From Phycisphaerae bacterium (GTDB lineage Bacteria > Planctomycetota > Phycisphaerae > Phycisphaerales > SM1A02): a DNA stretch of 64,000 bases. A program made the translations under genes and the position numbers. The stretch spans positions 1 through 64,000 of the forward strand of contig JABHZL010000075.1 of NCBI GenBank assembly GCA_018656645.1, given 5' to 3'. This document shows, piece after piece, positions 1-64,000 of the stretch. Position 1 is the stretch's first letter. Every line of letters starts with the position of its first letter. The notes under the pieces were generated by a model. It saw only the letters and a program-made list of their open reading frames with translations. It was not told the origin of the DNA and did no database searches.

Positions 1-318
1 CTTCACGCTCCTCGCGACAGATTGCAATCGCTTCCCTCGGTGCTCACTCTCACGCGTTCAACACTGCTGCGGTGTTTCGTTAGTGAGAGTGGCATTCGGA
101 AATCGTTTGCTGCCTGTCACGTCGTCGCGTTCCATCGGTGACCCATAAAGGGTCACCTGCTTCACGCTCCTCGCGACAGATTGCAATCGCTTCCCTCGGT
201 GCTCACTCTCACGCGTTCAACACTGCTGCGGTGTTTCGTTAGTGAGAGCGGCATTCGGAAATCGTTTGCTGCCTGTCACGTCGTCGCGTTCCATCGGTGA
301 CCCATAAAGGGTCACCTG
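1..318. repeat. 159-bp tandem repeat, two copies, hairpin-rich
   Basis: Unit 1 (1-159) and unit 2 (160-318) are identical except T90 versus C249. A third copy begins at 319 but diverges after five bases (CTTCA). The array may continue left of the window. Each unit can fold into a long imperfect hairpin: GACAG at 16-20 pairs with CTGTC at 114-118, ACTCTCAC at 46-53 with GTGAGAGT at 83-90, and AACAC at 60-64 with GTGTT at 72-76. A second perfect 8-bp hairpin lies at 137-157 (GGTGACCC, loop ATAAA, GGGTCACC). No open reading frame of note is present. It is either a palindromic intergenic repeat or a structured RNA; function unknown. Confidence 0.9.
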
Positions 319-333
319 CTTCAGACACCTTGT

Positions 334-356
334 AAAACAACCCCACTGTTGTTTTT
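334..356. terminator. AT-rich terminator-like hairpin
   Basis: AAAACAAC (334-341), loop CCCACT, GTTGTTTT (348-355), with a run of five T at 352-356. The stem is eight pairs but AT-rich, so it would be a weak intrinsic terminator. It could end whatever is transcribed through the tandem repeats before the porin genes. Confidence 0.45.
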
Positions 357-388
357 AGGATAGACTTCACAGCAAGAAAGGTCTACGG

Positions 389-1855
389 ATGGATCAACGC
401 CTCATGCAATGGATTGCCTCGGCTCTGCTCGTGCTTATCACGAGCTCGCAAACACCTGCGCAACTCTCAATTCAAGACACGCAACTTCAACTCGATGACC
501 TTGTTCGTCAACTTGACCGTGTCGAAGCTGTGAATGCAGAAGTACGCTTAGAACTCGATGCCGCACAAGCAGGCCTTAACGATGGTTGGCTCGACGACCA
601 GCGAGCATCGCAGGTCGCATCCCTCGTACAAGAAATAATAAACGATGCTGACACCCGCACAAACCTTCGCGGTGACGGGCTCATGATGGGTTGGTCCAAC
701 GGCTTCTTTTTAGCAAGCGCAGATGGCAGGCACAGACTCAATGTTTCAGGCATGATGCAAATGCGGTACATGGGAAGTTGGATCGGTAAACCACCCAATC
801 CCACCATACCTGAATTGCAGTCAGGTTTTGATATTCCCCGTGTTCGTTTTAATATCGATGGCAATATCCCTTACGCAAATATGGAGTACTTTATCCAGAC
901 GGGTTGGGGGAGGCTTGATCCAGACAACATGACGGGTAATGATGATGATGTTGGAGTTCGCCTCTGGGAGGCATGGGCAAAAATTAAAATTGCCGATGAC
1001 CTTTCACTTAAAGTAGGGCAATTCAAATTACCTTTTACTCGCGAAACTCTGGTGGACGCTTCAAGTCAACTTGCTATTGAAAAATCGCTGATCGATCATC
1101 GAATGGGATTAGAAATTTCGACTGGAGTCGAATTCATCTGGGCAAATCGAGACCGAAGATTCTTTGTTGCATATACAAACGGCTCAGGTGCGATGTTGTG
1201 GGCTACTGCGTTTATGTTTGATGAGCCAACAGCAATGCCGCCCTGGGCAGCGCTCAACCGTGACACCTCTTACTCATTTACGCTTCGCCATGAGTGGAAA
1301 TTATCTGGGGATTGGGAACAATTTAACCAATTCACCAGCCCTCCGGGTAGTGGTAAGGGACTGCTCCTTGGAATTGCGGGTCACAGACAAAACCTTGAAC
1401 GTGACGATACTGGAACGAGCGGTGGATTTGTAGACGGTTCAATGTGGGGCGTGACAGCAGATGCAAGTTATCTCTTTGATGGCGCTTCGTTTTTTGTTGC
1501 AGGTACATTTCATCGCGTCAAAGATTTCAACGTCAATGCGGTTAATCCAGAAGATCTGAATTGGATGGGCATCGTCGCACAAGGCGGCACCTACATCTCT
1601 AATAGTACCGAGTTATTTGGTCGGTTCGAAGCGGGGGGAACAAGTAACGGTGCGATTGGGGGAGAGGCGGTGCAAATAGTGACTGTTGGATTGAATCATT
1701 ATCTTGATGGTCAAGATTTGAAGGTAAGCGCAGATGTTGGTTTTAGTTTCGGCGAGGTACCAGAGACAATGGAAAATTCGATTACAGGTTGGCGTACAGA
1801 TGATGAACGCGCAAATCAAATTGTTGTTCGGACACAATTGCAGGTGATGTTCTAA
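389..1855 (+). CDS. OprO/OprP-like outer-membrane porin (first of a tandem pair)
   Basis: Probable outer-membrane beta-barrel porin of the phosphate-selective porin O/P type. Residues 1-25 are a Sec signal peptide ending near TPAQ. Residues 30-65 form a heptad-like coiled coil, then a D-rich segment leads into the barrel from about residue 100. The barrel has many alternating aromatic/hydrophobic strands and ends in Phe (QVMF), the usual C-terminal signal for BAM-dependent insertion. The AAAGG Shine-Dalgarno about seven bases before the ATG supports the start. The next gene is a paralogue sharing the same architecture and the motif (N/D)-L-x-GDGL-x-x-GW. The substrate cannot be read from sequence. 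Confidence 0.75.
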   Translation: MDQRLMQWIASALLVLITSSQTPAQLSIQDTQLQLDDLVRQLDRVEAVNAEVRLELDAAQAGLNDGWLDDQRASQVASLVQEIINDADTRTNLRGDGLMMGWSNGFFLASADGRHRLNVSGMMQMRYMGSWIGKPPNPTIPELQSGFDIPRVRFNIDGNIPYANMEYFIQTGWGRLDPDNMTGNDDDVGVRLWEAWAKIKIADDLSLKVGQFKLPFTRETLVDASSQLAIEKSLIDHRMGLEISTGVEFIWANRDRRFFVAYTNGSGAMLWATAFMFDEPTAMPPWAALNRDTSYSFTLRHEWKLSGDWEQFNQFTSPPGSGKGLLLGIAGHRQNLERDDTGTSGGFVDGSMWGVTADASYLFDGASFFVAGTFHRVKDFNVNAVNPEDLNWMGIVAQGGTYISNSTELFGRFEAGGTSNGAIGGEAVQIVTVGLNHYLDGQDLKVSADVGFSFGEVPETMENSITGWRTDDERANQIVVRTQLQVMF

Positions 1856-1866
1856 GGAAGAAAAAT

Positions 1867-3351
1867 ATGGTTGATTTTACTTTTACAATGAAAACATTCA
1901 TGCACGCATGCTTGGCGTGCAGTTGTATTGCAGGCAGCACATTTGCAGATCCAATTCAAGAACAAATTGACGCGATGCAGCAACGCATCGATACAGTAGA
2001 AACAGAAACGGACGAAATGAGAACCACGTTAGACATCATTCGTACGGACGCAGAAGAAAACTGGCTCTCAGAAGAACGCACTGTACAAATACGATCGATT
2101 GTCCACGACGTTCTTTCAGACGCTGACAGCCGAAGCAACTTAGTGGGCGATGGTTTGCTTGGTGGCTGGGATGAAGGGTTCTTTATTGCGAGTAGTGATG
2201 GTCGGTTTAAACTGAAAGTTGGGGGACTTTTACAAGAGAGGTATGTAACGAATCATCGTGATGCAGCCGATCGCTGGAGGACCGGATTTGAAAACACCAG
2301 AACTCGATTAAATATCAGCGGGCATATTTTTGACAAAGACACAACATTTCTCGTTCAACCTGGCTTCGGTTGGATTGATCCATATGCGTTTGGTTCTGCA
2401 TTTGTAAATGTACCCGTTACCAACATTCAACCTCGGTTATGGGATGCATGGGTAAAATTTAAACTTTCAGAAGAGTGGTCTTTAAAAGTTGGACTTTTCA
2501 CCCTCCCTTTTTCTCGAGAATCTTTGGTGAGCGATCAATACCAATTGGCAGTTGACCGAAGTTTGCTGGATTATCGTATTGGACTAGGGAGATCGCAAGG
2601 GATTCAATTTACATGGGTGAGGGATGAAGTCCGTGCTTTTATGGCGTTCACGGATGGATCGATGACACTTGGTTCAAATGATGTTGTAGTCAATTCAAAT
2701 TCCACATCTGCCGCAGGTGCTCTTGCCGAAGCAAATCAAATTCCTCCTTGGTCAGCACTGATGAGTGGAACGAAGTGGTCTGCAACTGCAAGAGTGGAAT
2801 TTTTATTAGAAGGTGATTGGAATCAATTCAACACTTTTACAAGTCCCACAGGGAGCAACAATGCGTCTATGTTTGGCGTAGCCTTTCATGTTCAACAAGG
2901 TGAGCTTGAAGAAGATCCACCCTTTACTTCCGAAACAGATTTGGGCGTGACAGCCGACCTGACAATGAATTTTAACGGTGGCACTTTCTTTGCATCGGGA
3001 ACTTTTCATAATCAAAAAAATGTTGAAAATTTACTCCTTGGAGACACTCCAAATGTAGATTGGTTTGGGTATGTTTTCCAAGGAAGTATCTACACCAACG
3101 CAATGACTGAAGTTTTCATGAGAATGGAGGGGGGGGGACCAAAACAGGAGTTGTATGGTGACGACATTCAAATTCTTACATCTGGTGTAAATTGGTATCT
3201 AGATGGGCAAAATCTCAAGATAACAACTGATTTTGGATGGAGTTTCGCCAAAATAAGCCGCCAAATGAGGAATCAAATGGTTGGCTGGCGTGGATCTGAG
3301 GGTTTGGAAGGTGAGTGGCTCTTCCGTACTCAATTGCAACTATTGTTCTAA
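1867..3351 (+). CDS. OprO/OprP-like outer-membrane porin (second of a tandem pair)
   Basis: Paralogue of the preceding porin, 11 bases downstream and surely co-transcribed. It has the same order: signal peptide (cleavage near STFA-DP), coiled coil rich in E/T/M at about residues 30-65, then a porin barrel ending LLF. AAGGAAG lies about seven bases before the ATG at 1867. An in-frame ATG at 1888 (MKTFMHA) would give a more ordinary signal peptide and is the alternative start. The N-terminal coiled coil recalls planctomycete and cyanobacterial porins whose periplasmic helices trimerise or contact the cell wall. Specificity unknown; gene duplication is the likely origin. Confidence 0.72.
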   Translation: MVDFTFTMKTFMHACLACSCIAGSTFADPIQEQIDAMQQRIDTVETETDEMRTTLDIIRTDAEENWLSEERTVQIRSIVHDVLSDADSRSNLVGDGLLGGWDEGFFIASSDGRFKLKVGGLLQERYVTNHRDAADRWRTGFENTRTRLNISGHIFDKDTTFLVQPGFGWIDPYAFGSAFVNVPVTNIQPRLWDAWVKFKLSEEWSLKVGLFTLPFSRESLVSDQYQLAVDRSLLDYRIGLGRSQGIQFTWVRDEVRAFMAFTDGSMTLGSNDVVVNSNSTSAAGALAEANQIPPWSALMSGTKWSATARVEFLLEGDWNQFNTFTSPTGSNNASMFGVAFHVQQGELEEDPPFTSETDLGVTADLTMNFNGGTFFASGTFHNQKNVENLLLGDTPNVDWFGYVFQGSIYTNAMTEVFMRMEGGGPKQELYGDDIQILTSGVNWYLDGQNLKITTDFGWSFAKISRQMRNQMVGWRGSEGLEGEWLFRTQLQLLF

Positions 3352-3454
3352 GAAACTACCCAGCGGGTTGTTTTCGGTGCCAAACATACCGCCTCCTCAA
3401 AGCGGAGGTGATTGATGAATGTCCCCGTTCTGGCAACTTGTGTTTAATTCACTA

Positions 3455-4555
3455 TCACCGAATTTCGACCGTACTTACGCCTTCTACGAGCATTTCATAC
3501 GCCTGTTCAACGTCGCCCCCATGCATTCGCACGCAGCCCATTGAGGCGTCTTTGCCGATTGAATCGGGGTCGATGGTGCCGTGCATTCCTAGCCCCGAAA
3601 GATCCCTTGTACGCTCTTCAATGCCCTCTAGCCCAATCCATCGTTCGCCAATTGGGTTGTCTGGATTATTAGCCCCAAAAAACTCTCGGGTCCTTGGATT
3701 GGTCCAGGGCGGGTTGATTAATTTTGAATTTTTGCGAACTTTGAATAAGCCTGTGGGGGTGGAGTTGTACTCACCAAGACCAACTTTGAATGACCGCACA
3801 AGCACCTGGTCGTTTCCATCGCCGAGAAAAATATCAGCGCGGTACGTATCTTTGTTCACCACAGCGTGAAATGGCCCCGTTACGAGTTTCAGGTTTTGAC
3901 CGACCCGAATGGCAGAAGGCTTTTGTATACCGTTTATTCGTTGGATGAAGCGCCAATCAACTTGCAAACCCATTCTGCTGACAATTCCCGAAAGTGTGTC
4001 ACCACCACGAACGGTGTAATCCATGGAAAAAGGATCGTTGCTAACAATGTTCCTTGAAAAAACCAAATCATCTGCAAGATCAGCGAGCACACCTCTTGCT
4101 TGTGCTTCTTCACTTGACGTTAATCCACCACCCCGCAACGTTGCTGAGAGTGATCGTTGTGCGGCAGAAAGTTGATTGTTATCTAAGAGTGCAAGCCCAT
4201 CGTCGAGCTTTGAAGAAGCAGTATTAATCTTTGGTAATTCTGTTGTTGTGGAAGCGAGGGGAATGATCTCTGCAATTTCAATTGATGCAGGTTCTGGTTC
4301 AGGCTCTGCGATCGCTACTACGGGTGCAGGCGTTTCAACAACCGGTGGAAGCGCGGGTGGGGTTGGAATTGTTGGTGTTTGGACAACTGCGACCTCTTCA
4401 AACTCTACGATTTGTTGATCAGGCCAGAGGAACCAAGTAATTGCAGCGGCAGTGGCGATGACCAAAAGCCAAGAGAGTTTCTTTCGCCCCCTTTTACGTC
4501 TGTACATAGTTCCGCGACGAGCAAGGGAAATACCGCTTTGGCTTGGTAGTGACAT
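3455..4555 (-). CDS. LysM L,D-transpeptidase (YkuD family), membrane-anchored
   Basis: Periplasmic peptidoglycan cross-linking or anchoring enzyme. A basic N-terminus (RRKRGRKK) precedes one membrane segment at about residues 28-45. A Pro/Glu-rich linker and a helical region follow, then LysM at about 180-225 (TVRGGDTLSGI), then the YkuD catalytic domain to the C-terminus. His325 (GMHGT) and Cys341 in SMGCVRM are the expected catalytic residues. The start at 4555 is preferred over an internal ATG at 4507 because TACAAT lies seven bases upstream of it (leaderless-type start) and no Shine-Dalgarno exists at either. It is convergent with the porins. Confidence 0.9.
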   Translation of the reverse strand: MSLPSQSGISLARRGTMYRRKRGRKKLSWLLVIATAAAITWFLWPDQQIVEFEEVAVVQTPTIPTPPALPPVVETPAPVVAIAEPEPEPASIEIAEIIPLASTTTELPKINTASSKLDDGLALLDNNQLSAAQRSLSATLRGGGLTSSEEAQARGVLADLADDLVFSRNIVSNDPFSMDYTVRGGDTLSGIVSRMGLQVDWRFIQRINGIQKPSAIRVGQNLKLVTGPFHAVVNKDTYRADIFLGDGNDQVLVRSFKVGLGEYNSTPTGLFKVRKNSKLINPPWTNPRTREFFGANNPDNPIGERWIGLEGIEERTRDLSGLGMHGTIDPDSIGKDASMGCVRMHGGDVEQAYEMLVEGVSTVEIR

Positions 4556-4562
4556 GGTGTGG

Positions 4563-4568
4563 ATTGTA
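4563..4568 (-). promoter_or_regulatory. -10-like TACAAT, leaderless-type start of L,D-transpeptidase
   Basis: Minus strand reads TACAAT-CCACACC-ATG, a spacing of seven bases, so transcription should begin at or beside the start codon. A weak -35 (TAGACC, 4 of 6 to consensus) lies 17 bases further up. Confidence 0.5.
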
Positions 4569-4588
4569 CGGCGTAACGAGCGTGAGGT

Positions 4589-5152
4589 CTACGAAGTTAG
4601 TAGCCCAGAAGGGGTCGCAATCGCAGTCAGAAGATAGTCGTGCTCTTCAATTGCAACCAGTTTCAACAATTGGCAGTTGAATCCGACACCGATTGCAAGG
4701 GGGGGCCGAACGAGTGAAAGAAATTGGTCATAAAAACCTCCACCCCTCCCGAGGCGGGCACAGTGCTGATCGAAGGCAAGCCCAGGAACAAGGACAACAT
4801 CGATTGAATCAGATGGAACAATTTGCCGATCTTTTGGTTCCATGAGGCCATGACGAGTTTCAACTAAGCCGATTGATTCAAGCGTTGTGAGTAACCCCGC
4901 TTGCATCGAGTTGCTTTCCCAGTTTATGACTGGGACACATACAGTTTTTCCATCTTCAATCCAAACTTGCATGATAGGACGAAGATCTACTTCGTATTTA
5001 AGCGGAAGAAATGACATGATTGTTGGAGAAGATTCAATTGAAGCCATGGATTGTAAGCAACGTGAAATTGCACGTGATTCTTCACTCAATGTTTCTTGTG
5101 AAACTGAGGATAACTTTTTCTTTACATCAACTCGTTGTTGATCTTTGTTCAT
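4589..5152 (-). CDS. 5-formyltetrahydrofolate cyclo-ligase
   Basis: Converts 5-formyl-THF to 5,10-methenyl-THF with ATP. At 187 aa it has the usual family length. The C-terminal signature PGLAFD followed by RLGRGGGFYDQFL is diagnostic of the YgfA/MTHFS family. The N-terminal basic helix (KKKLSSVSQE) fits the nucleotide-binding start. The ATG overlaps the stop of rarA by four bases (5149-5152), so it is translationally coupled as the second gene of that unit. A cytosolic folate salvage enzyme; folP lies further along the window. Confidence 0.9.
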   Translation of the reverse strand: MNKDQQRVDVKKKLSSVSQETLSEESRAISRCLQSMASIESSPTIMSFLPLKYEVDLRPIMQVWIEDGKTVCVPVINWESNSMQAGLLTTLESIGLVETRHGLMEPKDRQIVPSDSIDVVLVPGLAFDQHCARLGRGGGFYDQFLSLVRPPLAIGVGFNCQLLKLVAIEEHDYLLTAIATPSGLLTS

Positions 5153-6318
5153 GAAGAATCCTCAGAAGTGAAATACGTCGATGTAATTATTGGCAACGCT
5201 TCTGGGTCATGATCAGTTGGTGCAATGACTGTTTTTCTATTCTTCACATCATCGACAGCATTGACGATAGCGTCGTATGCTGCTCGAGATTTCGGTGCTT
5301 TCGCTAAATAAATAACAAGTTGGCTCAGCGTTAACTTACATTCGGGCATGCCAACTCGTTCAACGATGAGCCAAGCAGCCGCCGCCTGTTCTAATGCGCG
5401 TGGGTCAGCGAGCCCAATGTCTTCACTAGCAAAAATTGATGCGCGTCTTGCAATGAAGCGTGGGTCTTCACCAGACTCGAGCATGCACGCAAGCCAATAA
5501 AGCGATCCATTAACGTCGTTTGCGCGCATTGATTTAATAAACGCACTTGCATGGTCATAATGTCCACTTGCACTACGATCATACCGCAACGATTTTTGTT
5601 GCATCGATTGTTTTGCTATACCAAGCGTAATATTTCCATCTGGTGTACTAAGAACGGCAATTTCTAGTGCTGTTAGTGCGGCTCGCGCATCTCCATCAGC
5701 TCTGTTTGCTAAGTAGTCGATTGCATCTTCTCTCACAGTTAGATCAAGCGAAGCAAACCCGCGGGGCTCTTCTGTGGCTCTTATGAGCAATTTCTTTATG
5801 TCATTAACACCGAGTGGTTCTAGGTGAAAAACAGTTGAACGGCTTACGAGTGCATCGTTCACTGTGTAACCAGGATTTTCAGTTGTTGCACCGATGAGGA
5901 TAACAATGCCTTGCTCTACAGAATCTAGTAATACATCTTGTTGGCTTTTGCTAAAGCGATGAATCTCATCAAGGAAGACAATTGTTCTCTGCCCAGTAGC
6001 ACGAACGAGTTGCCTTGCGTTCTCAATGACTTTTCGAATTTCCGCAACCCCAACTTGCGCCGCGTTGTAGGAGAGAAAGTTTCCATCTGTCTCATTTGCT
6101 ATCACGGAGGCGAGTGTTGTTTTTCCTGTTCCGGGAGGACCCCAAAAAATGATGGAAGTGAGGCGATCTGCTGAAATCATGCGAGGTAAAAGCATGTCAG
6201 CACCGAGCACGTGTTGCTGACCAACAACTTCAAGAAGGTGTCGTGGGCGAAGACGATCTGCAAGTGGTCGGATTGAATCCTGTTTTTTCTGTGTTTGTTC
6301 CTCAAATAAATCGGGCAT
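5149..6318 (-). CDS. rarA: Replication-associated recombination protein RarA (MgsA), AAA+ ATPase
   Basis: AAA+ clamp-loader-like ATPase acting at stalled forks. It has Walker A GPPGTGKTT (Lys about 66), Walker B VFLDEIHRF, a sensor 1 segment GATTENPGY and a C-terminal MgsA/RarA tetramerisation domain (IARRASIFASEDIGLADPRA). I place the start at 6318 (MPDLFEEQ) because TACAAT lies exactly six bases upstream. The longer frame to 6360 adds 14 residues not seen in RarA. It is transcribed leftward, coupled to the cyclo-ligase gene, and divergent from glmS. Confidence 0.93.
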   Translation of the reverse strand: MPDLFEEQTQKKQDSIRPLADRLRPRHLLEVVGQQHVLGADMLLPRMISADRLTSIIFWGPPGTGKTTLASVIANETDGNFLSYNAAQVGVAEIRKVIENARQLVRATGQRTIVFLDEIHRFSKSQQDVLLDSVEQGIVILIGATTENPGYTVNDALVSRSTVFHLEPLGVNDIKKLLIRATEEPRGFASLDLTVREDAIDYLANRADGDARAALTALEIAVLSTPDGNITLGIAKQSMQQKSLRYDRSASGHYDHASAFIKSMRANDVNGSLYWLACMLESGEDPRFIARRASIFASEDIGLADPRALEQAAAAWLIVERVGMPECKLTLSQLVIYLAKAPKSRAAYDAIVNAVDDVKNRKTVIAPTDHDPEALPIITSTYFTSEDSS

Positions 6319-6324
6319 TATTTG

Positions 6325-6330
6325 ATTGTA
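6325..6330 (-). promoter_or_regulatory. -10-like TACAAT, leaderless-type start of rarA
   Basis: Minus strand reads TACAAT-CAAATA-ATG (six-base spacing), with no Shine-Dalgarno. It fixes the rarA start at 6318. Confidence 0.5.
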
Positions 6331-6373
6331 ATGGGTGCAGGCTCCGATAACGAAAAACAATTCTCATAATTAG

Positions 6374-6401
6374 TTACAACTTGTCAGAAGTGAGGTATTC
6401 T
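6374..6401 (+). promoter_or_regulatory. Probable glmS promoter
   Basis: TTACAA (6374-6379), 16 bases, TATTCT (6396-6401). The -10 ends ten bases before the glmS ATG, leaving a leader of only a few bases with no Shine-Dalgarno. There is therefore no room for a glmS ribozyme or small-RNA site. Confidence 0.4.
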
Positions 6402-6411
6402 TCCTAACATT

Positions 6412-8247
6412 ATGTGTGGAATAGTTGCGTATATTGGAAATAAGGAAGCTCGAGAACTTCTTCTTGAAGGTCTTAAGCGGCTTGAATATCGAGGCTACGA
6501 CTCAGCAGGTATTGCTATGCTTAACGGCGGAGTACATGTGGCAAAAACCATTGGCCGAGTTGCTGGACTCGAAGAAATAATTTCAAACAACGAGAGTTTT
6601 GGTGGTAGTTTAGGAATCGCACACACGCGCTGGGCAACACATGGTGAGCCAAGTGATGCGAATGCACATCCACACAGTGATGACGTAACACATGGACACG
6701 GAATCCAGCTTGTGCACAATGGCATTATCGAAAACTATGTTTCGTTGAAAACATATCTGCAAGATAAGGGTCATACGTTTACGAGTGAAACCGATACAGA
6801 AGTGTTGACACATTTGATTAGCGAGTTTTACAATGGTGATCTTGAACGCGCTGTGCAGACTGCATTAAAAGAAGTAACTGGTGCATACGCAATCGCAGTG
6901 ATTTGCGAAAAGGAGCCAGGTGTTCTCGTAGCTGCAAGAAAAGGTTCGCCTCTTCTTGTTGGTGTTGGCAAGAATGAGTACGTTGTAGCTTCAGATTCGA
7001 GTGCAATTGTTGCACACACAACGCAAGCGTTTTTGCTTGATAACGAAACAGTTGCAAGAATGACGCGAGATTCATTTAGAACGACGACAATTGATAATGT
7101 TGAATTAACGCCTGAACTCAAAGAACTCGAATTTACATTAGAACAAATTGAACTCGGTGACTTTGAGCACTTTATGCTCAAGGAAATATACGAGCAACCA
7201 GCCACGCTTAACACAAGTATGCAAGGTCGTATTGACTCAATTGGTGGAACAATTACATTGGGAGGTGTTTCTGAACTTGCAGACGAGCTCGTCAAAGCAA
7301 AACGTATCTTATTGCTTGGGCAAGGCACAGCACTGCACGCTGCGATGATTGGCGAATATCTGCTTGAAGAACTTGCAGGCATTCCTGCAGAAGTAGAATT
7401 TGCAAGTGAGTTTCGGTATCGCAATCCAATTGTCGAGGAGGGGACAGTTGCTATTGCAGTAAGTCAAAGTGGTGAAACCGCTGACACGCTCGCTGCAGTA
7501 CAAGAGGCCAAACGCAGAGGTGCAACTTCGCTAGGTGTTGTAAATGTTGTGGGTTCTTCAATTGCTAGAGAAACAGATGCTGGTGTGTATCTTCGAGTTG
7601 GACCAGAAATTGGTGTAGCTTCGACGAAGGCATTTATTGGTCAAGTTGGTGTACTGACAATGCTTGCGATGTATTTAGGTCGCCGCCGTCATCTTGGACG
7701 TGACGAGATGAGGCGATTGTTGACATCGTTTGAAGAAATCCCACGAAAAATTGAAAGTGTGCTTGCGCAATCTGATCATATTCTCGAAGTTACTTCACGA
7801 GTTGTGAATCGTGACAATTGGCTATTTCTTGGGCGCGGTTTGCATTACCCAGTGGCACTTGAAGGTGCACTGAAACTCAAAGAAATTAGTTATATTCACG
7901 CAGAGGGGATGCCAGCAGCTGAAATGAAACATGGTCCAATTGCATTGATCGACAAGGGCATGCCTGTTGTGGTTGTTGCAACAAAGGGGAGCCAGTACGA
8001 AAAAATCATTGGGAACATGGAAGAAGTACGTTCGCGAGGCGGACATGTGATCGCTGTTGCAACTGAAGGTGATGAAGAAATACATAATCACTGCGACGAT
8101 GTATTTTATGTTCCTGATGTCCCAGAACCACTGCAACCACTTCTCACGGTTATTCCACTGCAACTGTTAGCGTATCACGCCGCAGTGCTCCGTGGTAAAG
8201 ATGTTGATAAGCCGAGGAATCTGGCTAAATCAGTCACAGTCGAGTAA
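6412..8247 (+). CDS. glmS: Glutamine--fructose-6-phosphate aminotransferase (isomerizing)
   Basis: First step of UDP-GlcNAc synthesis: fructose-6-P plus Gln gives glucosamine-6-P plus Glu. At 611 aa it is full length. Cys2 follows the initiator (MCGIVAYIGN), the catalytic N-terminal nucleophile of class II amidotransferases, and LEYRGYDSAG and HTRWATHG follow. The C-terminal half carries two SIS domains (SQSGETADTL; LGRGLHYPVALEGALKLKEISY; HAEGMPAAEMKHGP) and ends in KSVTVE as usual. Its last 18 bases overlap the 3' end of the convergent membrane gene. Confidence 0.97.
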   Translation: MCGIVAYIGNKEARELLLEGLKRLEYRGYDSAGIAMLNGGVHVAKTIGRVAGLEEIISNNESFGGSLGIAHTRWATHGEPSDANAHPHSDDVTHGHGIQLVHNGIIENYVSLKTYLQDKGHTFTSETDTEVLTHLISEFYNGDLERAVQTALKEVTGAYAIAVICEKEPGVLVAARKGSPLLVGVGKNEYVVASDSSAIVAHTTQAFLLDNETVARMTRDSFRTTTIDNVELTPELKELEFTLEQIELGDFEHFMLKEIYEQPATLNTSMQGRIDSIGGTITLGGVSELADELVKAKRILLLGQGTALHAAMIGEYLLEELAGIPAEVEFASEFRYRNPIVEEGTVAIAVSQSGETADTLAAVQEAKRRGATSLGVVNVVGSSIARETDAGVYLRVGPEIGVASTKAFIGQVGVLTMLAMYLGRRRHLGRDEMRRLLTSFEEIPRKIESVLAQSDHILEVTSRVVNRDNWLFLGRGLHYPVALEGALKLKEISYIHAEGMPAAEMKHGPIALIDKGMPVVVVATKGSQYEKIIGNMEEVRSRGGHVIAVATEGDEEIHNHCDDVFYVPDVPEPLQPLLTVIPLQLLAYHAAVLRGKDVDKPRNLAKSVTVE

Positions 8248-9417
8248 ATTATCTTTGATAGAAGTTGCGAACTTGCGCCGAGTTGGTGCAGTGAGCTCAA
8301 TAAATATTGCTCCAGAGATTGCTGCGAGTGTAAGTTCTTCGCTTAGTACTCCTACACCAAATAACATAGCTGCCATGCAAAGTTGCGATGCTCCTGCATC
8401 GACAAGAGGCATTGTGATTCGCATGGCATTTGCACTTGTTCGCCCTCCGAGAATGAGTAAGCCGACCATTCCCCCAAGCCACCGCCCATCACTTGAAATG
8501 AGTACAACAAGTAAAATTGGCCAGAACGAAAGTGATCCAATGGGATGAATGAGTACCATTGCAGTTGCTGCGATACTCGGAATTGCAGCGTAATCTGCAA
8601 ACCACTGAAGCCAGTGTGAATCACGTTTTGGAAGTAACCAGTACATTGGCAAGAGTAAGAGTGGCAGTAACCAAACAAGGGACATCGCCCCCTGCACAGT
8701 CCACGCACTGTAAAAAGCAGCGATGGATGCGACAGTCCACGAGACGTATCCGCACCGGAGCATAAGAGACGCACCTCCGTCTTCGGAATCGTCAGCTGCT
8801 TTTTGTTCCCACCGAGAAAATGTCCACGGTCCAGCAGCAAGACATGCGCCCATGGCAAGCGAGCTCGCAATGCCAGTTGCCCACAAATAATGAGAAGCAA
8901 CTGCAATGATACCTCCTGGGATAAGGGCTGCCCAAACACCAACAGTAAGTGAAGTTGCAGTATTTGATTTTGCTTTTATAGTTCTACGGAGTGATCCACT
9001 GAGGAGAACGATGATGACAAGCACGAGGACGTAATTCCGAAGCGTTCGTTGGTCTCTCCACTGCGCGGCTTTCCACTTCGTAACTGCTTGGTCAAGTTCG
9101 TATTGTTGATCAGCACGAAATTGCATGATGACAACATCAGAAGTACCAATTTGTGTAAATGATTCGATGTCCATTTTTTGTTGTTGTTCAAGTTGTGCAA
9201 CAAGTTTGTGCTCATGCTCTCCACCCAGGAAAATTCCCTCCCAATATTCAGGGGCAAATGAACCGAACATCGCTGGTCCAAGAAGAATCCCGCCAAGAAC
9301 CCCACCGATGATGGAGGAGCCACGAATTTTGGCAATTCGGAGAACCGCTGCAATAATCATCGGAACAAAAAGTAACAGCGTGTGCTGTGTGGTGCTGTTA
9401 ATGACAAGTTCTTTCAT
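8230..9417 (-). CDS. Polytopic membrane protein, cation:proton antiporter-like
   Basis: 395 aa with roughly ten membrane segments. The first two segments resemble the start of Kef/NhaP-type antiporters (GGVLGGILLGPAMFG). A hydrophilic, Gln-rich loop of about 65 residues then interrupts (about 58-125: LEQQQKMDIESFTQI onward) before the remaining segments. I see no conserved Asp-Asp transport motif, so transport is a guess. The alternative is an uncharacterised planctomycete membrane family. The 3' end overlaps glmS by 18 bases, and the start is 18 bases from the divergent folP. Confidence 0.6.
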   Translation of the reverse strand: MKELVINSTTQHTLLLFVPMIIAAVLRIAKIRGSSIIGGVLGGILLGPAMFGSFAPEYWEGIFLGGEHEHKLVAQLEQQQKMDIESFTQIGTSDVVIMQFRADQQYELDQAVTKWKAAQWRDQRTLRNYVLVLVIIVLLSGSLRRTIKAKSNTATSLTVGVWAALIPGGIIAVASHYLWATGIASSLAMGACLAAGPWTFSRWEQKAADDSEDGGASLMLRCGYVSWTVASIAAFYSAWTVQGAMSLVWLLPLLLLPMYWLLPKRDSHWLQWFADYAAIPSIAATAMVLIHPIGSLSFWPILLVVLISSDGRWLGGMVGLLILGGRTSANAMRITMPLVDAGASQLCMAAMLFGVGVLSEELTLAAISGAIFIELTAPTRRKFATSIKDNLLDCD

Positions 9418-9422
9418 CGTGG

Positions 9423-9429
9423 TAGGCTA
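9423..9429. promoter_or_regulatory. Overlapping divergent -10 elements (TAGGCTA)
   Basis: The near-palindrome TAGGCTA gives TAGCCT on the minus strand, six bases from the antiporter-like ATG (9417). It also gives TAGGCT on the plus strand, seven bases from the folP ATG (9436). Both starts are of the leaderless type, and the two -10 elements share five of their six positions. Confidence 0.4.
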
Positions 9430-9435
9430 TGGTCC

Positions 9436-10299
9436 ATGTTGCGAGATCAAAAGTGTTGGAAAGTTCGTGGGGGGGCAGTATCCCTTGAAAAGCCAGTCTT
9501 TGTTGGAATTCTCAACGTAACTCCAGATAGTTTTAGCGATGGTGGAAAATATTCTTCTGTTGATGATGCGGTGGATCGGGGAAGGGAAATGTTTGAGCAA
9601 GGTGCTGCGATTGTTGATGTGGGGGGAGAATCGACAAGACCAGGTGCTGAGGTTGTTTCTGCTTCTGAGCAGATTCGGCGAGTTGTTCCTGTCATACAGC
9701 GATTAGGTGGGTTGGTTTCTGTTGACACAACAAACGCTGAGGTTGCAGCCGCGGCCATTGGGGCAGGAGCGTGCATTATCAACGATGTTTCTGCTTGCCA
9801 AGATGATCTAGCGATGTTCAAATTAGCCGCAGAAACAGAAGCAGGATTGGTGTTGATGCACCGCCTTGTTTCGCCCAAGCACGATCAATACAGTGATGAA
9901 TACGAATCTAACCCAGAATACGACGATGTTGTTCATGATGTACTTCGTTGGCTAGTAAACCGCGCGAATATTGCCCAAGAGAATGGTGTCTCCCGTGAAT
10001 CCATTGCGATTGATCCAGGTTTGGGCTTTGGAAAGAGCGTTGAGCAAAATATGGCACTCGTCAGAGGGATAGGAGCATTTGTAGAAACAGGGTTTCCTGT
10101 CTTCGTTGGTGCGAGTAGAAAGAGCTTTATCGGGGCTCTGTCTGGAATACGTGACCCTCAGGGTCGCGATCTTGCATCAGCTACGATGGCTGAAGAAATG
10201 TGGAGAGATGGGGCGCAGGTTTTTCGGGTACACGATGTACGAACGCACTGCCGAGTGTTACAATCCACTCCTCACGAAACGGACAATAACAGGAGATGA
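9436..10299 (+). CDS. folP: Dihydropteroate synthase
   Basis: Condenses p-aminobenzoate with 6-hydroxymethyl-dihydropterin diphosphate. It carries the family's motifs in order: GILNVTPDSFSDGG, VDVGGESTRPGA, SVDTTNAEVA, IINDVSA, AIDPGLGFGK, FVGASRKSFIG and a terminal FRVHDVR. The start at ATG 9436 gives 287 aa, the usual length. A longer GTG frame from 9382 would run back into the divergent gene. TAGGCT seven bases before the ATG suggests leaderless translation. The stop codon lies within the trxA ribosome-binding region. Confidence 0.95.
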   Translation: MLRDQKCWKVRGGAVSLEKPVFVGILNVTPDSFSDGGKYSSVDDAVDRGREMFEQGAAIVDVGGESTRPGAEVVSASEQIRRVVPVIQRLGGLVSVDTTNAEVAAAAIGAGACIINDVSACQDDLAMFKLAAETEAGLVLMHRLVSPKHDQYSDEYESNPEYDDVVHDVLRWLVNRANIAQENGVSRESIAIDPGLGFGKSVEQNMALVRGIGAFVETGFPVFVGASRKSFIGALSGIRDPQGRDLASATMAEEMWRDGAQVFRVHDVRTHCRVLQSTPHETDNNRR

Positions 10300-10303
10300 A
10301 CCC

Positions 10304-10621
10304 GTGGCTTTAGAATTTACAGATGCAAATTTTCAAGAAGAAGTACTTGGCGCAAGTGGACCAGTTTTGGTTGATTTTTGGGCAGAATGGTGTGGTCCAT
10401 GCAAAGCGATTGGTCCCGCGATCGAAGAACTTGCAACTGAATATGCAGATACAGCGAAAGTTGGAAAAGTTGATATTGATTCCAACCGTGATGTTGCGAT
10501 GCAATACAACATACAGTCAATTCCAAGCATTTTGATCTTTAAAGATGGTGAAGTAGTTGAGACATTCGTTGGTATGAAAGCGAAAGATGATCTCGCTGCT
10601 GCAATTGACGCTGCCATGTAA
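10304..10621 (+). CDS. trxA: Thioredoxin
   Basis: 105-aa cytosolic disulfide reductase with the classic fold. The active site is WCGPC (Cys30, Cys33), preceded by LVDFWAEW. KVDIDSN and the cis-proline segment QSIPSILIFKDGE follow. GTG start at 10304 with AGGAGA (10291-10296) seven bases upstream. That Shine-Dalgarno overlaps the folP stop, so the two genes are coupled. The reading frame stays open about 200 bases upstream inside folP, but that stretch is not thioredoxin. Confidence 0.96.
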   Translation: MALEFTDANFQEEVLGASGPVLVDFWAEWCGPCKAIGPAIEELATEYADTAKVGKVDIDSNRDVAMQYNIQSIPSILIFKDGEVVETFVGMKAKDDLAAAIDAAM

Positions 10622-10631
10622 AAAATAAGTT

Positions 10632-10704
<73 letters not shown>

Positions 10705-10714
10705 TTGGCTTCGT

Positions 10715-10746
10715 AAAAACCAACTCCTTTTAGGGTTGGTTTTCTT
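10715..10746. terminator. Bidirectional intrinsic terminator after tRNA-Ala
   Basis: AAAACCAACTC pairs with GGGTTGGTTTT around a short loop (about 10716-10744), giving a stem with an A-run before it and a T-run after it. It would stop transcription from trxA/tRNA. Confidence 0.75.
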
Positions 10747-10801
10747 CTACGCTTCATGGATCCGTTCCCCGACAAGTCAGAGCATTGCTCATGTGTACCT
10801 A

Positions 10802-10829
10802 GTACGCATGCGGATACACTGTACGCATG
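10802..10829 (+). repeat. Short direct repeat over the M24 peptidase start
   Basis: GTACGCATG occurs at 10802-10810 and again at 10821-10829, 19 bases apart. The second copy contains the start codon at 10827. The spacing is close to two helical turns, so it could be an operator, or it may be chance. Confidence 0.4.
10815..10820 (+). promoter_or_regulatory. -10-like TACACT, leaderless-type start of the M24 peptidase
   Basis: TACACT-GTACGC-ATG, six-base spacing, no Shine-Dalgarno. Confidence 0.45.
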
Positions 10830-11972
10830 ACAGATGTAGCACGAGTAATGGCGGGAAACCCCCAAGTGAACAAATCGCTCTATAGGGCGATTCGGTTTAT
10901 GGTGCATGATGCAGCGATCGCGATCGACCTGCCAGATGGCACGAGAACGCTCATATTGAGAGAAATCGAAATGGACCGAGCGAAGAAACACGCAAGGGCT
11001 GACCATGTATTTGGGTATAGCGATTTTACTCCTTCGGGCGGATTGTCAGGTGATCGAGATACAGCAGCAGCCCAATCTACAGCAGAATGTTTGCGAAGAA
11101 ATGGGATCACAACAGTCATCGCTGATAGAACGCTTCCGTTGATGTACGTCCACTTTATTGAAGCTGCGGGAATGCGTGTTAATTTAGATCAAGATATGGG
11201 TGTGCTCGATCGTCGTGTTAAAGATGCAGAAGAATTAGACAATTTACGGCAAGCACAAAAAGTCACAGAAGACGCAATGCGAATGGCGTGTGAAACAGTC
11301 GCAGGTGCAACTTCAGGAAGTGATGGCGTGCTGCACACTAACGGAACACCGTTGACAAGCCAGCGTCTCCGAACAATGATCGATACTTTCTTGTTGGAAC
11401 AAAACTTTTTCAACCCACCCTGTATTGTTGCAGGTGGAAGTGACGGAGGAGATTGCCACGAACTTGGAAGTGGCGAACTTTTTACTGAGCAACCTGTCAT
11501 TATTGACATTTTTCCTCTTGATAAAAGTTCAATGTACAACGGCGATTGCACACGTACTGTTGTACATGGAAATGTTCCAGATGAAATTATTCGCATGCAC
11601 GCAGCAGTTGCAGAAGCAAAACAGTCAGCGACTAGCATTATAAAAGCGGGTGTTGCTGGAGAAGAAGTCCACTTAGAAACAATTCGTGTTCTAAAAAAGC
11701 ACGGATATGTTGAAGGCTTACCCAAAGAAAATGATCCGCCAACATTCTGTTCTATGCCACACGGTACAGGTCACGGTATCGGTCTTGATGTACACGAACC
11801 ACCACTTCTTGACCGAAATGGAGCGGTGTTATTAGCAGGAGATGTGGTTACCATCGAACCGGGCTTGTACAGCCATGCTCTTGGCGGTGTTCGAATAGAA
11901 GACATGGTCGTTGTTACCGAAGTAGGTTGTGAAAATTTCAATTCTCTTCCTGAGGGTTTGACATGGTGCTAA
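10827..11972 (+). CDS. M24 family metallopeptidase (Xaa-Pro aminopeptidase/dipeptidase-like)
   Basis: Pita-bread metallopeptidase removing residues next to proline. The C-terminal catalytic domain shows the five expected dinuclear-metal ligands: Asp in IIDIFPLD, Asp in GDCTRTV, His in HGTGHGIGLD, Glu in IEPGLY and Glu in RIEDMVV. The N-terminal creatinase-like domain (about 1-150) is short. No signal peptide is seen, so it is cytosolic. The start is supported by TACACT six bases upstream. The 3' end overlaps the next gene by ten bases, so the two are coupled. Whether it is PepP or PepQ type cannot be decided by eye. Confidence 0.9.
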   Translation: MTDVARVMAGNPQVNKSLYRAIRFMVHDAAIAIDLPDGTRTLILREIEMDRAKKHARADHVFGYSDFTPSGGLSGDRDTAAAQSTAECLRRNGITTVIADRTLPLMYVHFIEAAGMRVNLDQDMGVLDRRVKDAEELDNLRQAQKVTEDAMRMACETVAGATSGSDGVLHTNGTPLTSQRLRTMIDTFLLEQNFFNPPCIVAGGSDGGDCHELGSGELFTEQPVIIDIFPLDKSSMYNGDCTRTVVHGNVPDEIIRMHAAVAEAKQSATSIIKAGVAGEEVHLETIRVLKKHGYVEGLPKENDPPTFCSMPHGTGHGIGLDVHEPPLLDRNGAVLLAGDVVTIEPGLYSHALGGVRIEDMVVVTEVGCENFNSLPEGLTWC

Positions 11973-14917
11973 GCATTTTTTGTACATTTATTCTCGCCGG
12001 AAACCCTGAAACAGCGTTTGAGCTTTTACGCATTCCTGAAGGGTTCTCGAAGCAACTTGTTGCATCGGAGCCTCAGGTTATGGATCCTGTTGCATTTTGC
12101 TTTGACGATGAAGGAAATATTCTCATTGCAGAATCTTTTCGGCAAGAGCAGGGAGTGGAAGACAACCGTTCAAGCGCTTTTTGGTTAGATCAAGATTTGT
12201 CGTTGCAAACAATTGAAGATCGATTAGAAATGTATGAGCATTTCGCAGATCAGCGAATTCATGGCATGGAGTATTACACCCAGTACGAAGATCGCATACG
12301 TTTATTGAAAGATGTTGATGGTGACGGAGTGTATGAAACTGCCAATATTTTTGCAGATGGTTTTAACGCCCCACTTGATGGAACAGGTGCAGGTGTTCTC
12401 GCACTTGGCGACGTGGTGTATTACACATGCATTCCAGATTTGTGGGCAATGCAAAATGGCGAGAAAAAATCTCTTCACAGCGGGTACGGTGTAAGAACTG
12501 CGTTGCGTGGTCACGACATGCACGGACTCGCACTTGGATTAGATGGCAGGTTGTACTGGTCGATTGGTGACCGTGGGTACCACATCGAACTTGATGATGG
12601 AACAGTGTTGCATAGCCCAGGAGAGGGAGCTGTTTTTCGTAGCGAGTTTGATGGAAGTGGACTTGAAGTCTATCACCATGGTTTGCGAAACCCACAAGAA
12701 CTTGCGTTTGATAAATATGGCAATTTATTTACTGGTGATAATAATTCTGATTCTGTTGACAAAGCAAGGTTGGTTTATTGCGTTGAAGGTGGTGAAACGG
12801 GTTGGCGAATGGAATACCAAACGCTTAGAGGTGAAAACGAGCGTGGACCTTGGGTGCAAGAAAATGGGTGGGATCCACATGCAGAAAATCGACCAGCATG
12901 GATTCTTCCTGCGATTGACGTGATAGGTTCAGGGCCATCTGGGTTCGTTGCTTACCCAGGCGCGGGTTTTTCAGAACGTTACGACGATCATTTTTTTATG
13001 TGTGATTTTCGCGGAGGCGCTGAATATTCAAACGTACTTAGTTTTGCAGTCGAACCAGATGGTGCGTATTTCAAAATGGTTGATTTGCATCCATTTGTAG
13101 AAAGTGTATTGTGTACCGACGTAGACTTTGGCTACGACGGCAAAATGGTAATCAGTGATTGGGGTGAAGGTTGGATGGGCAACTTTGAGGGTCGGTTATA
13201 TTCCGTTTGGGATGAAGCGCATGTACAAGGCGGCGATGTGTCTGAAATATTTCGAAAAGGATTTCAAAGTAGTACGAATGAAGAACTGCTTTCTATGTTG
13301 TCCCACGTTGACCGGCGTGTTCGAATTCGCACGCAGTATGAACTTGTTAGTAGGAATGCACAAAAAGAATTGAGCGAGGCACTCAATAAAGGAAATCAAC
13401 TTAAAAAAATACATGCGATGTGGGCGCTAGCAATGATGAGCCGAGAAGGGCACAGCGTCGGACAACTTATCACACCTCTCTTATCAGATGATGATCCGGA
13501 AATTCGCGCTCAGGCATGCAAGATCATTGGCGAAATGAAATTTACACCTGCTTTTGATGACATTGTTTCCCTGATGGACGACAAGCATGCTCGTGTTTCT
13601 TATTTTGCAACGATTGCTGCTGGGCACCTTGGGAATGCACACGACGAAATCGTATCAATGCTTGCGCGAAACAATAATGAGGACGTGTATTTGAGACACG
13701 CAGGTGTTATAGCACTAACAAATTCTCAATATCCATCAGCGATGGTGAATTTACAAACACATGCAAATAGTGCTGTGCGTCTTGCAGCAGTTTTAGTGTT
13801 ACGAAGAATGGAATCAGAACTTGTTGCATCATTTTTATACGATGATAATTTAGCAATCGCAACTGAAGCAGCACGCGCAATTCACGATGTTCCAATTGAT
13901 GTAGCTTTGAAAAGTTTGGCATCATCGCTTTCTCTTGCAGAAGGAAAACCGTGGCAACGAAGAGCAATCAGTGCGTGTAAACGACTTTCAATGAACGAAA
14001 AAGAAGTCGCACGGTTTGCTGCCGACCGTACGCATGAGGATGAAATACGGAAGGTTGCTATTGACGCACTTCGAACTTGGTCTGAGCCATTTCCAAGAAG
14101 AGAGATAGTTGAAGGCAGAATTGTGCACAAAGTACATCCACAATCTGCACTCGACATTGATAGCGAGGTACGTCTGCTCGTTGCAAATACAGAAGAACAT
14201 CTTCTTGCAGATGCTCTCTCTCTTGCACAATCATTGCACGTTGTATTGCCCGAGGCACTGACAAGAACGTTGTTGGAAGACGATTTGCAACCAATACAAC
14301 TGAGAATGTATTGTTTACAGGTTCTATCTGATGAACGCGCTGTTGCGTACGGATTAAAAAATACGCTGTGGCAACTTCGTGCAGTTTCTCGTGATCTTCT
14401 GCTTGAGATAGATCGCAATCGAGCAGTTGCACTTTTGCTTGATACTATTGATTCTGGAGAAATGGGTGAAGCGCAGGAGGCAATCATTTCACTTGCAAAA
14501 GATGCCGATGGTTTTGCAAAAATTAACAAAGAGGCATTGCCAGTTGAGTTGCAATTGGAGTTTGCGCATGCAAGTGGTGAACCACTAACTTTTGGTGATC
14601 CACAAAAGGGGTGGTGGTTGCATCGAGGTGGTGATGCAAAGGCAGGGGAAAAAGTTGTCTTTGAGAACCCTAGGAGCCAATGCATTCGTTGTCACACAAT
14701 TAATAATAGGGGAGGCATTGCTGGTCCATCACTCGATGGTGTTGCCGACCGACTTACAGAGCAACAACTATTAGAAGCGTTGCTTGTGCCAAATCTACAT
14801 CTCACTGAAGGGTACGGGGAGTATTCTGCAATGCCACCTATGGGCGTGCTACTCGATCATCGTGATTTGAGAGATGTTATGGCGTATCTCAAAGAACTTC
14901 ATCTTGATGAGAAGTAG
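11963..14917 (+). CDS. PVC-type beta-propeller dehydrogenase with HEAT repeats and cytochrome c domain
   Basis: 984-aa exported protein of the type abundant in planctomycetes and Verrucomicrobia. A short hydrophobic signal peptide is followed by a propeller related to sorbosone dehydrogenases (about 25-430; PVAFCFDDEGNILIAES, HDMHGLALGLDGRLYWSIGD). Alpha-helical HEAT-type repeats follow (about 440-830), then a mono-heme cytochrome c domain with CIRCH at about 908-912 and a later Met in MPPMG as probable axial ligand. It probably oxidises a sugar or alcohol in the periplasm. It overlaps the M24 gene by ten bases and the convergent pqiA gene by 29 bases. Substrate unknown. Confidence 0.88.
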   Translation: MVLSIFCTFILAGNPETAFELLRIPEGFSKQLVASEPQVMDPVAFCFDDEGNILIAESFRQEQGVEDNRSSAFWLDQDLSLQTIEDRLEMYEHFADQRIHGMEYYTQYEDRIRLLKDVDGDGVYETANIFADGFNAPLDGTGAGVLALGDVVYYTCIPDLWAMQNGEKKSLHSGYGVRTALRGHDMHGLALGLDGRLYWSIGDRGYHIELDDGTVLHSPGEGAVFRSEFDGSGLEVYHHGLRNPQELAFDKYGNLFTGDNNSDSVDKARLVYCVEGGETGWRMEYQTLRGENERGPWVQENGWDPHAENRPAWILPAIDVIGSGPSGFVAYPGAGFSERYDDHFFMCDFRGGAEYSNVLSFAVEPDGAYFKMVDLHPFVESVLCTDVDFGYDGKMVISDWGEGWMGNFEGRLYSVWDEAHVQGGDVSEIFRKGFQSSTNEELLSMLSHVDRRVRIRTQYELVSRNAQKELSEALNKGNQLKKIHAMWALAMMSREGHSVGQLITPLLSDDDPEIRAQACKIIGEMKFTPAFDDIVSLMDDKHARVSYFATIAAGHLGNAHDEIVSMLARNNNEDVYLRHAGVIALTNSQYPSAMVNLQTHANSAVRLAAVLVLRRMESELVASFLYDDNLAIATEAARAIHDVPIDVALKSLASSLSLAEGKPWQRRAISACKRLSMNEKEVARFAADRTHEDEIRKVAIDALRTWSEPFPRREIVEGRIVHKVHPQSALDIDSEVRLLVANTEEHLLADALSLAQSLHVVLPEALTRTLLEDDLQPIQLRMYCLQVLSDERAVAYGLKNTLWQLRAVSRDLLLEIDRNRAVALLLDTIDSGEMGEAQEAIISLAKDADGFAKINKEALPVELQLEFAHASGEPLTFGDPQKGWWLHRGGDAKAGEKVVFENPRSQCIRCHTINNRGGIAGPSLDGVADRLTEQQLLEALLVPNLHLTEGYGEYSAMPPMGVLLDHRDLRDVMAYLKELHLDEK

Positions 14918-15947
14918 CAAATTTGATCATTACACTGTGTAACGTGACTGCGACAAAACCAAGCAGGTAACTAAGACCAATTGCAATGACAACCGTATAA
15001 AGACCCGGTTGTATTTCCGTTTTGACTAAATCCTTACCTTCAGAAGCAACGAGAAACAAAGCAATTCCAAAGACATCAAGCATTGACCATCGTGACATTG
15101 CCTCAAGAATCATTTTTCCTTGGATATGTCGTTTGACTTTCATGGGGATAATCCAAATCACAAACAATAAAGCCAAACGTATGAGCGGGATGAATACCAT
15201 CGACCCAACAACAATGATAAAAAGCACCCAGTGTTTGTTTGCTTGCAATAATTCAATGGTGTCGTAAATGCTGTACGAACGAGAGATCAGTAGGAACTGG
15301 CTAATCCGAAGAAATGTAGCATGTATAGAATCGATCAAGGCAGCTGCTGAAACAATTACAAGCAAGGGGACGGTCCATCCAATGTACAGTTGTTCGAAAA
15401 GCATCCAATGTCTTTTTGGGCAATACGTATGCTCACCTTCTTCTTCAGCGACTATTTTTCGAGCAATACCTAATATGATTTGTGAGGTGATCATGCTTAG
15501 TGTGATCGCCCCGACGAAAAAATAGACGCCGATGTGGATTTTTGAGGTTATCATCGTTTGTTTATTTGTGAGGGCAAGCAACAAAATGACAACAAAAATA
15601 TCCATGAACGACCATTTTCCAAGCAACTCAATCCAATGAAGGAACGTTGCTCGGGTTGTTGATTTCCACGGGAGGAACCACGCTGCAAAAAGAGCGCTTA
15701 TTTTGACAAATGGGAAAATAATGGAAAACCCAAGAATAAGAAAAGATATGATGTATAGTTTGTGTTCCCACATGAGGTGAACTGAGTGTGGGAGGCTGTA
15801 AATCACTTTTGCATGAAAAACTTCATCAATTTCAAGGAAGGGAAGAATGAGTGCAAGAATGTTGGCAGTGAGTGATACACAAAGAAGGATGGGAATAACC
15901 CAGCCCTTCTTATGAGCCCAAGATCGCATGGTGTTTCGTTCTGACAC
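14889..15947 (-). CDS. Paraquat-inducible protein A (PqiA) family membrane protein
   Basis: 352 aa with two tandem copies of the PqiA unit of about four helices each. Each copy has the characteristic FPFVKISALFAAWFLPW / IPLIRLALLFVIWIIP-type segment followed by LGKWSFMDIFVV / MSRWSMLDVFGIAL. It is an inner-membrane protein of the PqiA/LetA family, which elsewhere works with MCE proteins in envelope lipid transport; no MCE partner lies in the window. Start GTG 15947, supported by TATCAT six bases upstream. ATG 15929 (MRSWAHKKG) is the alternative. Confidence 0.85.
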   Translation of the reverse strand: MSERNTMRSWAHKKGWVIPILLCVSLTANILALILPFLEIDEVFHAKVIYSLPHSVHLMWEHKLYIISFLILGFSIIFPFVKISALFAAWFLPWKSTTRATFLHWIELLGKWSFMDIFVVILLLALTNKQTMITSKIHIGVYFFVGAITLSMITSQIILGIARKIVAEEEGEHTYCPKRHWMLFEQLYIGWTVPLLVIVSAAALIDSIHATFLRISQFLLISRSYSIYDTIELLQANKHWVLFIIVVGSMVFIPLIRLALLFVIWIIPMKVKRHIQGKMILEAMSRWSMLDVFGIALFLVASEGKDLVKTEIQPGLYTVVIAIGLSYLLGFVAVTLHSVMIKFATSHQDEVL

Positions 15948-15953
15948 AATTAC

Positions 15954-15959
15954 ATGATA
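15954..15959 (-). promoter_or_regulatory. -10-like TATCAT, leaderless-type start of pqiA-like gene
   Basis: Minus strand reads TATCAT-GTAATT-GTG, six-base spacing, no Shine-Dalgarno. Confidence 0.45.
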
Positions 15960-15995
15960 CCTCAGAAAGGCGGCTCTTCAAATTGTGAAGTTCTG

Positions 15996-16001
15996 TACAA
16001 T
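15996..16001 (+). promoter_or_regulatory. -10-like TACAAT before the tiny membrane-protein gene
   Basis: TACAAT-GCGCATC-ATG, seven-base spacing to the ATG at 16009. No clear -35 and no Shine-Dalgarno. Confidence 0.4.
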
Positions 16002-16008
16002 GCGCATC

Positions 16009-16119
16009 ATGGAATTGGTACTTTTAACAAACGGTTTATGGCTCGCGTTTCTCCTCGGATGGTGTTTGCTTTGTTATGGCGATGCAAAAGGCAGAAGGTC
16101 ACGTGGCGAAGGCGAATAA
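16009..16119 (+). CDS. Possible 36-aa single-span membrane protein
   Basis: A small open frame in the gap between pqiA and the HD-GYP gene. Residues 4-23 form one strongly hydrophobic helix (VLLTNGLWLAFLLGWCLLCY), and a polar basic tail (GDAKGRRSRGEGE) follows, giving a positive-inside tail. A TACAAT hexamer lies seven bases before the ATG, the same start signature as many neighbours. The stop codon ends one base before the stop of the convergent HD-GYP gene. An in-frame ATG at 16000 is possible. No family recognised. Confidence 0.45.
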   Translation: MELVLLTNGLWLAFLLGWCLLCYGDAKGRRSRGEGE

Positions 16120-16905
16120 CTAGTGTAAAAGCCTTGTTGCGACTTCTAGTATTTTTTCTTTAATTGACAAAAATGATTCAACAACCATGGGGTCAAAGTG
16201 GCTACCGCTTTCTTTTTTGATGATTGCAATCGCTTCATCGTGCGACATTGCATCTTTGTAGACACGTTTTGAAGTGAGCGCGTCATAGACGTCAGCCACT
16301 GCGACAATCCGAGCTGGTAAATTATTTGTGTTACCCCGCAAGCCGAATGGATACCCCGTGCCATCCCATTTTTCATGATGACCAAGCGTAATTTGAATTG
16401 CAGTGTCCACCCACGGATCACGGCCAAGTTGCTCTGATAATGAAATTAAAATATCTGCACCAATCGAAGTATGCCGTTTCATGGAATCAAATTGTTCGCT
16501 TGTGAGTTTGTTCGGATTGAGCAGGATGTCGTCGCCAATACCTACTTTCCCAATGTCGTGAAGAATAGAGGTTGCTCCTATGATTGGAACTTCTGTTTTT
16601 GAGAGTTGTTCTGGGTGTAATTCAGAATATGCCGTTGCGATCAGTGTTGTGTAATGCCTAATTCTTGAGAGATGCTTTCCAGTATCGTCATCCCGAGATT
16701 CGGCAAGTTTGGCAAGTCCGACAATGATCGCCATTCTAGATGGTGGAGGTTCCCCTTCGGTTTGTTCAGAATGAAGAAAGGTTAATTTTGACTCGGCTGC
16801 GATTCGTGCTTGTTTTTCTACTTCAAGCTCAGCGCGAAGTGAAGCGACCTCATCTTGCAGAGAAAGGGTTGGGTTTTTTCGTACGATTGTTGGGATTGCG
16901 GTCAT
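16120..16905 (-). CDS. HD-GYP domain c-di-GMP phosphodiesterase
   Basis: 261-aa cytosolic protein. A short coiled coil at about residues 17-45 precedes one HD-GYP domain. The metal/catalytic motifs are present: HLSRIRHY, LHDIGK (His116, Asp117), a further HH at 176-177 and DGTGYP (about 181-186), then VADVYDALTS. The full HHE...GTGYP signature predicts hydrolysis of cyclic di-GMP. It has no receiver domain, unlike the RpfG type, so its input is through the N-terminal coiled coil or a partner. The start lacks both Shine-Dalgarno and a -10 hexamer at 6-8 bases, so it is somewhat uncertain. Confidence 0.9.
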   Translation of the reverse strand: MTAIPTIVRKNPTLSLQDEVASLRAELEVEKQARIAAESKLTFLHSEQTEGEPPPSRMAIIVGLAKLAESRDDDTGKHLSRIRHYTTLIATAYSELHPEQLSKTEVPIIGATSILHDIGKVGIGDDILLNPNKLTSEQFDSMKRHTSIGADILISLSEQLGRDPWVDTAIQITLGHHEKWDGTGYPFGLRGNTNNLPARIVAVADVYDALTSKRVYKDAMSHDEAIAIIKKESGSHFDPMVVESFLSIKEKILEVATRLLH

Positions 16906-16962
16906 AAAAGCAGGTGCCTCGATGACAATCCCCTAGCCCACATTCCCTTTCATCTGACCCGT

Positions 16963-16975
16963 GGTCAAATTGACC
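16963..16975. promoter_or_regulatory. Palindrome upstream of the HD-GYP gene
   Basis: GGTCAA-A-TTGACC, a perfect six-base inverted repeat, lies about 58-70 bases upstream of the HD-GYP start and just beyond the stop of the DUF1080 gene. It has operator-like geometry; no regulator can be named. Confidence 0.3.
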
Positions 16976-16980
16976 GTGGA

Positions 16981-17979
16981 TCAATTGCGTTTTCTGATGA
17001 AAATGTTGCAGAAGTCAGCCTTTTTGGTACTACCAAGGCTGATAGTGCCATGTTTGCCACTAGTGACAAAACGGGTCCAATTATTGTTTTTTCGAGGGAT
17101 CGCGACTTTTTCTCCATCTATGATGAAATACATCTCACCATCGGCATCTTCGCATTTTGCATCGATCATGATCTCAAAATTGTCAAAGATTTCTGTTGTA
17201 GTCAAATCCTTGCCCTTGCCATCATGTTGCAGGCTCCACCCAAGAATTGTCCAGTGCTCTGATCCCCCTTCCCAGCCCGTTAAATTAATCCCGTTGTACA
17301 GCGTGACGAAGCCTTTGTCTTCTTCAGCAACATCCGTTGTTTCGGGAGATGCGGGGGGGAGTTCCATAATTCGAATATTTTTGAACTCCGCTTCAGTGCC
17401 TTCAGCTTCAAGACAGATATACCCTTTGTTAGGGGTAACATCATGGGCCCCAGAAACAATTGCACCGTTGACTGACAAATTTATTTGCCCGTCTATGCAC
17501 GTAACAACATAATGATTCCACGCAGGAGCAGGGATCGATCTACGCTCACTTGGAAGACACCGCTCATACCCATTTGGGTGCGGCCGCGTGGGCGTCATCT
17601 TTGCACCCCAAATTGAAAAAATGTCACCATGTGTCGTATACCAATCGAGTTCCTTTCCATCCATAATTTGCACTTCAATGGCACGTGTGAATGGGACGCC
17701 AACTGCTGGAATAGGATCAGACCATACGAACAACCCCGCATTTCCATTTGGTACTAGGTGTCGCCAATCAAGTTCCAATACAAAGTTTTCGTACATCTTA
17801 TTTGTACGAATGACACCCGTTGGTTTTCCGCTGCAAACTATCGTGTCATCATTAACAGTCCATGTACTCGGAGCACCATTTACAATGGTCCATCCTTCAA
17901 GATCAGTTCCATTGAAAAGTGGCTGCCACTGTGAGGGAGCAAACGCAAGGCAAGAAAAGGCAAAAGTGAGTGTAATCAT
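16981..17979 (-). CDS. DUF1080 / 3-keto-disaccharide hydrolase domain protein (two domains)
   Basis: 332-aa exported protein. The signal peptide (MITLTFAFSCLAFA) is followed by a complete DUF1080 jelly roll (about 17-205; WQPLFNGTDLEGW, GNAGLFVWSDP, AIEVQIMDG). A second, shorter copy follows from about 225 (FVTLYNGINLTGWEG). This family cleaves 3-keto-glycosides made by oxidoreductases. That suits the dehydrogenase-like propellers nearby. The start at 17979 is chosen because a proper signal peptide begins there and TACTAT lies six bases upstream. The frame to 18075 adds an implausible polar N-terminus. Confidence 0.85.
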   Translation of the reverse strand: MITLTFAFSCLAFAPSQWQPLFNGTDLEGWTIVNGAPSTWTVNDDTIVCSGKPTGVIRTNKMYENFVLELDWRHLVPNGNAGLFVWSDPIPAVGVPFTRAIEVQIMDGKELDWYTTHGDIFSIWGAKMTPTRPHPNGYERCLPSERRSIPAPAWNHYVVTCIDGQINLSVNGAIVSGAHDVTPNKGYICLEAEGTEAEFKNIRIMELPPASPETTDVAEEDKGFVTLYNGINLTGWEGGSEHWTILGWSLQHDGKGKDLTTTEIFDNFEIMIDAKCEDADGEMYFIIDGEKVAIPRKNNNWTRFVTSGKHGTISLGSTKKADFCNIFIRKRN

Positions 17980-17985
17980 TGTCGT

Positions 17986-17991
17986 ATAGTA
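17986..17991 (-). promoter_or_regulatory. -10-like TACTAT, leaderless-type start of the DUF1080 gene
   Basis: Minus strand reads TACTAT-ACGACA-ATG, six-base spacing, in the 102-base gap after the propeller gene. Confidence 0.45.
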
Positions 17992-18081
17992 CTGTTTTAT
18001 ATGAATTACACCCGAATATTTAATGTATAGGCTTGAATCTACAGATATTCTTGCAGTGGTAGACGCGTGGGGCACTTGCTC

Positions 18082-20457
18082 CTAACGAACGGATACTCCG
18101 CGAAGAAATACTTCACTGTTCATTGTTGAAATGACAATATCGCCTTGAAGAGTTGGCGCATACTTTTCTGAGATAATTTCTATTCCGTTTAATAAAACTG
18201 TGGTTGTTTCATTTTGGATCACTTCTATCGTGCACCACTCGTTTTGATCAATCAAGTTTGCGTTGATAGGATGACCTGTGATCCCACCTGTTTTACGGTT
18301 CCCACTTGTTGCTACATCAATTTCAAGATCACCAAACTGAATCGTTGCGTTGCCAGTTCCGTTTATTTTGGTGTCAAAACGAATCGCGTTTCTAGGTTCG
18401 ATTTGCGAAGGAATGTGCACCGAACCAGTTCCTTGAACAACGAGGTCTCCGGAATCTGTGATGTTCCACGTTGCCTCATCAGTTATAAAATGCTCAGAGT
18501 CATACTTGATAGGTTTCCAAGTTGCATGGTCAACCTCTTCTGCAAAATGTTGCAAACGTACATCGCCAAACGCGAAAGAGCCAGTAGTTCCTCTGATGGT
18601 GAGTGGCATCGGAGTTGCAAGCTGATTACTAATTGGTTGATCAGCGATCATTCTCACGGCATTGATTTCTACTGCGTCAATTAATCTAGGGTTGTTGGAA
18701 AATGAGATGATGAGTTCATGCCAAATGCCAGCACCAAGGTACCCGCCATTGTCATCATCAGAAAGAACAACAGATCCACCATTTGGAAGTAGAATTTCTG
18801 CACGCGCATCTTCTGCAAGCATGTAACTTAATTTAATTTTGCCCGCATCGGTTTTGAAATTTGTGCGCATTGATTTTCCTGCTTCTGCAACTAAAGCGTT
18901 TGAGCCATCGGCGATAACAAATTGTTGGGGGCTATTGATATCTAATTCAGCGTTGCAAGCAATAACGCCGTCGTTAGTCCAAACATCAAACGCATCTGCC
19001 CAAGTGAGATACAACCAACCTTCAACGCGTTCGCCTCGTTCAATAGGCGGGATAACTTGTTTTGCTACATACGCGAGATCCCCGCCGGGCATTTTGTTGA
19101 TCGTGTACGACAATTCATCATGGAGAAGTTGAGAGCCATCATGAGATGTTGCGTTTTTCAGTATTAACATGACACATGTTCCTGCTTCAAGATTACTGAT
19201 TGAAACAGTTGCCCTTCGGCCATCATCAGACAACGATACGTTTTGAATGTGAAGGCTTTCAATGTTTTGTTTTGGCGAACCATATTCCCACCACCAGTTG
19301 TAATCATATTTTTCTCCAACCACCGTTGGTGCATTGCTAAGTGGTTTTGAAAAAGTAATGACAAACCCATCTTCTAGAAGATGTGCGTCTGTCATTTCAA
19401 GAGGGAGTTGCCCATTGTATTTTACTCTTGCAATTCCACTACCTGGCGCAAGCCCGCCCCAGCCACGGTTGGTGATGCCTGCATACAGTGTTCCATCAGG
19501 ACCATATTCAATGTGATAAGCCGAACCAACACGTTGGTGCGCAAGCCAACATGCACCTTGCATCACGCCGTCAATAGTCTCAAAACTTGCTCGAAGTATT
19601 TGACCATTTGTTAATTCTGCAATCATGTATTGACCATTGAAAGGGCCATCGGTGTTGTCAAGGATGACATTTCCTGTTGAGCGAGACCACTGATACGGCA
19701 ACCAAAGAGCAGGATGCTCTCTTGAAATATGAGGAGGTTGTGTGTCACTTGGTTCGATGTCTGGCTGATCGTCGTACCACCGTAGAGAAGCAGGATGACC
19801 ATAAAAACCATTTTTTTTCACTGCATACACTGGGCAAACAGGCATCCAGTCACCTTGGTTGTCCGTGACAAGAAGTGTGTCATTTTCAAGGAGCCCCATG
19901 CCTGCCGGTGATCGAAAACCACCTGCAAATGGTTCGACAATTCCATCGGGTGAGATTTTTAGTACCCAGCCGCGATATGGCGCGCGCGATTTGCCATGCC
20001 ACCAGTGTGGGTTCCAAAATCCAACATTGAGAGAAACATACATGTTCCCTTCTTCATCAACTGGCAAACCAAACCCGAACTCGTGGTAGTTTCCACTCAT
20101 GCCCCAATCTTGTGTAATTGTTTGAACTTCATCACAGATCTCATCACCATCAAGATCAATGAGTTTTGAGAGTTCCCCACGCTGGGCAATAAATATTGCA
20201 TCATCAACAACTGCAAGCCCCATTCCTTCATGGAGCCCTTCGCAAATCAATGTGAAGACAGCATCTTTCGGGTTCTTTGCATGAGGATTTTTAATTCGCC
20301 ACACTTGACCGCGACGTGTACTCACAACTAAGTCGCCGTCGGACATAAATCCCATGCCACCAACTTCTAGCACTTCGCCTTCTGGTGGCGAAAGATAATC
20401 AATCGTAAATGGAGAAGTGGAAATGAGAACAATGGATGAAATAATTTCAAATAACAT
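18082..20457 (-). CDS. Exported sorbosone-dehydrogenase-like beta-propeller with C-terminal lectin-like domain
   Basis: 791 aa. The signal peptide is followed by a PQQ/sorbosone-dehydrogenase-like propeller (about 20-340; GGMGFMSDGDLVVSTRRGQVWRI, NYHEFGFGLPVDEEGNMYVSLN, GFRSPAGMGL, IEYGPDGTLYAGI). An Ig-like or beta-sandwich region follows, then one or two jelly-roll segments resembling DUF1080 (about 560-790). Unlike the 984-aa propeller it lacks a heme motif. The heme is instead on the neighbouring cytochrome lipoprotein, whose stop codon shares one base with this ATG (20457). The pair probably works as an electron-transferring sugar oxidoreductase. Substrate unknown. Confidence 0.8.
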   Translation of the reverse strand: MLFEIISSIVLISTSPFTIDYLSPPEGEVLEVGGMGFMSDGDLVVSTRRGQVWRIKNPHAKNPKDAVFTLICEGLHEGMGLAVVDDAIFIAQRGELSKLIDLDGDEICDEVQTITQDWGMSGNYHEFGFGLPVDEEGNMYVSLNVGFWNPHWWHGKSRAPYRGWVLKISPDGIVEPFAGGFRSPAGMGLLENDTLLVTDNQGDWMPVCPVYAVKKNGFYGHPASLRWYDDQPDIEPSDTQPPHISREHPALWLPYQWSRSTGNVILDNTDGPFNGQYMIAELTNGQILRASFETIDGVMQGACWLAHQRVGSAYHIEYGPDGTLYAGITNRGWGGLAPGSGIARVKYNGQLPLEMTDAHLLEDGFVITFSKPLSNAPTVVGEKYDYNWWWEYGSPKQNIESLHIQNVSLSDDGRRATVSISNLEAGTCVMLILKNATSHDGSQLLHDELSYTINKMPGGDLAYVAKQVIPPIERGERVEGWLYLTWADAFDVWTNDGVIACNAELDINSPQQFVIADGSNALVAEAGKSMRTNFKTDAGKIKLSYMLAEDARAEILLPNGGSVVLSDDDNGGYLGAGIWHELIISFSNNPRLIDAVEINAVRMIADQPISNQLATPMPLTIRGTTGSFAFGDVRLQHFAEEVDHATWKPIKYDSEHFITDEATWNITDSGDLVVQGTGSVHIPSQIEPRNAIRFDTKINGTGNATIQFGDLEIDVATSGNRKTGGITGHPINANLIDQNEWCTIEVIQNETTTVLLNGIEIISEKYAPTLQGDIVISTMNSEVFLRGVSVR

Positions 20458-21404
20458 TATTTACCCTCCAATGTTGCGTGGATAATGGTTCTTGCATGTG
20501 CGCCCTCTTCAACAGTAGTTTTTTCACGCAAGGTTGCTGTCGTTGGTGGGGTGATCCGAAATGGTTTTATTGCACTAATTGACAACTGTTGCTCTATGAG
20601 TGCTCGAGCTCCAGTCGTTGGTCTGCAAGTCTCTGAAATTGTTGCATACAGTTCACCCTTCTCATCAACAAGGTCATATTGCACTGTTCCAATTGGAGTT
20701 GCCACGCTTGTACTTTTTAATTTTGCACGAAGTGGCGCACCTTCAATCGCATGGAACATTCCTTTAGGATTTCCATTTTCGACTAGTACAACAACGACCC
20801 CAAGTGGTTTGAGAGGTGAACCGCCTCGGTCTGTCCAATCGGTACGTTCGACAAACTTGCCTTGTCGGATTGCAAGAAGGCGGACATCATCGACTCTATA
20901 TTCATAACTAAAACCATCGGGATTTCCAACGAGTAAACCTCTTGGATGTAACTCCAAGCCATCCTGTATCGGTGGGATCATGCCGCGTACTACAGAGGGT
21001 CTTTCACGAACTAGCATTTCTGTATCTTTTGGAAGTACTTCTTTGAGCGTTGGCGCGAACTGTCGAACATGTTTTACAACGCGAATAATTTCATCGTTAG
21101 TGAGTATCTCTGCAAATGGAGGCATCGGCGTGCCGGGAATACCAGAACGGGTTGTCTTTACAATTGCTTCTACGGTATTGCCAAAGGAAAAGCCGCCATC
21201 AATAAAACTTCTTGCAGGACGATCTAATTCAATAAGACCCTTGCCATCGCCCTGTTGGCCGTGGCATGAAGCGCAGTACATCATGTAAATTTCTTCACCT
21301 GATTGGACGGTAGGTTTTTCTGGTTTGATTGATTGTTCTTGTGTCGGTTCGCTGCACCCATAAAATGATGCAATGCACATAAGAAGTATGGTTTTGTATT
21401 TCAT
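20457..21404 (-). CDS. Cytochrome c lipoprotein
   Basis: 315 aa. Start chosen at 21404 (MKYKTILLMCIASFYGC), which gives a clean lipobox with lipidated Cys17. The longer frame to 21437 would overlap the upstream gene and spoil the signal. The cytochrome c domain has CASCH (Cys44, Cys47, His48) and PGTPMPPF, with Met as likely sixth ligand. After about residue 125 comes a roughly 190-residue beta-rich region I cannot name. It is the probable electron acceptor for the propeller protein encoded directly downstream, and is seven bases from the M28 gene in one operon. Confidence 0.85.
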   Translation of the reverse strand: MKYKTILLMCIASFYGCSEPTQEQSIKPEKPTVQSGEEIYMMYCASCHGQQGDGKGLIELDRPARSFIDGGFSFGNTVEAIVKTTRSGIPGTPMPPFAEILTNDEIIRVVKHVRQFAPTLKEVLPKDTEMLVRERPSVVRGMIPPIQDGLELHPRGLLVGNPDGFSYEYRVDDVRLLAIRQGKFVERTDWTDRGGSPLKPLGVVVVLVENGNPKGMFHAIEGAPLRAKLKSTSVATPIGTVQYDLVDEKGELYATISETCRPTTGARALIEQQLSISAIKPFRITPPTTATLREKTTVEEGAHARTIIHATLEGK

Positions 21405-21411
21405 TGAGCGG

Positions 21412-22299
21412 TTAGGGTACACCACCTGCAAGGTCAATTGCTGCTAAAAAAGTGAGTTGGGCAGTTTTTGCTGCAAGATCTGGCATTATTTTTTCGGTGT
21501 GATCGGTTACACGATGGTAATCTTCATGATCCTCAACGCTGAGAAAAACGGATGGCACACCTTGTTCGAGAAATGGTGCTTGGTCACTTCTGTAGAGCCA
21601 ATCTGGGTGTCGGTTTTTAACAATGTTGAGATTAACTTTGTCGTTTGCTCTGCTTATCGCAAGGGAAATCCGAGGGGCGCTAGGCGCTCCTTCCAAGAAA
21701 ATTGTATTTTGTTCACCTCTGCTGATCATGTCGAGGTTGATAAGACCTCGAATCTGGCTCATCGGAATTGGTGCGGTGCTTGCAAAATGTTCAGATCCCA
21801 CAAAGCCAGCCTCCTCTCCAGTAAAGGCAACGAGCACGATGGATGCTTCTGGTGTTGTATGTAGTTTTGAGAGTGCATCTGCAATGAGAAGCAATGCAGC
21901 AGTTCCAGAGGCATTGTCATCTGCGCCGTTGTAAATTTTATCTTTCCCAGATTTTCTTGGTTTTAGATGGTCATAGTGTGCGGTAATCAATACATATTCA
22001 CTACCACTTCCTTTGAACATTGCAGCAACATTTGGGGATGCGAGCACGTCATCGACTAGAAGGTACATCGAAGATTGGCGCGGCAGAGGAACCAACCCTG
22101 CATTTTTCCAGGTTTCTGCAATGTGATTCGCAGCAATTCGCGCCTCTTTTGATCGATAATATCTTCCTTGCATTGCATCAGAAGCGAGAAAGGTAACTTC
22201 TTCAAGCATTTTTTCTGGTGTGATAAGGTCAACTGGTTTGGACGTTTGCGTTGAAGTGCAACTGCAAAGAAAGAGTAACAAAATGAGAGAATTACGCAT
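21412..22299 (-). CDS. M28 family zinc aminopeptidase, lipoprotein
   Basis: 295 aa from ATG 22299 (MRNSLILLLFLCSCTS, lipobox Cys14). The M28 metal ligands are in place: His and Asp in TAHYDHL / YNGADDNASG, Glu-Glu in FTGEEAGFVGSEHF, Asp in INLDMIS and His near the C-terminus in DHEDYHRVTDH. It cleaves N-terminal residues from peptides in the periplasm. The ATG lies inside the 3' end of the upstream dtxR-like gene (eight-base overlap), so it is translated from the regulator's mRNA. No obvious functional tie to metals other than zinc. Confidence 0.88.
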   Translation of the reverse strand: MRNSLILLLFLCSCTSTQTSKPVDLITPEKMLEEVTFLASDAMQGRYYRSKEARIAANHIAETWKNAGLVPLPRQSSMYLLVDDVLASPNVAAMFKGSGSEYVLITAHYDHLKPRKSGKDKIYNGADDNASGTAALLLIADALSKLHTTPEASIVLVAFTGEEAGFVGSEHFASTAPIPMSQIRGLINLDMISRGEQNTIFLEGAPSAPRISLAISRANDKVNLNIVKNRHPDWLYRSDQAPFLEQGVPSVFLSVEDHEDYHRVTDHTEKIMPDLAAKTAQLTFLAAIDLAGGVP

Positions 22300-22948
22300 C
22301 ACACACCTCAATGTTGGCTGCAGCAGAAAGGCCAAGGACGACAGTATCGTTACTGGTTTTAATCGTAAGTGAATCTGCTAGTTTGTTGTGTTCAATGATG
22401 GTTATCTTTGCACCAATCATCAAACCGTGTTTTTCTGCAAATTGCAAAAAATCGGTGTCTTGATCGTTCATTCTCGCAACCGAAAGTTGTTGCCCAACAT
22501 TGCTTTTAGAAAGTGAACAATGCGATCGGTTTGGTAGCGTGCCATCTGCTCCGGGAATCGGGTCGCCGTGTGGATCAAAAGCAGGGCGCTTGAGCAAGAC
22601 ATCCATTCGCTCTATGACCTCATCGGAAACAACGTGTTCAAGTTGTTCAGCTTCTTCGTGCACCTTACTCCAGTCCATCCCAAGAATTTCGACAAGAAAG
22701 AGTTCGACAATTCGATGTCGCCTGACAACATGCACAGCGAGTGTTCTTCCACGATTCGTTAGTCTCACTCCGTAATGTGGGCGATGCTCGACGAGCCCAG
22801 CTTCGGCGAGTGTCTTGATCATAGAAGTGGCAGAACCGGGAGTAACAGTCAGAGATTTCGCAAGTTCACCCGTTGAGATTTCCTTCTCACCGTCTTGGTC
22901 AAGCAAAAAAAGGGCTTTTAGATAGTTTTCAACTGTACTTGTGATCAT
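22292..22948 (-). CDS. DtxR/MntR-family metal-dependent transcriptional regulator
   Basis: 218 aa with the full three-domain layout: winged helix (about 1-70; STVENYLKALFLL, TPGSATSMIKTLAEAGLVEH), dimerisation/metal domain (about 71-140; RRHRIVELFLVEILGMDW, VHEEAEQLEHVVSDEV) and a FeoA/SH3-like domain (about 150-218). The motif HEEAExxEH has Glu where iron-type DtxR has Cys102, which favours a manganese-type sensor; position 8 is Asn. It is divergent from the metal ABC operon with a palindrome between them, and it also heads the M28/cytochrome/propeller operon. TATAAT eight bases before the ATG and no Shine-Dalgarno. Confidence 0.92.
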   Translation of the reverse strand: MITSTVENYLKALFLLDQDGEKEISTGELAKSLTVTPGSATSMIKTLAEAGLVEHRPHYGVRLTNRGRTLAVHVVRRHRIVELFLVEILGMDWSKVHEEAEQLEHVVSDEVIERMDVLLKRPAFDPHGDPIPGADGTLPNRSHCSLSKSNVGQQLSVARMNDQDTDFLQFAEKHGLMIGAKITIIEHNKLADSLTIKTSNDTVVLGLSAAANIEVCDA

Positions 22949-22952
22949 TGGC

Positions 22953-22981
22953 TTGAATTATAGCATACCATAGTTTATACT
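22953..22981 (+). promoter_or_regulatory. Sigma70-type promoter of the metal ABC operon
   Basis: TTGAAT (22953-22958), 17 bases, TATACT (22976-22981). Start of transcription would fall inside the palindrome just downstream. An AGGAG (22999-23003) precedes the ATG at 23012. Confidence 0.65.
22957..22962 (-). promoter_or_regulatory. -10 TATAAT of the dtxR-like gene (leaderless-type)
   Basis: Minus strand reads TATAAT-TCAAGCCA-ATG, eight-base spacing. It is a perfect consensus -10, overlapping the -35 of the divergent ABC promoter. Confidence 0.6.
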
Positions 22982-22998
22982 TTTGACTAATCAAAAGT
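22979..22998. promoter_or_regulatory. Palindromic operator, probable DtxR/MntR-type box
   Basis: ACTTTTGA-CTAA-TCAAAAGT, a perfect 8+4+8 inverted repeat. It starts inside the ABC operon's -10 and ends just before its Shine-Dalgarno, and covers the -35 zone of the divergent dtxR promoter. Position, symmetry and the adjacent regulator gene make it the obvious metal-response operator. Confidence 0.7.
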
Positions 22999-23011
22999 AG
23001 GAGCCGTTCAT

Positions 23012-24052
23012 ATGCTAACAACACTCTTTACGCTACTCTTAGCAGCGTTCCCGTCAACCGACCCAAAACAATTCGACATTGTTGCAACGACCGCTATGGT
23101 TGGCGATATTGCCAAACAAGTCGTGGGTGATCGTGGAACTATTCATGGTCTTATGGGCGAGGGCGTTGACCCGCATCTCTATAAACCAACAGCTGCTGAT
23201 GCCAAGGCAATTCTAAACAGTGACATCGTTTTTTATAGTGGTCTGATGCTCGAAGGTCGTATGACCGACACGTTTATGAAAGCGGCAAGAATTGGTAAAA
23301 CTGTCTATCAAGTCACGGAACCGATTGATGAAACTTTTCTATTAGAACCACCTGAAATGGAAGGGCATTGGGATCCTCATGTTTGGATGGATGTTTCGTC
23401 GTGGTCTTACGCAGTTGATGCTGTTGCAAGTGCAATGTGCGAACAGGACCAAGAACATTGTGCGGAGTACAACAAACGTGCAGCATTATATAAAAAAGAA
23501 CTCGCTACCTTGCACGCGTACATTGAAAAATCGATTGCATCGATTCCAGAGACAAGTAGAGTGCTGATTACTGCGCATGATGCGTTCAATTATTTTGGAA
23601 GAGCCTACGGGATTGAAGTAATTGGCATCCAAGGATTGTCGACAGAATCTGAAGCTGGCATTGATGATGTAAATAAACTTGTTGATCTTCTTGTTGATAG
23701 AAAAATTCAGGCTGTGTTTGTTGAATCAAGTGTTTCTGATCGGAATGTAAATGCGTTGATTGAAGGCGCTGCATCGAGAGGGCACGAAGTGATTATAGGT
23801 GGACGCTTATTTTCAGATGCGATGGGTGAGCATGGTACATACGAAGGTACGTATATTGGCATGTTGGACCACAACGCAACGACGATCACGAGAGCGCTTG
23901 GCGGTGATGCGCCAGCAAAGGGGATGCAAGATAAGCTCTCGTCAAAAGAAGAACACGACTCTGAGTCCTTGCGCATCGGCGACAACTCTTCTTCCTCATT
24001 GAACTACCCCCAACAAAACAGCACTCGATTCTCTAAGGTTACATTAGGATGA
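23012..24052 (+). CDS. TroA/YtgA-type metal ABC transporter substrate-binding protein
   Basis: 346-aa periplasmic metal binder. A short signal peptide is followed by the cluster A-I fold. The probable metal ligands are His55 (DPHLYKP), His123 (DPHVWMD), His189 (ITAHDAFNYF) and Asp at about 269 (RLFSDAMG). This His-His-His-Asp set is of TroA type, not the His-His-Glu-Asp of PsaA/MntC, so Mn, Zn or Fe are all possible. It is first gene of the operon, with AGGAG upstream, and overlaps the ATPase gene by four bases. The Ser/Asn-rich tail after about 305 is unusual. Confidence 0.92.
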   Translation: MLTTLFTLLLAAFPSTDPKQFDIVATTAMVGDIAKQVVGDRGTIHGLMGEGVDPHLYKPTAADAKAILNSDIVFYSGLMLEGRMTDTFMKAARIGKTVYQVTEPIDETFLLEPPEMEGHWDPHVWMDVSSWSYAVDAVASAMCEQDQEHCAEYNKRAALYKKELATLHAYIEKSIASIPETSRVLITAHDAFNYFGRAYGIEVIGIQGLSTESEAGIDDVNKLVDLLVDRKIQAVFVESSVSDRNVNALIEGAASRGHEVIIGGRLFSDAMGEHGTYEGTYIGMLDHNATTITRALGGDAPAKGMQDKLSSKEEHDSESLRIGDNSSSSLNYPQQNSTRFSKVTLG

Positions 24053-24852
24053 CACAACGTGCCTCGCAATTAGGTAGTGAACACTCACCACACGCAGCTG
24101 TTTCGGTGCACGATTTAACCGTTGCCTATCACCGAAAGCCCGTTTTGTGGGATGTAGACCTAGATATTCCATCAGGAAAACTCGTTGCAATTGTGGGTCC
24201 AAATGGTGCTGGAAAAAGTACGTTAATTAAAGCAGTAATGGAACTTGTTCCAAAGGCATCGGGACTCATTTCAATTTATGGAAAACAGTTTCGTAAACAA
24301 AGACACAGAGTGGCATATGTTCCGCAGCGAGAATCAGTGGACTGGGATTTTCCAATTGACGCAATTGGTGTTGTTTCCATGGGACGGTATCGAAAAATAG
24401 GTTGGTGTAGGCCGGTTCGGTCACAAGACAAACGTCTTGCGATGGATGCACTAAAGCGTGTTGGTATGGAAGAATACGCAGATCGGCAAATTAGCCAACT
24501 TTCAGGCGGGCAACAACAAAGAGTTTTTCTTGCAAGAGCACTTGCGCAAGATGCAGATATTTATTTTATGGACGAGCCATTTGCTAGCGTAGACGCGGCA
24601 ACGGAACGTGCAATCGTGCACGTATTACGTGATTTGCGATCTTCAGGAAAAACTGTGATCGTTGTGCATCACGATTTGCAAACGGTGTCAGATTATTTTG
24701 ATCATGTCATTATGTTGAATATGCGTGTAGTTGCACATGGCACAGTTGAAGAAGTATTTACAAATGAAAACTTGCGCAAAACGTATGGTGGACGTTTGAC
24801 ATTACTCGACGAAGCCGCGGGGCTTCTTGCTAGACAAAGCAGTAAGGTTTGA
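24049..24852 (+). CDS. Metal ABC transporter ATP-binding protein
   Basis: 267 aa, nucleotide-binding subunit of the same importer (TroB/ZnuC/MntB group). It has Walker A GPNGAGKST, Q-loop VPQRESVDWDFP (the VDW motif is typical of manganese/zinc importers), signature LSGGQQQR, Walker B IYFMDEPFASVD and switch His in VVHHDLQT. ATGA overlap with the upstream gene and a four-base overlap with the next indicate one polycistronic mRNA. Confidence 0.95.
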   Translation: MTQRASQLGSEHSPHAAVSVHDLTVAYHRKPVLWDVDLDIPSGKLVAIVGPNGAGKSTLIKAVMELVPKASGLISIYGKQFRKQRHRVAYVPQRESVDWDFPIDAIGVVSMGRYRKIGWCRPVRSQDKRLAMDALKRVGMEEYADRQISQLSGGQQQRVFLARALAQDADIYFMDEPFASVDAATERAIVHVLRDLRSSGKTVIVVHHDLQTVSDYFDHVIMLNMRVVAHGTVEEVFTNENLRKTYGGRLTLLDEAAGLLARQSSKV

Positions 24853-26192
24853 ACGCAGGGCACTCCATTTCTGATGTAAGTTTTGTGTTTCCAACTGCAG
24901 AACAAATTTGGCGTGTGCTTGTTCTTGAAGAATATAACACAAGGGTTGTCATTCTCGGTGTCATGGCACTTGGTATTGCAGCAGGAATAGTTGGGACTTT
25001 TTTATTACTACGAAAGCGAGCGCTGACCGCTGATGCACTGAGTCACGCAACACTTCCGGGTATCACAGTTGCATTCATGGTGATGGTTGGACTTGGAATG
25101 CAAGGCAAATCAATGTTTGGCCTGATGGTCGGTGCATTTATATTTGGCTGCGTAGGTGTTTTGTTAATTCTTGGAATTAGAAGAACAACGATACTAAAAG
25201 ATGACGCTGCAATTGGTATTGTGCTGAGTGTGCTGTTTGGTCTCGGGCTCTGCTTGCTCCGCTTAGCAACTGAAATGCCAACCGGAAACGCTGCAGGTCT
25301 GAATGGTTTTATTTTCGGAAAGGCATCATCAATGGTCGCAGGCGATACAAAGGCGATATCGATAGTGGCAATTTGCATTGGAGTCATTGTTCTTACTCTT
25401 AGGAAAGAGTTTACAGCGCTCTGTTTTGATGAAAAATTTGGTGCAGCACAGGGCTGGCCAATTTTGAGGTTAGACATTGTTCTGATGTCGCTTGTTGCAA
25501 TTGTGACAGTGATTGCCCTTCAATCAGTAGGGCTTGTGCTGGCGGTTGCTATGTTGATTGTCCCAGCAGCATCCGCGAGATATTGGTGCACAAAAATAGG
25601 CTCTCTCTTGCTTGTCTCTGCATTGATTGGTTGTTTGGGAGGTTGGCTTGGTGGTGTAGTAAGCGCCCTTGTACCACGTATGCCTACAGGGCCAGTGATC
25701 GTTCTTGTGTGCGGAGGATGGTTTGTCTTCAGTTTTATCTTTGGGCCAGTCAATGGAATTGTTGTAAGGCTGTGGAAAGTGTGGAGGCTGAATCGGCGAG
25801 TTGCGATGCAACACATCTTGAGAGCCATGTTTGAAGTTTCTTCAGAAGATACATTGTGTAACTTCGAATCGATTGCAAATACGAGGTCGTGGCCACAAAC
25901 GCAAGTAAAAAGATTGCTCTCTCGTTTAGAACGTCACCGTTTTGCAACGAGGAAGGGAAATTGTTGGTCGCTCACTGCTCTTGGAATGGCTGAGGCGAAA
26001 CGTGTGGTACGCAATCATAGATTGTGGGAAACTTATCTCATAAACTTTGCAGACATTGCACCAAACCACGTAGACCGAGATGCAGACATGATCGAACATG
26101 TTCTGGGGACAAGCATGGTTGAAAAACTCGAAGCGTTGCTCGGGAATGACCCTATTACAACAAGTCCACACCCTTTAGGTGAACGTGGATGA
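24849..26192 (+). CDS. Metal ABC permease fused to a DtxR-like domain (first)
   Basis: 447 aa. Residues about 25-300 are an ABC-3 family permease with eight or so helices (SHATLPGITVAFM is the conserved coupling segment). From about 320 a cytosolic extension holds a winged helix (NTRSWPQTQVKRLLSRL) and a DtxR-type dimerisation/metal segment (NHRLWETYL, then DADMIEHVLG). His near 390 and Glu-His near 416-417 are kept; the Glu/Cys position of DtxR is Asp. The SH3 domain is absent. Architecture as in chlamydial YtgC-YtgR. The TTG start overlapping the previous stop is uncertain; GTG 24885 is the alternative. Confidence 0.88.
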   Translation: MNAGHSISDVSFVFPTAEQIWRVLVLEEYNTRVVILGVMALGIAAGIVGTFLLLRKRALTADALSHATLPGITVAFMVMVGLGMQGKSMFGLMVGAFIFGCVGVLLILGIRRTTILKDDAAIGIVLSVLFGLGLCLLRLATEMPTGNAAGLNGFIFGKASSMVAGDTKAISIVAICIGVIVLTLRKEFTALCFDEKFGAAQGWPILRLDIVLMSLVAIVTVIALQSVGLVLAVAMLIVPAASARYWCTKIGSLLLVSALIGCLGGWLGGVVSALVPRMPTGPVIVLVCGGWFVFSFIFGPVNGIVVRLWKVWRLNRRVAMQHILRAMFEVSSEDTLCNFESIANTRSWPQTQVKRLLSRLERHRFATRKGNCWSLTALGMAEAKRVVRNHRLWETYLINFADIAPNHVDRDADMIEHVLGTSMVEKLEALLGNDPITTSPHPLGERG

Positions 26193-27481
26193 TTTGGACA
26201 CCCATTGATACATGGATTTGCGTCATTGCTTCGTTATGTGCAGCAGCATGTGTACTACCGGGTTGTATTCTTGTCTTGCGAAGAATGAGTTTGATGGGAG
26301 ATGCGATTAGTCATACAGTCTTGCCTGGAATTGCAATTGCGTTTTTGGTGACCGGAAGTCGTGAGCCAACTGCAATGCTGATTGGTGCCGTCATTATTGG
26401 TTTACTAACTGCATTTCTTGTGCAAGCAATTGAAACACTTGGAAAAATTGAAACAGGTGCTGCAATCGGGATTGTATTTACGGTGTTGTTTGCAGCAGGC
26501 CTTGTGCTTATGCGACAAGCAGTCGATCACGTTGACATTGACCCTGATTGTGTGTTGTATGGCGCGGTGGAATTTGCTTATTTTGATCAAATTACAATTG
26601 GCTCATGGGCAGTTCCACGAGCTGCAGTTGTCAATGGTGTAGCATTGATTGCGAACGCGATCATCATTTTGATTTTTTATAAGGAATTTAAAATCACATC
26701 TTTCGATTCAGCGCTTGCGATGACGCAGGGTATTCGACCAAGCACGATGCACTATCTGCTCATGACAATGACTGCAGCAACTGCAGTGGCAGCATTTGAA
26801 ACAGTTGGATCTATATTGGTGATTGCGATGTTGATTGTTCCTGCATCAGCAGCCTATCTGTTGACGGATAAATACGGTGCAATGTTTTTGATCGCCATTG
26901 CCATTGCGATTGTTGGTTCGATTGGTGGGCACATATCTGCTGTAACGATTCCACCAGTATTTGGATTTTCTGGAACAAGTACCGCAGGAGCGATGGCGGT
27001 TGTCGTGGGCTTTTTGTTTTTTCTTACATGGATTTTTTCGCCGAAGCATGGCGTTTGGAGTGCTGCGATGCGGCGAAAAAGGGTGCAACAAGACATCATT
27101 CGCGAGGATATTCTTGGCTTGCTTTGGAGGCTTGAAGAACGGAGTCGTGAAAATTCTGATATTTCCTTTGAGAACGCACTCTGTATCCCTAAGCGATCAG
27201 TGAAGCGAGCAATTCGGCACCTGCAAAAACTAGGGAATATTTGCCTTGAATATCCTCTCTGGCGATTGACGGAGCAAGGTCGAAAAGAGGCGGCGCTTAT
27301 AGTTCGATCTCACCGATTGTGGGAAACATATCTCGATAAACATTTTCCGCAAGATGTTTACCAATTACATCAATCTGCTGAGCGTCTCGAACATGTTACG
27401 TCCACTCAGATGCAGTCACGCCTTGGTGATGCAGAAAAAGATCCACATGGTTCGAAAGTGCCCCCATCACCCGACAACTAA
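26189..27481 (+). CDS. Metal ABC permease fused to a DtxR-like domain (second)
   Basis: 430 aa, a second ABC-3 permease in ATGA overlap with the first. Helices run to about residue 290 (SLMGDAISHTVLPGIAIAFL), followed by a winged helix (CIPKRSVKRAIRHLQKLGNI) and a DtxR-type metal/dimer segment (SHRLWETYL, HQSAERLEHV, then DPHGSKVP). Here the MntR-like ExxEH ligands and the DPHGxxxP loop are better preserved than in the first fusion. Chlamydial operons are known to fuse a repressor to one permease; here both carry one, besides a free-standing regulator across the divergent promoter. Confidence 0.9.
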   Translation: MIWTPIDTWICVIASLCAAACVLPGCILVLRRMSLMGDAISHTVLPGIAIAFLVTGSREPTAMLIGAVIIGLLTAFLVQAIETLGKIETGAAIGIVFTVLFAAGLVLMRQAVDHVDIDPDCVLYGAVEFAYFDQITIGSWAVPRAAVVNGVALIANAIIILIFYKEFKITSFDSALAMTQGIRPSTMHYLLMTMTAATAVAAFETVGSILVIAMLIVPASAAYLLTDKYGAMFLIAIAIAIVGSIGGHISAVTIPPVFGFSGTSTAGAMAVVVGFLFFLTWIFSPKHGVWSAAMRRKRVQQDIIREDILGLLWRLEERSRENSDISFENALCIPKRSVKRAIRHLQKLGNICLEYPLWRLTEQGRKEAALIVRSHRLWETYLDKHFPQDVYQLHQSAERLEHVTSTQMQSRLGDAEKDPHGSKVPPSPDN

Positions 27482-27494
27482 AACCAGAATTATG

Positions 27495-27500
27495 TATCCT
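27495..27500 (+). promoter_or_regulatory. -10-like TATCCT, leaderless-type start of the I42 inhibitor gene
   Basis: TATCCT-GCACAC-ATG, six-base spacing. It distinguishes the start at 27507 from the upstream ATG at 27492, which it overlaps. Confidence 0.4.
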
Positions 27501-27506
27501 GCACAC

Positions 27507-27905
27507 ATGATAAAATTTTGTTCAGTTCTTGCGTGTTTATTTTTATTTTGTTGTACGTCTCCTCAAACAACTGAGGACGACACAATTACTAGACCATTTA
27601 CACCGGGTGATGCGCAGCAGGCAATAACAATCGCACCAAATCGCGTGTTTAACATTGAATTACAAAGTAATCCAACAACCGGTTATGAGTGGTCACTTAC
27701 TATGAATCCCGAAGGCATTATTTCACGTAAATCAAAAAACTACACATCGAGCGCAAGCGGACGTGTGGGTGTTGGTGGGATCATGTCTTGGTCGTTAGCT
27801 TCCAAAAAAATTGGGGCAACTACATTGACTTTCAAATACCATCGTCCATGGGAAAAAGATGTAGAACCAACGAGGGAAGTTGTGTTCAACATCAACGTGC
27901 GTTGA
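27507..27905 (+). CDS. Chagasin-type cysteine peptidase inhibitor (MEROPS I42), lipoprotein
   Basis: 132 aa. The lipoprotein signal MIKFCSVLACLFLFCC leaves a lipidated Cys. The mature part shows the three I42 loops: NPTTGYEW (consensus NPTTGY), GVGGIMSW (GxGG) and HRPWEK (RPW). Members inhibit papain-like proteases; here it would sit on the periplasmic face of a membrane. The start at 27507 is preferred on the signal peptide and the TATCCT hexamer. The 3' end overlaps the convergent glycosyltransferase gene by 14 bases. Confidence 0.88.
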   Translation: MIKFCSVLACLFLFCCTSPQTTEDDTITRPFTPGDAQQAITIAPNRVFNIELQSNPTTGYEWSLTMNPEGIISRKSKNYTSSASGRVGVGGIMSWSLASKKIGATTLTFKYHRPWEKDVEPTREVVFNINVR

Positions 27906-29040
27906 TTGCATTTTGATACATTTTTTCACACTGCTTGCCAACCACATCTGTGTCGAGCCATGCTTGTATTTTTTTTCTTCCACTTTCCCCGATTGTTTTT
28001 GCAAGTTCAGGATCAGAGGTAATTTTTTCTATGGCGTGAGCAAAGGCAGTTGGTGTCCGGTCTGCGATCGTTGCGCCACTTTCTTCTAGTTCTCGCCAAA
28101 TGTCAGTGCCCTTCGTTCCAATGGTTGGTGTTTCACACAACATCGCCTCTGCGAAAACAAGCCCAAAATTTTCTTGTTGGGTTGGCAACGCAAACACATC
28201 TGCCATCGCATACAAAGAGAGTTTGAGGTTGCCAACGACCATGCCTAATAGTGTGAATTGGTCGTCTATCCCAGCATCCACTGCTCTTTGTTCGAGTGAA
28301 TCAATATATGCCTGCTCGCCAATGCCAGCAATAAAAAGCCTGATTGGGACACCTTTTTTCTTAAGAATCGCCGTTGCATCGATGAGTGTTTCAATTGATT
28401 TCTTTTCGTGTACACGGCTGAGAAAAAGAACTGTTGGTTCATCAACTTTCCCAAACTCTTCGTATGCAAGCGTTGGATTGGGTACTTCTTTGTATGGTTC
28501 CAAATCAACGATGCAGGGGATCACAGCAATGTTATCGTGTTTCAACCATTTTGCAGCTTGTCGTTTTTCTTCTTCAGCAGTTGTGTGAAAGATGGTTGTT
28601 TTTCGAGCGAGTATTCGACCTGCAGTTGCAAGGTAGATAACTTTCTTTAACTTACGTTGACTCATCGACCAATCATCGAGCATCCCATGCACACTAAGAA
28701 CCCACGGAGTACCTACTTTTTTGCACGCTTTTGCTACTTGTGGATTAGATAAATCCCACATCGCGTGGATGTGTACAACATCTACTTCACTCACAAGTTT
28801 TTTAATTTCAGTAAGTTGGTTTGTTGTTAGGCGTTTTCCAGAACCAAGGGGACCAAGCATGTGCACGGCAGGGCATGCGTCTTCACCATTTTTCCAAGAT
28901 TGTGGTACGTCAGTATCATCAGATGTCACCCAATAGACTTCATGTCCTCGCCTTGCGAGCACAGCACAGAAATCGATTGCCGCTCGAACAGTTCCGCCCT
29001 CGGATAAGCGCGTTGTTGGAAAATAATGCAATATTTTCAT
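27892..29040 (-). CDS. GT4-family glycosyltransferase
   Basis: 382 aa, GT-B fold. The N-terminus MKILHYFPTTRLSEGGTVRAA has the glycine-rich acceptor-side loop. A nucleotide-sugar site follows (FLSRVHEKKSIETLIDA) with the E-x7-E motif in FGLVFAEAMLCETPTIGT. It probably adds a sugar to a cell-surface polysaccharide precursor; donor and acceptor cannot be told. It is third gene of a leftward unit after the aldolase and transglutaminase-like genes (18-base gap). Confidence 0.9.
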   Translation of the reverse strand: MKILHYFPTTRLSEGGTVRAAIDFCAVLARRGHEVYWVTSDDTDVPQSWKNGEDACPAVHMLGPLGSGKRLTTNQLTEIKKLVSEVDVVHIHAMWDLSNPQVAKACKKVGTPWVLSVHGMLDDWSMSQRKLKKVIYLATAGRILARKTTIFHTTAEEEKRQAAKWLKHDNIAVIPCIVDLEPYKEVPNPTLAYEEFGKVDEPTVLFLSRVHEKKSIETLIDATAILKKKGVPIRLFIAGIGEQAYIDSLEQRAVDAGIDDQFTLLGMVVGNLKLSLYAMADVFALPTQQENFGLVFAEAMLCETPTIGTKGTDIWRELEESGATIADRTPTAFAHAIEKITSDPELAKTIGESGRKKIQAWLDTDVVGKQCEKMYQNAINAR

Positions 29041-29058
29041 ATTGTGTAAAAACTTTCT

Positions 29059-29913
29059 TTAATCAATATCAATCACTCGATACGCTTCTTTGCCACTACG
29101 AATGACACTGAGATGATTTTCTGGAACGTGCCCAATAGGCCACGAATCACTTAATTCTAGCAGTACCCAATCTCTTCCTTTATGTCGGATGGAATGATCG
29201 CCTTGGGAAGGGTTTATCCGAATAGCTGTGAAAAGATGATCTTCTATGGCAACAAAAATGACATCCACCAACGAAATTGATCGAACAAGCCCTGCAAAGA
29301 GTAAACTTTTTGTATCACAATCACCACACCGCTTTGCTAGTGTTTCTAGTGGCATGGTTGCTCCGGCGGTGAGAATTTTTTCTCCATCATCATTGAACCT
29401 ATGTTCTGGTGGAAGTTGGTATTTCAACTCTTGGACAAAGGATGCAATGGCGCCAATAAGATCTCTTCTCGATCGATACCCTTTACGACGAGCAGTACTT
29501 CGAATTTGATTTGCAATGTCGTGAAGATCAGCAACGCTGTTGTTAACGACCCAGTTGTAATCAACACTAAAGTTGTAGTCTTCAGGGTTCATTTTGATTC
29601 CGTGTTTATGTGCTTTGGCACTTAACGAATCGCGTTGTTGTTTGAGCTCTTCATCAGATCGATATGTAATTTTGGTCCACGCTTCTGGGATTCCAAAAGA
29701 ATCAATCGCACGAAGAACCTTGTTTGAATCGATAAAGATGTTGCATTGCAGTTCTGTCATGGTTGCGCCCTGAGCGAGAATTGCAGTATCACCTTCCCAA
29801 CGGACAACTTCACGGGTATTGATGTCGCTCCATTGCATCTTTTGACGTTGTGAAAATGCACTTGCAGTTGTTGCAAGAAGGAGTGTTGGGAGAATGAATG
29901 AGATTAAACGCAT
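29059..29913 (-). CDS. Transglutaminase-like cysteine peptidase domain protein, exported
   Basis: 284 aa with a signal peptide (cut near TASA-FSQ). The catalytic-type triad of the transglutaminase-like superfamily is visible: Cys in [13 protein letters not shown] (RxGDC-like), His in IEDHLFTAI and an acidic residue in [11 protein letters not shown]. Probably a periplasmic peptidase. It overlaps the aldolase gene upstream by ten bases. An I42 inhibitor of papain-like enzymes is encoded two genes away, which may be coincidence. Confidence 0.75.
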
Positions 29914-30932
29914 AGTCTTTTTAGAATATCCAAAGCTTCTTCGACCTGTATCTTACTCACACCTAAGTGAGTTACAAAGCGAATTCGTTGAGGATCTAGC
30001 GCTTCAGAGAGAACGCCATTCTCTGATAGTTGTCGGCAAATGGTGGGACCATCTCCAATCCGAGGGTCTATATCAAAGAAAATAAGGTTTGTTTCGGTGT
30101 TTTCAATGTCGCAAGTGATGCCATCTATCGAACTGAGGCCTTCAGCGAGTTGTTTTGCAAGGCGATGGTCATCAGCGAGGCGGTCGACATGATGGTCAAG
30201 CGCGTAGTTTGCTGCGCCTGCGAGAATTCCTGTTTGTCGCATAGTGCCGCCAAATTGTTTTCGAAAACGGTGAACTTTGTAAATGGTGTCCTTGGATCCC
30301 ACCACGATTGAACCTGCTGGGCAGCCTAGACCTTTTGAAAAACATGCAGAAATTGTGTCAAATGGCTTTGCCCATGTTGCTGCATCGATTCCTGTTGCGA
30401 TGATGGCGTGCCATATTCTTGCCCCATCAAGATGTGTAGAAAGTCCCAATGAGTGGGCAGTTTCACAAACTGAAGCGAGTTGTTCTAGTGGCCAAATTGA
30501 ACCACCGCCGCGATTATGCGTGTTTTCAAGTGATACCAATCGTGAGTTGCCAAAGTGTGCATCTTTGTCACGGGTGAGCCGCTGCACATCTTCGCTGTTG
30601 AAAAAACCTCTGTCACCAGAGGTAGTTGCAAAACTGCATCCACTCAGTGCTGCTGCGCCTCCCGCTTCGTACCGAACGATATGACTTTCTTGATGGATGA
30701 TGATTTCATCACCCGGTTGGGTTTGTGCGCGAATTGCGAGTTGATTCGCCATTGTTCCTGATGGGACAAAGCACGCAGCTTCTTTGCCAAACAAATTGGC
30801 ACATCTCTCTTGCAGCGCATTGACGGTAGGGTCATCTCCCCAAACATCATCACCAACAGGTGAAGCGATCATCGCTTCTAACATGTCCCGAGTAGGTTTT
30901 GTGACAGTATCGCTTCGTAAATCAACGCTCAT
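29904..30932 (-). CDS. ltaE: Low-specificity L-threonine aldolase
   Basis: 342-aa fold-type I PLP enzyme cleaving L-threonine/allo-threonine to glycine and acetaldehyde. It opens with [11 protein letters not shown], contains [22 protein letters not shown] (PLP Asp/Arg) and the Schiff-base Lys in [12 protein letters not shown]. The start at 30932 is supported by TACAAT exactly six bases upstream. The frame to 30965 adds a Cys-rich stub. First gene of a three-gene leftward unit. Confidence 0.93.
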
Positions 30933-30938
30933 CACACC

Positions 30939-30944
30939 ATTGTA
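30939..30944 (-). promoter_or_regulatory. -10-like TACAAT, leaderless-type start of ltaE
   Basis: Minus strand reads TACAAT-GGTGTG-ATG, six-base spacing, no Shine-Dalgarno. Confidence 0.5.
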
Positions 30945-30992
30945 ACACAGGGGATAATGACACAAAAAAGCGTAGTAGATACGCAGTTGGTT

Positions 30993-31301
30993 CTATGCGA
31001 GTTTGGGCGCAGCGCCTCCACGGCTAGCTTCGATGGACACTCGGGCAAGTTTGCGGAGCCGTTGTACTCTGCACAGAACATCAGACATGGACATGTTGAG
31101 GACAACATGGATCTCCCACGCTGAAAGTCGTTCTGCAAAATGCAGGGCGAGAATTTGCCTGTCTGTCCAAGATAAATTTGAAAAAAATGTACCAAGCCGA
31201 TCAGGTTGTTGATTGTTTTGAAGGCGAAGGGCTGGAGCATCAGCCTTTTTTGGAATTGATTTTGGGCCTATTCGGCCTAATGGTGCGGTGTCGGCGATCA
31301 T
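30993..31301 (-). CDS. Small protein resembling sigma-70 region 4
   Basis: 102 aa. Residues about 43-90 match the sigma region 4 pattern: LSWTDRQILALHFAERLSAWEIHVV, then a recognition-helix-like MSMSDVLCRVQRLRKLARV. No region 2 is present. It may be an orphan DNA-binding domain, a sigma fragment partner, or an anti-sigma-like adaptor. AGGAAG seven bases before the ATG supports the start. A palindrome and a TATTAT box precede it. No flagellar genes are nearby. Confidence 0.6.
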   Translation of the reverse strand: MIADTAPLGRIGPKSIPKKADAPALRLQNNQQPDRLGTFFSNLSWTDRQILALHFAERLSAWEIHVVLNMSMSDVLCRVQRLRKLARVSIEASRGGAAPKLA

Positions 31302-31323
31302 GGGCGACTTCCTGTCTAGTTAG

Positions 31324-31350
31324 GAATGAGCACTCCGCTCATTCATAATA
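31324..31350 (-). promoter_or_regulatory. Candidate promoter/operator of the region-4-like gene
   Basis: A perfect inverted repeat GAATGAGC-ACTCC-GCTCATTC (31324-31344) abuts TATTAT on the minus strand (31345-31350). The hexamer would be a -10 with the palindrome just downstream, the position of a repressor site or 5' hairpin. No good -35 seen. Confidence 0.35.
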
Positions 31351-31463
31351 GATAACCCTCTTCTCATGATTTTCGCTCAAAAAAATAAAAATTGAAATAA
31401 TTGAAAGGAATGCAAAACAGTCTGGTTCTCTACTTAGTGGCACACAAGTCACATCAATAAAAC

Positions 31464-31532
31464 TATCTCTCCTCTCCTTTTCCTTCCTTCTCTCCACCGC
31501 GAGCCTCCGCCATTCAAGCCGGAGGCTCGCGG
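31464..31532. repeat. Polypyrimidine tract and 13-bp GC-rich hairpin in a 391-bp gene-free gap
   Basis: An almost unbroken C/T run at about 31464-31495 leads into CCGCGAGCCTCCG (31497-31509), a ten-base loop and CGGAGGCTCGCGG (31520-31532), a perfect 13-bp stem. No T-run follows on either strand, so it is not a standard intrinsic terminator. The remaining gap (31302-31692) is AT-rich with no supported gene. Confidence 0.7.
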
Positions 31533-31692
31533 CGTTGATAGTACATCTTGATTGAATTGAAAGCGATGCACTTGTTTGAGCATTGCAAAGCTATACAGAG
31601 GGATATTGGACGTTAAAAGTGCTGTAAAACACACATAACGAGTGTTTACAGGCATGCCAACTTCTCATTCCCGATGGTTGGAAGGTGTTTTG

Positions 31693-32016
31693 TTACTGCG
31701 TTCCAAAAAACCAAATGCCGCAATGGTAGCCGTCGTCGTCAGGTGTTGAGCTAGCCCAAGCGACCATAACTGGCTGGTTTACCGACAAGCCTTCTGGTAA
31801 GTAGCGTGTGATTAAACCGGTCATACCCTCTGTGAGCGGGAGATGCGAGATAATTCGCAACCCACCATCACTGCGGTCAACGACCGTATATCGAATTGGT
31901 GTACTAAAATCATGGCTCCACCGCAAAACGGCTTCACCATCGTACGCCTTGCGTTCTTTACCATCTCTTTGATCTGTTTCGGAATTGGTACATTGCAATG
32001 CTCTGTCGTTGATCAT
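31693..32016 (-). CDS. PilZ-domain protein
   Basis: 107 aa, a single PilZ domain. An RxxxxR-type basic segment (RDGKERKAYDG) is near the N-terminus, with the second motif DRSDGG (D-x-S-x-x-G) and the final strand YHCGIWFFG. The N-terminal arginine spacing is one residue longer than the usual RxxxR, so c-di-GMP binding is likely but not certain. A GAGGGG lies too close to the ATG to be a normal Shine-Dalgarno. Candidate receiver of c-di-GMP controlled by the two HD-GYP proteins in this window. Confidence 0.7.
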   Translation of the reverse strand: MINDRALQCTNSETDQRDGKERKAYDGEAVLRWSHDFSTPIRYTVVDRSDGGLRIISHLPLTEGMTGLITRYLPEGLSVNQPVMVAWASSTPDDDGYHCGIWFFGTQ

Positions 32017-32084
32017 ACCCCTCTATTCGGTCGTTCAAATCATGATCTAAAGCACTGTGAATAAAAGAAATAAGAAAAGTTGGA

Positions 32085-33125
32085 TTATTCCACCAGTTTT
32101 CTAGATTCAAGCGTAAGCACTTGCTCTTCTGCGTGGTAGGAACTCCTGACCAAGGGGCCTGCTTCCACTACACGGAACCCCAAAGCAAGGCCAATCTGCT
32201 CATATTTTTTGAATTGATCAGGGTGCACCCATCTTTCCACTGGCAAGTGGTTACGAGTGGGTTGTAAATATTGCCCAATCGTGATTATTTCAGTCTGAGC
32301 CCTCTTTTGGATATCTTCAAGCAACGAAATAACTTCCTCATCAGTTTCACCGATCCCGACCATAATTCCGGTTTTACTCACAAGTGAAGAATTGCCAATT
32401 TGTTGAAGTACGCCAATTGATCGCTCATACGTTGCTTGTGGTCGAACTGCACGATGCATTCTTGGCACAGTTTCAATATTGTGGGCAAGAATTTCTGGCT
32501 TTGAATCAATCACGGTCTGCATTGCACTTCGATCCCCAGCAAAATCCCCCACCAACACCTCAACAGAGGTGTTTGGTGCTTGTCGATGTGTTTCCTTGAT
32601 TGTCTCTGCCCAGATCGATGCGCCGCCATCTGCAAGATCATCTCGATCTACACATGTAATAACAATGTGTTTTAAACCCATGAGGGCAACAGATTTGCCG
32701 ACATTTTTTGGCTCGTCATAATCAGGTGGCAGGGGTTTTCCAGTTCGAACATTGCAAAATCCACAGGACCGAGTACAAATATCACCCAAAATCATAATTG
32801 TTGCAGTCCCTCTCGACCAACAATCTGCGATGTTTGGACATGACGCCTCTTGGCACACGGTTGAAAGCCCATGTTTCTCCATGTTGTCTCGTATTGCTTC
32901 ATATCCCTTACCTCCAGGAATTTGGGCACGGATCCACGTAGGTTTTCGTGGTTGGGTAAGGTGTGTTGTGGCACCATTGTTAAGTACTTGCCCGCTGAGA
33001 TCAACAATTGCCGAACCTCTTGTACTTCTAGCCGTATCACCACCTAATGGTCGCCCATGCCGGGCTATCGATGGGTTAGGTTTTCCATCTGGAGAAAGAT
33101 CTGATTTTGTATGAGAAGAGGACAC
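32085..33125 (-). CDS. lipA: Lipoyl synthase
   Basis: 346-aa radical SAM enzyme inserting sulfur into protein-bound octanoate. The auxiliary cluster Cys residues lie in CQEASCPNIADCW and the radical SAM cluster in CTRSCGFC. VDRDDLADGGA, HNIETVPRMHRAVRP and the C-terminal SSYHA follow. The N-terminus has about 50 extra polar residues relative to typical LipA. GTG start at 33125 with TAGAAT six bases upstream; an internal start is the alternative. Confidence 0.95.
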   Translation of the reverse strand: MSSSHTKSDLSPDGKPNPSIARHGRPLGGDTARSTRGSAIVDLSGQVLNNGATTHLTQPRKPTWIRAQIPGGKGYEAIRDNMEKHGLSTVCQEASCPNIADCWSRGTATIMILGDICTRSCGFCNVRTGKPLPPDYDEPKNVGKSVALMGLKHIVITCVDRDDLADGGASIWAETIKETHRQAPNTSVEVLVGDFAGDRSAMQTVIDSKPEILAHNIETVPRMHRAVRPQATYERSIGVLQQIGNSSLVSKTGIMVGIGETDEEVISLLEDIQKRAQTEIITIGQYLQPTRNHLPVERWVHPDQFKKYEQIGLALGFRVVEAGPLVRSSYHAEEQVLTLESRKLVE

Positions 33126-33131
33126 AGCAGT

Positions 33132-33137
33132 ATTCTA
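33132..33137 (-). promoter_or_regulatory. -10-like TAGAAT, leaderless-type start of lipA
   Basis: Minus strand reads TAGAAT-ACTGCT-GTG, six-base spacing, no Shine-Dalgarno. Confidence 0.45.
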
Positions 33138-33291
33138 CCAATGGTTCAGAACCTTTAACTAGAACGCCTTCTCTAGTCGATAAAGTCCGATACCATCCGC
33201 GATATTGATGGCATGGTGGTGGTACGTCACCGTGGACGACATGGGGGGAGACTGTGTGTTTGATGAGTATGTACAGATTGACTGGAAGAAT

Positions 33292-34956
33292 ATGCGACAA
33301 CGAGTGATTGCAAAAACCCTCATAATTATTTCATTGATGCTCATCTCAGCGATGATGTCAGGCTGCAACGCAAACGCATGGATGGGCGATCCGACAGCTG
33401 CTGGATATTACAAACCTACTCCGACCACCATTCCTATCCTAGATCGCATTGACATTATCGAAGAGCCGCTCCAAAGAGGGCAAATTTCAAAAGTAACATC
33501 GGCTGATCTTATGCCCGGTGATCTCACGTACCGCATTGCACCAGGTGATGCGCTTACAGCTGATATTTACGGTTTATACAATCCACAACAAAACCACCAA
33601 GTCACGAGACGTGTCGATCAAAGTGGATATTTTCGAGTACCCGAAGTTGGTGATGTACTAGCCGCAGGTTTGACACAGCAAGAATTTCAAGATCGGCTCG
33701 TTCAGGCGTATGGAAAGGTCATGTCAAATCCAAGTATTCAGGTAAGCATGGTTGATTCGACAGCATTTACATACACGATGTACGGAGAGTTGCAGCGGTG
33801 GGGTGTTTTTAATCTAGTAGACCCTAATCTTCGCCTCGTTGATGCACTCGCACTTGCAGGTGGTGTTCCACAAACGACAAAAAAAATCTATGTGATTCGG
33901 CAACTTCCTTTAAGCGATGAAGTCGTTCCTTCTTGGGAGCAAACTACATCTGGTGCTGCTGCTACACCAACCGAAAAACACAGTTCTTATGTGCCAACTC
34001 CACATATTCCAACGACCACACCTTCACCCAACGTTAGTATCGAAGATTTAATAAACCAACTTGATATTGGTGACTCTTTGCCACCATCCTCTGACCCGGT
34101 AAGCAAAGACAAGGGTGTGGATTCAGTTGAGCCAATCGATCCAACTGTACCTGCTGAAGCATCGGAGCCAGTAGCAGCAACAGAAGCACAGAAAAAAACA
34201 ACTATTTTGCCCGGCATACTGCAAGATGATCCAAATGAATTGATTGATATAGATGACCTTGTGCCAGTTAGAGCAACAAACAAACCCCCTGTTGATATTG
34301 ACCAACTTATGTCCCCCTCAGCAAATGCCCCCACTGCAGCTCCTGCATTTATTTACGTTCCCGAACGAGATGAATGGATTCCTGTCGATGCTGGAGGAAG
34401 CAAAGCAAATAAAAATAACAAACAAAAAGAGAATCAAAAAGAAGAACCCAGTGAGCCTAGTTCGATGCTCGAGCGAATTATTGAAATTCCATGGGACCGT
34501 TTAAAACATGGGGATAGTTCGTACAACATCGTGGTTCGACCAAACGATCGTATCTACGTAGCAGCTTCTCCACTTGGCAATATTTATCTTCGTGGAGCAG
34601 TTGCAAGGCCAGGTGTTTTTCAATTGCCTGCAACGGGTGGTTTAACTCTCGCCCGTATGATTGCCGCAGCTGGAGGTCTTGGACCGACTGCTAAACCTGA
34701 GAAGGTCAGCGTAACTCGGCGAATTGGGGAGAACATTGAAGCAACAGTGACGCTGAATCTCGCAGCAATTATGCAAAAGACTGAGCCGGACATTTTTCTC
34801 AGGCCAGATGATTTGATCAGTGTTGGTACTGACTGGGGATCAACACCAATGGCGATAATTCGCAACGGATTTAGAACTTCCTATGGATTCGGTTTCTTGT
34901 TAGATCGTAATTTTGGCAACGATGTATTCGGTGCTCCGCCAAGATCTGGTTTCTAA
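33292..34956 (+). CDS. Wza-like polysaccharide export lipoprotein with a long disordered insert
   Basis: 554 aa from ATG 33292 (GGAAG just upstream); lipobox MMSGC. The Poly_export domain (about 55-150; YRIAPGDALTADIYGLYN, VPEVGDVLAAGLT) and the first SLBB domain (about 155-205) are typical of outer-membrane export channels. About 180 residues of Pro/Ser/Thr/Asp-rich, then Lys/Asn-rich low-complexity sequence follow (about 215-395). A second SLBB (YLRGAVARPGVFQLPATGGLTLARMIAAAGG) and a third terminal segment follow. First gene of the exopolysaccharide/exosortase locus. The insert is unlike E. coli Wza. Confidence 0.88.
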   Translation: MRQRVIAKTLIIISLMLISAMMSGCNANAWMGDPTAAGYYKPTPTTIPILDRIDIIEEPLQRGQISKVTSADLMPGDLTYRIAPGDALTADIYGLYNPQQNHQVTRRVDQSGYFRVPEVGDVLAAGLTQQEFQDRLVQAYGKVMSNPSIQVSMVDSTAFTYTMYGELQRWGVFNLVDPNLRLVDALALAGGVPQTTKKIYVIRQLPLSDEVVPSWEQTTSGAAATPTEKHSSYVPTPHIPTTTPSPNVSIEDLINQLDIGDSLPPSSDPVSKDKGVDSVEPIDPTVPAEASEPVAATEAQKKTTILPGILQDDPNELIDIDDLVPVRATNKPPVDIDQLMSPSANAPTAAPAFIYVPERDEWIPVDAGGSKANKNNKQKENQKEEPSEPSSMLERIIEIPWDRLKHGDSSYNIVVRPNDRIYVAASPLGNIYLRGAVARPGVFQLPATGGLTLARMIAAAGGLGPTAKPEKVSVTRRIGENIEATVTLNLAAIMQKTEPDIFLRPDDLISVGTDWGSTPMAIIRNGFRTSYGFGFLLDRNFGNDVFGAPPRSGF

Positions 34957-34957
34957 C

Positions 34958-35074
34958 ATGCATGCTGAACTGTTGACACGTGTAGAACGTACTGCAGAGT
35001 TCAGGGATCGTGTACTAAAAACTCTACTTGAGATGAAGTGCGAAGTTATACAAGACGATCAACGGAATTCATGA
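34958..35074 (+). CDS. Possible 38-aa coupling peptide before the exosortase
   Basis: An ATG one base after the Wza-like stop opens a 38-codon frame (MHAELLTRVERT at the start, ending QDDQRNS). Its TGA overlaps the exosortase ATG as ATGA, the same coupling used by other genes in this operon. The product is charged and helix-prone. It fills the whole gap between two operon genes, which argues for a real gene or a leader that couples translation. No recognisable family and only a weak ribosome site. Confidence 0.4.
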   Translation: MHAELLTRVERTAEFRDRVLKTLLEMKCEVIQDDQRNS

Positions 35075-36828
35075 ATCAAGAGCGATCAAACTCGGCTGCA
35101 TACACACCCCGTCCTCAACAGTTACTGTTGTGGAGTGGCTTGCTTATGCTTGCATTTGCTTGGATTTTTTGGGATTTTTTCCAACGACAGGTACTTTTTG
35201 CAATCAAACAGCAGGCAGACTGGGGCCACACGCTGATAATTCCATTCATAGCTGGATATTTTGTATGGTTGTGTAGAAATCGTCTCCTTGAAAGACCATT
35301 TAAACGAGCATGGTTTGGAATTGTATTGCTGATATTTGGATTGGGATGGTACACATTATGTGCACTAGGACCTATGGCGCTGCATCATCACAACTTGATG
35401 GGAATTGGTGTAGGTGCATCTCTCGTAGGTATTGTGTTATTTATATTTGGTTGGAACGCAATGAAATATCTTTGGTTCCCTCTCTTGTATCTCATACTGT
35501 TTGGGCAAACCATTTCGGATCGTTTAATGGAAGTTGTAACATTTAAACTTCAAGATATTGCATCAATTGGTTCATATTATGGGCTTTCTTTTCTTGGGCT
35601 TGATGTAACACGTTCTGGGAACACGATTGATATTTTTTATGATGGCGAGTTGTATCCCTTGAATATTGCTGAAGCGTGTTCGGGTATGAGAATGTTGATG
35701 GCGTTTTTTGCACTTGGCGTTGCAATGGCGTACACGGGACTGCGACATTTTTGGCAACGAGCAATTCTTGTGCTACTAGCAGTTCCTACAGCAGTGTTTG
35801 TCAACATTTTAAGAGTTATGACTTTGGGAATTCTCAGTATTGCAGACAGTGGTTTTGCAACAGGTGATTTTCATACATTTATTGGAACACTTTGGCTTAT
35901 TCCAGCGTTTCTCATTTATCTAGGTATTGTGTGGTTACTTAAAAATATCATCATCGAAGATGATGAAGAAGTAGATGATGAAGTTTCAGCGAGCACCGAG
36001 ATCAAGTTTAATCAATCAACTACAGTAGGATTTGTAATTGTGATTGGTTTACTCACAACTTCTGCTGTCGCTTTACAGGTTGGCGTTCAGGCCTTGAACG
36101 TCTATCTGCACAAGGAAGCGGTATATCCTAGACAAGATTTAGCAGTGATTCCGTCATCCCTTGGTCCGTGGAAATCCGTTGGCGAAGACAGCAGATTTGA
36201 CAAAGCTGGAGTTGAAGCACTCGGCACCGATATGTATCTCAGTCGAAACTATTCTAATCCTGTTTCTGCAGCTCCAATGGTTCAACTGCATATCGCGTAT
36301 TACACGGGTCAAATTGATGCTGTTCCACACGTGCCGGATCGATGCATGGTCGCAGGAGGGTTCATTCCACTGACAGCAGAGCCTGTAACGGTTTCAATTG
36401 ATGTTGGTGATAAATCTTGGTTACTTGATGCAGAAAATGAACTTGATGGCACCCAAATTCCTTACGTGACAAAATTGAACCCAGTTATAGGCAAGGAAGA
36501 AATCATCCATATGCCATTGGGAGAGTTTGAAATTCGTACTACTGAGTTTTCTCACCCTGAATTAGGAGATGACCGGGTCATTGCTGGGTATTTTTTTGTA
36601 GCAAATGGAAAAACGACTGCGTATCCAGAGCAGATTCGGTTACTCGCCTTTAATCCGGCTTCAAAATATGCATATTATTGCAAAGTACAGTTTACAATTC
36701 GGGGAAATCAGCACTTTACGATTGACGATTATTCCGAAATCGTATCAGACCTTTCAAAAGAACTCATGCCAGACATCATGGCATGCCTCCCAGATTGGGT
36801 GGAAGTTACACAACAAGAAATCAAATAA
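35071..36828 (+). CDS. Exosortase fused to EpsI domain
   Basis: 585 aa. Eight or so helices form the exosortase core with its catalytic triad: Cys203 (AEACSGMRM), Arg248 (NILRVMTLG) and His268 (DFHTFIGTLW). From about residue 345 an EpsI/DUF3485 domain follows (LGPWKSVGE, PHVPDRCMVAGGF). Exosortases cleave and transfer PEP-CTERM-type proteins to the surface or matrix; EpsI accompanies them in exopolysaccharide loci. Start 35071 (MNQERSN) chosen for the ATGA overlap; a GTG frame from 35038 is also open. No PEP-CTERM substrate is seen in the window. Confidence 0.92.
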   Translation: MNQERSNSAAYTPRPQQLLLWSGLLMLAFAWIFWDFFQRQVLFAIKQQADWGHTLIIPFIAGYFVWLCRNRLLERPFKRAWFGIVLLIFGLGWYTLCALGPMALHHHNLMGIGVGASLVGIVLFIFGWNAMKYLWFPLLYLILFGQTISDRLMEVVTFKLQDIASIGSYYGLSFLGLDVTRSGNTIDIFYDGELYPLNIAEACSGMRMLMAFFALGVAMAYTGLRHFWQRAILVLLAVPTAVFVNILRVMTLGILSIADSGFATGDFHTFIGTLWLIPAFLIYLGIVWLLKNIIIEDDEEVDDEVSASTEIKFNQSTTVGFVIVIGLLTTSAVALQVGVQALNVYLHKEAVYPRQDLAVIPSSLGPWKSVGEDSRFDKAGVEALGTDMYLSRNYSNPVSAAPMVQLHIAYYTGQIDAVPHVPDRCMVAGGFIPLTAEPVTVSIDVGDKSWLLDAENELDGTQIPYVTKLNPVIGKEEIIHMPLGEFEIRTTEFSHPELGDDRVIAGYFFVANGKTTAYPEQIRLLAFNPASKYAYYCKVQFTIRGNQHFTIDDYSEIVSDLSKELMPDIMACLPDWVEVTQQEIK

Positions 36829-36860
36829 TAAAAGTGATCTAAATAGGACGTATTGAAAAG

Positions 36861-39800
36861 ATGGCTAAGAAAAAAAAGAATTTAAAATCTAAGAAAAAGG
36901 CACAAGCAAACAAGAAGCTGATTACTGTTGTGGTTGCAGTGTCAATGTTGACGCTTGCGCTTGTTGGAGGATTTTGGTTTATCAACGTATATAGTGGCGC
37001 AGCACGTAACATCAAAGCAGGTGATGTGTTGATGGAAGAGGGAAGTTATAAGCAAGCAAGGAAGATGTACGGACGTGCTGTAAAAAAAGAACCTTCCAAT
37101 ATGTCACATATATCAAAGTTACAAGAAGCAACCCTAGCCATTGTTCCTGTTACTCCCCTTGAGGCAAGTACTCTTTACGGCGATTACATTGCATCGCTTG
37201 TGCACAAGGCAAGATATAGCCCCAATGATGCAGATGCACAATTTGCATTGGTTTATGAACTACATAAAGCTGCAATGAATACGCAGGGTCTTCAGTACTG
37301 GACACAATTGCAACATGAGGCTGATACTATTCTCGATAGACTTCCAGAAGATCATCCAAGAAGATATGAAGCTAAAATTTACAGGGGCTTGACTTTTTTA
37401 AAAATTGAACACTCTGGGATGACAGATACATTTGATGATGATGGAAATATTCGTTTTCCGGGCGAATTAGATTTGCTTGAAGGTCTTGAAAGTGATCCGG
37501 GTAATGAGCTTGCATGGAGTTCACTCGCCCACGGAAGAATGTCAGTGTATTACAAACTGATCAGCGAAGACCGCACTGCTCAAGCAGAAAAGAACCGAGT
37601 AAAAGCTGAGCAAACAATGAAGGAGGGTCTTGAAGCAGCAGGTGGATCTCTTGAGATGTCATTTGTGTACTCAAAAGAATCTCTTCTACACAGAGCAAGA
37701 GTACTCACTGCCAACAGGGAAAAACCTGGTACGTATTCTCAGGCCGCAGTGGATGAAGCGAACCGTATCGCGATTCAATCAATTGACGCTTTAATTGCAT
37801 CGTATGATCCCGCGATTCACTCTGATCGAACGCTCGCTGTTGTGGGACTTCTTTCTGGGAGCGGTAATGGTGGGCGAGAAAAGGGTGTCGATATTTATAA
37901 GCAACATCTCGAAATGAACGAAGATGATCAAACTATTCGCTATTTCTACGCTAATGCACTAAAGGATCTTGGAAGAAGTGAAGAAGCAAAAGTTGAGGCG
38001 ATGATTGCGCTCGATGCTCCACAACAACCTGTTGGTTTAGGTTCAACGCAGCAGTTTTATTTGCGACCAGAGGCTGCAAATATTTTGTTTAAATTAGCGA
38101 TTGTCGATGCCGACAAAGCGGAAACCGAAGAGGATCAAGAGCGAAAATTGTCGATTGCCCGTGATTGGAAAGCGAGAATATTGGATTATGTATCAGGGGA
38201 TAGTACGAATCCGATGATCCTCGAAGCAGACGGCGATTTATTAATGGTACAACAGGACTTTAGGGAAGCGGCAACAAAGTATGAAGATTTGATTTCTCGC
38301 TACCCACTTCCTCAGACTGAATTTATGGTTTACCTTAAATCTGCAAGGTGCTTGTTTATATCTGGAGCACCGGGCCTTGCAAAAGAACGACTAACAGATG
38401 TTATTGATTTGCAAAAAAACGTTTCCTTTGACTTTTACATATTGATGGCAAAAATTGAAATGTCTCTTTCAAATAATGATGCTGCTCTTACTGCATTAGC
38501 TAATTTGCCTGCAGATCTCATCGCAAATGATCAAGATCTGAAAGATATGCTAGATACAATTGCCTTGCAAAAAGGTAATAGTGAAACAAAGTTTAATGAT
38601 CCGATGCTTACTATTCTTTCATCTGCAGAACAATTGATTGTTCAGGGAAAAGCTGATGAAGCACTGGATCTTGTTCGCACGAAGATGGAGTCAATTTCTG
38701 AGCCAGATTGGCGTTTGTATCAAGCTATGGCACTGGCGTACAATACTCTTGATGATAAAGAAAATGCAATAATATGGATAGATAAAGCAATTGCGTTGAA
38801 TCCAAATCCTAAACGTCTTGAAGAACTTAAGATACTGGTTCTCTCAGATAACCGTGTTGATGCATTGATCGCTCTGATTCAAAATAGTGATATACCTGAA
38901 GAAGAAAAACCAGTAGCCATCGCAGCACAATTATTGAACCTTTCTACTACCCAGGCAAAGCAAGCGTCTCGATGGCGACAAATGGGTGAAGAATCCGCGG
39001 CAATTAAATCAGAAGAACTGAGCGTTCGTGCTCAAGCGGAAGGTTTGAAATATCAACAAATTGCAGAGGAGTTAGGTTTTGAGACAGTAGATCTTGTTTT
39101 CATCCATTTGTACACTGCTATTAAAGACGGTAATTTTGAATTAGCACATACGCTCCTAGAGAAAGCAAAAACATTTGATTCTGATCTACTGAATCTCTAC
39201 CAAAAAGAATATCAGTTATATCTTGCACAGGTAGTAGCGAAGAAAGCTGCTGGAGAGAACTTTGAAGTTGAAATTCAAAGAATGGAAAAAATAGTTATAA
39301 CAATGACTGAGGAATATCCATACTCCGCCCAGTCTTGGAGAGTACTTGGTTCATTCCATGAATTTGTAGGTGACACGAATGAAGCCCATCTTGCGTATGA
39401 AGAAGCGTACCGTTTGGCACCCGGCAACATTGACAATGTGATGATACACCTCTTGCATCTTATAAAAACAAATGCAGACCCTCAAAGGATTATGAGGGTT
39501 GTACGTAACGCTCGCACTGCTTTTCCTACCGATGGCCAACTTGAAGAGGCGTGGTTAGGATTGGAATTACAGCACGGAGATACAAGCAAAGTGCTGGCTT
39601 ATCGATCAAAATTGTTTAGAATACTACCTAATGATCAAAACAATGCGTTGCAACTGGCATTATTACTTGTAACCGAGAACCCATCAAGAGAGTTATTTTT
39701 GAATACCGATGGAACACACCATTTTTCAGCAAATGATTGGTCGAGGTTGAACTCAATTCAAAAGAACAGAGCGCTTAGTGATTTGAAAACTACGTGGACT

Positions 39801-41975
39801 GAGCTTGTAGAAGAAATAGTTGGAAAGGCTCAAACTCAACCACCTAAGGATCTTCGAGGAACTATGGCTCTTGCTTCTGTCGAACGCGAACGTGGTCGGT
39901 TAGATGAAGCTTCAAAAGTGCTTGATCAATATATTTCACAGAAACTAGGCACTGATGAATATATAACTTCAATTATTGCAGCAGCCAATTTTCTCACAGG
40001 TGCGGGAAGAATTTCTCAGGCGATTTCGGTCCTTGAATCAGCAAGAGATGAGCAGACAGAGCAAATGGAAATTAGTTTTGCAATCGGAATACTATTTCTG
40101 CAATCCGAAACTAGAAATTATGATCGCGCTGCAAAAGAGTTAGAACTTGTTGCAAGGGTTTCTGGTAACCAGAAAGCGTACTCACCATGGGTAAGGGCTT
40201 TAGTGTTGGCAAATAGATTTTCTGAAGCAGAAGAAGCATTAAAAGGATATGAGGGAACAAATATTGCTTACTCTAAGGCAATGCTTACAGCGTTGATACA
40301 CCGTCGTAAAAGCGAAGTTCTTTTGGCGAAGGGGAAAACTGCAGAAGTTAAAAATGAACTTGAGTTGTATCGCGCCTCATTAACGAAAGCAATTTCTGTG
40401 GATGTTGCGAATCCAGCTCCAATTTTAGAATTGTGTGCATCATTAATTGGTGAATATGCACTTACGCAAAACGAAGCATTGTTAGAAGAAGCAATCGAAT
40501 TGATTGATCGTGGCTCTGCATTCAACGAATCATCCGAAGAATACGCCATTGTACGAACAAGAGTGCTACAGTCTGCAGGTAAACTTCGCAGGGCAATTGA
40601 TGGTTTGGATTCGTTTTTAGCGAAAAAACCAAACGCAAACCCTATCAGACAAAAGTTGATTGAATTACATCTTGATGCAGATGATTTTGAAAAAGCGGTT
40701 GCCGCTGCTTTGGCCGGTGTTGAAAATAATCCATCATCTGCAACGTGGCACCAAAGATTGGGTGATTTGTATATGCAAGCTACTGATGATAGAGCAGCTG
40801 CAGCGCAGTCTTATTTACGAGCCCTTGAACTTGAACCTTCAATGCGATCGGTATTTATGCTTGACAGCATTACAAGGACAGACCAAGATCTTCCTTATCA
40901 AGACATTCTAAAAATGACAAGAGGGCACTTAGCCAAACAGCACCCAATTGTTCAATCGATAGAGGCAAAAGCACTCTTCGGTCTTGGGCAAAAGAGAGAT
41001 GGTAAAATTGCAATGCAGGCATCTTGGGACTCATACCAAAATGCAATTGAAAAAGGTTGGCTAGCATCAACATCGGCTCTCCCCTGGTTTGCAAACTTGT
41101 CAATTTTGTTTGCAGATAATCCAGAAGAAGGGGAATCGTTTGCAATGCAATTGATTGGAGACAACCCAACCCCGAACGACTGTATGGGTTTTGCTAATTA
41201 TTGGTGGAAATTAGACCGTGAGCAAGTTGATCATGCAATTTCTTTTCTAGATCAAATCATTAACGATCCTGCAACTGATGCAGATCTGAAATTAGGTGCA
41301 ATAATGCAGAAGGGTGCATATCTTGTAGAAGACGGAAAATATGCAGAAGGTGAGAAGCAATTTAGAGAAGCGAGTGAAGAACGCGCTGATTCGCCTCTCA
41401 TATTAAACAACCTATCTTATGTTGTTGGTGTGTATTTGAATAAACCACAAGAAGGGTTAGAAATCGCCATGAAAGCTGCTGAACTAGCTCCGAATCATCC
41501 GTCAGTAATTGATACAGTCTCAAAACTCTATGAATTGGTAGGCGATTCAACCAAGGCAGCAGAAACGTTAGAGTTCCTCGTTCAAATTGACCCTAAGAAC
41601 GCCAATGCATTGGCCCGATTGGCACTCCTCTATGCTGGGAAACTGAAACAACCAGAGCGAGGCCTTGTTATCGCAAAAAGGGCACGGAGTCAAAAACCGC
41701 GATCTCCTCAAGCGTTAGATGCTCTTGGTTGGTGCTATGTTCAAACAGGACAACTTGGAAAAGGTGAAAGTTTTTTACAGCGATCGATTGCAAACGGAGA
41801 GACTGCATTGGCGTATCTCCATATGGCACAGTTGGTTATGAATGAGGGCAAGTATGATGAGGCCCTTGGGCATCTGCGGGTTGCTGAAGAACTTTCTAAA
41901 GATCAGCACACATTAGACAGAATTCATGCCGTAAAGGACGATATTCGAAAGACGCAGGCCGCTGTCGGTCAGTAA
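36861..41975 (+). CDS. Giant TPR-repeat membrane-anchored protein of the exosortase locus
   Basis: 1704 aa. A very basic cytosolic N-terminus (MAKKKKNLKSKKK) precedes one membrane helix at about residues 20-44. The rest, predicted periplasmic, is almost entirely tetratricopeptide-type helical hairpins from about 50 to the end (for example GDVLMEEGSYKQARKMYGRA). The last 300 residues hold the clearest repeats. Its position recalls the PrsT TPR lipoproteins of PEP-CTERM/exosortase loci, but it is longer and has a helix anchor, not a lipobox. Probably a scaffold for polysaccharide assembly or substrate sorting. Confidence 0.85.
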   Translation: MAKKKKNLKSKKKAQANKKLITVVVAVSMLTLALVGGFWFINVYSGAARNIKAGDVLMEEGSYKQARKMYGRAVKKEPSNMSHISKLQEATLAIVPVTPLEASTLYGDYIASLVHKARYSPNDADAQFALVYELHKAAMNTQGLQYWTQLQHEADTILDRLPEDHPRRYEAKIYRGLTFLKIEHSGMTDTFDDDGNIRFPGELDLLEGLESDPGNELAWSSLAHGRMSVYYKLISEDRTAQAEKNRVKAEQTMKEGLEAAGGSLEMSFVYSKESLLHRARVLTANREKPGTYSQAAVDEANRIAIQSIDALIASYDPAIHSDRTLAVVGLLSGSGNGGREKGVDIYKQHLEMNEDDQTIRYFYANALKDLGRSEEAKVEAMIALDAPQQPVGLGSTQQFYLRPEAANILFKLAIVDADKAETEEDQERKLSIARDWKARILDYVSGDSTNPMILEADGDLLMVQQDFREAATKYEDLISRYPLPQTEFMVYLKSARCLFISGAPGLAKERLTDVIDLQKNVSFDFYILMAKIEMSLSNNDAALTALANLPADLIANDQDLKDMLDTIALQKGNSETKFNDPMLTILSSAEQLIVQGKADEALDLVRTKMESISEPDWRLYQAMALAYNTLDDKENAIIWIDKAIALNPNPKRLEELKILVLSDNRVDALIALIQNSDIPEEEKPVAIAAQLLNLSTTQAKQASRWRQMGEESAAIKSEELSVRAQAEGLKYQQIAEELGFETVDLVFIHLYTAIKDGNFELAHTLLEKAKTFDSDLLNLYQKEYQLYLAQVVAKKAAGENFEVEIQRMEKIVITMTEEYPYSAQSWRVLGSFHEFVGDTNEAHLAYEEAYRLAPGNIDNVMIHLLHLIKTNADPQRIMRVVRNARTAFPTDGQLEEAWLGLELQHGDTSKVLAYRSKLFRILPNDQNNALQLALLLVTENPSRELFLNTDGTHHFSANDWSRLNSIQKNRALSDLKTTWTELVEEIVGKAQTQPPKDLRGTMALASVERERGRLDEASKVLDQYISQKLGTDEYITSIIAAANFLTGAGRISQAISVLESARDEQTEQMEISFAIGILFLQSETRNYDRAAKELELVARVSGNQKAYSPWVRALVLANRFSEAEEALKGYEGTNIAYSKAMLTALIHRRKSEVLLAKGKTAEVKNELELYRASLTKAISVDVANPAPILELCASLIGEYALTQNEALLEEAIELIDRGSAFNESSEEYAIVRTRVLQSAGKLRRAIDGLDSFLAKKPNANPIRQKLIELHLDADDFEKAVAAALAGVENNPSSATWHQRLGDLYMQATDDRAAAAQSYLRALELEPSMRSVFMLDSITRTDQDLPYQDILKMTRGHLAKQHPIVQSIEAKALFGLGQKRDGKIAMQASWDSYQNAIEKGWLASTSALPWFANLSILFADNPEEGESFAMQLIGDNPTPNDCMGFANYWWKLDREQVDHAISFLDQIINDPATDADLKLGAIMQKGAYLVEDGKYAEGEKQFREASEERADSPLILNNLSYVVGVYLNKPQEGLEIAMKAAELAPNHPSVIDTVSKLYELVGDSTKAAETLEFLVQIDPKNANALARLALLYAGKLKQPERGLVIAKRARSQKPRSPQALDALGWCYVQTGQLGKGESFLQRSIANGETALAYLHMAQLVMNEGKYDEALGHLRVAEELSKDQHTLDRIHAVKDDIRKTQAAVGQ

Positions 41976-41997
41976 TGGAATCAAAGGAAAGAAACGC

Positions 41998-44190
41998 ATG
42001 GCATCACCGCAACAACCAAACAGGGTAGCAAGTACTCCAAATCGCCCAATGCCCAAGGGGCGAGCGATTGATCCAATCAGGGTTCTTAGGCGACATTGGA
42101 AAGGCGTGCCTATATTTGGAATCGTAGGGGGTCTGCTTGGTGTTGCAGCTTTCTTTGTATTTTCAACCGTGTATCCACTTTATACCGGTGAGGTGATGTT
42201 TGAAGTTCGCCCTGGCGTTTCTGATGCAACAGACATCGGAACCGTTGATACATCGAATGAAAAGATGGTTGAACTTGTACAGGCTACGCAGACCTTCCTT
42301 ATTAAAGATCGAGACATTTTAACAACTGCAGTTTCTGACCGAACGATGAGGGAAACCACATGGCTGATGGGTTTTGTTGATTCAGATGGTGTTGTCCTTA
42401 TTGATGATGCAGTGGATGAATTAGAAGAAGAAATTAAAACTCCTATTAAAAAAGGTACAAACCTTTACGGTATTAGTTGGTCTGGTCACGTTGCTTCGGA
42501 TGTACCAATTTTGCTCAATGCAATTTCTTCCTCTTATCTTGAGAGAGCAAAAGATCTTGATAATGAAATATTTAGAAGCAATGAAAGACTTTTTGATGAA
42601 GAAGGTGAAAACATCAAGTTGACATTGCAGGATTTGAATGATGAGCTTCAATCGTTTATTAGACAGAAGGGGATTACAACTCTTGACGATACTCGGTTTT
42701 CTCAAGATATGTTTGAGATCCAACAACTAACAGCTGAAATCACAAGATCACGGGCACAATTAACTGCTACGCAACAAACTTACCTTCAAGTGGCAGCAAA
42801 ACTTGATGGAACTCTCAATGCAACAATGGAAGATCGTTTGCTCGCAGAGCGGGATCCAATTATTGCAAGACAGGTACAAACCCTTGAAGTCTTGCAAGCC
42901 AATCTCCGAGCGCTTCGAGAACGATTAAATCCATCTCATCCACAAGTGAGGGAAGTGGAGATTTCTGTTCGAGCAACAGAAGACCAAATCGCTGCAAAGA
43001 TAGATGAAATTATCCGCAGGAATTTGAACGCACAATTAAAAGAATTTTCTGATCTGCAAGCAAAATTAGCTGTTGGAATAGAACGAACAGAACAGGAAAT
43101 TGAAAAGAAAGACGCGGGTCTTAGGGAATTAGCTGCAGATCAATCACAATTTGAGCACATGATCTCACGGAGGAAGCAATTAGAGGGCCAACGTGATGAC
43201 AATCAGCGCCTAGTAGCAAGTTTGCGCCTAATGAAACTCCGCGCCGATGCTAGTCGTGTTCGTCAAGCAACTTTTGCGAAAGAGCCAAGAATATTATCTT
43301 TCCCAATAATTGAAGTGATGGTTCCAGCGGGAATGTTCATATGCTCAGCGGCGTTTGTTGGCATTGTATTCCTGAGAGAACTAACAGATCAGAAAATTAG
43401 GTCTGCAAGTGATGTCATGATCATTCCGGGTGCTAAAGTAGCCGGAGTTTTACCAGATATCGAAGAGGATCCTGAAGAAATCGAAACGCCAGAATTAGCG
43501 GTTCTTCACACTAGCGAAGGTGTATTTGCAGAATCATGCCGCCAAGCTTGGGTTGGAATTGATAGGTCACTGCAAAAATCATCTCATCAAACACTTCTCT
43601 TGATGGCAGCTGCCCCCGAAGCAGGAACTACAACCGTTATAGGAAATATTGCAATTTCTGCTGTAGCAGCGGGATTAAAAGTTGTTGTTATTGATTGTAA
43701 TTTTAGGCGACCCGCCGCGGCCTCAATGTTTGATGTAGACGATACTTCATTAGGGGTAGCAGACCTCCTCACTGGATCAGTTGAAGTTGAAACGGTCACG
43801 CATGCGACAGATTCAGGTGTTTCTGTTATTGCAGCTGGTTCACCAGCGAACAGGTTATACCAACGGCTTGGTAGTGAGCGAATGAAGAGCTTATTTGCGC
43901 AACTGAGATCAAAGTTTGATTTAGTGCTAATAGATGCGCCGCCTTCAATTGTAGCTGGAGATGCAATTTTGTTAGCAAACTTAGTTGACGCAATTACAGT
44001 TGTTGTTCGTAGTGATCGAGATGACCGCGGCCTCATTGCGAGAGTGCTTCGCGAACTTTCAGAAAGCCGAGGCGAGATGCTTGGCGTGACACTCAATGCT
44101 GCTAAGGGAACTACCGGTGGTTATTTCCGTAAAAATTACCTTGCAATGATCAATTACGCCGAGGATGTTGAAAGTGATGAGGACGAATGA
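41998..44190 (+). CDS. Wzc/GumC-like chain-length protein with degenerate BY-kinase domain
   Basis: 730 aa. The Wzz domain has a first membrane helix at about 40-60 and a long periplasmic coiled coil (about 190-420; AQLKEFSDLQAKLAVGIERTE). A second helix at about 440-460 precedes a cytosolic P-loop ATPase like that of bacterial tyrosine kinases. Walker A' (VVVIDCNFRRP) and Walker B (DLVLIDAPPS) are present, but Walker A reads APEAGTTT: Thr544 (43627-43629) replaces the invariant Lys. Three tyrosines lie near the C-terminus (YFRKNY, INYAED). Likely polymer length control with impaired or altered kinase activity. Confidence 0.88.
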   Translation: MASPQQPNRVASTPNRPMPKGRAIDPIRVLRRHWKGVPIFGIVGGLLGVAAFFVFSTVYPLYTGEVMFEVRPGVSDATDIGTVDTSNEKMVELVQATQTFLIKDRDILTTAVSDRTMRETTWLMGFVDSDGVVLIDDAVDELEEEIKTPIKKGTNLYGISWSGHVASDVPILLNAISSSYLERAKDLDNEIFRSNERLFDEEGENIKLTLQDLNDELQSFIRQKGITTLDDTRFSQDMFEIQQLTAEITRSRAQLTATQQTYLQVAAKLDGTLNATMEDRLLAERDPIIARQVQTLEVLQANLRALRERLNPSHPQVREVEISVRATEDQIAAKIDEIIRRNLNAQLKEFSDLQAKLAVGIERTEQEIEKKDAGLRELAADQSQFEHMISRRKQLEGQRDDNQRLVASLRLMKLRADASRVRQATFAKEPRILSFPIIEVMVPAGMFICSAAFVGIVFLRELTDQKIRSASDVMIIPGAKVAGVLPDIEEDPEEIETPELAVLHTSEGVFAESCRQAWVGIDRSLQKSSHQTLLLMAAAPEAGTTTVIGNIAISAVAAGLKVVVIDCNFRRPAAASMFDVDDTSLGVADLLTGSVEVETVTHATDSGVSVIAAGSPANRLYQRLGSERMKSLFAQLRSKFDLVLIDAPPSIVAGDAILLANLVDAITVVVRSDRDDRGLIARVLRELSESRGEMLGVTLNAAKGTTGGYFRKNYLAMINYAEDVESDEDE

Positions 44191-45200
44191 CCCTTGACCA
44201 ACCAAGTGACTCAGATATTAATCCGGAGAATAATGTAAGCACAGTCTTGGTGACAGGTGGTGCAGGGTTTATTGGTTCACATGTAGTAGACACACTCCTT
44301 CAAAATGGAAGCCATGTTACTGTTATTGATGATATGTCTACGGGGCTTCGATCTAATTTGCCTTTTGATAACGAGCGGCTTACAGTTTTAAACGGAACCG
44401 TTAGCGATCAACTGCATTCATTGCAACCAAAATTTGATTGTGTGTATCATCTTGCCGCTGCGGTTGGAGTCAAATTAGTGGTTGATGAACCGATCAGGAC
44501 CATTGAAACCAATGTACTTGAAACTTCAGCTATTTTACGATTTGCTGCGGTACATAAAACCCCACTGTTGCTCGCTTCAACAAGTGAAGTGTATGGAAAA
44601 TCAAATGCATTACCAATGCAAGAAGATGGAGATTTAGTGTTTGGCTCAACCGCTAAGTCGAGATGGTCTTATGGTTGCTCAAAAGCGCTTGATGAACATC
44701 TCGCAATGGCTTGGCATAGAAGAGAAGGATTACCAGTGAGGATTCCTCGCCTTTTTAATACGATTGGTCCTCGCCAACGTGGAGGCTGGGGTATGGTTGT
44801 TCCAAGATTTGTTGAAGCTGCACTTTGTAGCAAACCTATCGTTGTGTATGGAGAGGGGTCGCAAACAAGATGTTTTTGCGATGTTTGTGACACGGTCCCG
44901 ATGTTAATTGCGTTAATGAATACTGAAAAATCAGTAGGCGTGGCGGTAAATGTTGGAAGTGACGTGCCTATTACAATATTACAACTTGCTGAACTTGTGA
45001 AAACAACACTGAACAGTAATTCAGAAATCATGTTTAAGACTATGTTTGATGTGTATGGAGAAGGGTTTGAAGATTTACAGGATAGACAACCGGATCTCAC
45101 ACGACTGGAATCAATGATTGGTAAAAAAACGAGAGTTTCGCTCGAGCATACAATTACTTCGATTGCTGCATCGCTTTCAATTGGCACAAATAGAGAATGA
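44187..45200 (+). CDS. NAD-dependent sugar-nucleotide epimerase/dehydratase (extended SDR)
   Basis: 337 aa. The NAD motif TGGAGFIGSHVVD is followed by DDMSTG and the catalytic YGCSK (YxxxK) preceded by STSEVYG. Overall it most resembles UDP-glucuronate decarboxylase or dTDP-glucose 4,6-dehydratase relatives; the exact sugar cannot be decided. ATGA overlap with the Wzc-like gene and a four-base overlap with the WecA-like gene place it in the same mRNA. It provides an activated sugar for the exopolysaccharide. Confidence 0.88.
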   Translation: MTLDQPSDSDINPENNVSTVLVTGGAGFIGSHVVDTLLQNGSHVTVIDDMSTGLRSNLPFDNERLTVLNGTVSDQLHSLQPKFDCVYHLAAAVGVKLVVDEPIRTIETNVLETSAILRFAAVHKTPLLLASTSEVYGKSNALPMQEDGDLVFGSTAKSRWSYGCSKALDEHLAMAWHRREGLPVRIPRLFNTIGPRQRGGWGMVVPRFVEAALCSKPIVVYGEGSQTRCFCDVCDTVPMLIALMNTEKSVGVAVNVGSDVPITILQLAELVKTTLNSNSEIMFKTMFDVYGEGFEDLQDRQPDLTRLESMIGKKTRVSLEHTITSIAASLSIGTNRE

Positions 45201-46465
45201 CGGCAGTGCAAACCATATTAGCAACAAGCTCCACTGAGTTACTTTCTACAACTTCCCTCGTAAAGTTGTATCTACCTATTTTGGTAGTGTCATTTATTGT
45301 TGCTGTTGTGCTTACGCCCCTCATCCGCTGGGTCGCTCGGGAGGTAGGCATCGTTGATCATCCAGATGAAGCTAGAAAGTTGCACAAAAAACCAATTGCA
45401 TATCTTGGCGGTTTTGTAATTTTGTTTGCGACTCTTGTTGGAATTGGAATGAGTTACACAGATTTTATTGAGCAGCCAATGATGATGCGGCAAGTTCCAT
45501 TTGTCATTGTGTTTGGTATGGTCGCAATTGCGTTTACTGGTTTTGTAGATGATGTTTGGGGTTCGTATTCTATGCATAAAACAGCAGGACAACTTGTCGC
45601 TGCTGCTGCAATGGCGCATCAGGGTATTGGGACGAATGTAGCTATGGGATTCTTGAATGGGATTGGTGTTCCAAAGCATATTAGTGAGTTTTCATTTGCA
45701 GATTCTTCAATTTTTTTTGCAGATCCAATTACACCGGCGTACGTCATTGGAGTCGTGATAATTGCCATGTTTATTCTTGGCGCATGTAATGCAGCAAATT
45801 TTATTGACGGGCTTGATGGTTTGCTCTCTGGCGTTTCTGCTATCACAGCAATTGGGATCATGGCAATTACGCTCATTGTGCTGAGTACGATGACACCAGA
45901 AAAAATCCTTCATATCGAAGAATCTATGCCAGTTGATTTATTTGGTATGCAGGGTTTAGATGGAATAACACTTTTGGGAGCAAATTTGGTTTTGTCCATG
46001 GCAGTACTAGGGGCTGTTCTAGGTTTTCTTGTATATAACTTTAATCCTGCATCCATTTTTCTCGGAGATACAGGTAGTTTGTTGCTTGGATATCTCTGCA
46101 TCGTTATGGTACTACTCCTCGGTGAAAATGGTCAAACACATTTGGTGATTGCAGGCATGATTGTTTTTGCGCTTCCAATTATGGATACAGCGCTTGCAAT
46201 CACAAGAAGAAAAATTGCAGGTAAGCCAATTTCTGAGCCAGACGCAAATCATATCCATCACATTTTTAAACGGAAGTTTGGATCGGTGAAGAAAGCGGTT
46301 TTGGCGTTGTACGCCATGTCCTCGATGTTTGCAATTGTTGGTGTTTCACTTGCGTGGTTTCAAGCAACTGGTCAAGTGCGAGCGTGGATTATTTATGTAA
46401 TTGCAGCAATTATGTTTGGTCTCATTGGAATAAAGGCCATCAAATCTGCGAGAAGGTTTGAGTGA
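45197..46465 (+). CDS. WecA/MraY-family undecaprenyl-phosphate sugar-1-phosphate transferase
   Basis: 422 aa, about eleven helices. Signature loops: VDHPDEARKLHKKPIAYLGG, the Asp-rich GFVDDVWGS, ANFIDGLDGL, FLGDTGSLLLGY and the C-terminal HIHHIFKR. It starts a lipid-linked oligosaccharide by moving a HexNAc-1-phosphate to undecaprenyl phosphate. It follows the epimerase with a four-base overlap and is followed by the phosphatase with GTGA overlap. It is probably the initiating enzyme of the locus. Confidence 0.92.
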   Translation: MTAVQTILATSSTELLSTTSLVKLYLPILVVSFIVAVVLTPLIRWVAREVGIVDHPDEARKLHKKPIAYLGGFVILFATLVGIGMSYTDFIEQPMMMRQVPFVIVFGMVAIAFTGFVDDVWGSYSMHKTAGQLVAAAAMAHQGIGTNVAMGFLNGIGVPKHISEFSFADSSIFFADPITPAYVIGVVIIAMFILGACNAANFIDGLDGLLSGVSAITAIGIMAITLIVLSTMTPEKILHIEESMPVDLFGMQGLDGITLLGANLVLSMAVLGAVLGFLVYNFNPASIFLGDTGSLLLGYLCIVMVLLLGENGQTHLVIAGMIVFALPIMDTALAITRRKIAGKPISEPDANHIHHIFKRKFGSVKKAVLALYAMSSMFAIVGVSLAWFQATGQVRAWIIYVIAAIMFGLIGIKAIKSARRFE

Positions 46466-46941
46466 ATTCTGAGAAACCAATAGCAATATTGTTTGTATGC
46501 ATGGGAAATATTTGTAGAAGCCCAGCGGCAGAATGCCTGATGCGGTCGCTACTTGAAGAGAAGCAATTAGAAAAACTTTTTACAATAGATTCAGCTGGTA
46601 CAGGTAATTGGCATGCAGGCAACAAGCCTGACCGAAGAATGAGGAAAGCAGCAAAGTTGGCAGGTAAAACAATTGAAGGCTCTGCAAGACAAGTGCAAGA
46701 AAGTGATTTTAGTGAATTTGATTGGATTTTTTGTATGGACAACGATAACTATGCAAACCTGATTTCAATGGGTGCAAATCCCGAAAAAACCCACTTATTA
46801 TTAGAGTTTGTTAGCCATCAAACAATTACTGAAGTTCCAGATCCATACTACGGCGGTAGTGATGGTTTTACAAATGTGATCAATTTAATCGATGGTGCAG
46901 TTTGCGATTTGATTGACCATCTTATTTCTACAACCACGTAG
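46462..46941 (+). CDS. Low-molecular-weight protein-tyrosine phosphatase (Wzb-like)
   Basis: 159 aa. The P-loop CMGNICRSPAAE (C-x5-R-S) is near the N-terminus and the general acid is in PDPYYGG. GTG start overlapping the previous TGA. In other bacteria such enzymes dephosphorylate the Wzc kinase of the same cluster. Here the kinase-like partner lacks the Walker lysine, so the real substrate is open. Last gene of the exopolysaccharide/exosortase operon. Confidence 0.92.
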   Translation: MNSEKPIAILFVCMGNICRSPAAECLMRSLLEEKQLEKLFTIDSAGTGNWHAGNKPDRRMRKAAKLAGKTIEGSARQVQESDFSEFDWIFCMDNDNYANLISMGANPEKTHLLLEFVSHQTITEVPDPYYGGSDGFTNVINLIDGAVCDLIDHLISTTT

Positions 46942-46950
46942 TGGTTTTGT

Positions 46951-46956
46951 TAGAAT
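46951..46956 (+). promoter_or_regulatory. -10-like TAGAAT, leaderless-type start of serA
   Basis: TAGAAT-GTGGAG-ATG, six-base spacing. GGAG directly touches the ATG and so cannot act as a normal Shine-Dalgarno. Confidence 0.5.
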
Positions 46957-46962
46957 GTGGAG

Positions 46963-48228
46963 ATGTCACAACAAGCAGCTACACAAAAAAATAAAAGTAA
47001 TTTAGAGGGGTCAGACAAGGCGGTAGTTTTACTCGCCGATTCATTTAGTGAAAGCGGAGTGCAAACGCTTGAAGCATTAGGTTGCAGCGTTATCTTGAAT
47101 GCTTCTCTGAAAGACGAAACGCTTGTTGAAGCTATTGAGAAAACACGTCCAAGAATAGTTGTTGTTCGATCAACTAAAGTAACTCGTGAGATGATGGATG
47201 CTTCTCCCGAACTTTCTGTCATTATTCGCGCTGGTGCGGGTTACGACACCATTGATGTTGCAGCAGCATCTTCAATGGGAATCTCGGTTGCAAATTGTCC
47301 AGGAAAAAACTCCATCGCAGTTGCTGAATTAGCTTGGTCGCTCATTTTGTCTTGCGACAGGCGAGTGCCTGATCAAGTCGCCGATTTACGTGAGGGAAAG
47401 TGGCGAAAAAAAGAATATGCAAAATCACTTGGTTTAAGTGGCCGAACGTTGGGCATCGTTGGGCTCGGTGGGATAGGCCTTGAAACAGCTAAACGTGGAA
47501 AAGCGTTTGGAATGAATATCGTTGCATGGTCAAGAAGTTTGACTGAAGAAAAAGCATCAGAACTTGGAATTGGATGGTGTGAGAGTTTACTTAATCTTGC
47601 CAGAATGTCCGATGTGATTTCTGTACACGTTGCATCCACCCCAGAAACTGAAAATCTCATTGATGAAACGTTTGTAGATGCTTTGAAGGAAGGCGCGACA
47701 TTTGTTAACACTAGCAGGGGTAAAGTTGTTGATGAGGTTGCATTACAGAAAGCAGTTGAAAGTAAAAACATACGAGTTGGTCTCGATGTTTTTCAAAATG
47801 AACCAACATCGGGTGATGCAATATTTAACCCTTCAATTATCTCTTGCGAGGGTGTATACGGAACACATCATGTTGGTGCATCTACATTGCAAGCACAAGA
47901 AGCGATTGCCGATGAAGCGATACGAATTATTCAACATCATTTGTCAGATGGTGTTGTGCTGAATTGTGTGAACCGTGCAACATCAACTTCTGCGAAAGCG
48001 ATGCTCTGTGTACGGCATTTGAATTTACCCGGAGTTCTTGCACATGTCTTTGAGATACTGAGCCAAGAGGGCGTGAATGTTGAAGAAATGGAAAACGTGA
48101 TGTATCAAGGTGCGAAAGCAGCATGCGCTCGAATTCAACTCAGCAACGCGCTCTCGCCAGACTGTATTGCAACCTTGCTTGAATATGAGCATGTGCTATC
48201 TGTGACGACATCTTCTATAAACGAATAA
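46963..48228 (+). CDS. serA: D-3-phosphoglycerate dehydrogenase
   Basis: First step of serine synthesis. 421 aa from ATG 46963; GTG 46957 is the alternative. The substrate domain is followed by the NAD-binding GLGGIGLETA, catalytic Arg (VHVASTPETENLID region), Glu, and His in GTHHVGASTLQAQEA. A C-terminal ACT-type regulatory domain begins at about 345 (LCVRHLNLPGVLAHVFEIL), suggesting serine feedback. It is followed 11 bases later by serC. Start chosen by the TAGAAT six bases upstream. Confidence 0.93.
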   Translation: MSQQAATQKNKSNLEGSDKAVVLLADSFSESGVQTLEALGCSVILNASLKDETLVEAIEKTRPRIVVVRSTKVTREMMDASPELSVIIRAGAGYDTIDVAAASSMGISVANCPGKNSIAVAELAWSLILSCDRRVPDQVADLREGKWRKKEYAKSLGLSGRTLGIVGLGGIGLETAKRGKAFGMNIVAWSRSLTEEKASELGIGWCESLLNLARMSDVISVHVASTPETENLIDETFVDALKEGATFVNTSRGKVVDEVALQKAVESKNIRVGLDVFQNEPTSGDAIFNPSIISCEGVYGTHHVGASTLQAQEAIADEAIRIIQHHLSDGVVLNCVNRATSTSAKAMLCVRHLNLPGVLAHVFEILSQEGVNVEEMENVMYQGAKAACARIQLSNALSPDCIATLLEYEHVLSVTTSSINE

Positions 48229-48239
48229 GGAATTGCGTA

Positions 48240-49346
48240 ATGACCCAAACAGCAACAGATCGAGCACTTAACTTTTCGGCTGGTCCGGCAACGCTGCCAG
48301 AACCAGTTTTGGAGCAAGCGAGAACAGATATTTGGGATATAGCAGATAGTGGAATTGGTATTTGCGAGCATTCTCACAGGGGACCAGTCTTTGATAATGT
48401 CATGAACGAAGCGGTTTCTGATTGTCGTGAAGTTGGATCTATTCCAGACGATTATGAAATACTTTTCTTGCAAGGCGGAGCAACGCTTCAGTTTGCAATG
48501 TTGGCAATGAACTTTTTGAAAGAAGGAAGTGTTGCAGATTATCTTGATACTGGAGTGTGGACTTCAAAAGCAATCAAAGAAGCAAAAAAAATTGGCAATG
48601 TTAATGTTGCATTCGATGGTTCAACAACAAAGTACGACCATTGTCCTTCCGATGAAGAGTTAGAATTATCTCAAAGTGCTGCTTATTTGCACTATTGCTC
48701 AAACAATACAATTTATGGAACACGGTATGAAAATGTTCCTACAACAAATGCTCCAGTTATTTGTGATATGAGTTCGGACATATTTTCAAGATCTATTGAT
48801 TGGTCTAAACATGCAATGGTCTATGCTGGCGCACAAAAGAATCTTGGTCCATCGGGAACAGTACTTGTTGTGATTCGAAAGTCACTCTTGGAACAATGTG
48901 ATGGAACACTTCCTCTTATGCTTGATTATCAGGCGCAGGCAAGTAAAGGATCGATGTTGAACACACCACCTACGTTTGGGATTTATCTGATGGGGCAGGT
49001 GTTTAAGTGGATTTTAAATGCCGGTGGATTGCAAGCAATCGAAGAACGGAACGAGACAAAGGCTTCGATCATTTATGGCGCACTCGCAGATTGCAGTGAT
49101 TTTTACTCACTTATTGCAAGAGATGATTGCAGATCGCGTATGAATATTTCATTTCGATGCCAAACTCCAGAGTTGGATGCACTTTTTCTTGAAAAAGCGG
49201 CAACGCGTCGTATGTCGGGCCTTAAAGGTCACCGTTCAGTGGGGGGGTTGCGTGCATCTGTGTACAACGCTTTTCCTGTTGAAGGCTGTGAAAAGTTTGC
49301 AGGGTTTTTAACTGAATTTGCAAACGATCACGCATGTAAATCGTGA
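48240..49346 (+). CDS. serC: Phosphoserine aminotransferase
   Basis: 368-aa PLP enzyme, second step of serine synthesis. NFSAGPATLPEPVL at the N-terminus, HRGPVF, LFLQGGATLQFAM, CDMSSDIFSR and the Schiff-base Lys in VYAGAQKNLGPSG are all family hallmarks, as is RMSGLKGHRSVGGLRASVYNA near the end. AAGGA eight bases before the ATG. Co-transcribed with serA. The 3' end overlaps the convergent DUF1015 gene by 19 bases. Confidence 0.96.
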   Translation: MTQTATDRALNFSAGPATLPEPVLEQARTDIWDIADSGIGICEHSHRGPVFDNVMNEAVSDCREVGSIPDDYEILFLQGGATLQFAMLAMNFLKEGSVADYLDTGVWTSKAIKEAKKIGNVNVAFDGSTTKYDHCPSDEELELSQSAAYLHYCSNNTIYGTRYENVPTTNAPVICDMSSDIFSRSIDWSKHAMVYAGAQKNLGPSGTVLVVIRKSLLEQCDGTLPLMLDYQAQASKGSMLNTPPTFGIYLMGQVFKWILNAGGLQAIEERNETKASIIYGALADCSDFYSLIARDDCRSRMNISFRCQTPELDALFLEKAATRRMSGLKGHRSVGGLRASVYNAFPVEGCEKFAGFLTEFANDHACKS

Positions 49347-50569
49347 CTAAATAATCCACTTCGGAGTTTTGGTTCAAACCACGTTGATTTTGGTGGCATG
49401 ATTAAACCAGCGTCTGCAACATTAAGAAGTTGCTCGATCGTTGTTGGGTACATGGAGAATGCAACTGCAGCAGAACCACTATTGACGCGGTCTTCTAATT
49501 CTCTCGTTCCGCGAATTCCTCCAACGAAATCGATTCGTATATCGCTTCGAGGATCACCGACATCGAGCATGGGCGTAAGAACGCGCTTTTGAAGAAGATC
49601 GACATCAAGGGATGCAATAGGATCGTTTGTATCAATGGAGCTAGGTGATATTTCCACGTTGTACCACCCATGTTTTTTACCAAGATAGACGCAGAACGTT
49701 CCCGACTTTTCGGGGATAGCGTTTTCGCAAGAAATAACATTTCCAATAGCTGATAATTCTTCGATAAAGGAATCTGGTGTTTTTCCACACAAATCAACGA
49801 CTACTCGGTTGTAAGGAAGAATGTCGAGCTGTGCTGCTGGAAAGAGAACTGTTAAGAACCAATTATATTCTTCGCTGCCGTCATGGTTTGGGTTTGCGTT
49901 TTTGCATTCGATAGCAGCTCTTGCTGCGCTCGCGCTACGGTGATGCCCATCTGCTACATACGCAACTGGGATTTCTCCAAACGCCGCAAGCATTGCGTCT
50001 TCATTTTCAACTTTCCAACCAGTGTGTGTTACACCATCATCTGCGACAAAGTGAAACATCGGGCGCTTATTAACTTCTTCGTACACGAGTGCATCGATTG
50101 TATTTGTACCTCGGTACGTAAGAAAAACTGGTCCGGAGTTTGCATCGAGTGCAATTACATGTTTTGTGCGGTCATCTTCTTTAACTTGGCGAGTTTTTTC
50201 ATGTTTTTTTACAAGTCCGTTGTTGTAATCATCGACGTGACAGCAGGCGACCAAGCCGACCTGTTTATGGTCACCCATGATCTGTCTATATAGATAGAGT
50301 CCTGCTTCCTTATCTTTTATCAATGCGCCCATTTCTTTAAGGCGATCATAGTTTTTGCGGGCTTGTATATAGATAGCATCGTCGTAGGGGTCCACATCAG
50401 GAAGGTCAACTTCCGCGCGGACAACTCTAATAAAGCTGTCGTCGTTTTTTTGTGCAATCACAGCAGATTCTTCACGATTTACAACATCGTAAGGAACTGA
50501 TGCAACATTTGGGGCGTCTCCTCCGCATGGATGAACGGCTTGAAATGGTTTAATTCTAAGTGTGGACAT
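49328..50569 (-). CDS. DUF1015 family protein
   Basis: 413 aa. It begins with the family's typical segment (IKPFQAVHP, then VASVPYDVVNREES) and holds ADGHHRSASAARA and FGxRG-type motifs (VGGIRGTRELED). Its biochemical role is not established to my knowledge. DUF1015 genes are often neighbours of serA and serC in other bacteria, and here the gene is convergent with serC, which hints at serine metabolism. TACACT lies nine bases before the ATG and no Shine-Dalgarno is seen. Confidence 0.8.
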   Translation of the reverse strand: MSTLRIKPFQAVHPCGGDAPNVASVPYDVVNREESAVIAQKNDDSFIRVVRAEVDLPDVDPYDDAIYIQARKNYDRLKEMGALIKDKEAGLYLYRQIMGDHKQVGLVACCHVDDYNNGLVKKHEKTRQVKEDDRTKHVIALDANSGPVFLTYRGTNTIDALVYEEVNKRPMFHFVADDGVTHTGWKVENEDAMLAAFGEIPVAYVADGHHRSASAARAAIECKNANPNHDGSEEYNWFLTVLFPAAQLDILPYNRVVVDLCGKTPDSFIEELSAIGNVISCENAIPEKSGTFCVYLGKKHGWYNVEISPSSIDTNDPIASLDVDLLQKRVLTPMLDVGDPRSDIRIDFVGGIRGTRELEDRVNSGSAAVAFSMYPTTIEQLLNVADAGLIMPPKSTWFEPKLRSGLFSHDLHA

Positions 50570-50578
50570 AGTTTGGGC

Positions 50579-50584
50579 AGTGTA
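50579..50584 (-). promoter_or_regulatory. -10-like TACACT upstream of the DUF1015 gene
   Basis: Minus strand reads TACACT, nine bases, ATG. The spacing is slightly longer than the 6-8 of other leaderless-type starts, giving at most a 1-3-base leader. Confidence 0.35.
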
Positions 50585-50701
50585 ACAGTTGGAAGGTTAG
50601 GTAAGTTGGTTTGGTTGTGAAGGCGACTCGAGTGGTAAGAAAGCGTATTTATTTATTTTACTTTATTGAAACTTAGCACCCTCCGATGAAAGTGAAGCAA
50701 C

Positions 50702-50852
50702 AGGTTTGCGCGGCTCCTCGGAAGAGGGGGGCTTCATAAGCCAAATGCTGGTGGCCAGGATGGCCTACGTACAACCCGAGGTTCAAGATCGCTGTGATCT
50801 TGAGCATGAACCCAAACAACCGGCAACGAAGTTGCCAAAGGGAGCCCAACCC
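50702..50852 (+). promoter_or_regulatory. Structured 5' leader of the pilin gene
   Basis: Several strong hairpins lie in series. CTCCTC-GGAA-GAGGGG (50714-50729) has a GNRA tetraloop. GGCTT/AAGCC (50730-50742) and GGCC/GGCC (50753-50765) follow. TCAAGATC/GATCTTGA (50783-50803) competes with GGTTC/GAACC (50780-50812). GGCAAC-GAA-GTTGCC (50822-50836) abuts the Shine-Dalgarno AAAGGGAG (50837-50844). Alternative pairings next to the ribosome site suggest a cis-regulatory RNA. I could not match it to a known riboswitch class. Confidence 0.45.
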
Positions 50853-51272
50853 ATGAATACTCTAACCCTTTCACCTAATACAAATCGCCGAAATGCCTTC
50901 ACGCTGATTGAAATTCTCATTGTCGTTGTCATTCTTGGCATTCTTGCAGCCGTTGTAGTTCCACAATTCACAAATGCTGCTGATGATGCCAATGATGCTG
51001 CTGTTCGCACTCAACTTCAAACGCTTCGCGGACAAATTGAACTTTACCGAGCACAACAAAGTGCTGACCCAGCATTGCTTACAACCGGTTGGGATGATTT
51101 GACTGACAATAATTACTTGATGCTCGATCCATCGAATCCACTTACCGGGTCATCCACAGTAGCTGCAGGTGGCGCAAGCGCTGCAACTGATGGTTGGATT
51201 TGGCGTGACAGTGGAAATGGAACTTTCGGACTCTACGCAGTCGCGGCTAATGGTACAGAATTCGTAGAATAA
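50853..51272 (+). CDS. Type IV pilin/major pseudopilin
   Basis: 139-aa prepilin. A short basic leader (NTNRRNA) is followed by the N-terminal helix FTLIEILIVVVILGILAAVV with Glu at +5. The residue before the cut is Ala, not the usual Gly. The C-terminal part is small and GspG-like (TLRGQIELYRAQQSAD). ATG 50853 is fixed by AAAGGGAG eight bases upstream. The gene has its own structured leader and a strong terminator, consistent with high expression relative to the assembly genes that follow. Confidence 0.9.
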   Translation: MNTLTLSPNTNRRNAFTLIEILIVVVILGILAAVVVPQFTNAADDANDAAVRTQLQTLRGQIELYRAQQSADPALLTTGWDDLTDNNYLMLDPSNPLTGSSTVAAGGASAATDGWIWRDSGNGTFGLYAVAANGTEFVE

Positions 51273-51303
51273 AACGCTCCCTGCCACCTCGGGCAGATTA
51301 ACG

Positions 51304-51340
51304 CAAGGCACACAATGGAGGTTGTGTGCCTTGTTTATTT
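51304..51340 (+). terminator. Strong intrinsic terminator after the pilin gene
   Basis: CAAGGCACACAA (51304-51315), six-base loop, TTGTGTGCCTTG (51322-51333): a perfect 12-bp stem followed by TTTATTT. It separates the pilin from the pilus assembly operon. Confidence 0.9.
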
Positions 51341-51489
51341 GGATGTCGTATCCGGTCCTGTATCAGAAGTTGGTCCGATAATGAAATGAGAATGTTTTTT
51401 GAGCGTGTAAGTGGTTGGTTTTCCTTGTCTTGGCATCGCAATAAGTCGATGCAGCAATGAGATAGAAGCCGCAAGATGCGGAGTTCAGT

Positions 51490-52083
51490 ATGAAAAAACA
51501 CGAAATTACACAATCTTACGCTTTTGCAAGATCTGGATGGTCTCTCGTAGAGTTATTGACTGTCGTTGTCGTACTTGGCATCGCGGCTATGATTGTGATT
51601 CCGTATGCAGCATCTGGTGCTTCAGCATCTGGGCAATCAGCAGCAAGGCTTCTTGTTACAGATATGCTTTCTGCACAAATGGACGCTGTTGCCACACAGA
51701 AATTTCGACGTGTGCATTTTTACAGCGATGGATCTGGTTGGTGCATCCTTGAACTAGAGTCGGATGAACTTGCAGATCCATTTGATCCAATGGCGGCAAC
51801 GTATGCAGACGATGCAGTTGAATCGCAGGGCCAAAACCAGCAATCTATTATCGATTTTGTGCAGGACTCAAGATTCAGAGATATCACTGTAGAAAACCTG
51901 AACTTCGGAACAGGAATTGAAGAGATCACTTTTGATCTAACAGGCGGGATCATCCAAAACGACGGTTCTCCAAGCCTTGGTGGAAGTGTAGATATCACGA
52001 GTGGAGAATTTACTTGGACAATCACGCTTGCGCCTCTCACAGGGAAAATTTCGGTAACTGAAACCACTGGGGGCGCGCCCTAA
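51490..52083 (+). CDS. GspH-like pseudopilin
   Basis: 197 aa. The prepilin signal ends RSG before WSLVELLTVVVVLGIAAMIVIP, with Glu at +5 and an unusual Trp at +1. A beta-rich C-terminal domain similar to minor pseudopilins (GspH/FimT) follows, with FTWTITLAPLTGKISV at the end. GGAG six bases before the ATG. The stop codon is immediately followed by the pilM-like ATG. Probably part of the pilus tip or initiation complex. Confidence 0.8.
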   Translation: MKKHEITQSYAFARSGWSLVELLTVVVVLGIAAMIVIPYAASGASASGQSAARLLVTDMLSAQMDAVATQKFRRVHFYSDGSGWCILELESDELADPFDPMAATYADDAVESQGQNQQSIIDFVQDSRFRDITVENLNFGTGIEEITFDLTGGIIQNDGSPSLGGSVDITSGEFTWTITLAPLTGKISVTETTGGAP

Positions 52084-53139
52084 ATGTTTGGTTTTACGCA
52101 GACAATGAAGGGTTGCATTGGAATTGCAATGCAATCAACAAATGTAACAATTGGCCAATGTAGTTGGAGAAAGGGTTATTTACAGAACCCTCGTGTTTCT
52201 AACATTGAGGATAATCCTCGAAACATATCTTCGCAAGATTGGCGTGCTGCAATCAATAACGCAGGATTAACTGGAACAACATGTTCAGTTGCACTTCCAC
52301 CTGCGATTTTGGAACACCACGTGTTGCAATTGCCAGAAATGGGAATGAAAGAATTAACAGAAGCGGTAGGTTGGGAACTTGCAGATCGACTTGGCAGTGA
52401 CCGTGAACTTCTTCAGATCGATGCAAAACGGCTAGGAAATGGTGGTGATGTACTAGGAGTATCAATTGACCAAGCAACTCTTACGAGTATTCTTGAACCA
52501 CTCTATGCAGCTGGTTTACGACCAACTTTGATTGAGCCAACATGTTTTGCACTTACGAGAATGTTATCAATGCGACATCGCCGAAACGCAGATCGTGCTT
52601 CTGTACGAGCAGTATTAGATTTTTCAAAAGCTGATTCAGCGATGATGGTGCTCGCAGGCGACGACACAGTGTTTTACAAACGCCTTGGATACTCAGGTGA
52701 TTCACTTATCGATGCAGTGTCTTCACATGTAGGTGTCACGACAGACCAAGCAGCATTGATGCTTGCAGCATCAGATCAAGAATCCGATGAAGCGATGAGC
52801 AGAGCAGTTCGTGATGCAACCCGTGCGCTTCACGAACAAATTGCAAGAGATGCAATGAAGTGCTTACGACATTACGGCGTGACAAGCCGAGGACCGATCC
52901 CTTCCGAATTGGTTGTGACTGGTAGTGCAGGCTGGAACAGAAATTTGTCTGAAATACTTGAAACAGCGTGTAATTTGTCAGTTTTTCCTGATTGGAACAT
53001 TGAATATCTCAAAGAGTTTTCTAAAACAAGTTCACGGTGTTACGGATGGCAAATAGCACTCGGAACAAGTTTAAGTTTTTGTGAAAGCAATGATCGACGT
53101 AAACAAACAGAAACAAATAACGGAGGAGTTGCAGCGTGA
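52084..53139 (+). CDS. PilM-like actin-fold pilus assembly protein
   Basis: 351 aa, cytosolic actin-like fold. The segment LPEMGMKELTEAVGWELADRL matches the PilM ILPxM...EAExxIP-type region. VRAVLDFSKADSAMMVLAGD and LVVTGSAGWNRNLSEILE correspond to the nucleotide-pocket strands. It should bind the PilN N-terminus (NLLPEQY, present in the next gene). Start directly after the GspH stop; end overlaps pilN by four bases. Confidence 0.82.
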   Translation: MFGFTQTMKGCIGIAMQSTNVTIGQCSWRKGYLQNPRVSNIEDNPRNISSQDWRAAINNAGLTGTTCSVALPPAILEHHVLQLPEMGMKELTEAVGWELADRLGSDRELLQIDAKRLGNGGDVLGVSIDQATLTSILEPLYAAGLRPTLIEPTCFALTRMLSMRHRRNADRASVRAVLDFSKADSAMMVLAGDDTVFYKRLGYSGDSLIDAVSSHVGVTTDQAALMLAASDQESDEAMSRAVRDATRALHEQIARDAMKCLRHYGVTSRGPIPSELVVTGSAGWNRNLSEILETACNLSVFPDWNIEYLKEFSKTSSRCYGWQIALGTSLSFCESNDRRKQTETNNGGVAA

Positions 53140-53735
53140 ATTTGCTCCCAGAACAATATATTCAAAGAAGTAAAAATCGTGTACGTTCTAGCAGAGTTGC
53201 AATCATAGTCATTGTTGCTTTGGCTTCCGTTGTTGCAGTTGCAACGCACTCCCGGATTGCAGTAAACAGTGCAACTGAAAAGTTAGTTGTGGCACAGGCA
53301 AGAGCGAATGGCGCATTAGAAGTAGAAGCCGACGCAACAACGTTGGAGTTAAAAAAGGAAAAACTCAAAACTTTCGTTGATAAATATCAAGAAACTGAAT
53401 TACCTTTTGCAGTTGGCGACATTATTTCAACAATCACAAATGCACTTCCCATAAATGTCACAGTAGAAGAACTCTCGTTTGATGTTTTTGAATCAGAGGA
53501 CGAAAAGTTGATAACTGGACATATTGCAGGCTTTGGATCAAGTGACGAATCAATTGCATCTGTTGTTTCAAATTTTCAAACAAAACCTCCGTTCGAAAAT
53601 GTCACGATGGATTTTAGTAGGTCTAGAACGATCCGTGGCGTACGCGCAAGAGGATTCCGTATGAGTTTCTCAATTGATTTATCCCATAATTGGGAAATAC
53701 AAACAGTTATGGCATCAGAAGGAGAACAACAATGA
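53136..53735 (+). CDS. PilN-like inner-membrane alignment protein
   Basis: 199 aa from a GTG. It opens NLLPEQYIQRSK, the PilM-binding motif of PilN. One membrane helix follows at about 20-40, a coiled coil to about 85 and a small ferredoxin-like periplasmic domain. Operon position between PilM and PilO confirms it. Four-base overlap with both neighbours. Confidence 0.85.
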   Translation: MNLLPEQYIQRSKNRVRSSRVAIIVIVALASVVAVATHSRIAVNSATEKLVVAQARANGALEVEADATTLELKKEKLKTFVDKYQETELPFAVGDIISTITNALPINVTVEELSFDVFESEDEKLITGHIAGFGSSDESIASVVSNFQTKPPFENVTMDFSRSRTIRGVRARGFRMSFSIDLSHNWEIQTVMASEGEQQ

Positions 53736-54289
53736 CTGCAAGGAAAGAAAAATGGATGTTGATAGGTACGTTTGTGCTTGCAGTGCTTGTTACTTTTTGT
53801 TTTGCTGTTCCAAACTATAAGACCGCCACAACAAACGTGGAAGAAGCAAGGCGATTAGAAGACCGAATTAACAAACTTGAACGCAGACAGGTTGAAGTGC
53901 AAAACTTGCGTGAAGAATACGATGCTTTGGTATTGCAAGTAGAAAATGAATACAAAAAAGTTCCAGCATCTCCAGACACTGCGCAGATCGTGCAAGCATT
54001 GTCATTAGAAGTTGATGGTATGCATGTGCTTGACCAAAGTTTTGTTGCTGGTTCCACAAACAACCAAACAAAAAGCGGTGCATTTTCTGTTCAACCACTT
54101 GCTATTACGATGGAAGCAGACTTCGAGTCAATATTTTCCGTAATTCGACAAGCTGAATCAATGGGCAGATTAGTTCGTGTAAGTTCTGTACGAATCACTC
54201 GTCCTGATCGAGACGCTGATTCTTCCTCTGCAATTTTAGAAGCTGCAGTAGGTTTGCACGCACCATTTAATCCAATGGAGGGACGTTGA
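53732..54289 (+). CDS. PilO-like inner-membrane alignment protein
   Basis: 185 aa from ATG 53732, overlapping the pilN stop (ATGA). A short cytosolic stretch (MTARKEKW) is followed by one membrane helix at about 9-28, a coiled coil (VEEARRLEDRINKLERRQVEV) and a PilO-like alpha/beta domain. It pairs with PilN in the periplasm. The frame open from 53690 lies inside pilN and is not part of the gene. Confidence 0.82.
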   Translation: MTARKEKWMLIGTFVLAVLVTFCFAVPNYKTATTNVEEARRLEDRINKLERRQVEVQNLREEYDALVLQVENEYKKVPASPDTAQIVQALSLEVDGMHVLDQSFVAGSTNNQTKSGAFSVQPLAITMEADFESIFSVIRQAESMGRLVRVSSVRITRPDRDADSSSAILEAAVGLHAPFNPMEGR

Positions 54290-54290
54290 T

Positions 54291-54833
54291 ATGAAATTCA
54301 AACGACAAATGAAAAGAACGTGGCTGCAAATTACACATGATCGAAAACAATTCGGAGTTTTTTGCGGACTCCTTCTTGTTGGGTTACTCCTCTGGGCAAG
54401 GATCATTGTCATAGCAAGACCGCCACGTACAGCCATTGCTGATGAAAATATTTCTACGTCAGTTGCGTCGAACATTGCATCCGATAACCACAAAGCCGCG
54501 TTTCCAATCTGGCTTGACCATGAACCCAACAGAAACCCGTTCCAAGTCAGCAACGATGTGTTTCCAATCGTGACACAACCGACCGATAATGTGAGCGTTC
54601 AAGCTGTCAATAATGGCAATGATACGGAACAACAAGCGATATCAATGTTGCAATTAGAAGCAATCATGGGGGACCTGGCGATGATCGATGGCCATGTATT
54701 TCAAGTTGGTGATGTTGTATCTGTGTCTTCTATGACGGATACGCTGACACTTGAAAAAGTTCATCGGCGTTCTGTCATCATTTCGGTCGGAGAGCGCCGA
54801 TATGAACTAACGATCGCGTCTCCTCGTCGATAA
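54291..54833 (+). CDS. PilP/GspC-like periplasmic adaptor
   Basis: 180 aa. One membrane helix at about 23-42, a disordered stretch, then a small HR-type domain at about 120-178 (LEAIMGDLAMIDGHVFQVGDVV, then VHRRSVIISVGERRYEL). This GspC/PilP-style fold contacts the secretin N-domain. It is placed directly before the secretin gene. Assigned on position and the C-terminal pattern; sequence similarity is weak and it is not a lipoprotein as PilP usually is. Confidence 0.7.
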   Translation: MKFKRQMKRTWLQITHDRKQFGVFCGLLLVGLLLWARIIVIARPPRTAIADENISTSVASNIASDNHKAAFPIWLDHEPNRNPFQVSNDVFPIVTQPTDNVSVQAVNNGNDTEQQAISMLQLEAIMGDLAMIDGHVFQVGDVVSVSSMTDTLTLEKVHRRSVIISVGERRYELTIASPRR

Positions 54834-54865
54834 GGCGATGGCTGCGCGGATGGAGACGCGTTGCC

Positions 54866-56560
54866 ATGAAACATTTTTCACTTTTATTTTCACTTTTACT
54901 TTGTTGGGCTCCTGCCTTTGCGCAGGAAACAACTGCGCCAGAAGCAGACCCAGTTGAGACATCTGTCGTTGTAGACGAGTTTGGCACTGTTGATCTTGTA
55001 GTAAACGAAACAGAAGTAACACAGGTACTTGAAATGTTGGCGATTCAAAGCCGGCGGAATATTATTTCTTCAAATAGTGTGACTGGCGTAGTCTCTGCTA
55101 ACTTATACGACGTTACATTCAATGAAGCACTTGAAGCAATTTTACGAGTCAATGGATTTGGATATGTTGAAGAAGGCAACTTTGTATATGTTTATACGAT
55201 TGACGAACTTGAAACAATAGAAAAAGCAAGGCGCAAAACAGAAAGCCGTATTTACGAACTACAATTTTTATCAGCGGCAGACGCTGACGAATTTGTTAAG
55301 CCATTGTTGAGCGAGGACGGTGAAGCAGCATTTCGCGGAACAGTCGATGCAGGGTACCAGCCTTCTTTAGAAGATGGTGGCGGCGACAGTTATGCTTGGT
55401 CAAGCAAATTGGTTATAAACGATTACCCTGAAAACCTTGATGCGATCACAACGTTACTAAACGAACTTGATACAGCGCCGATGCAAGTGGTCGTTGAAGC
55501 TACCGTTGTCCTGACGAATGTTAATGAAGATAATGAGTTTGGTGTCGACTTCACAGCACTTTCGAACATAAACATTGGCAGCATCGCAGGTGGTCCACTT
55601 GCAGCAGCATCAGATGTAATTTCTGGCACATTTGGGGCGGCTAATACGAGCGCTGTTACTTCAGGTGTTGGACAAACAGAAACTGCAGTCTCTGGGGGAC
55701 TTAAAGCAGGGGTGATAAAGGATCACGTTGGTGCATTCCTAAGAGTCCTTGATCAAGTTGTTGATACAACCGTGCTAGCAAGACCAAGAGTTACTTGTCT
55801 TAATAGACAACGTGCAGAGGTTCTCATTGGTGTTCGATATGGTTATCTCTCGTCAACCCAAACAGATACAAGTACTACGCAATCGGTAGAGTTTCTCGAC
55901 ACTGGTATTCATCTTATTTTTAGACCGTTCATTTCATCCGATGGAACGATCCGTTTGGAATTACGACCAAGTGTCTCATCCGCAGCACTTCACCAAGATG
56001 GTGGGCAACAGGTGCCTGATGAAACTACACAACAACTCATGACAAATGTACGTTGCCGCGATGGCGAAACAATTATTCTTGGTGGTTTGTTTAAAGAAAG
56101 CACTACGGTTACAAGAAATCAAGTACCAATTCTTGGAGATATACCAATTCTTGGTGCAGCATTTCGCGGTCAAGTTGACAGCGTGATAAAAGAAGAAATT
56201 ATCTTTTTACTCACACCGTCGATTATTCCTGATGAACGGCTTTGGGAATCAGGAAAGGATTCACTCGCAATTGTTGAAGCAGTCAGAATTGGTGCACGGT
56301 CAGGCTTATTGCCATTTAGCCGCGATCAAATAACTTCAAACTACAATCGCGACGCGTTAGATGCTTACCGTCAGGGTGATCTAGATCGCGCGCTGTACTG
56401 GACTAACTTGTCACTTCGAACCTCGAAAGTACAACCCGAAATGATGCGACTTAGAGAAAACATTACAGATGAATCAAAATCAATTTGGGAACGTGATTTA
56501 CTACGTGAACTATTAACAGTACCAAATACAAAAGTGAGTTCTGTCGAGGTTTCCCAATAA
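54866..56560 (+). CDS. Secretin (PilQ/GspD-like outer-membrane channel)
   Basis: 564 aa with signal peptide (cut near AFAQ-ET). An N-terminal STN/N0-like domain (about 45-120; VTQVLEMLAIQSRRNIISS) precedes an N1/N3-like domain. The secretin core at about 200-460 includes VEATVVLTNVNED, the conserved RDGETIILGGLFKE and VPILGDIPILGAAF. It lacks AMIN domains, so it is smaller than classic PilQ. The C-terminal about 90 residues are helical. Its TAA shares one base with the next ATG. Confidence 0.92.
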   Translation: MKHFSLLFSLLLCWAPAFAQETTAPEADPVETSVVVDEFGTVDLVVNETEVTQVLEMLAIQSRRNIISSNSVTGVVSANLYDVTFNEALEAILRVNGFGYVEEGNFVYVYTIDELETIEKARRKTESRIYELQFLSAADADEFVKPLLSEDGEAAFRGTVDAGYQPSLEDGGGDSYAWSSKLVINDYPENLDAITTLLNELDTAPMQVVVEATVVLTNVNEDNEFGVDFTALSNINIGSIAGGPLAAASDVISGTFGAANTSAVTSGVGQTETAVSGGLKAGVIKDHVGAFLRVLDQVVDTTVLARPRVTCLNRQRAEVLIGVRYGYLSSTQTDTSTTQSVEFLDTGIHLIFRPFISSDGTIRLELRPSVSSAALHQDGGQQVPDETTQQLMTNVRCRDGETIILGGLFKESTTVTRNQVPILGDIPILGAAFRGQVDSVIKEEIIFLLTPSIIPDERLWESGKDSLAIVEAVRIGARSGLLPFSRDQITSNYNRDALDAYRQGDLDRALYWTNLSLRTSKVQPEMMRLRENITDESKSIWERDLLRELLTVPNTKVSSVEVSQ

Positions 56561-57759
56561 TGCGAATAATTTTATTAGCATTCATTTTGTCTGCCGTAAG
56601 TTGCGGTCCAACGAAAACCGGAAAATTAGCTCGGCAAAAAGCGCATGCTCGAATGGATCTTATAAATGCAGATCTTGCATCGGAGCAAGCCCGTCAACAA
56701 TTTGAAGTGGGGCAACTAGAGACAGCAATTACAACGATTGATATAGCTATTGACAGGTACCCCGAAAAATCAGAGTACCATCAACTACGGGGGCGAATTC
56801 TCCTTGAACAACACAAACTTGACGATGCAAAGAGCGCGTTTGAAACATCTATATCACTGAATCCAAAATCAGCAGAGTCCCATTATTTGCTTGGTGTTTT
56901 ACATCAACGATGGTCAAATGATGAATCTGCTTTACAGTCGTACTCTGCAGCTAGCGAAATAAATCCGTCACACGCACAGTTTTTTTTAGCAAAGGCAGAA
57001 ACACTTGTTGCGCTTAACCGCGATGATGAAGCAATTGAATTGCTTCTAGGAAACAATCGGTTTCAGCACCAAGCATCAATTCCAGCATTGCTCGGACATA
57101 TTTATTTGCGTTTGGGTAAATCAAATCTTGCTTCGCAATATTTTGCAGATTCAAGAGCTCTAGGGAACGACGATCCAATTCTCTTCGCGGATCTTGCAAT
57201 TGCTGAATTTCGTGCAGGTTTATACGCACAATGTTTGATGACGCTTCGCGAATTAGAAACGATAAAGAAAGATGGACTCACGACTCTGCAACAGAGAATC
57301 CGAGGCAAAAGTCTTGCTGCAACAGGAAGGTTGATGCAGGGACGCGACATTTGTTTGTCAGTCACAAGGGAGACCCCTCAAGACGCGGATGCCTGGATAG
57401 ACCTCGGATACATTGCTTGGAAAATGGGTGATTATCGGAGGTTAGAACAGTGTGGAAATGAAATTTCTAAACTTGCTCCTTCGAGTTTCGAAGGACCACT
57501 CTTTATAGGAAAAGCGGCTCAGCACGCTGGAAACAACGTTTTGGCGGCAGATTCGCTCGCCGTTGCGGCTTCACTCTCAATGAATGAAGAACTCGCTGCT
57601 TGGATTGTTGCAAGTTCAAATGAAACAATTGGGAAAAGTGCAACAGTTCTGCAAGAAGCACCAAATATGCCAGCAAAAACTGCCGAGAAGGTAACTGAGG
57701 AACCGATCCTCGGGCTCGTTGAGGGAAGCGAGCCCTTGGTGACTGTTCCCCAAAACTAG
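56560..57759 (+). CDS. TPR lipoprotein of the pilus operon
   Basis: 399 aa. Lipobox LSAVSC with lipidated Cys15. About eight TPR-type helical hairpins run through residues 40-370 (ETAITTIDIAIDRYPEKSEYH, LDDAKSAFETSISLNPKSAESHYLLGV). Position right after the secretin suggests a pilotin/PilF-like role in secretin assembly or localisation. It is longer than PilF (six TPRs). TAATG junction with the secretin gene. Confidence 0.85.
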   Translation: MRIILLAFILSAVSCGPTKTGKLARQKAHARMDLINADLASEQARQQFEVGQLETAITTIDIAIDRYPEKSEYHQLRGRILLEQHKLDDAKSAFETSISLNPKSAESHYLLGVLHQRWSNDESALQSYSAASEINPSHAQFFLAKAETLVALNRDDEAIELLLGNNRFQHQASIPALLGHIYLRLGKSNLASQYFADSRALGNDDPILFADLAIAEFRAGLYAQCLMTLRELETIKKDGLTTLQQRIRGKSLAATGRLMQGRDICLSVTRETPQDADAWIDLGYIAWKMGDYRRLEQCGNEISKLAPSSFEGPLFIGKAAQHAGNNVLAADSLAVAASLSMNEELAAWIVASSNETIGKSATVLQEAPNMPAKTAEKVTEEPILGLVEGSEPLVTVPQN

Positions 57760-57769
57760 CTTCAGCAAT

Positions 57770-57793
57770 CCTAAGAACGTGCGAATTCTTAGG
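57770..57793. other. Inverted repeat between the TPR and kinase genes
   Basis: CCTAAGAA (57770-57777), eight-base loop, TTCTTAGG (57786-57793), followed by a smaller AGGCC/GGCCT hairpin. It has no T-run, so it is more likely an mRNA processing or attenuation element than a terminator. It lies in the only sizeable gap (57 bases) of the operon. Confidence 0.5.
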
Positions 57794-57816
57794 CCCTGAG
57801 GCCTGAGATTCTCGCC

Positions 57817-59079
57817 GTGACCACTTTAACTTTGTACATCCTGATTACCGCCTCAGCAGGCACCATTGCAGTTGCAGCTCTTGCAGTTGCTCGATATTGG
57901 TTCGTTCAGTTGCATGTCGCAAAAAATGAGATGGAAAAAGCAATTCACGGTGTGGAAACGGCACGCAATGAAAGCGAAACGGCTCGGATCCACGGATGTA
58001 TTGATCGAACGCGACGTCGTCAAGCAGAGGCAGTCTTTGATGTTTTACGAGACGCTGTGATCGTTGTAGATGCCCATGGTGAAATTTTGCATGCCAACGC
58101 AGCTGCGGGTGGGCTTCTAAGCGTGTCCCCAGAAGAGGCCGCCGGCAAAGTGATGGCTGACATTGTTAACGACCACCAACTTGCATCAACAATAACAGAA
58201 GCTCGAAATGGTTTGCCTTCCGAAGGACGTCTTTGTGAACAAGAACTTTCCTACGCAGGGCAACCGGTTTCTTATGAAGTGCACCTTCAATCAGTTGGTG
58301 GTCAAGAAGAACCAATGCACGCAGTTGTAACCGTTCTTCGTGACCTTTCACGTGAACGAGAAGTTGCACGGCTAAAAAGTGACTTTGTTTCAAAAGCAAG
58401 TCACGAACTTCGTACACCACTTTCGTCCATTTCTGCATATATTGAAATGCTCGTAGATGGCGATGCAGCAGACGAAGAATCTCGCAATGAGTTTTACAAA
58501 GTAATTTCGACTGAAACAGATCGCTTGCGTCGTCTTATTGACAACTTACTAAATATCAGCCGTATCGAAGCTGGGTTGATGCACATCGAACGTGAACAAG
58601 TTCAAATTGGCGAGTTAGTAGAGCGGGCTGTCAAGAGTATGTCGCATCAAGCAAAAGAGAAAGAACAAGAAATACATACAAAACTTGCAAAAGTAGATTT
58701 GACTGTTACAGGTGATAGCGACATGTTGTACCAAGTAATTGTTAACCTGTTGTCAAACGCAATTAAATACACGCCGCAAGGTGGTCGGATAACCGTCGTT
58801 GCAGATGCAGACCATCTGACGAGAAGTTTGCACCTTTCAGTTGCAGACACTGGTCTGGGCATTGGGCCAGACGAAACAGATAAAGTCTTTGATAAGTTTT
58901 ACCGAGTAGAAAATTACCGTCGAATTGCAAACGGTACTGGGCTTGGTTTGAACCTCTGTCGTCACATCGTAGAAACACTCCATAACGGACAAATTGGCTT
59001 AGATTCAACACTCGGAATGGGATCACGTTTTTGGTTCACCATTCCAATGGTTGAACGATCAGGAAGGGCAGCAGCGTAA
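57817..59079 (+). CDS. PAS sensor histidine kinase in the pilus operon
   Basis: 420 aa, GTG start. One N-terminal membrane helix (about 4-30) and a short coiled coil are followed by a PAS domain (about 75-180; LRDAVIVVDAHGEILHANAAA). The HisKA dimer helix has phospho-acceptor His at about 196 (SKASHELRTPLSS), and a full HATPase domain follows (N-box NLLSNAIKYTP, GLGIGPDETDKVFDKFYR, GTGLGLNLCRHIV). The PhoR-like architecture has no large periplasmic sensor, so it probably senses a cytosolic or membrane signal. It shares one base with the regulator gene. Confidence 0.92.
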   Translation: MTTLTLYILITASAGTIAVAALAVARYWFVQLHVAKNEMEKAIHGVETARNESETARIHGCIDRTRRRQAEAVFDVLRDAVIVVDAHGEILHANAAAGGLLSVSPEEAAGKVMADIVNDHQLASTITEARNGLPSEGRLCEQELSYAGQPVSYEVHLQSVGGQEEPMHAVVTVLRDLSREREVARLKSDFVSKASHELRTPLSSISAYIEMLVDGDAADEESRNEFYKVISTETDRLRRLIDNLLNISRIEAGLMHIEREQVQIGELVERAVKSMSHQAKEKEQEIHTKLAKVDLTVTGDSDMLYQVIVNLLSNAIKYTPQGGRITVVADADHLTRSLHLSVADTGLGIGPDETDKVFDKFYRVENYRRIANGTGLGLNLCRHIVETLHNGQIGLDSTLGMGSRFWFTIPMVERSGRAAA

Positions 59080-59483
59080 TGTCGCATCGAATTCTCGTCG
59101 TAGATGACGAAACTCACATTTTACAAGTGCTTTCACTCAAACTTCGAAACAGTGGTTTTGAAGTATCAACTGCAGTTGACGGCGAAGACGCATTGCGCCA
59201 AGCAATTGAAAATCCTCCAGATCTAGTGATTACTGATATTCAAATGCCATACATGAATGGGATTGAATTGTGCAACGCACTCTTTGAAAATGAAACGACC
59301 ACTCATATACCAGTTGTTGTCATTACAGCACGTGGACACACACTCGCGGCAAGTGAGACTGATATTGCAAATGTTCAAGAGGTAATTAGTAAGCCATTTA
59401 GCCCTCGCGGTGTTGCAGAATTAGCAATTTCTATACTTGCAAATATTTCAACACAACGTTCAGAAAGACCGGAGGCCGCGTGA
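59079..59483 (+). CDS. Single-domain response regulator
   Basis: 134 aa, receiver domain only: acidic pocket Asp9-Asp10, phospho-acceptor Asp53 (LVITDIQMPYMNG), Thr/Ser region VVITARG, Lys in ISKPFSP. No output domain, so it acts like CheY or PilG/PilH by protein contact, perhaps with the HD-GYP or STAS protein encoded next. One base overlaps the kinase gene, and GTGA overlaps the next. Confidence 0.93.
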   Translation: MSHRILVVDDETHILQVLSLKLRNSGFEVSTAVDGEDALRQAIENPPDLVITDIQMPYMNGIELCNALFENETTTHIPVVVITARGHTLAASETDIANVQEVISKPFSPRGVAELAISILANISTQRSERPEAA

Positions 59484-61111
59484 GCACATTTGGACATAAA
59501 TTATCACCGTCTATTGCACGGAATGACAGTATTTTCACGCAACTACGAAGTGCTGGATTAGTCGTTGTTGAGTGCACAACGATGGGCAAAATTGAACACG
59601 AGCCAACACGCGGTGAAGATTGGTTTGCAGACTTGCTACTTTCATCACCAATCGTTCGAACCGCAATTTCTACAAGTTGCCGAACATGTTTGTCAGATGA
59701 TCAATGCGCAGCAACGGAAGCAATTCCCGGGTTGTGGATTGTTCCAACGCCAGTTTCGTCCGATCGTCGATCAAGCGGCTATGCAGTGGCACTTATTGTG
59801 ACAGAAGAGTTACTCGCAAGCGAGTATGTGCACGCACTATGCCAAGCATCTAATGCAGAAGTGGGTGTTGTTCGCGATATGATTCGTGATCTTCCACCAG
59901 CCGCACCTCAAGATATTCCACGATTGTCTTCTCTTTTTCAACTTGCATGGAATGCACATCGATCACACAGTGAAAACAAAGGTGTGATCGAAGACATTGG
60001 TCGCGAGCTCGCTGATTCGTATGAAGAAATAAACTTGTTGTACACAATCACTGGTAACATGAATTCGGTTAATCATCCAGAACGGTTTATCGAATTGGCT
60101 TGCGGTGAGTTACTAAAGAATATGCCTTATGGTTGGGTCGGCGTGCAATTGCGAACGGGCAATCGTCTTCCAAACCCAGGAAATGAATTACTTATTAGCG
60201 GTGAAACAAAACACGATGCATCACAGTTATCAAATATTGTTGCAGCGCTCACGTGTGACATTGCTTCCGGAATGCCAATTATTGCACACAGTGGTGATCA
60301 CATTTCTCAAAGACTCGGCGATGGAACGATTGTTGTACCAATCGAAAATGACGGATATGTGATCGGTGTTTTGATTGCTGCTGAAAAGCAGGGGACCGAC
60401 ACAACGGTTTCCTCTGTTGATGTCAAAATGTTGAATGCAACCGCATCACAACTTGGAATCTTTCTAGAAAATGCATTGTTGTATGAAGACCTCAGCGCAA
60501 CGTTTCTTGGCACACTCGAAGCTCTTACTGCTTCAATTGATGCGAAAGATCGGTACACCTGTGGTCATTCTCAAAGAGTCTCACTTCTCACTGCACAACT
60601 TGCAGAGGCCGCAGGTCTCTCAGAAGTTCAAGTAGATCGATTCAGAATTGCTGGTTTGGTGCATGACATTGGAAAAATTGGTGTTCCTGAATCGGTTCTC
60701 CTAAAGAAAGGAAAACTGACTGATGAAGAATATCAAACTGTCCAACAACACCCTGAAATTGGCGCGCGTATTTTGAGAGATATCCCACAAATGGAGGATA
60801 TTCTTGGCGGCGTATTGCATCACCACGAACGTTTTGATGGCGGTGGTTATCCGCACGGTCTTGCACAAGAAGATATTCCACTTGTTGCTCGGATTATCGC
60901 GATTGCAGATACGTTTGATGCGATGTCATCAAGTCGAACATATCGAAATGCGATGACTCGAACGTCTGTTCTTGATGAAATGAAACGATCAATTCCAGGA
61001 CAGTTTGATCCCGAACTAGCAGAGATCTTCTTTAATCTGGATTTTTCTAAGTGGGAAGAACTCATGATTGAACATCAATCTGGACAAACGAACGAAAGGT
61101 TAGCAGCATGA
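59480..61111 (+). CDS. GAF/HD-GYP c-di-GMP phosphodiesterase in the pilus operon
   Basis: 543 aa. An N-terminal region of about 160 residues has a Cys cluster (SCRTCLSDDQCA). A helix follows, then a GAF-like domain at about 195-335 (EEINLLYTITGNMNSV, VVPIENDGYVIGVLIAAE), then a C-terminal HD-GYP domain. The latter has CGHSQRV, LVHDIGKIG (His395-Asp396), LHHHERFDGGGYP (about 446-458) and IADTFDAMSSSR. All catalytic motifs are intact. The Cys cluster could bind metal or a redox group. ATGA overlap with the STAS gene. Confidence 0.92.
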   Translation: MSTFGHKLSPSIARNDSIFTQLRSAGLVVVECTTMGKIEHEPTRGEDWFADLLLSSPIVRTAISTSCRTCLSDDQCAATEAIPGLWIVPTPVSSDRRSSGYAVALIVTEELLASEYVHALCQASNAEVGVVRDMIRDLPPAAPQDIPRLSSLFQLAWNAHRSHSENKGVIEDIGRELADSYEEINLLYTITGNMNSVNHPERFIELACGELLKNMPYGWVGVQLRTGNRLPNPGNELLISGETKHDASQLSNIVAALTCDIASGMPIIAHSGDHISQRLGDGTIVVPIENDGYVIGVLIAAEKQGTDTTVSSVDVKMLNATASQLGIFLENALLYEDLSATFLGTLEALTASIDAKDRYTCGHSQRVSLLTAQLAEAAGLSEVQVDRFRIAGLVHDIGKIGVPESVLLKKGKLTDEEYQTVQQHPEIGARILRDIPQMEDILGGVLHHHERFDGGGYPHGLAQEDIPLVARIIAIADTFDAMSSSRTYRNAMTRTSVLDEMKRSIPGQFDPELAEIFFNLDFSKWEELMIEHQSGQTNERLAA

Positions 61112-61443
61112 ACATTGCAAGTGAACAACATGTAGCAGCTATGGTAATTAGAATCGATGGTGAATTAACAGCAGATGGTTCTGACAACTTCAAACGCAAC
61201 ATACTTGATGTAGCCGACAGTTTTGCATCCGATATTATCGTCGATTGCACATCATTATCATTGATTGATTCGGTTGGGCTAGAGTCACTCCTTTGGCTAT
61301 CCGATGAAGCAAGAAGGAACAAATCTCGCCTTCGTCTTGCGTGCGTTCCTGAAACCGTGAGCAATATTTTTCGCCTCACGCGACTAGATGGTGCATTTAG
61401 CACCCACCAAAATGTAGAAGCTGCAGCAAGAAGCCTTAACTGA
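61108..61443 (+). CDS. STAS-domain protein (anti-sigma factor antagonist type)
   Basis: 111 aa. Single STAS domain with the phosphorylatable Ser55 in LIDSVGLESLLWL and the usual flanking strands (IIVDCTSLSLIDS, RLRLACVP). In SpoIIAA/RsbV systems this serine is phosphorylated by an anti-sigma kinase. No kinase of that type and no PP2C phosphatase is encoded nearby, so the partner lies elsewhere or the protein serves as a local switch for the kinase/HD-GYP module. Eight bases before pilB. Confidence 0.88.
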   Translation: MNIASEQHVAAMVIRIDGELTADGSDNFKRNILDVADSFASDIIVDCTSLSLIDSVGLESLLWLSDEARRNKSRLRLACVPETVSNIFRLTRLDGAFSTHQNVEAAARSLN

Positions 61444-61451
61444 ATAGAACT

Positions 61452-63176
61452 ATGAATAAGCCAATTTCAATCCCAAACGATCTCACTTCTCAAGCACCAC
61501 TTGGGCAGCTGTTGTTGCAAAGTGGAAAAATTACACAAGCGCAACTCGAGCAAGCGCTTGATTTACAAAACAAAAGTGATGAGCGAAAACTTATTGGTGA
61601 AGCACTTGTGGAACTTGGTTATGTTGATGATGCAACCGTGCTTGAAGCAATTGCTGGGGCGTATGACATCCCATTTGCAACAGACACAGCTCGTTTAGCC
61701 GACCCGCAAGTAATTGAAGAATTGCCACGAGAGTTTCTTGAAGAACATGGTGTACTTCCGCTTTTCCTTATTGGTGGCATGTTGACTGTTGCTGTAAGTG
61801 AACCCGCAAACCTTTATTTACTTGAAGAAATTGAACGCAGAACCGGACACTCGGTTCAGATCGTTGCTGCAACTGCAACTGATATTGCCGCTGCCCACAA
61901 ATCCTACTTACCAGCTGCAAACGTATTTGTCATTGACGAAATATATGAAGATATTGATGAACACGATTTCACTGTCATAGAGCATCAAACAACTGAACTT
62001 GCAGATCTTGAAGAAGATGCTGGGCATGGCCCTGTTGTGAAACTTGTGAATTATTTGATTTACTCTGCAGTACAAGAGGGCGCATCAGATATTCATATAG
62101 AGCCCGGCGATCATTCGCTTCGCGTACGAAATCGAATTGACGGGAAATTGTTTGAAAAGATTCAACCCCCATACAAAATGCATCAAGCAATTGCAAGCCG
62201 AATTAAAATTATGGCGAACCTCGACATTTCAGAACGCCGACTTCCACAAGATGGCGACTTTAATGTGATGATGGATGGCAGACCAATTGATTTACGTGTC
62301 TCGACTATGCCAAGTAAATTTGGTGAAATTGTCGTCATGCGAATTATTGACAGTCAGAATAATAATTTGTCGCTTGATCAACTTGGTTTTAATGAAACAA
62401 TGTTGTCGCAATGGAAAAACGTAGTTGAACAACCAAATGGTGTTGTGCTTGTAACAGGACCAACAGGTTCTGGTAAATCAACGACGCTTTACAGCGTATT
62501 GTCACAACTTGATACAGATGAAATAAATGTTGCAACGATTGAGGATCCAATCGAAGCGCAAATACGTGGAATCAATCAATCACAAATTAATAACAAAGCT
62601 GGTTTTACTTTCTCGTCTGCACTGCGGTCCATGCTTCGACAAGATCCAGATGTATTAATGGTTGGTGAAATTCGCGACAATGAAACAGCAGGGATCGTGT
62701 CGCAAGCTGCGTTGACAGGGCACCTGGTCTTCTCGACGCTGCATACGAATGATTCAGTAAGTGCAATCACACGTTTAGTTAACCTTGGCGTTGAACCTTA
62801 CCTTGTGGCAGCAACAATTCGCGGTGTTCTTGCACAGCGCCTTGTTCGCAAAATATGCCCGCATTGCAAGGAACTTTGGCAAGGTGAAGATGCGATTCGC
62901 GCTGCCTGTGATGGAGCAGAAGAATTATGGAAAGGCGCTGGCTGTAGTCGGTGCCGAGGAACTGGATTCGCAGGTCGAATAGGCATTTTTGAGTTGCTTG
63001 TTCCAAATGCAGAGTTGCTAGATTCGATTAGTCGAGGCGATTCGCTTCAATCGATGCGTCAAAAACTTGTAACCGATGGTCACTGGTTACTTCGTCAAGA
63101 TGGTATTGAAAAGGTGCGAAATGGTTTGACTACTCCTGAAGAAGTTCTCTGCGTGACGCAAGGGAATATCCAATGA
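61452..63176 (+). CDS. PilB/GspE-type pilus extension ATPase
   Basis: 574 aa hexameric cytosolic motor. The N-terminal MshEN-type domain (about 14-165; PLGQLLLQSGKITQAQLEQA), a c-di-GMP-binding fold in some relatives, is followed by the AAA+ core: Walker A GPTGSGKST (Lys about 342), Asp box, Walker B VLMVGEIRDNETA and His box TLHTND. The tetracysteine zinc site has CPHC and CSRCRGTGFAGR. It powers pseudopilus or pilus assembly and overlaps the pilC-like gene by four bases. Confidence 0.95.
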   Translation: MNKPISIPNDLTSQAPLGQLLLQSGKITQAQLEQALDLQNKSDERKLIGEALVELGYVDDATVLEAIAGAYDIPFATDTARLADPQVIEELPREFLEEHGVLPLFLIGGMLTVAVSEPANLYLLEEIERRTGHSVQIVAATATDIAAAHKSYLPAANVFVIDEIYEDIDEHDFTVIEHQTTELADLEEDAGHGPVVKLVNYLIYSAVQEGASDIHIEPGDHSLRVRNRIDGKLFEKIQPPYKMHQAIASRIKIMANLDISERRLPQDGDFNVMMDGRPIDLRVSTMPSKFGEIVVMRIIDSQNNNLSLDQLGFNETMLSQWKNVVEQPNGVVLVTGPTGSGKSTTLYSVLSQLDTDEINVATIEDPIEAQIRGINQSQINNKAGFTFSSALRSMLRQDPDVLMVGEIRDNETAGIVSQAALTGHLVFSTLHTNDSVSAITRLVNLGVEPYLVAATIRGVLAQRLVRKICPHCKELWQGEDAIRAACDGAEELWKGAGCSRCRGTGFAGRIGIFELLVPNAELLDSISRGDSLQSMRQKLVTDGHWLLRQDGIEKVRNGLTTPEEVLCVTQGNIQ

Positions 63177-64000
63177 GCGCATTGGCAGCAAAAGAAACCT
63201 TTGCTTGGAAAGCTCGCGACACGCACGGTCGTGAGTTATCTGGTTCCCAAGTTGCAGTGTGTGAATCGGAAGTCGCCGGAACGCTTCGGTCGAAGGGATT
63301 GTACGTTACAGCAATTGATCCAGAACCATTATTGCAAGGCGATATTGAACAAGTCAGAACATCTCGCACAGAAATCGCTACTGCGATGTCACAAAGAAAA
63401 GTCAAGCGTGATGATGTGATTGCTTTTTGTCAACAACTTGGTGTGATGCTTGAAACAGGTGTTCCACTTTCGGAATCTCTTGGTGCACTTGCAAAACAAA
63501 CGAAGCAAAAAGAATTCAAAATTGTTGTCGAAGGCATTCAAAGAGAAGTTCAAGGCGGTGATTCACTTTCAATTACACTTTCTAGGAGACGTCGTGTTTT
63601 TCCTCGCATCGTTGTAAGTCTTGTTCGTGCATCTGAACTTTCTGGCACAATGCCATTGATGCTTGAACGCGTTGCAACATATCTTTCTAGTGAACGAAAA
63701 ACTGTTCGCGAAGTAAAAGGTGCGATGACATATCCAATGATCATGGGTTTTACAGCCGTTGTAGTTACAGCGCTGATAGTAACCTTCATTCTTCCACGCT
63801 TTGCAAAAATTTATGAAATGCGATCGGCTTCATTGCCATGGCCAACAAAGGCATTGCTTACAGCGAGTGATTTATTGCTTACAAATTGGATGTATTGGAT
63901 TCCAGCTCTGCTAGCAACTATTATTGCTGCAGTTGTGTGGTACAAAACCTCATCTGGTCGAAGCGCTGTCGATTGGCTGAAATTAAAGCTTCCTGTCTTT
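63173..64000 (+). CDS. PilC/GspF-like inner-membrane platform protein (runs off the window)
   Basis: The frame is open from ATG 63173 to the window end (276 codons, no stop). It starts MSALAAKETFAWKARDTHG, the usual GspF opening. The first T2SSF domain contains FCQQLGVMLETGVPLSESLGAL and FPRIVVSLVRASELSGTMP. The first membrane helix lies near residues 185-205 (MTYPMIMGFTAVVVTALIV), with a second near 232-255. ATGA overlap with pilB. The C-terminal half is outside the window. Confidence 0.93.
   Translation, partial: MSALAAKETFAWKARDTHGRELSGSQVAVCESEVAGTLRSKGLYVTAIDPEPLLQGDIEQVRTSRTEIATAMSQRKVKRDDVIAFCQQLGVMLETGVPLSESLGALAKQTKQKEFKIVVEGIQREVQGGDSLSITLSRRRRVFPRIVVSLVRASELSGTMPLMLERVATYLSSERKTVREVKGAMTYPMIMGFTAVVVTALIVTFILPRFAKIYEMRSASLPWPTKALLTASDLLLTNWMYWIPALLATIIAAVVWYKTSSGRSAVDWLKLKLPVF

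Follow-up and report, generated by a model that had tools for sequence, protein, structure and literature searches.

The window, by which we mean the whole stretch of 64,000 nucleotides analyzed here, belongs to a 2.0-Mb draft genome of 98% completeness whose nearest named relatives are marine metagenome assemblies labeled Phycisphaerae or Phycisphaerales. Toward its end it carries a cluster of genes in the order pseudopilins, pilM/N/O/P-like genes, secretin, TPR, histidine kinase (HK), receiver (REC), GAF-HD-GYP protein (HDGYP), STAS, pilB, and pilC (Table 1). The order of the PilM/GspL-, PilN-, PilO-, and PilP/T2SSB-like genes (52084..54833) is conserved across the loci that we mapped, and the TPR gene keeps its position in most primary loci, i.e., those of the type found in the window as distinct from a second machine present in several genomes. 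The initial annotation had placed four signaling genes, joined by overlaps of 1 to 4 bases, between the TPR gene and pilB, and both the open reading frames and the Pfam domains bear this out. Read from the DNA, the HK/REC junction is a 1-base overlap (TAATG), and the REC/HDGYP and HDGYP/STAS junctions are 4-base overlaps (GTGA and ATGA, respectively). STAS is separated from pilB by 8 bases, and pilB overlaps pilC by 4 bases. The overlaps within the four genes and the short STAS-pilB spacing suggest translational coupling. Scans for promoters and terminators gave results at about chance level.

Table 1. Genes of the cluster in the window, with the profile evidence for each.
Feature	Position	Strand	Profile evidence or remark
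Two prepilin-type pseudopilins (GspG-like, GspH-like)	50832..52083	+	
PilM/GspL-like gene	52084-53139	+	Pfam/NCBIfam profiles
PilN-like gene	53136-53735	+	Pfam/NCBIfam profiles
PilO-like gene	53690-54289	+	Pfam/NCBIfam profiles
PilP/T2SSB-like gene	54291-54833	+	Pfam/NCBIfam profiles
Secretin (PilQ/GspD family)	54866..56560	+	Pfam/NCBIfam
TPR protein, PilW/Tgl-like by repeats, immediately 5' of the module	56560..57759	+	Pfam/NCBIfam
Histidine kinase (HK)	57817..59079	+	Pfam/NCBIfam: PAS, HisKA, HATPase_c
Stand-alone receiver (REC)	59079..59483	+	Pfam: Response_reg only
GAF-HD-GYP phosphodiesterase family protein (HDGYP)	59480..61111	+	HD_5, 140.7 bits
Single-domain STAS protein	61108..61443	+	Pfam PF01740, 61.8 bits; TIGR00377
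PilB/GspE-type assembly ATPase with MshEN N-domain	61452..63176	+	T2SSE and MshEN (Pfam, NCBIfam)
PilC/GspF inner-membrane platform protein	63173..64000	+	Continues beyond the window end

The host machine is of the pilus or secretion type, resembling a type IV pilus or a type II secretion system. None of the equivalog profiles was reached, with scores of 579 for GspE (cutoff, 630), 564 for PilB (cutoff, 676), and 208 for PilQ (cutoff, 284). Three PilT genes are present elsewhere in the genome.

We searched relatives, the phylum, and the class for full-length orthologues of the HD-GYP protein, and regions of up to 19 kb around them were fetched and mapped at the domain level using profiles from the order-level set. 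The order HK-REC-HDGYP-STAS-PilB recurs at 62 loci, which are spread over 44 genera and 16 family-level groups within the class of the window; this class is Phycisphaerae as judged from the named relatives. Orthologues could be traced down to about 30 to 40% identity, and named loci from the genome collection show the same arrangement. This recurrence rules out a chance juxtaposition or an annotation artifact. No set of pil, REC, HK, and STAS genes surrounded the best HD-GYP matches found in other classes and phyla, and a spread of the module through the phylum or beyond was therefore rejected. The gene 5' of the operon is shared by only two loci of the same genus, which argues that local gene order is not kept in general. 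Since the four genes are nonetheless kept in the same order inside the operon across the class, they are very probably an integral control unit of the machine. Thus, the gene-order survey of Phycisphaerae that had been proposed as a check on a dedicated local control module for pilus assembly clearly revealed class-wide conservation with the pilus genes.

HK has one N-terminal membrane segment (by inspection), followed by PAS, HisKA, and HATPase domains, and is PhoR/WalK/PnpS-like. Its phospho-acceptor His196 is present in 72 of 72 primary loci; in REC, the phospho-acceptor Asp53 as well as Lys105 and Pro109 are each found in 76 of 76, and the KPFSPR motif is conserved. The pair thus has both phospho-acceptors of a two-component system. 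In 91 of 99 loci, REC is the gene immediately 5' of HDGYP. Of the eight exceptions, six are due to overlapping open frames, one of these being a gene fusion, and the two real ones are L056 and L205. In the fusion (locus L062, in a PilQ-TPR-HK context), a single in-frame ORF of 530 residues encodes, from the N to the C terminus, Response_reg, GAF, and HD_5, with the receiver in place of the N-terminal domain of HDGYP. Among the primary loci REC is fused to GAF-HD-GYP only there; in the window, each has its own gene. The strongest evidence that REC acts on the phosphodiesterase comes from this natural fusion, which indicates that the HD-GYP protein is probably the partner of REC and that the two form a split RpfG-like unit. 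The fusion lends weight to the earlier proposal that a receiver devoid of an output domain must act on a neighbor.

HDGYP is composed of an N-terminal domain (amino acids 14 to 142) with no Pfam family, a coiled coil, a GAF domain that is weak by sequence but visible in the structure model, and the HD-GYP domain. The first 140 residues are modeled as a confident domain (mean pLDDT, 86.2) that has no family name. The HD-GYP motif and metal ligands are intact, as in members of the HD-GYP c-di-GMP phosphodiesterases: His363, His395/Asp396, Lys399, His424, His448/449, Gly456-Tyr457, and Asp477 do not vary among the 79 primary and 11 secondary sequences, and Pro458 is kept in all but one of them. 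The best PDB match of the HD-GYP model (mean pLDDT, 82.4) is the GAF-HD-GYP c-di-GMP phosphodiesterase PmGH (4mcw; E value, 5.5e-19), which it resembles over GAF and HD-GYP. Unlike PmGH, it has the additional N-terminal domain and an operon context, and its phosphodiesterase activity is predicted. Sequence and model together thus indicate that the product probably degrades c-di-GMP.

The kinase, receiver, and HD-GYP output, with REC and HD-GYP fused in L062, are reminiscent of RpfC-RpfG (REC-HD-GYP). Several features set them apart from that system: nearly every genome encodes REC and HD-GYP by two genes, HK has a simple PAS architecture and not that of the hybrid kinase RpfC, HDGYP additionally carries GAF and the unnamed N-domain, and the whole set is located inside a motor operon. 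REC and HD-GYP of the window would work like RpfG but, being separate genes, do not belong to the RpfG-type REC-HD-GYP regulators.

The STAS protein matches TIGR00377 with 62.1 bits (cutoff, 53.45) and is also above the cutoff of PF01740; the closest solved sequence is TM1442. By sequence, a STAS domain with a phosphorylatable-type serine in a DS motif places it with the RsbV/SpoIIAA-type antagonists. This residue, Ser55 (codon 61270-61272), is conserved in 70 of 70 primary and 11 of 11 secondary sequences, i.e., 81 of 81 in all. As the nearby position 57 varies, Ser55 looks to be under selection. Where 600 or more bases could be read upstream of pilB, which was the case for 80 pilB genes, a STAS gene lies directly 5' in all 80; this set was drawn from the neighborhood of HD-GYP-type loci rather than from a census of all pilB genes and includes a second, distantly related motor lineage. 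STAS was absent upstream in 26 of 30 PilB loci fetched from genomes that lack the module or are exceptional, nor does a STAS gene accompany the other PilB-type genes in L190 and L191.

The initial annotation had noted that no anti-sigma kinase or phosphatase for the STAS protein is present. This holds locally, as no RsbW or SpoIIE gene was found near the pilus clusters in 118 mapped loci, but not for the genome, which encodes an RsbW-type kinase and SpoIIE-type phosphatases elsewhere. Its best RsbW adjoins a STAS gene of its own (C123:26181/26552). The pilus clusters thus do not encode a cognate anti-sigma kinase and PP2C phosphatase alongside, as a classical partner switch does. In its single-domain STAS organization and conserved phosphorylatable-type serine, the protein resembles those of the SypA/SypE, RsbV/RsbW, and SpoIIAA/SpoIIAB systems, among which SypA has outputs that do not run through a known sigma factor (PMC8256260). 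It differs from them in having no adjacent cognate kinase or phosphatase and in its fixed place beside pilB.

Local c-di-GMP control of pilus motors is already known. The N-domain of PilB, for which binding of c-di-GMP had been suggested, is indeed an MshEN domain, above both the Pfam and the NCBIfam cutoffs, as in the c-di-GMP-controlled motors MshE and PilF. The MshEN consensus for c-di-GMP consists of two 24-residue motifs ending in Gln (PMC5013675; extended in PMC11731258). In the PilB of the window, motif I (amino acids 16 to 39) is mostly kept but begins with P rather than R/K/L, and motif II (amino acids 47 to 70) is degenerate and ends in Ala instead of Gln. Among the homologues, the Gln of motif I is found in 75 of 76, but that of motif II in only 2 of 46 scorable sequences, the remaining 30 of 76 being below the scoring limit. 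Because the motif II Gln is missing almost throughout, direct binding of c-di-GMP by PilB appears doubtful from its sequence. Unlike in MshE and PilF, the second half-motif is degenerate and resembles GSPII-A of PilF, which does not bind c-di-GMP (PMC11731258). We found one GGDEF protein and no PilZ protein in the genome, making MshEN proteins the most likely readers of c-di-GMP.

The second machine, found in several genomes, comprises distantly related PilB-PilC-PilM proteins, with HK-STAS directly 5' of pilB and REC-HDGYP within a few kilobases, often divergently oriented. In the trees, its PilB forms a separate deep clade, with STAS-less PilBs lying between it and the primary clade. Its REC-HDGYP proteins fall inside the tree of the primary module, and the conserved residues of the second cluster match the primary set wherever sequence is present. 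Most simply, REC-HDGYP was copied and the copy joined a different motor, one to which HK and STAS already belonged. The trees of STAS and HK are poorly resolved, with the second-cluster proteins resembling clades that separated long ago; we therefore claim a duplication of REC-HDGYP only, and not of all four genes.

Partial losses split the module into two sets. In G024, G331, and G373, HDGYP with REC stays near the secretin and TPR genes, HK also being retained in the latter two, and the locus no longer contains STAS or the primary-type PilB. Conversely, STAS-PilB is kept in L171, L172, and L205 without HK or without both HK and REC. In G321, STAS remains with HK-REC-HDGYP and PilB is found elsewhere. 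The linkage of the module to pilB is thus strong but not absolute. Moreover, in six genomes of the same family group PilB directly follows PilO-PilP without STAS, and no full-length HDGYP orthologue was found in them. The PilB of these six branches within the primary clade on a long stem, and 0% of the bootstraps join the STAS-bearing primary PilBs to the exclusion of them. The tree therefore favors a loss of the module in these relatives, although the alternative was not rejected in an AU test (P = 0.075). As they keep a primary-clade PilB, the machine can run without the module.

On balance, these data make it probable that the four genes constitute a dedicated control cassette, made of two subunits, of a type IV pilus/type II secretion-like machine. 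In the first subunit, HK would phosphorylate the lone REC, which would bind its GAF-HD-GYP neighbor and set its c-di-GMP phosphodiesterase activity, amounting to RpfG in two polypeptides. In the second, STAS would serve the assembly ATPase PilB as a docking or switch protein, and RsbW-/SpoIIE-type enzymes encoded elsewhere would probably add and remove a phosphate on the conserved serine of STAS. The cassette would thereby tie the activity of the motor both to a sensed signal and to how much c-di-GMP is present locally. We infer all of the protein contacts, the direction of the effect, and the identity of the STAS phosphorylator. More tentatively, and with a probability that we place at about one in three, STAS may be a serine-phosphorylation-gated partner of PilB, i.e., part of a partner switch acting on a filament-assembly ATPase in place of a sigma factor. 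Such a switch would be coupled to a split RpfG-like phosphodiesterase within the same operon, and two distantly related motors would use it throughout the class.

STAS might instead act on HD-GYP, its phosphorylation state setting the place or activity of the phosphodiesterase, with pilB merely being the next gene. There is precedent in hsbA-hsbD, where HsbA acts on the diguanylate cyclase HsbD (PMC6482189), and the 4-base overlap of STAS with hdgyp and the gene arrangement of G321 are in keeping with such a role. However, in the second lineage STAS sits between HK and PilB, with REC-HDGYP kilobases away, and in the three genomes where the primary PilB was lost, STAS was lost too and HDGYP stayed. 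We therefore regard an action on HD-GYP as rather unlikely.

A transcriptional role appears improbable. The STAS protein could feed an RsbW-sigma partner switch and so control transcription of the pilus operon without touching the motor directly, as the enzymes present in the genome and the match to the TIGR00377 anti-sigma antagonist family might suggest, but the RsbW of this genome has its own adjoining STAS, and a trans-acting regulator needs no fixed place before pilB. With RsbW and SpoIIE genes near none of the mapped clusters, a local sigma switch was set aside. It is also unlikely, with only a slim chance in our estimate, that the four genes are simple passengers kept by inheritance and coexpression, with targets outside the machine. 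Six related genomes do without the genes, yet the order of the four is kept over 16 family groups while the gene 5' of the operon recurs in just two loci of one genus, the active sites are invariant, and REC-HDGYP was duplicated to the neighborhood of a second motor.

The cassette as proposed would share with the Xanthomonas PdeK-PdeR-FimX-PilZ-PilB system a two-component pair whose c-di-GMP phosphodiesterase output bears on a pilus motor (PMC11656802). That system differs in having an EAL output, a fused receiver, and FimX and PilZ, in contrast to the HD-GYP output and the lack of a detected PilZ protein here. Similarly, in HsbR-HsbA-HsbD of Pseudomonas aeruginosa a STAS antagonist controls a c-di-GMP enzyme, and thereby a surface lifestyle (PMC6482189), but HsbD makes c-di-GMP, and the HsbR kinase/phosphatase that belongs to that system has no counterpart in the cluster. 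A review of PilB control mentions neither STAS nor HD-GYP proteins (PMC11656802). We found no description of the cassette in the open-access literature searched, where it appears to be undescribed.

The cassette is tied to one machine throughout the class, with STAS before the motor gene in every pilB mapped near HD-GYP-type loci. The predicted pairings of REC with HD-GYP and of STAS with PilB bear on the regulation of pili or secretion in poorly studied bacteria, and the cassette could extend partner switching beyond the control of sigma factors.

The N-terminal domain of the HD-GYP protein, the predicted phosphodiesterase encoded in the signalling module upstream of pilB, matched no Pfam family; its predicted structure gave only weak matches to PAS/GAF-like folds. 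A second HD-domain gene of the window is held within an open frame of 270 residues.

Features of the window
Feature	Position	Strand	Description
Tandem repeat	1-323		Extreme start of the window; 159-base unit, 2 copies, 99% identity
Second HD-domain gene	16162-16704	-	36% identity to HD-GYP protein residues 353-520
HD-GYP protein N-terminal domain	59519-59905		Confident model, mean pLDDT 86.2

At another site in the genome of the window (locus L190, G000:C6), a PilT gene lies between two PilB-type genes, both without STAS. One half of the c-di-GMP-binding MshEN motif in each of these PilB-type genes has the R/K start and the Gln.

Genes of the Phycisphaerae module were present in public records (L239 and L224) that bear the titles Actinomycetes and Candidatus Kuenenia; these titles look wrong, or the bins mixed.

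A second pilus-like cluster, distantly related and arranged as HK-STAS-PilB-PilC(-PilM), was observed in loci L072, L076, L193-L200, L328, L329 and L331. Its HK gene was not seen in L328 and L329, both of which are short loci. In several genomes, REC-HDGYP genes were found close to this second cluster.
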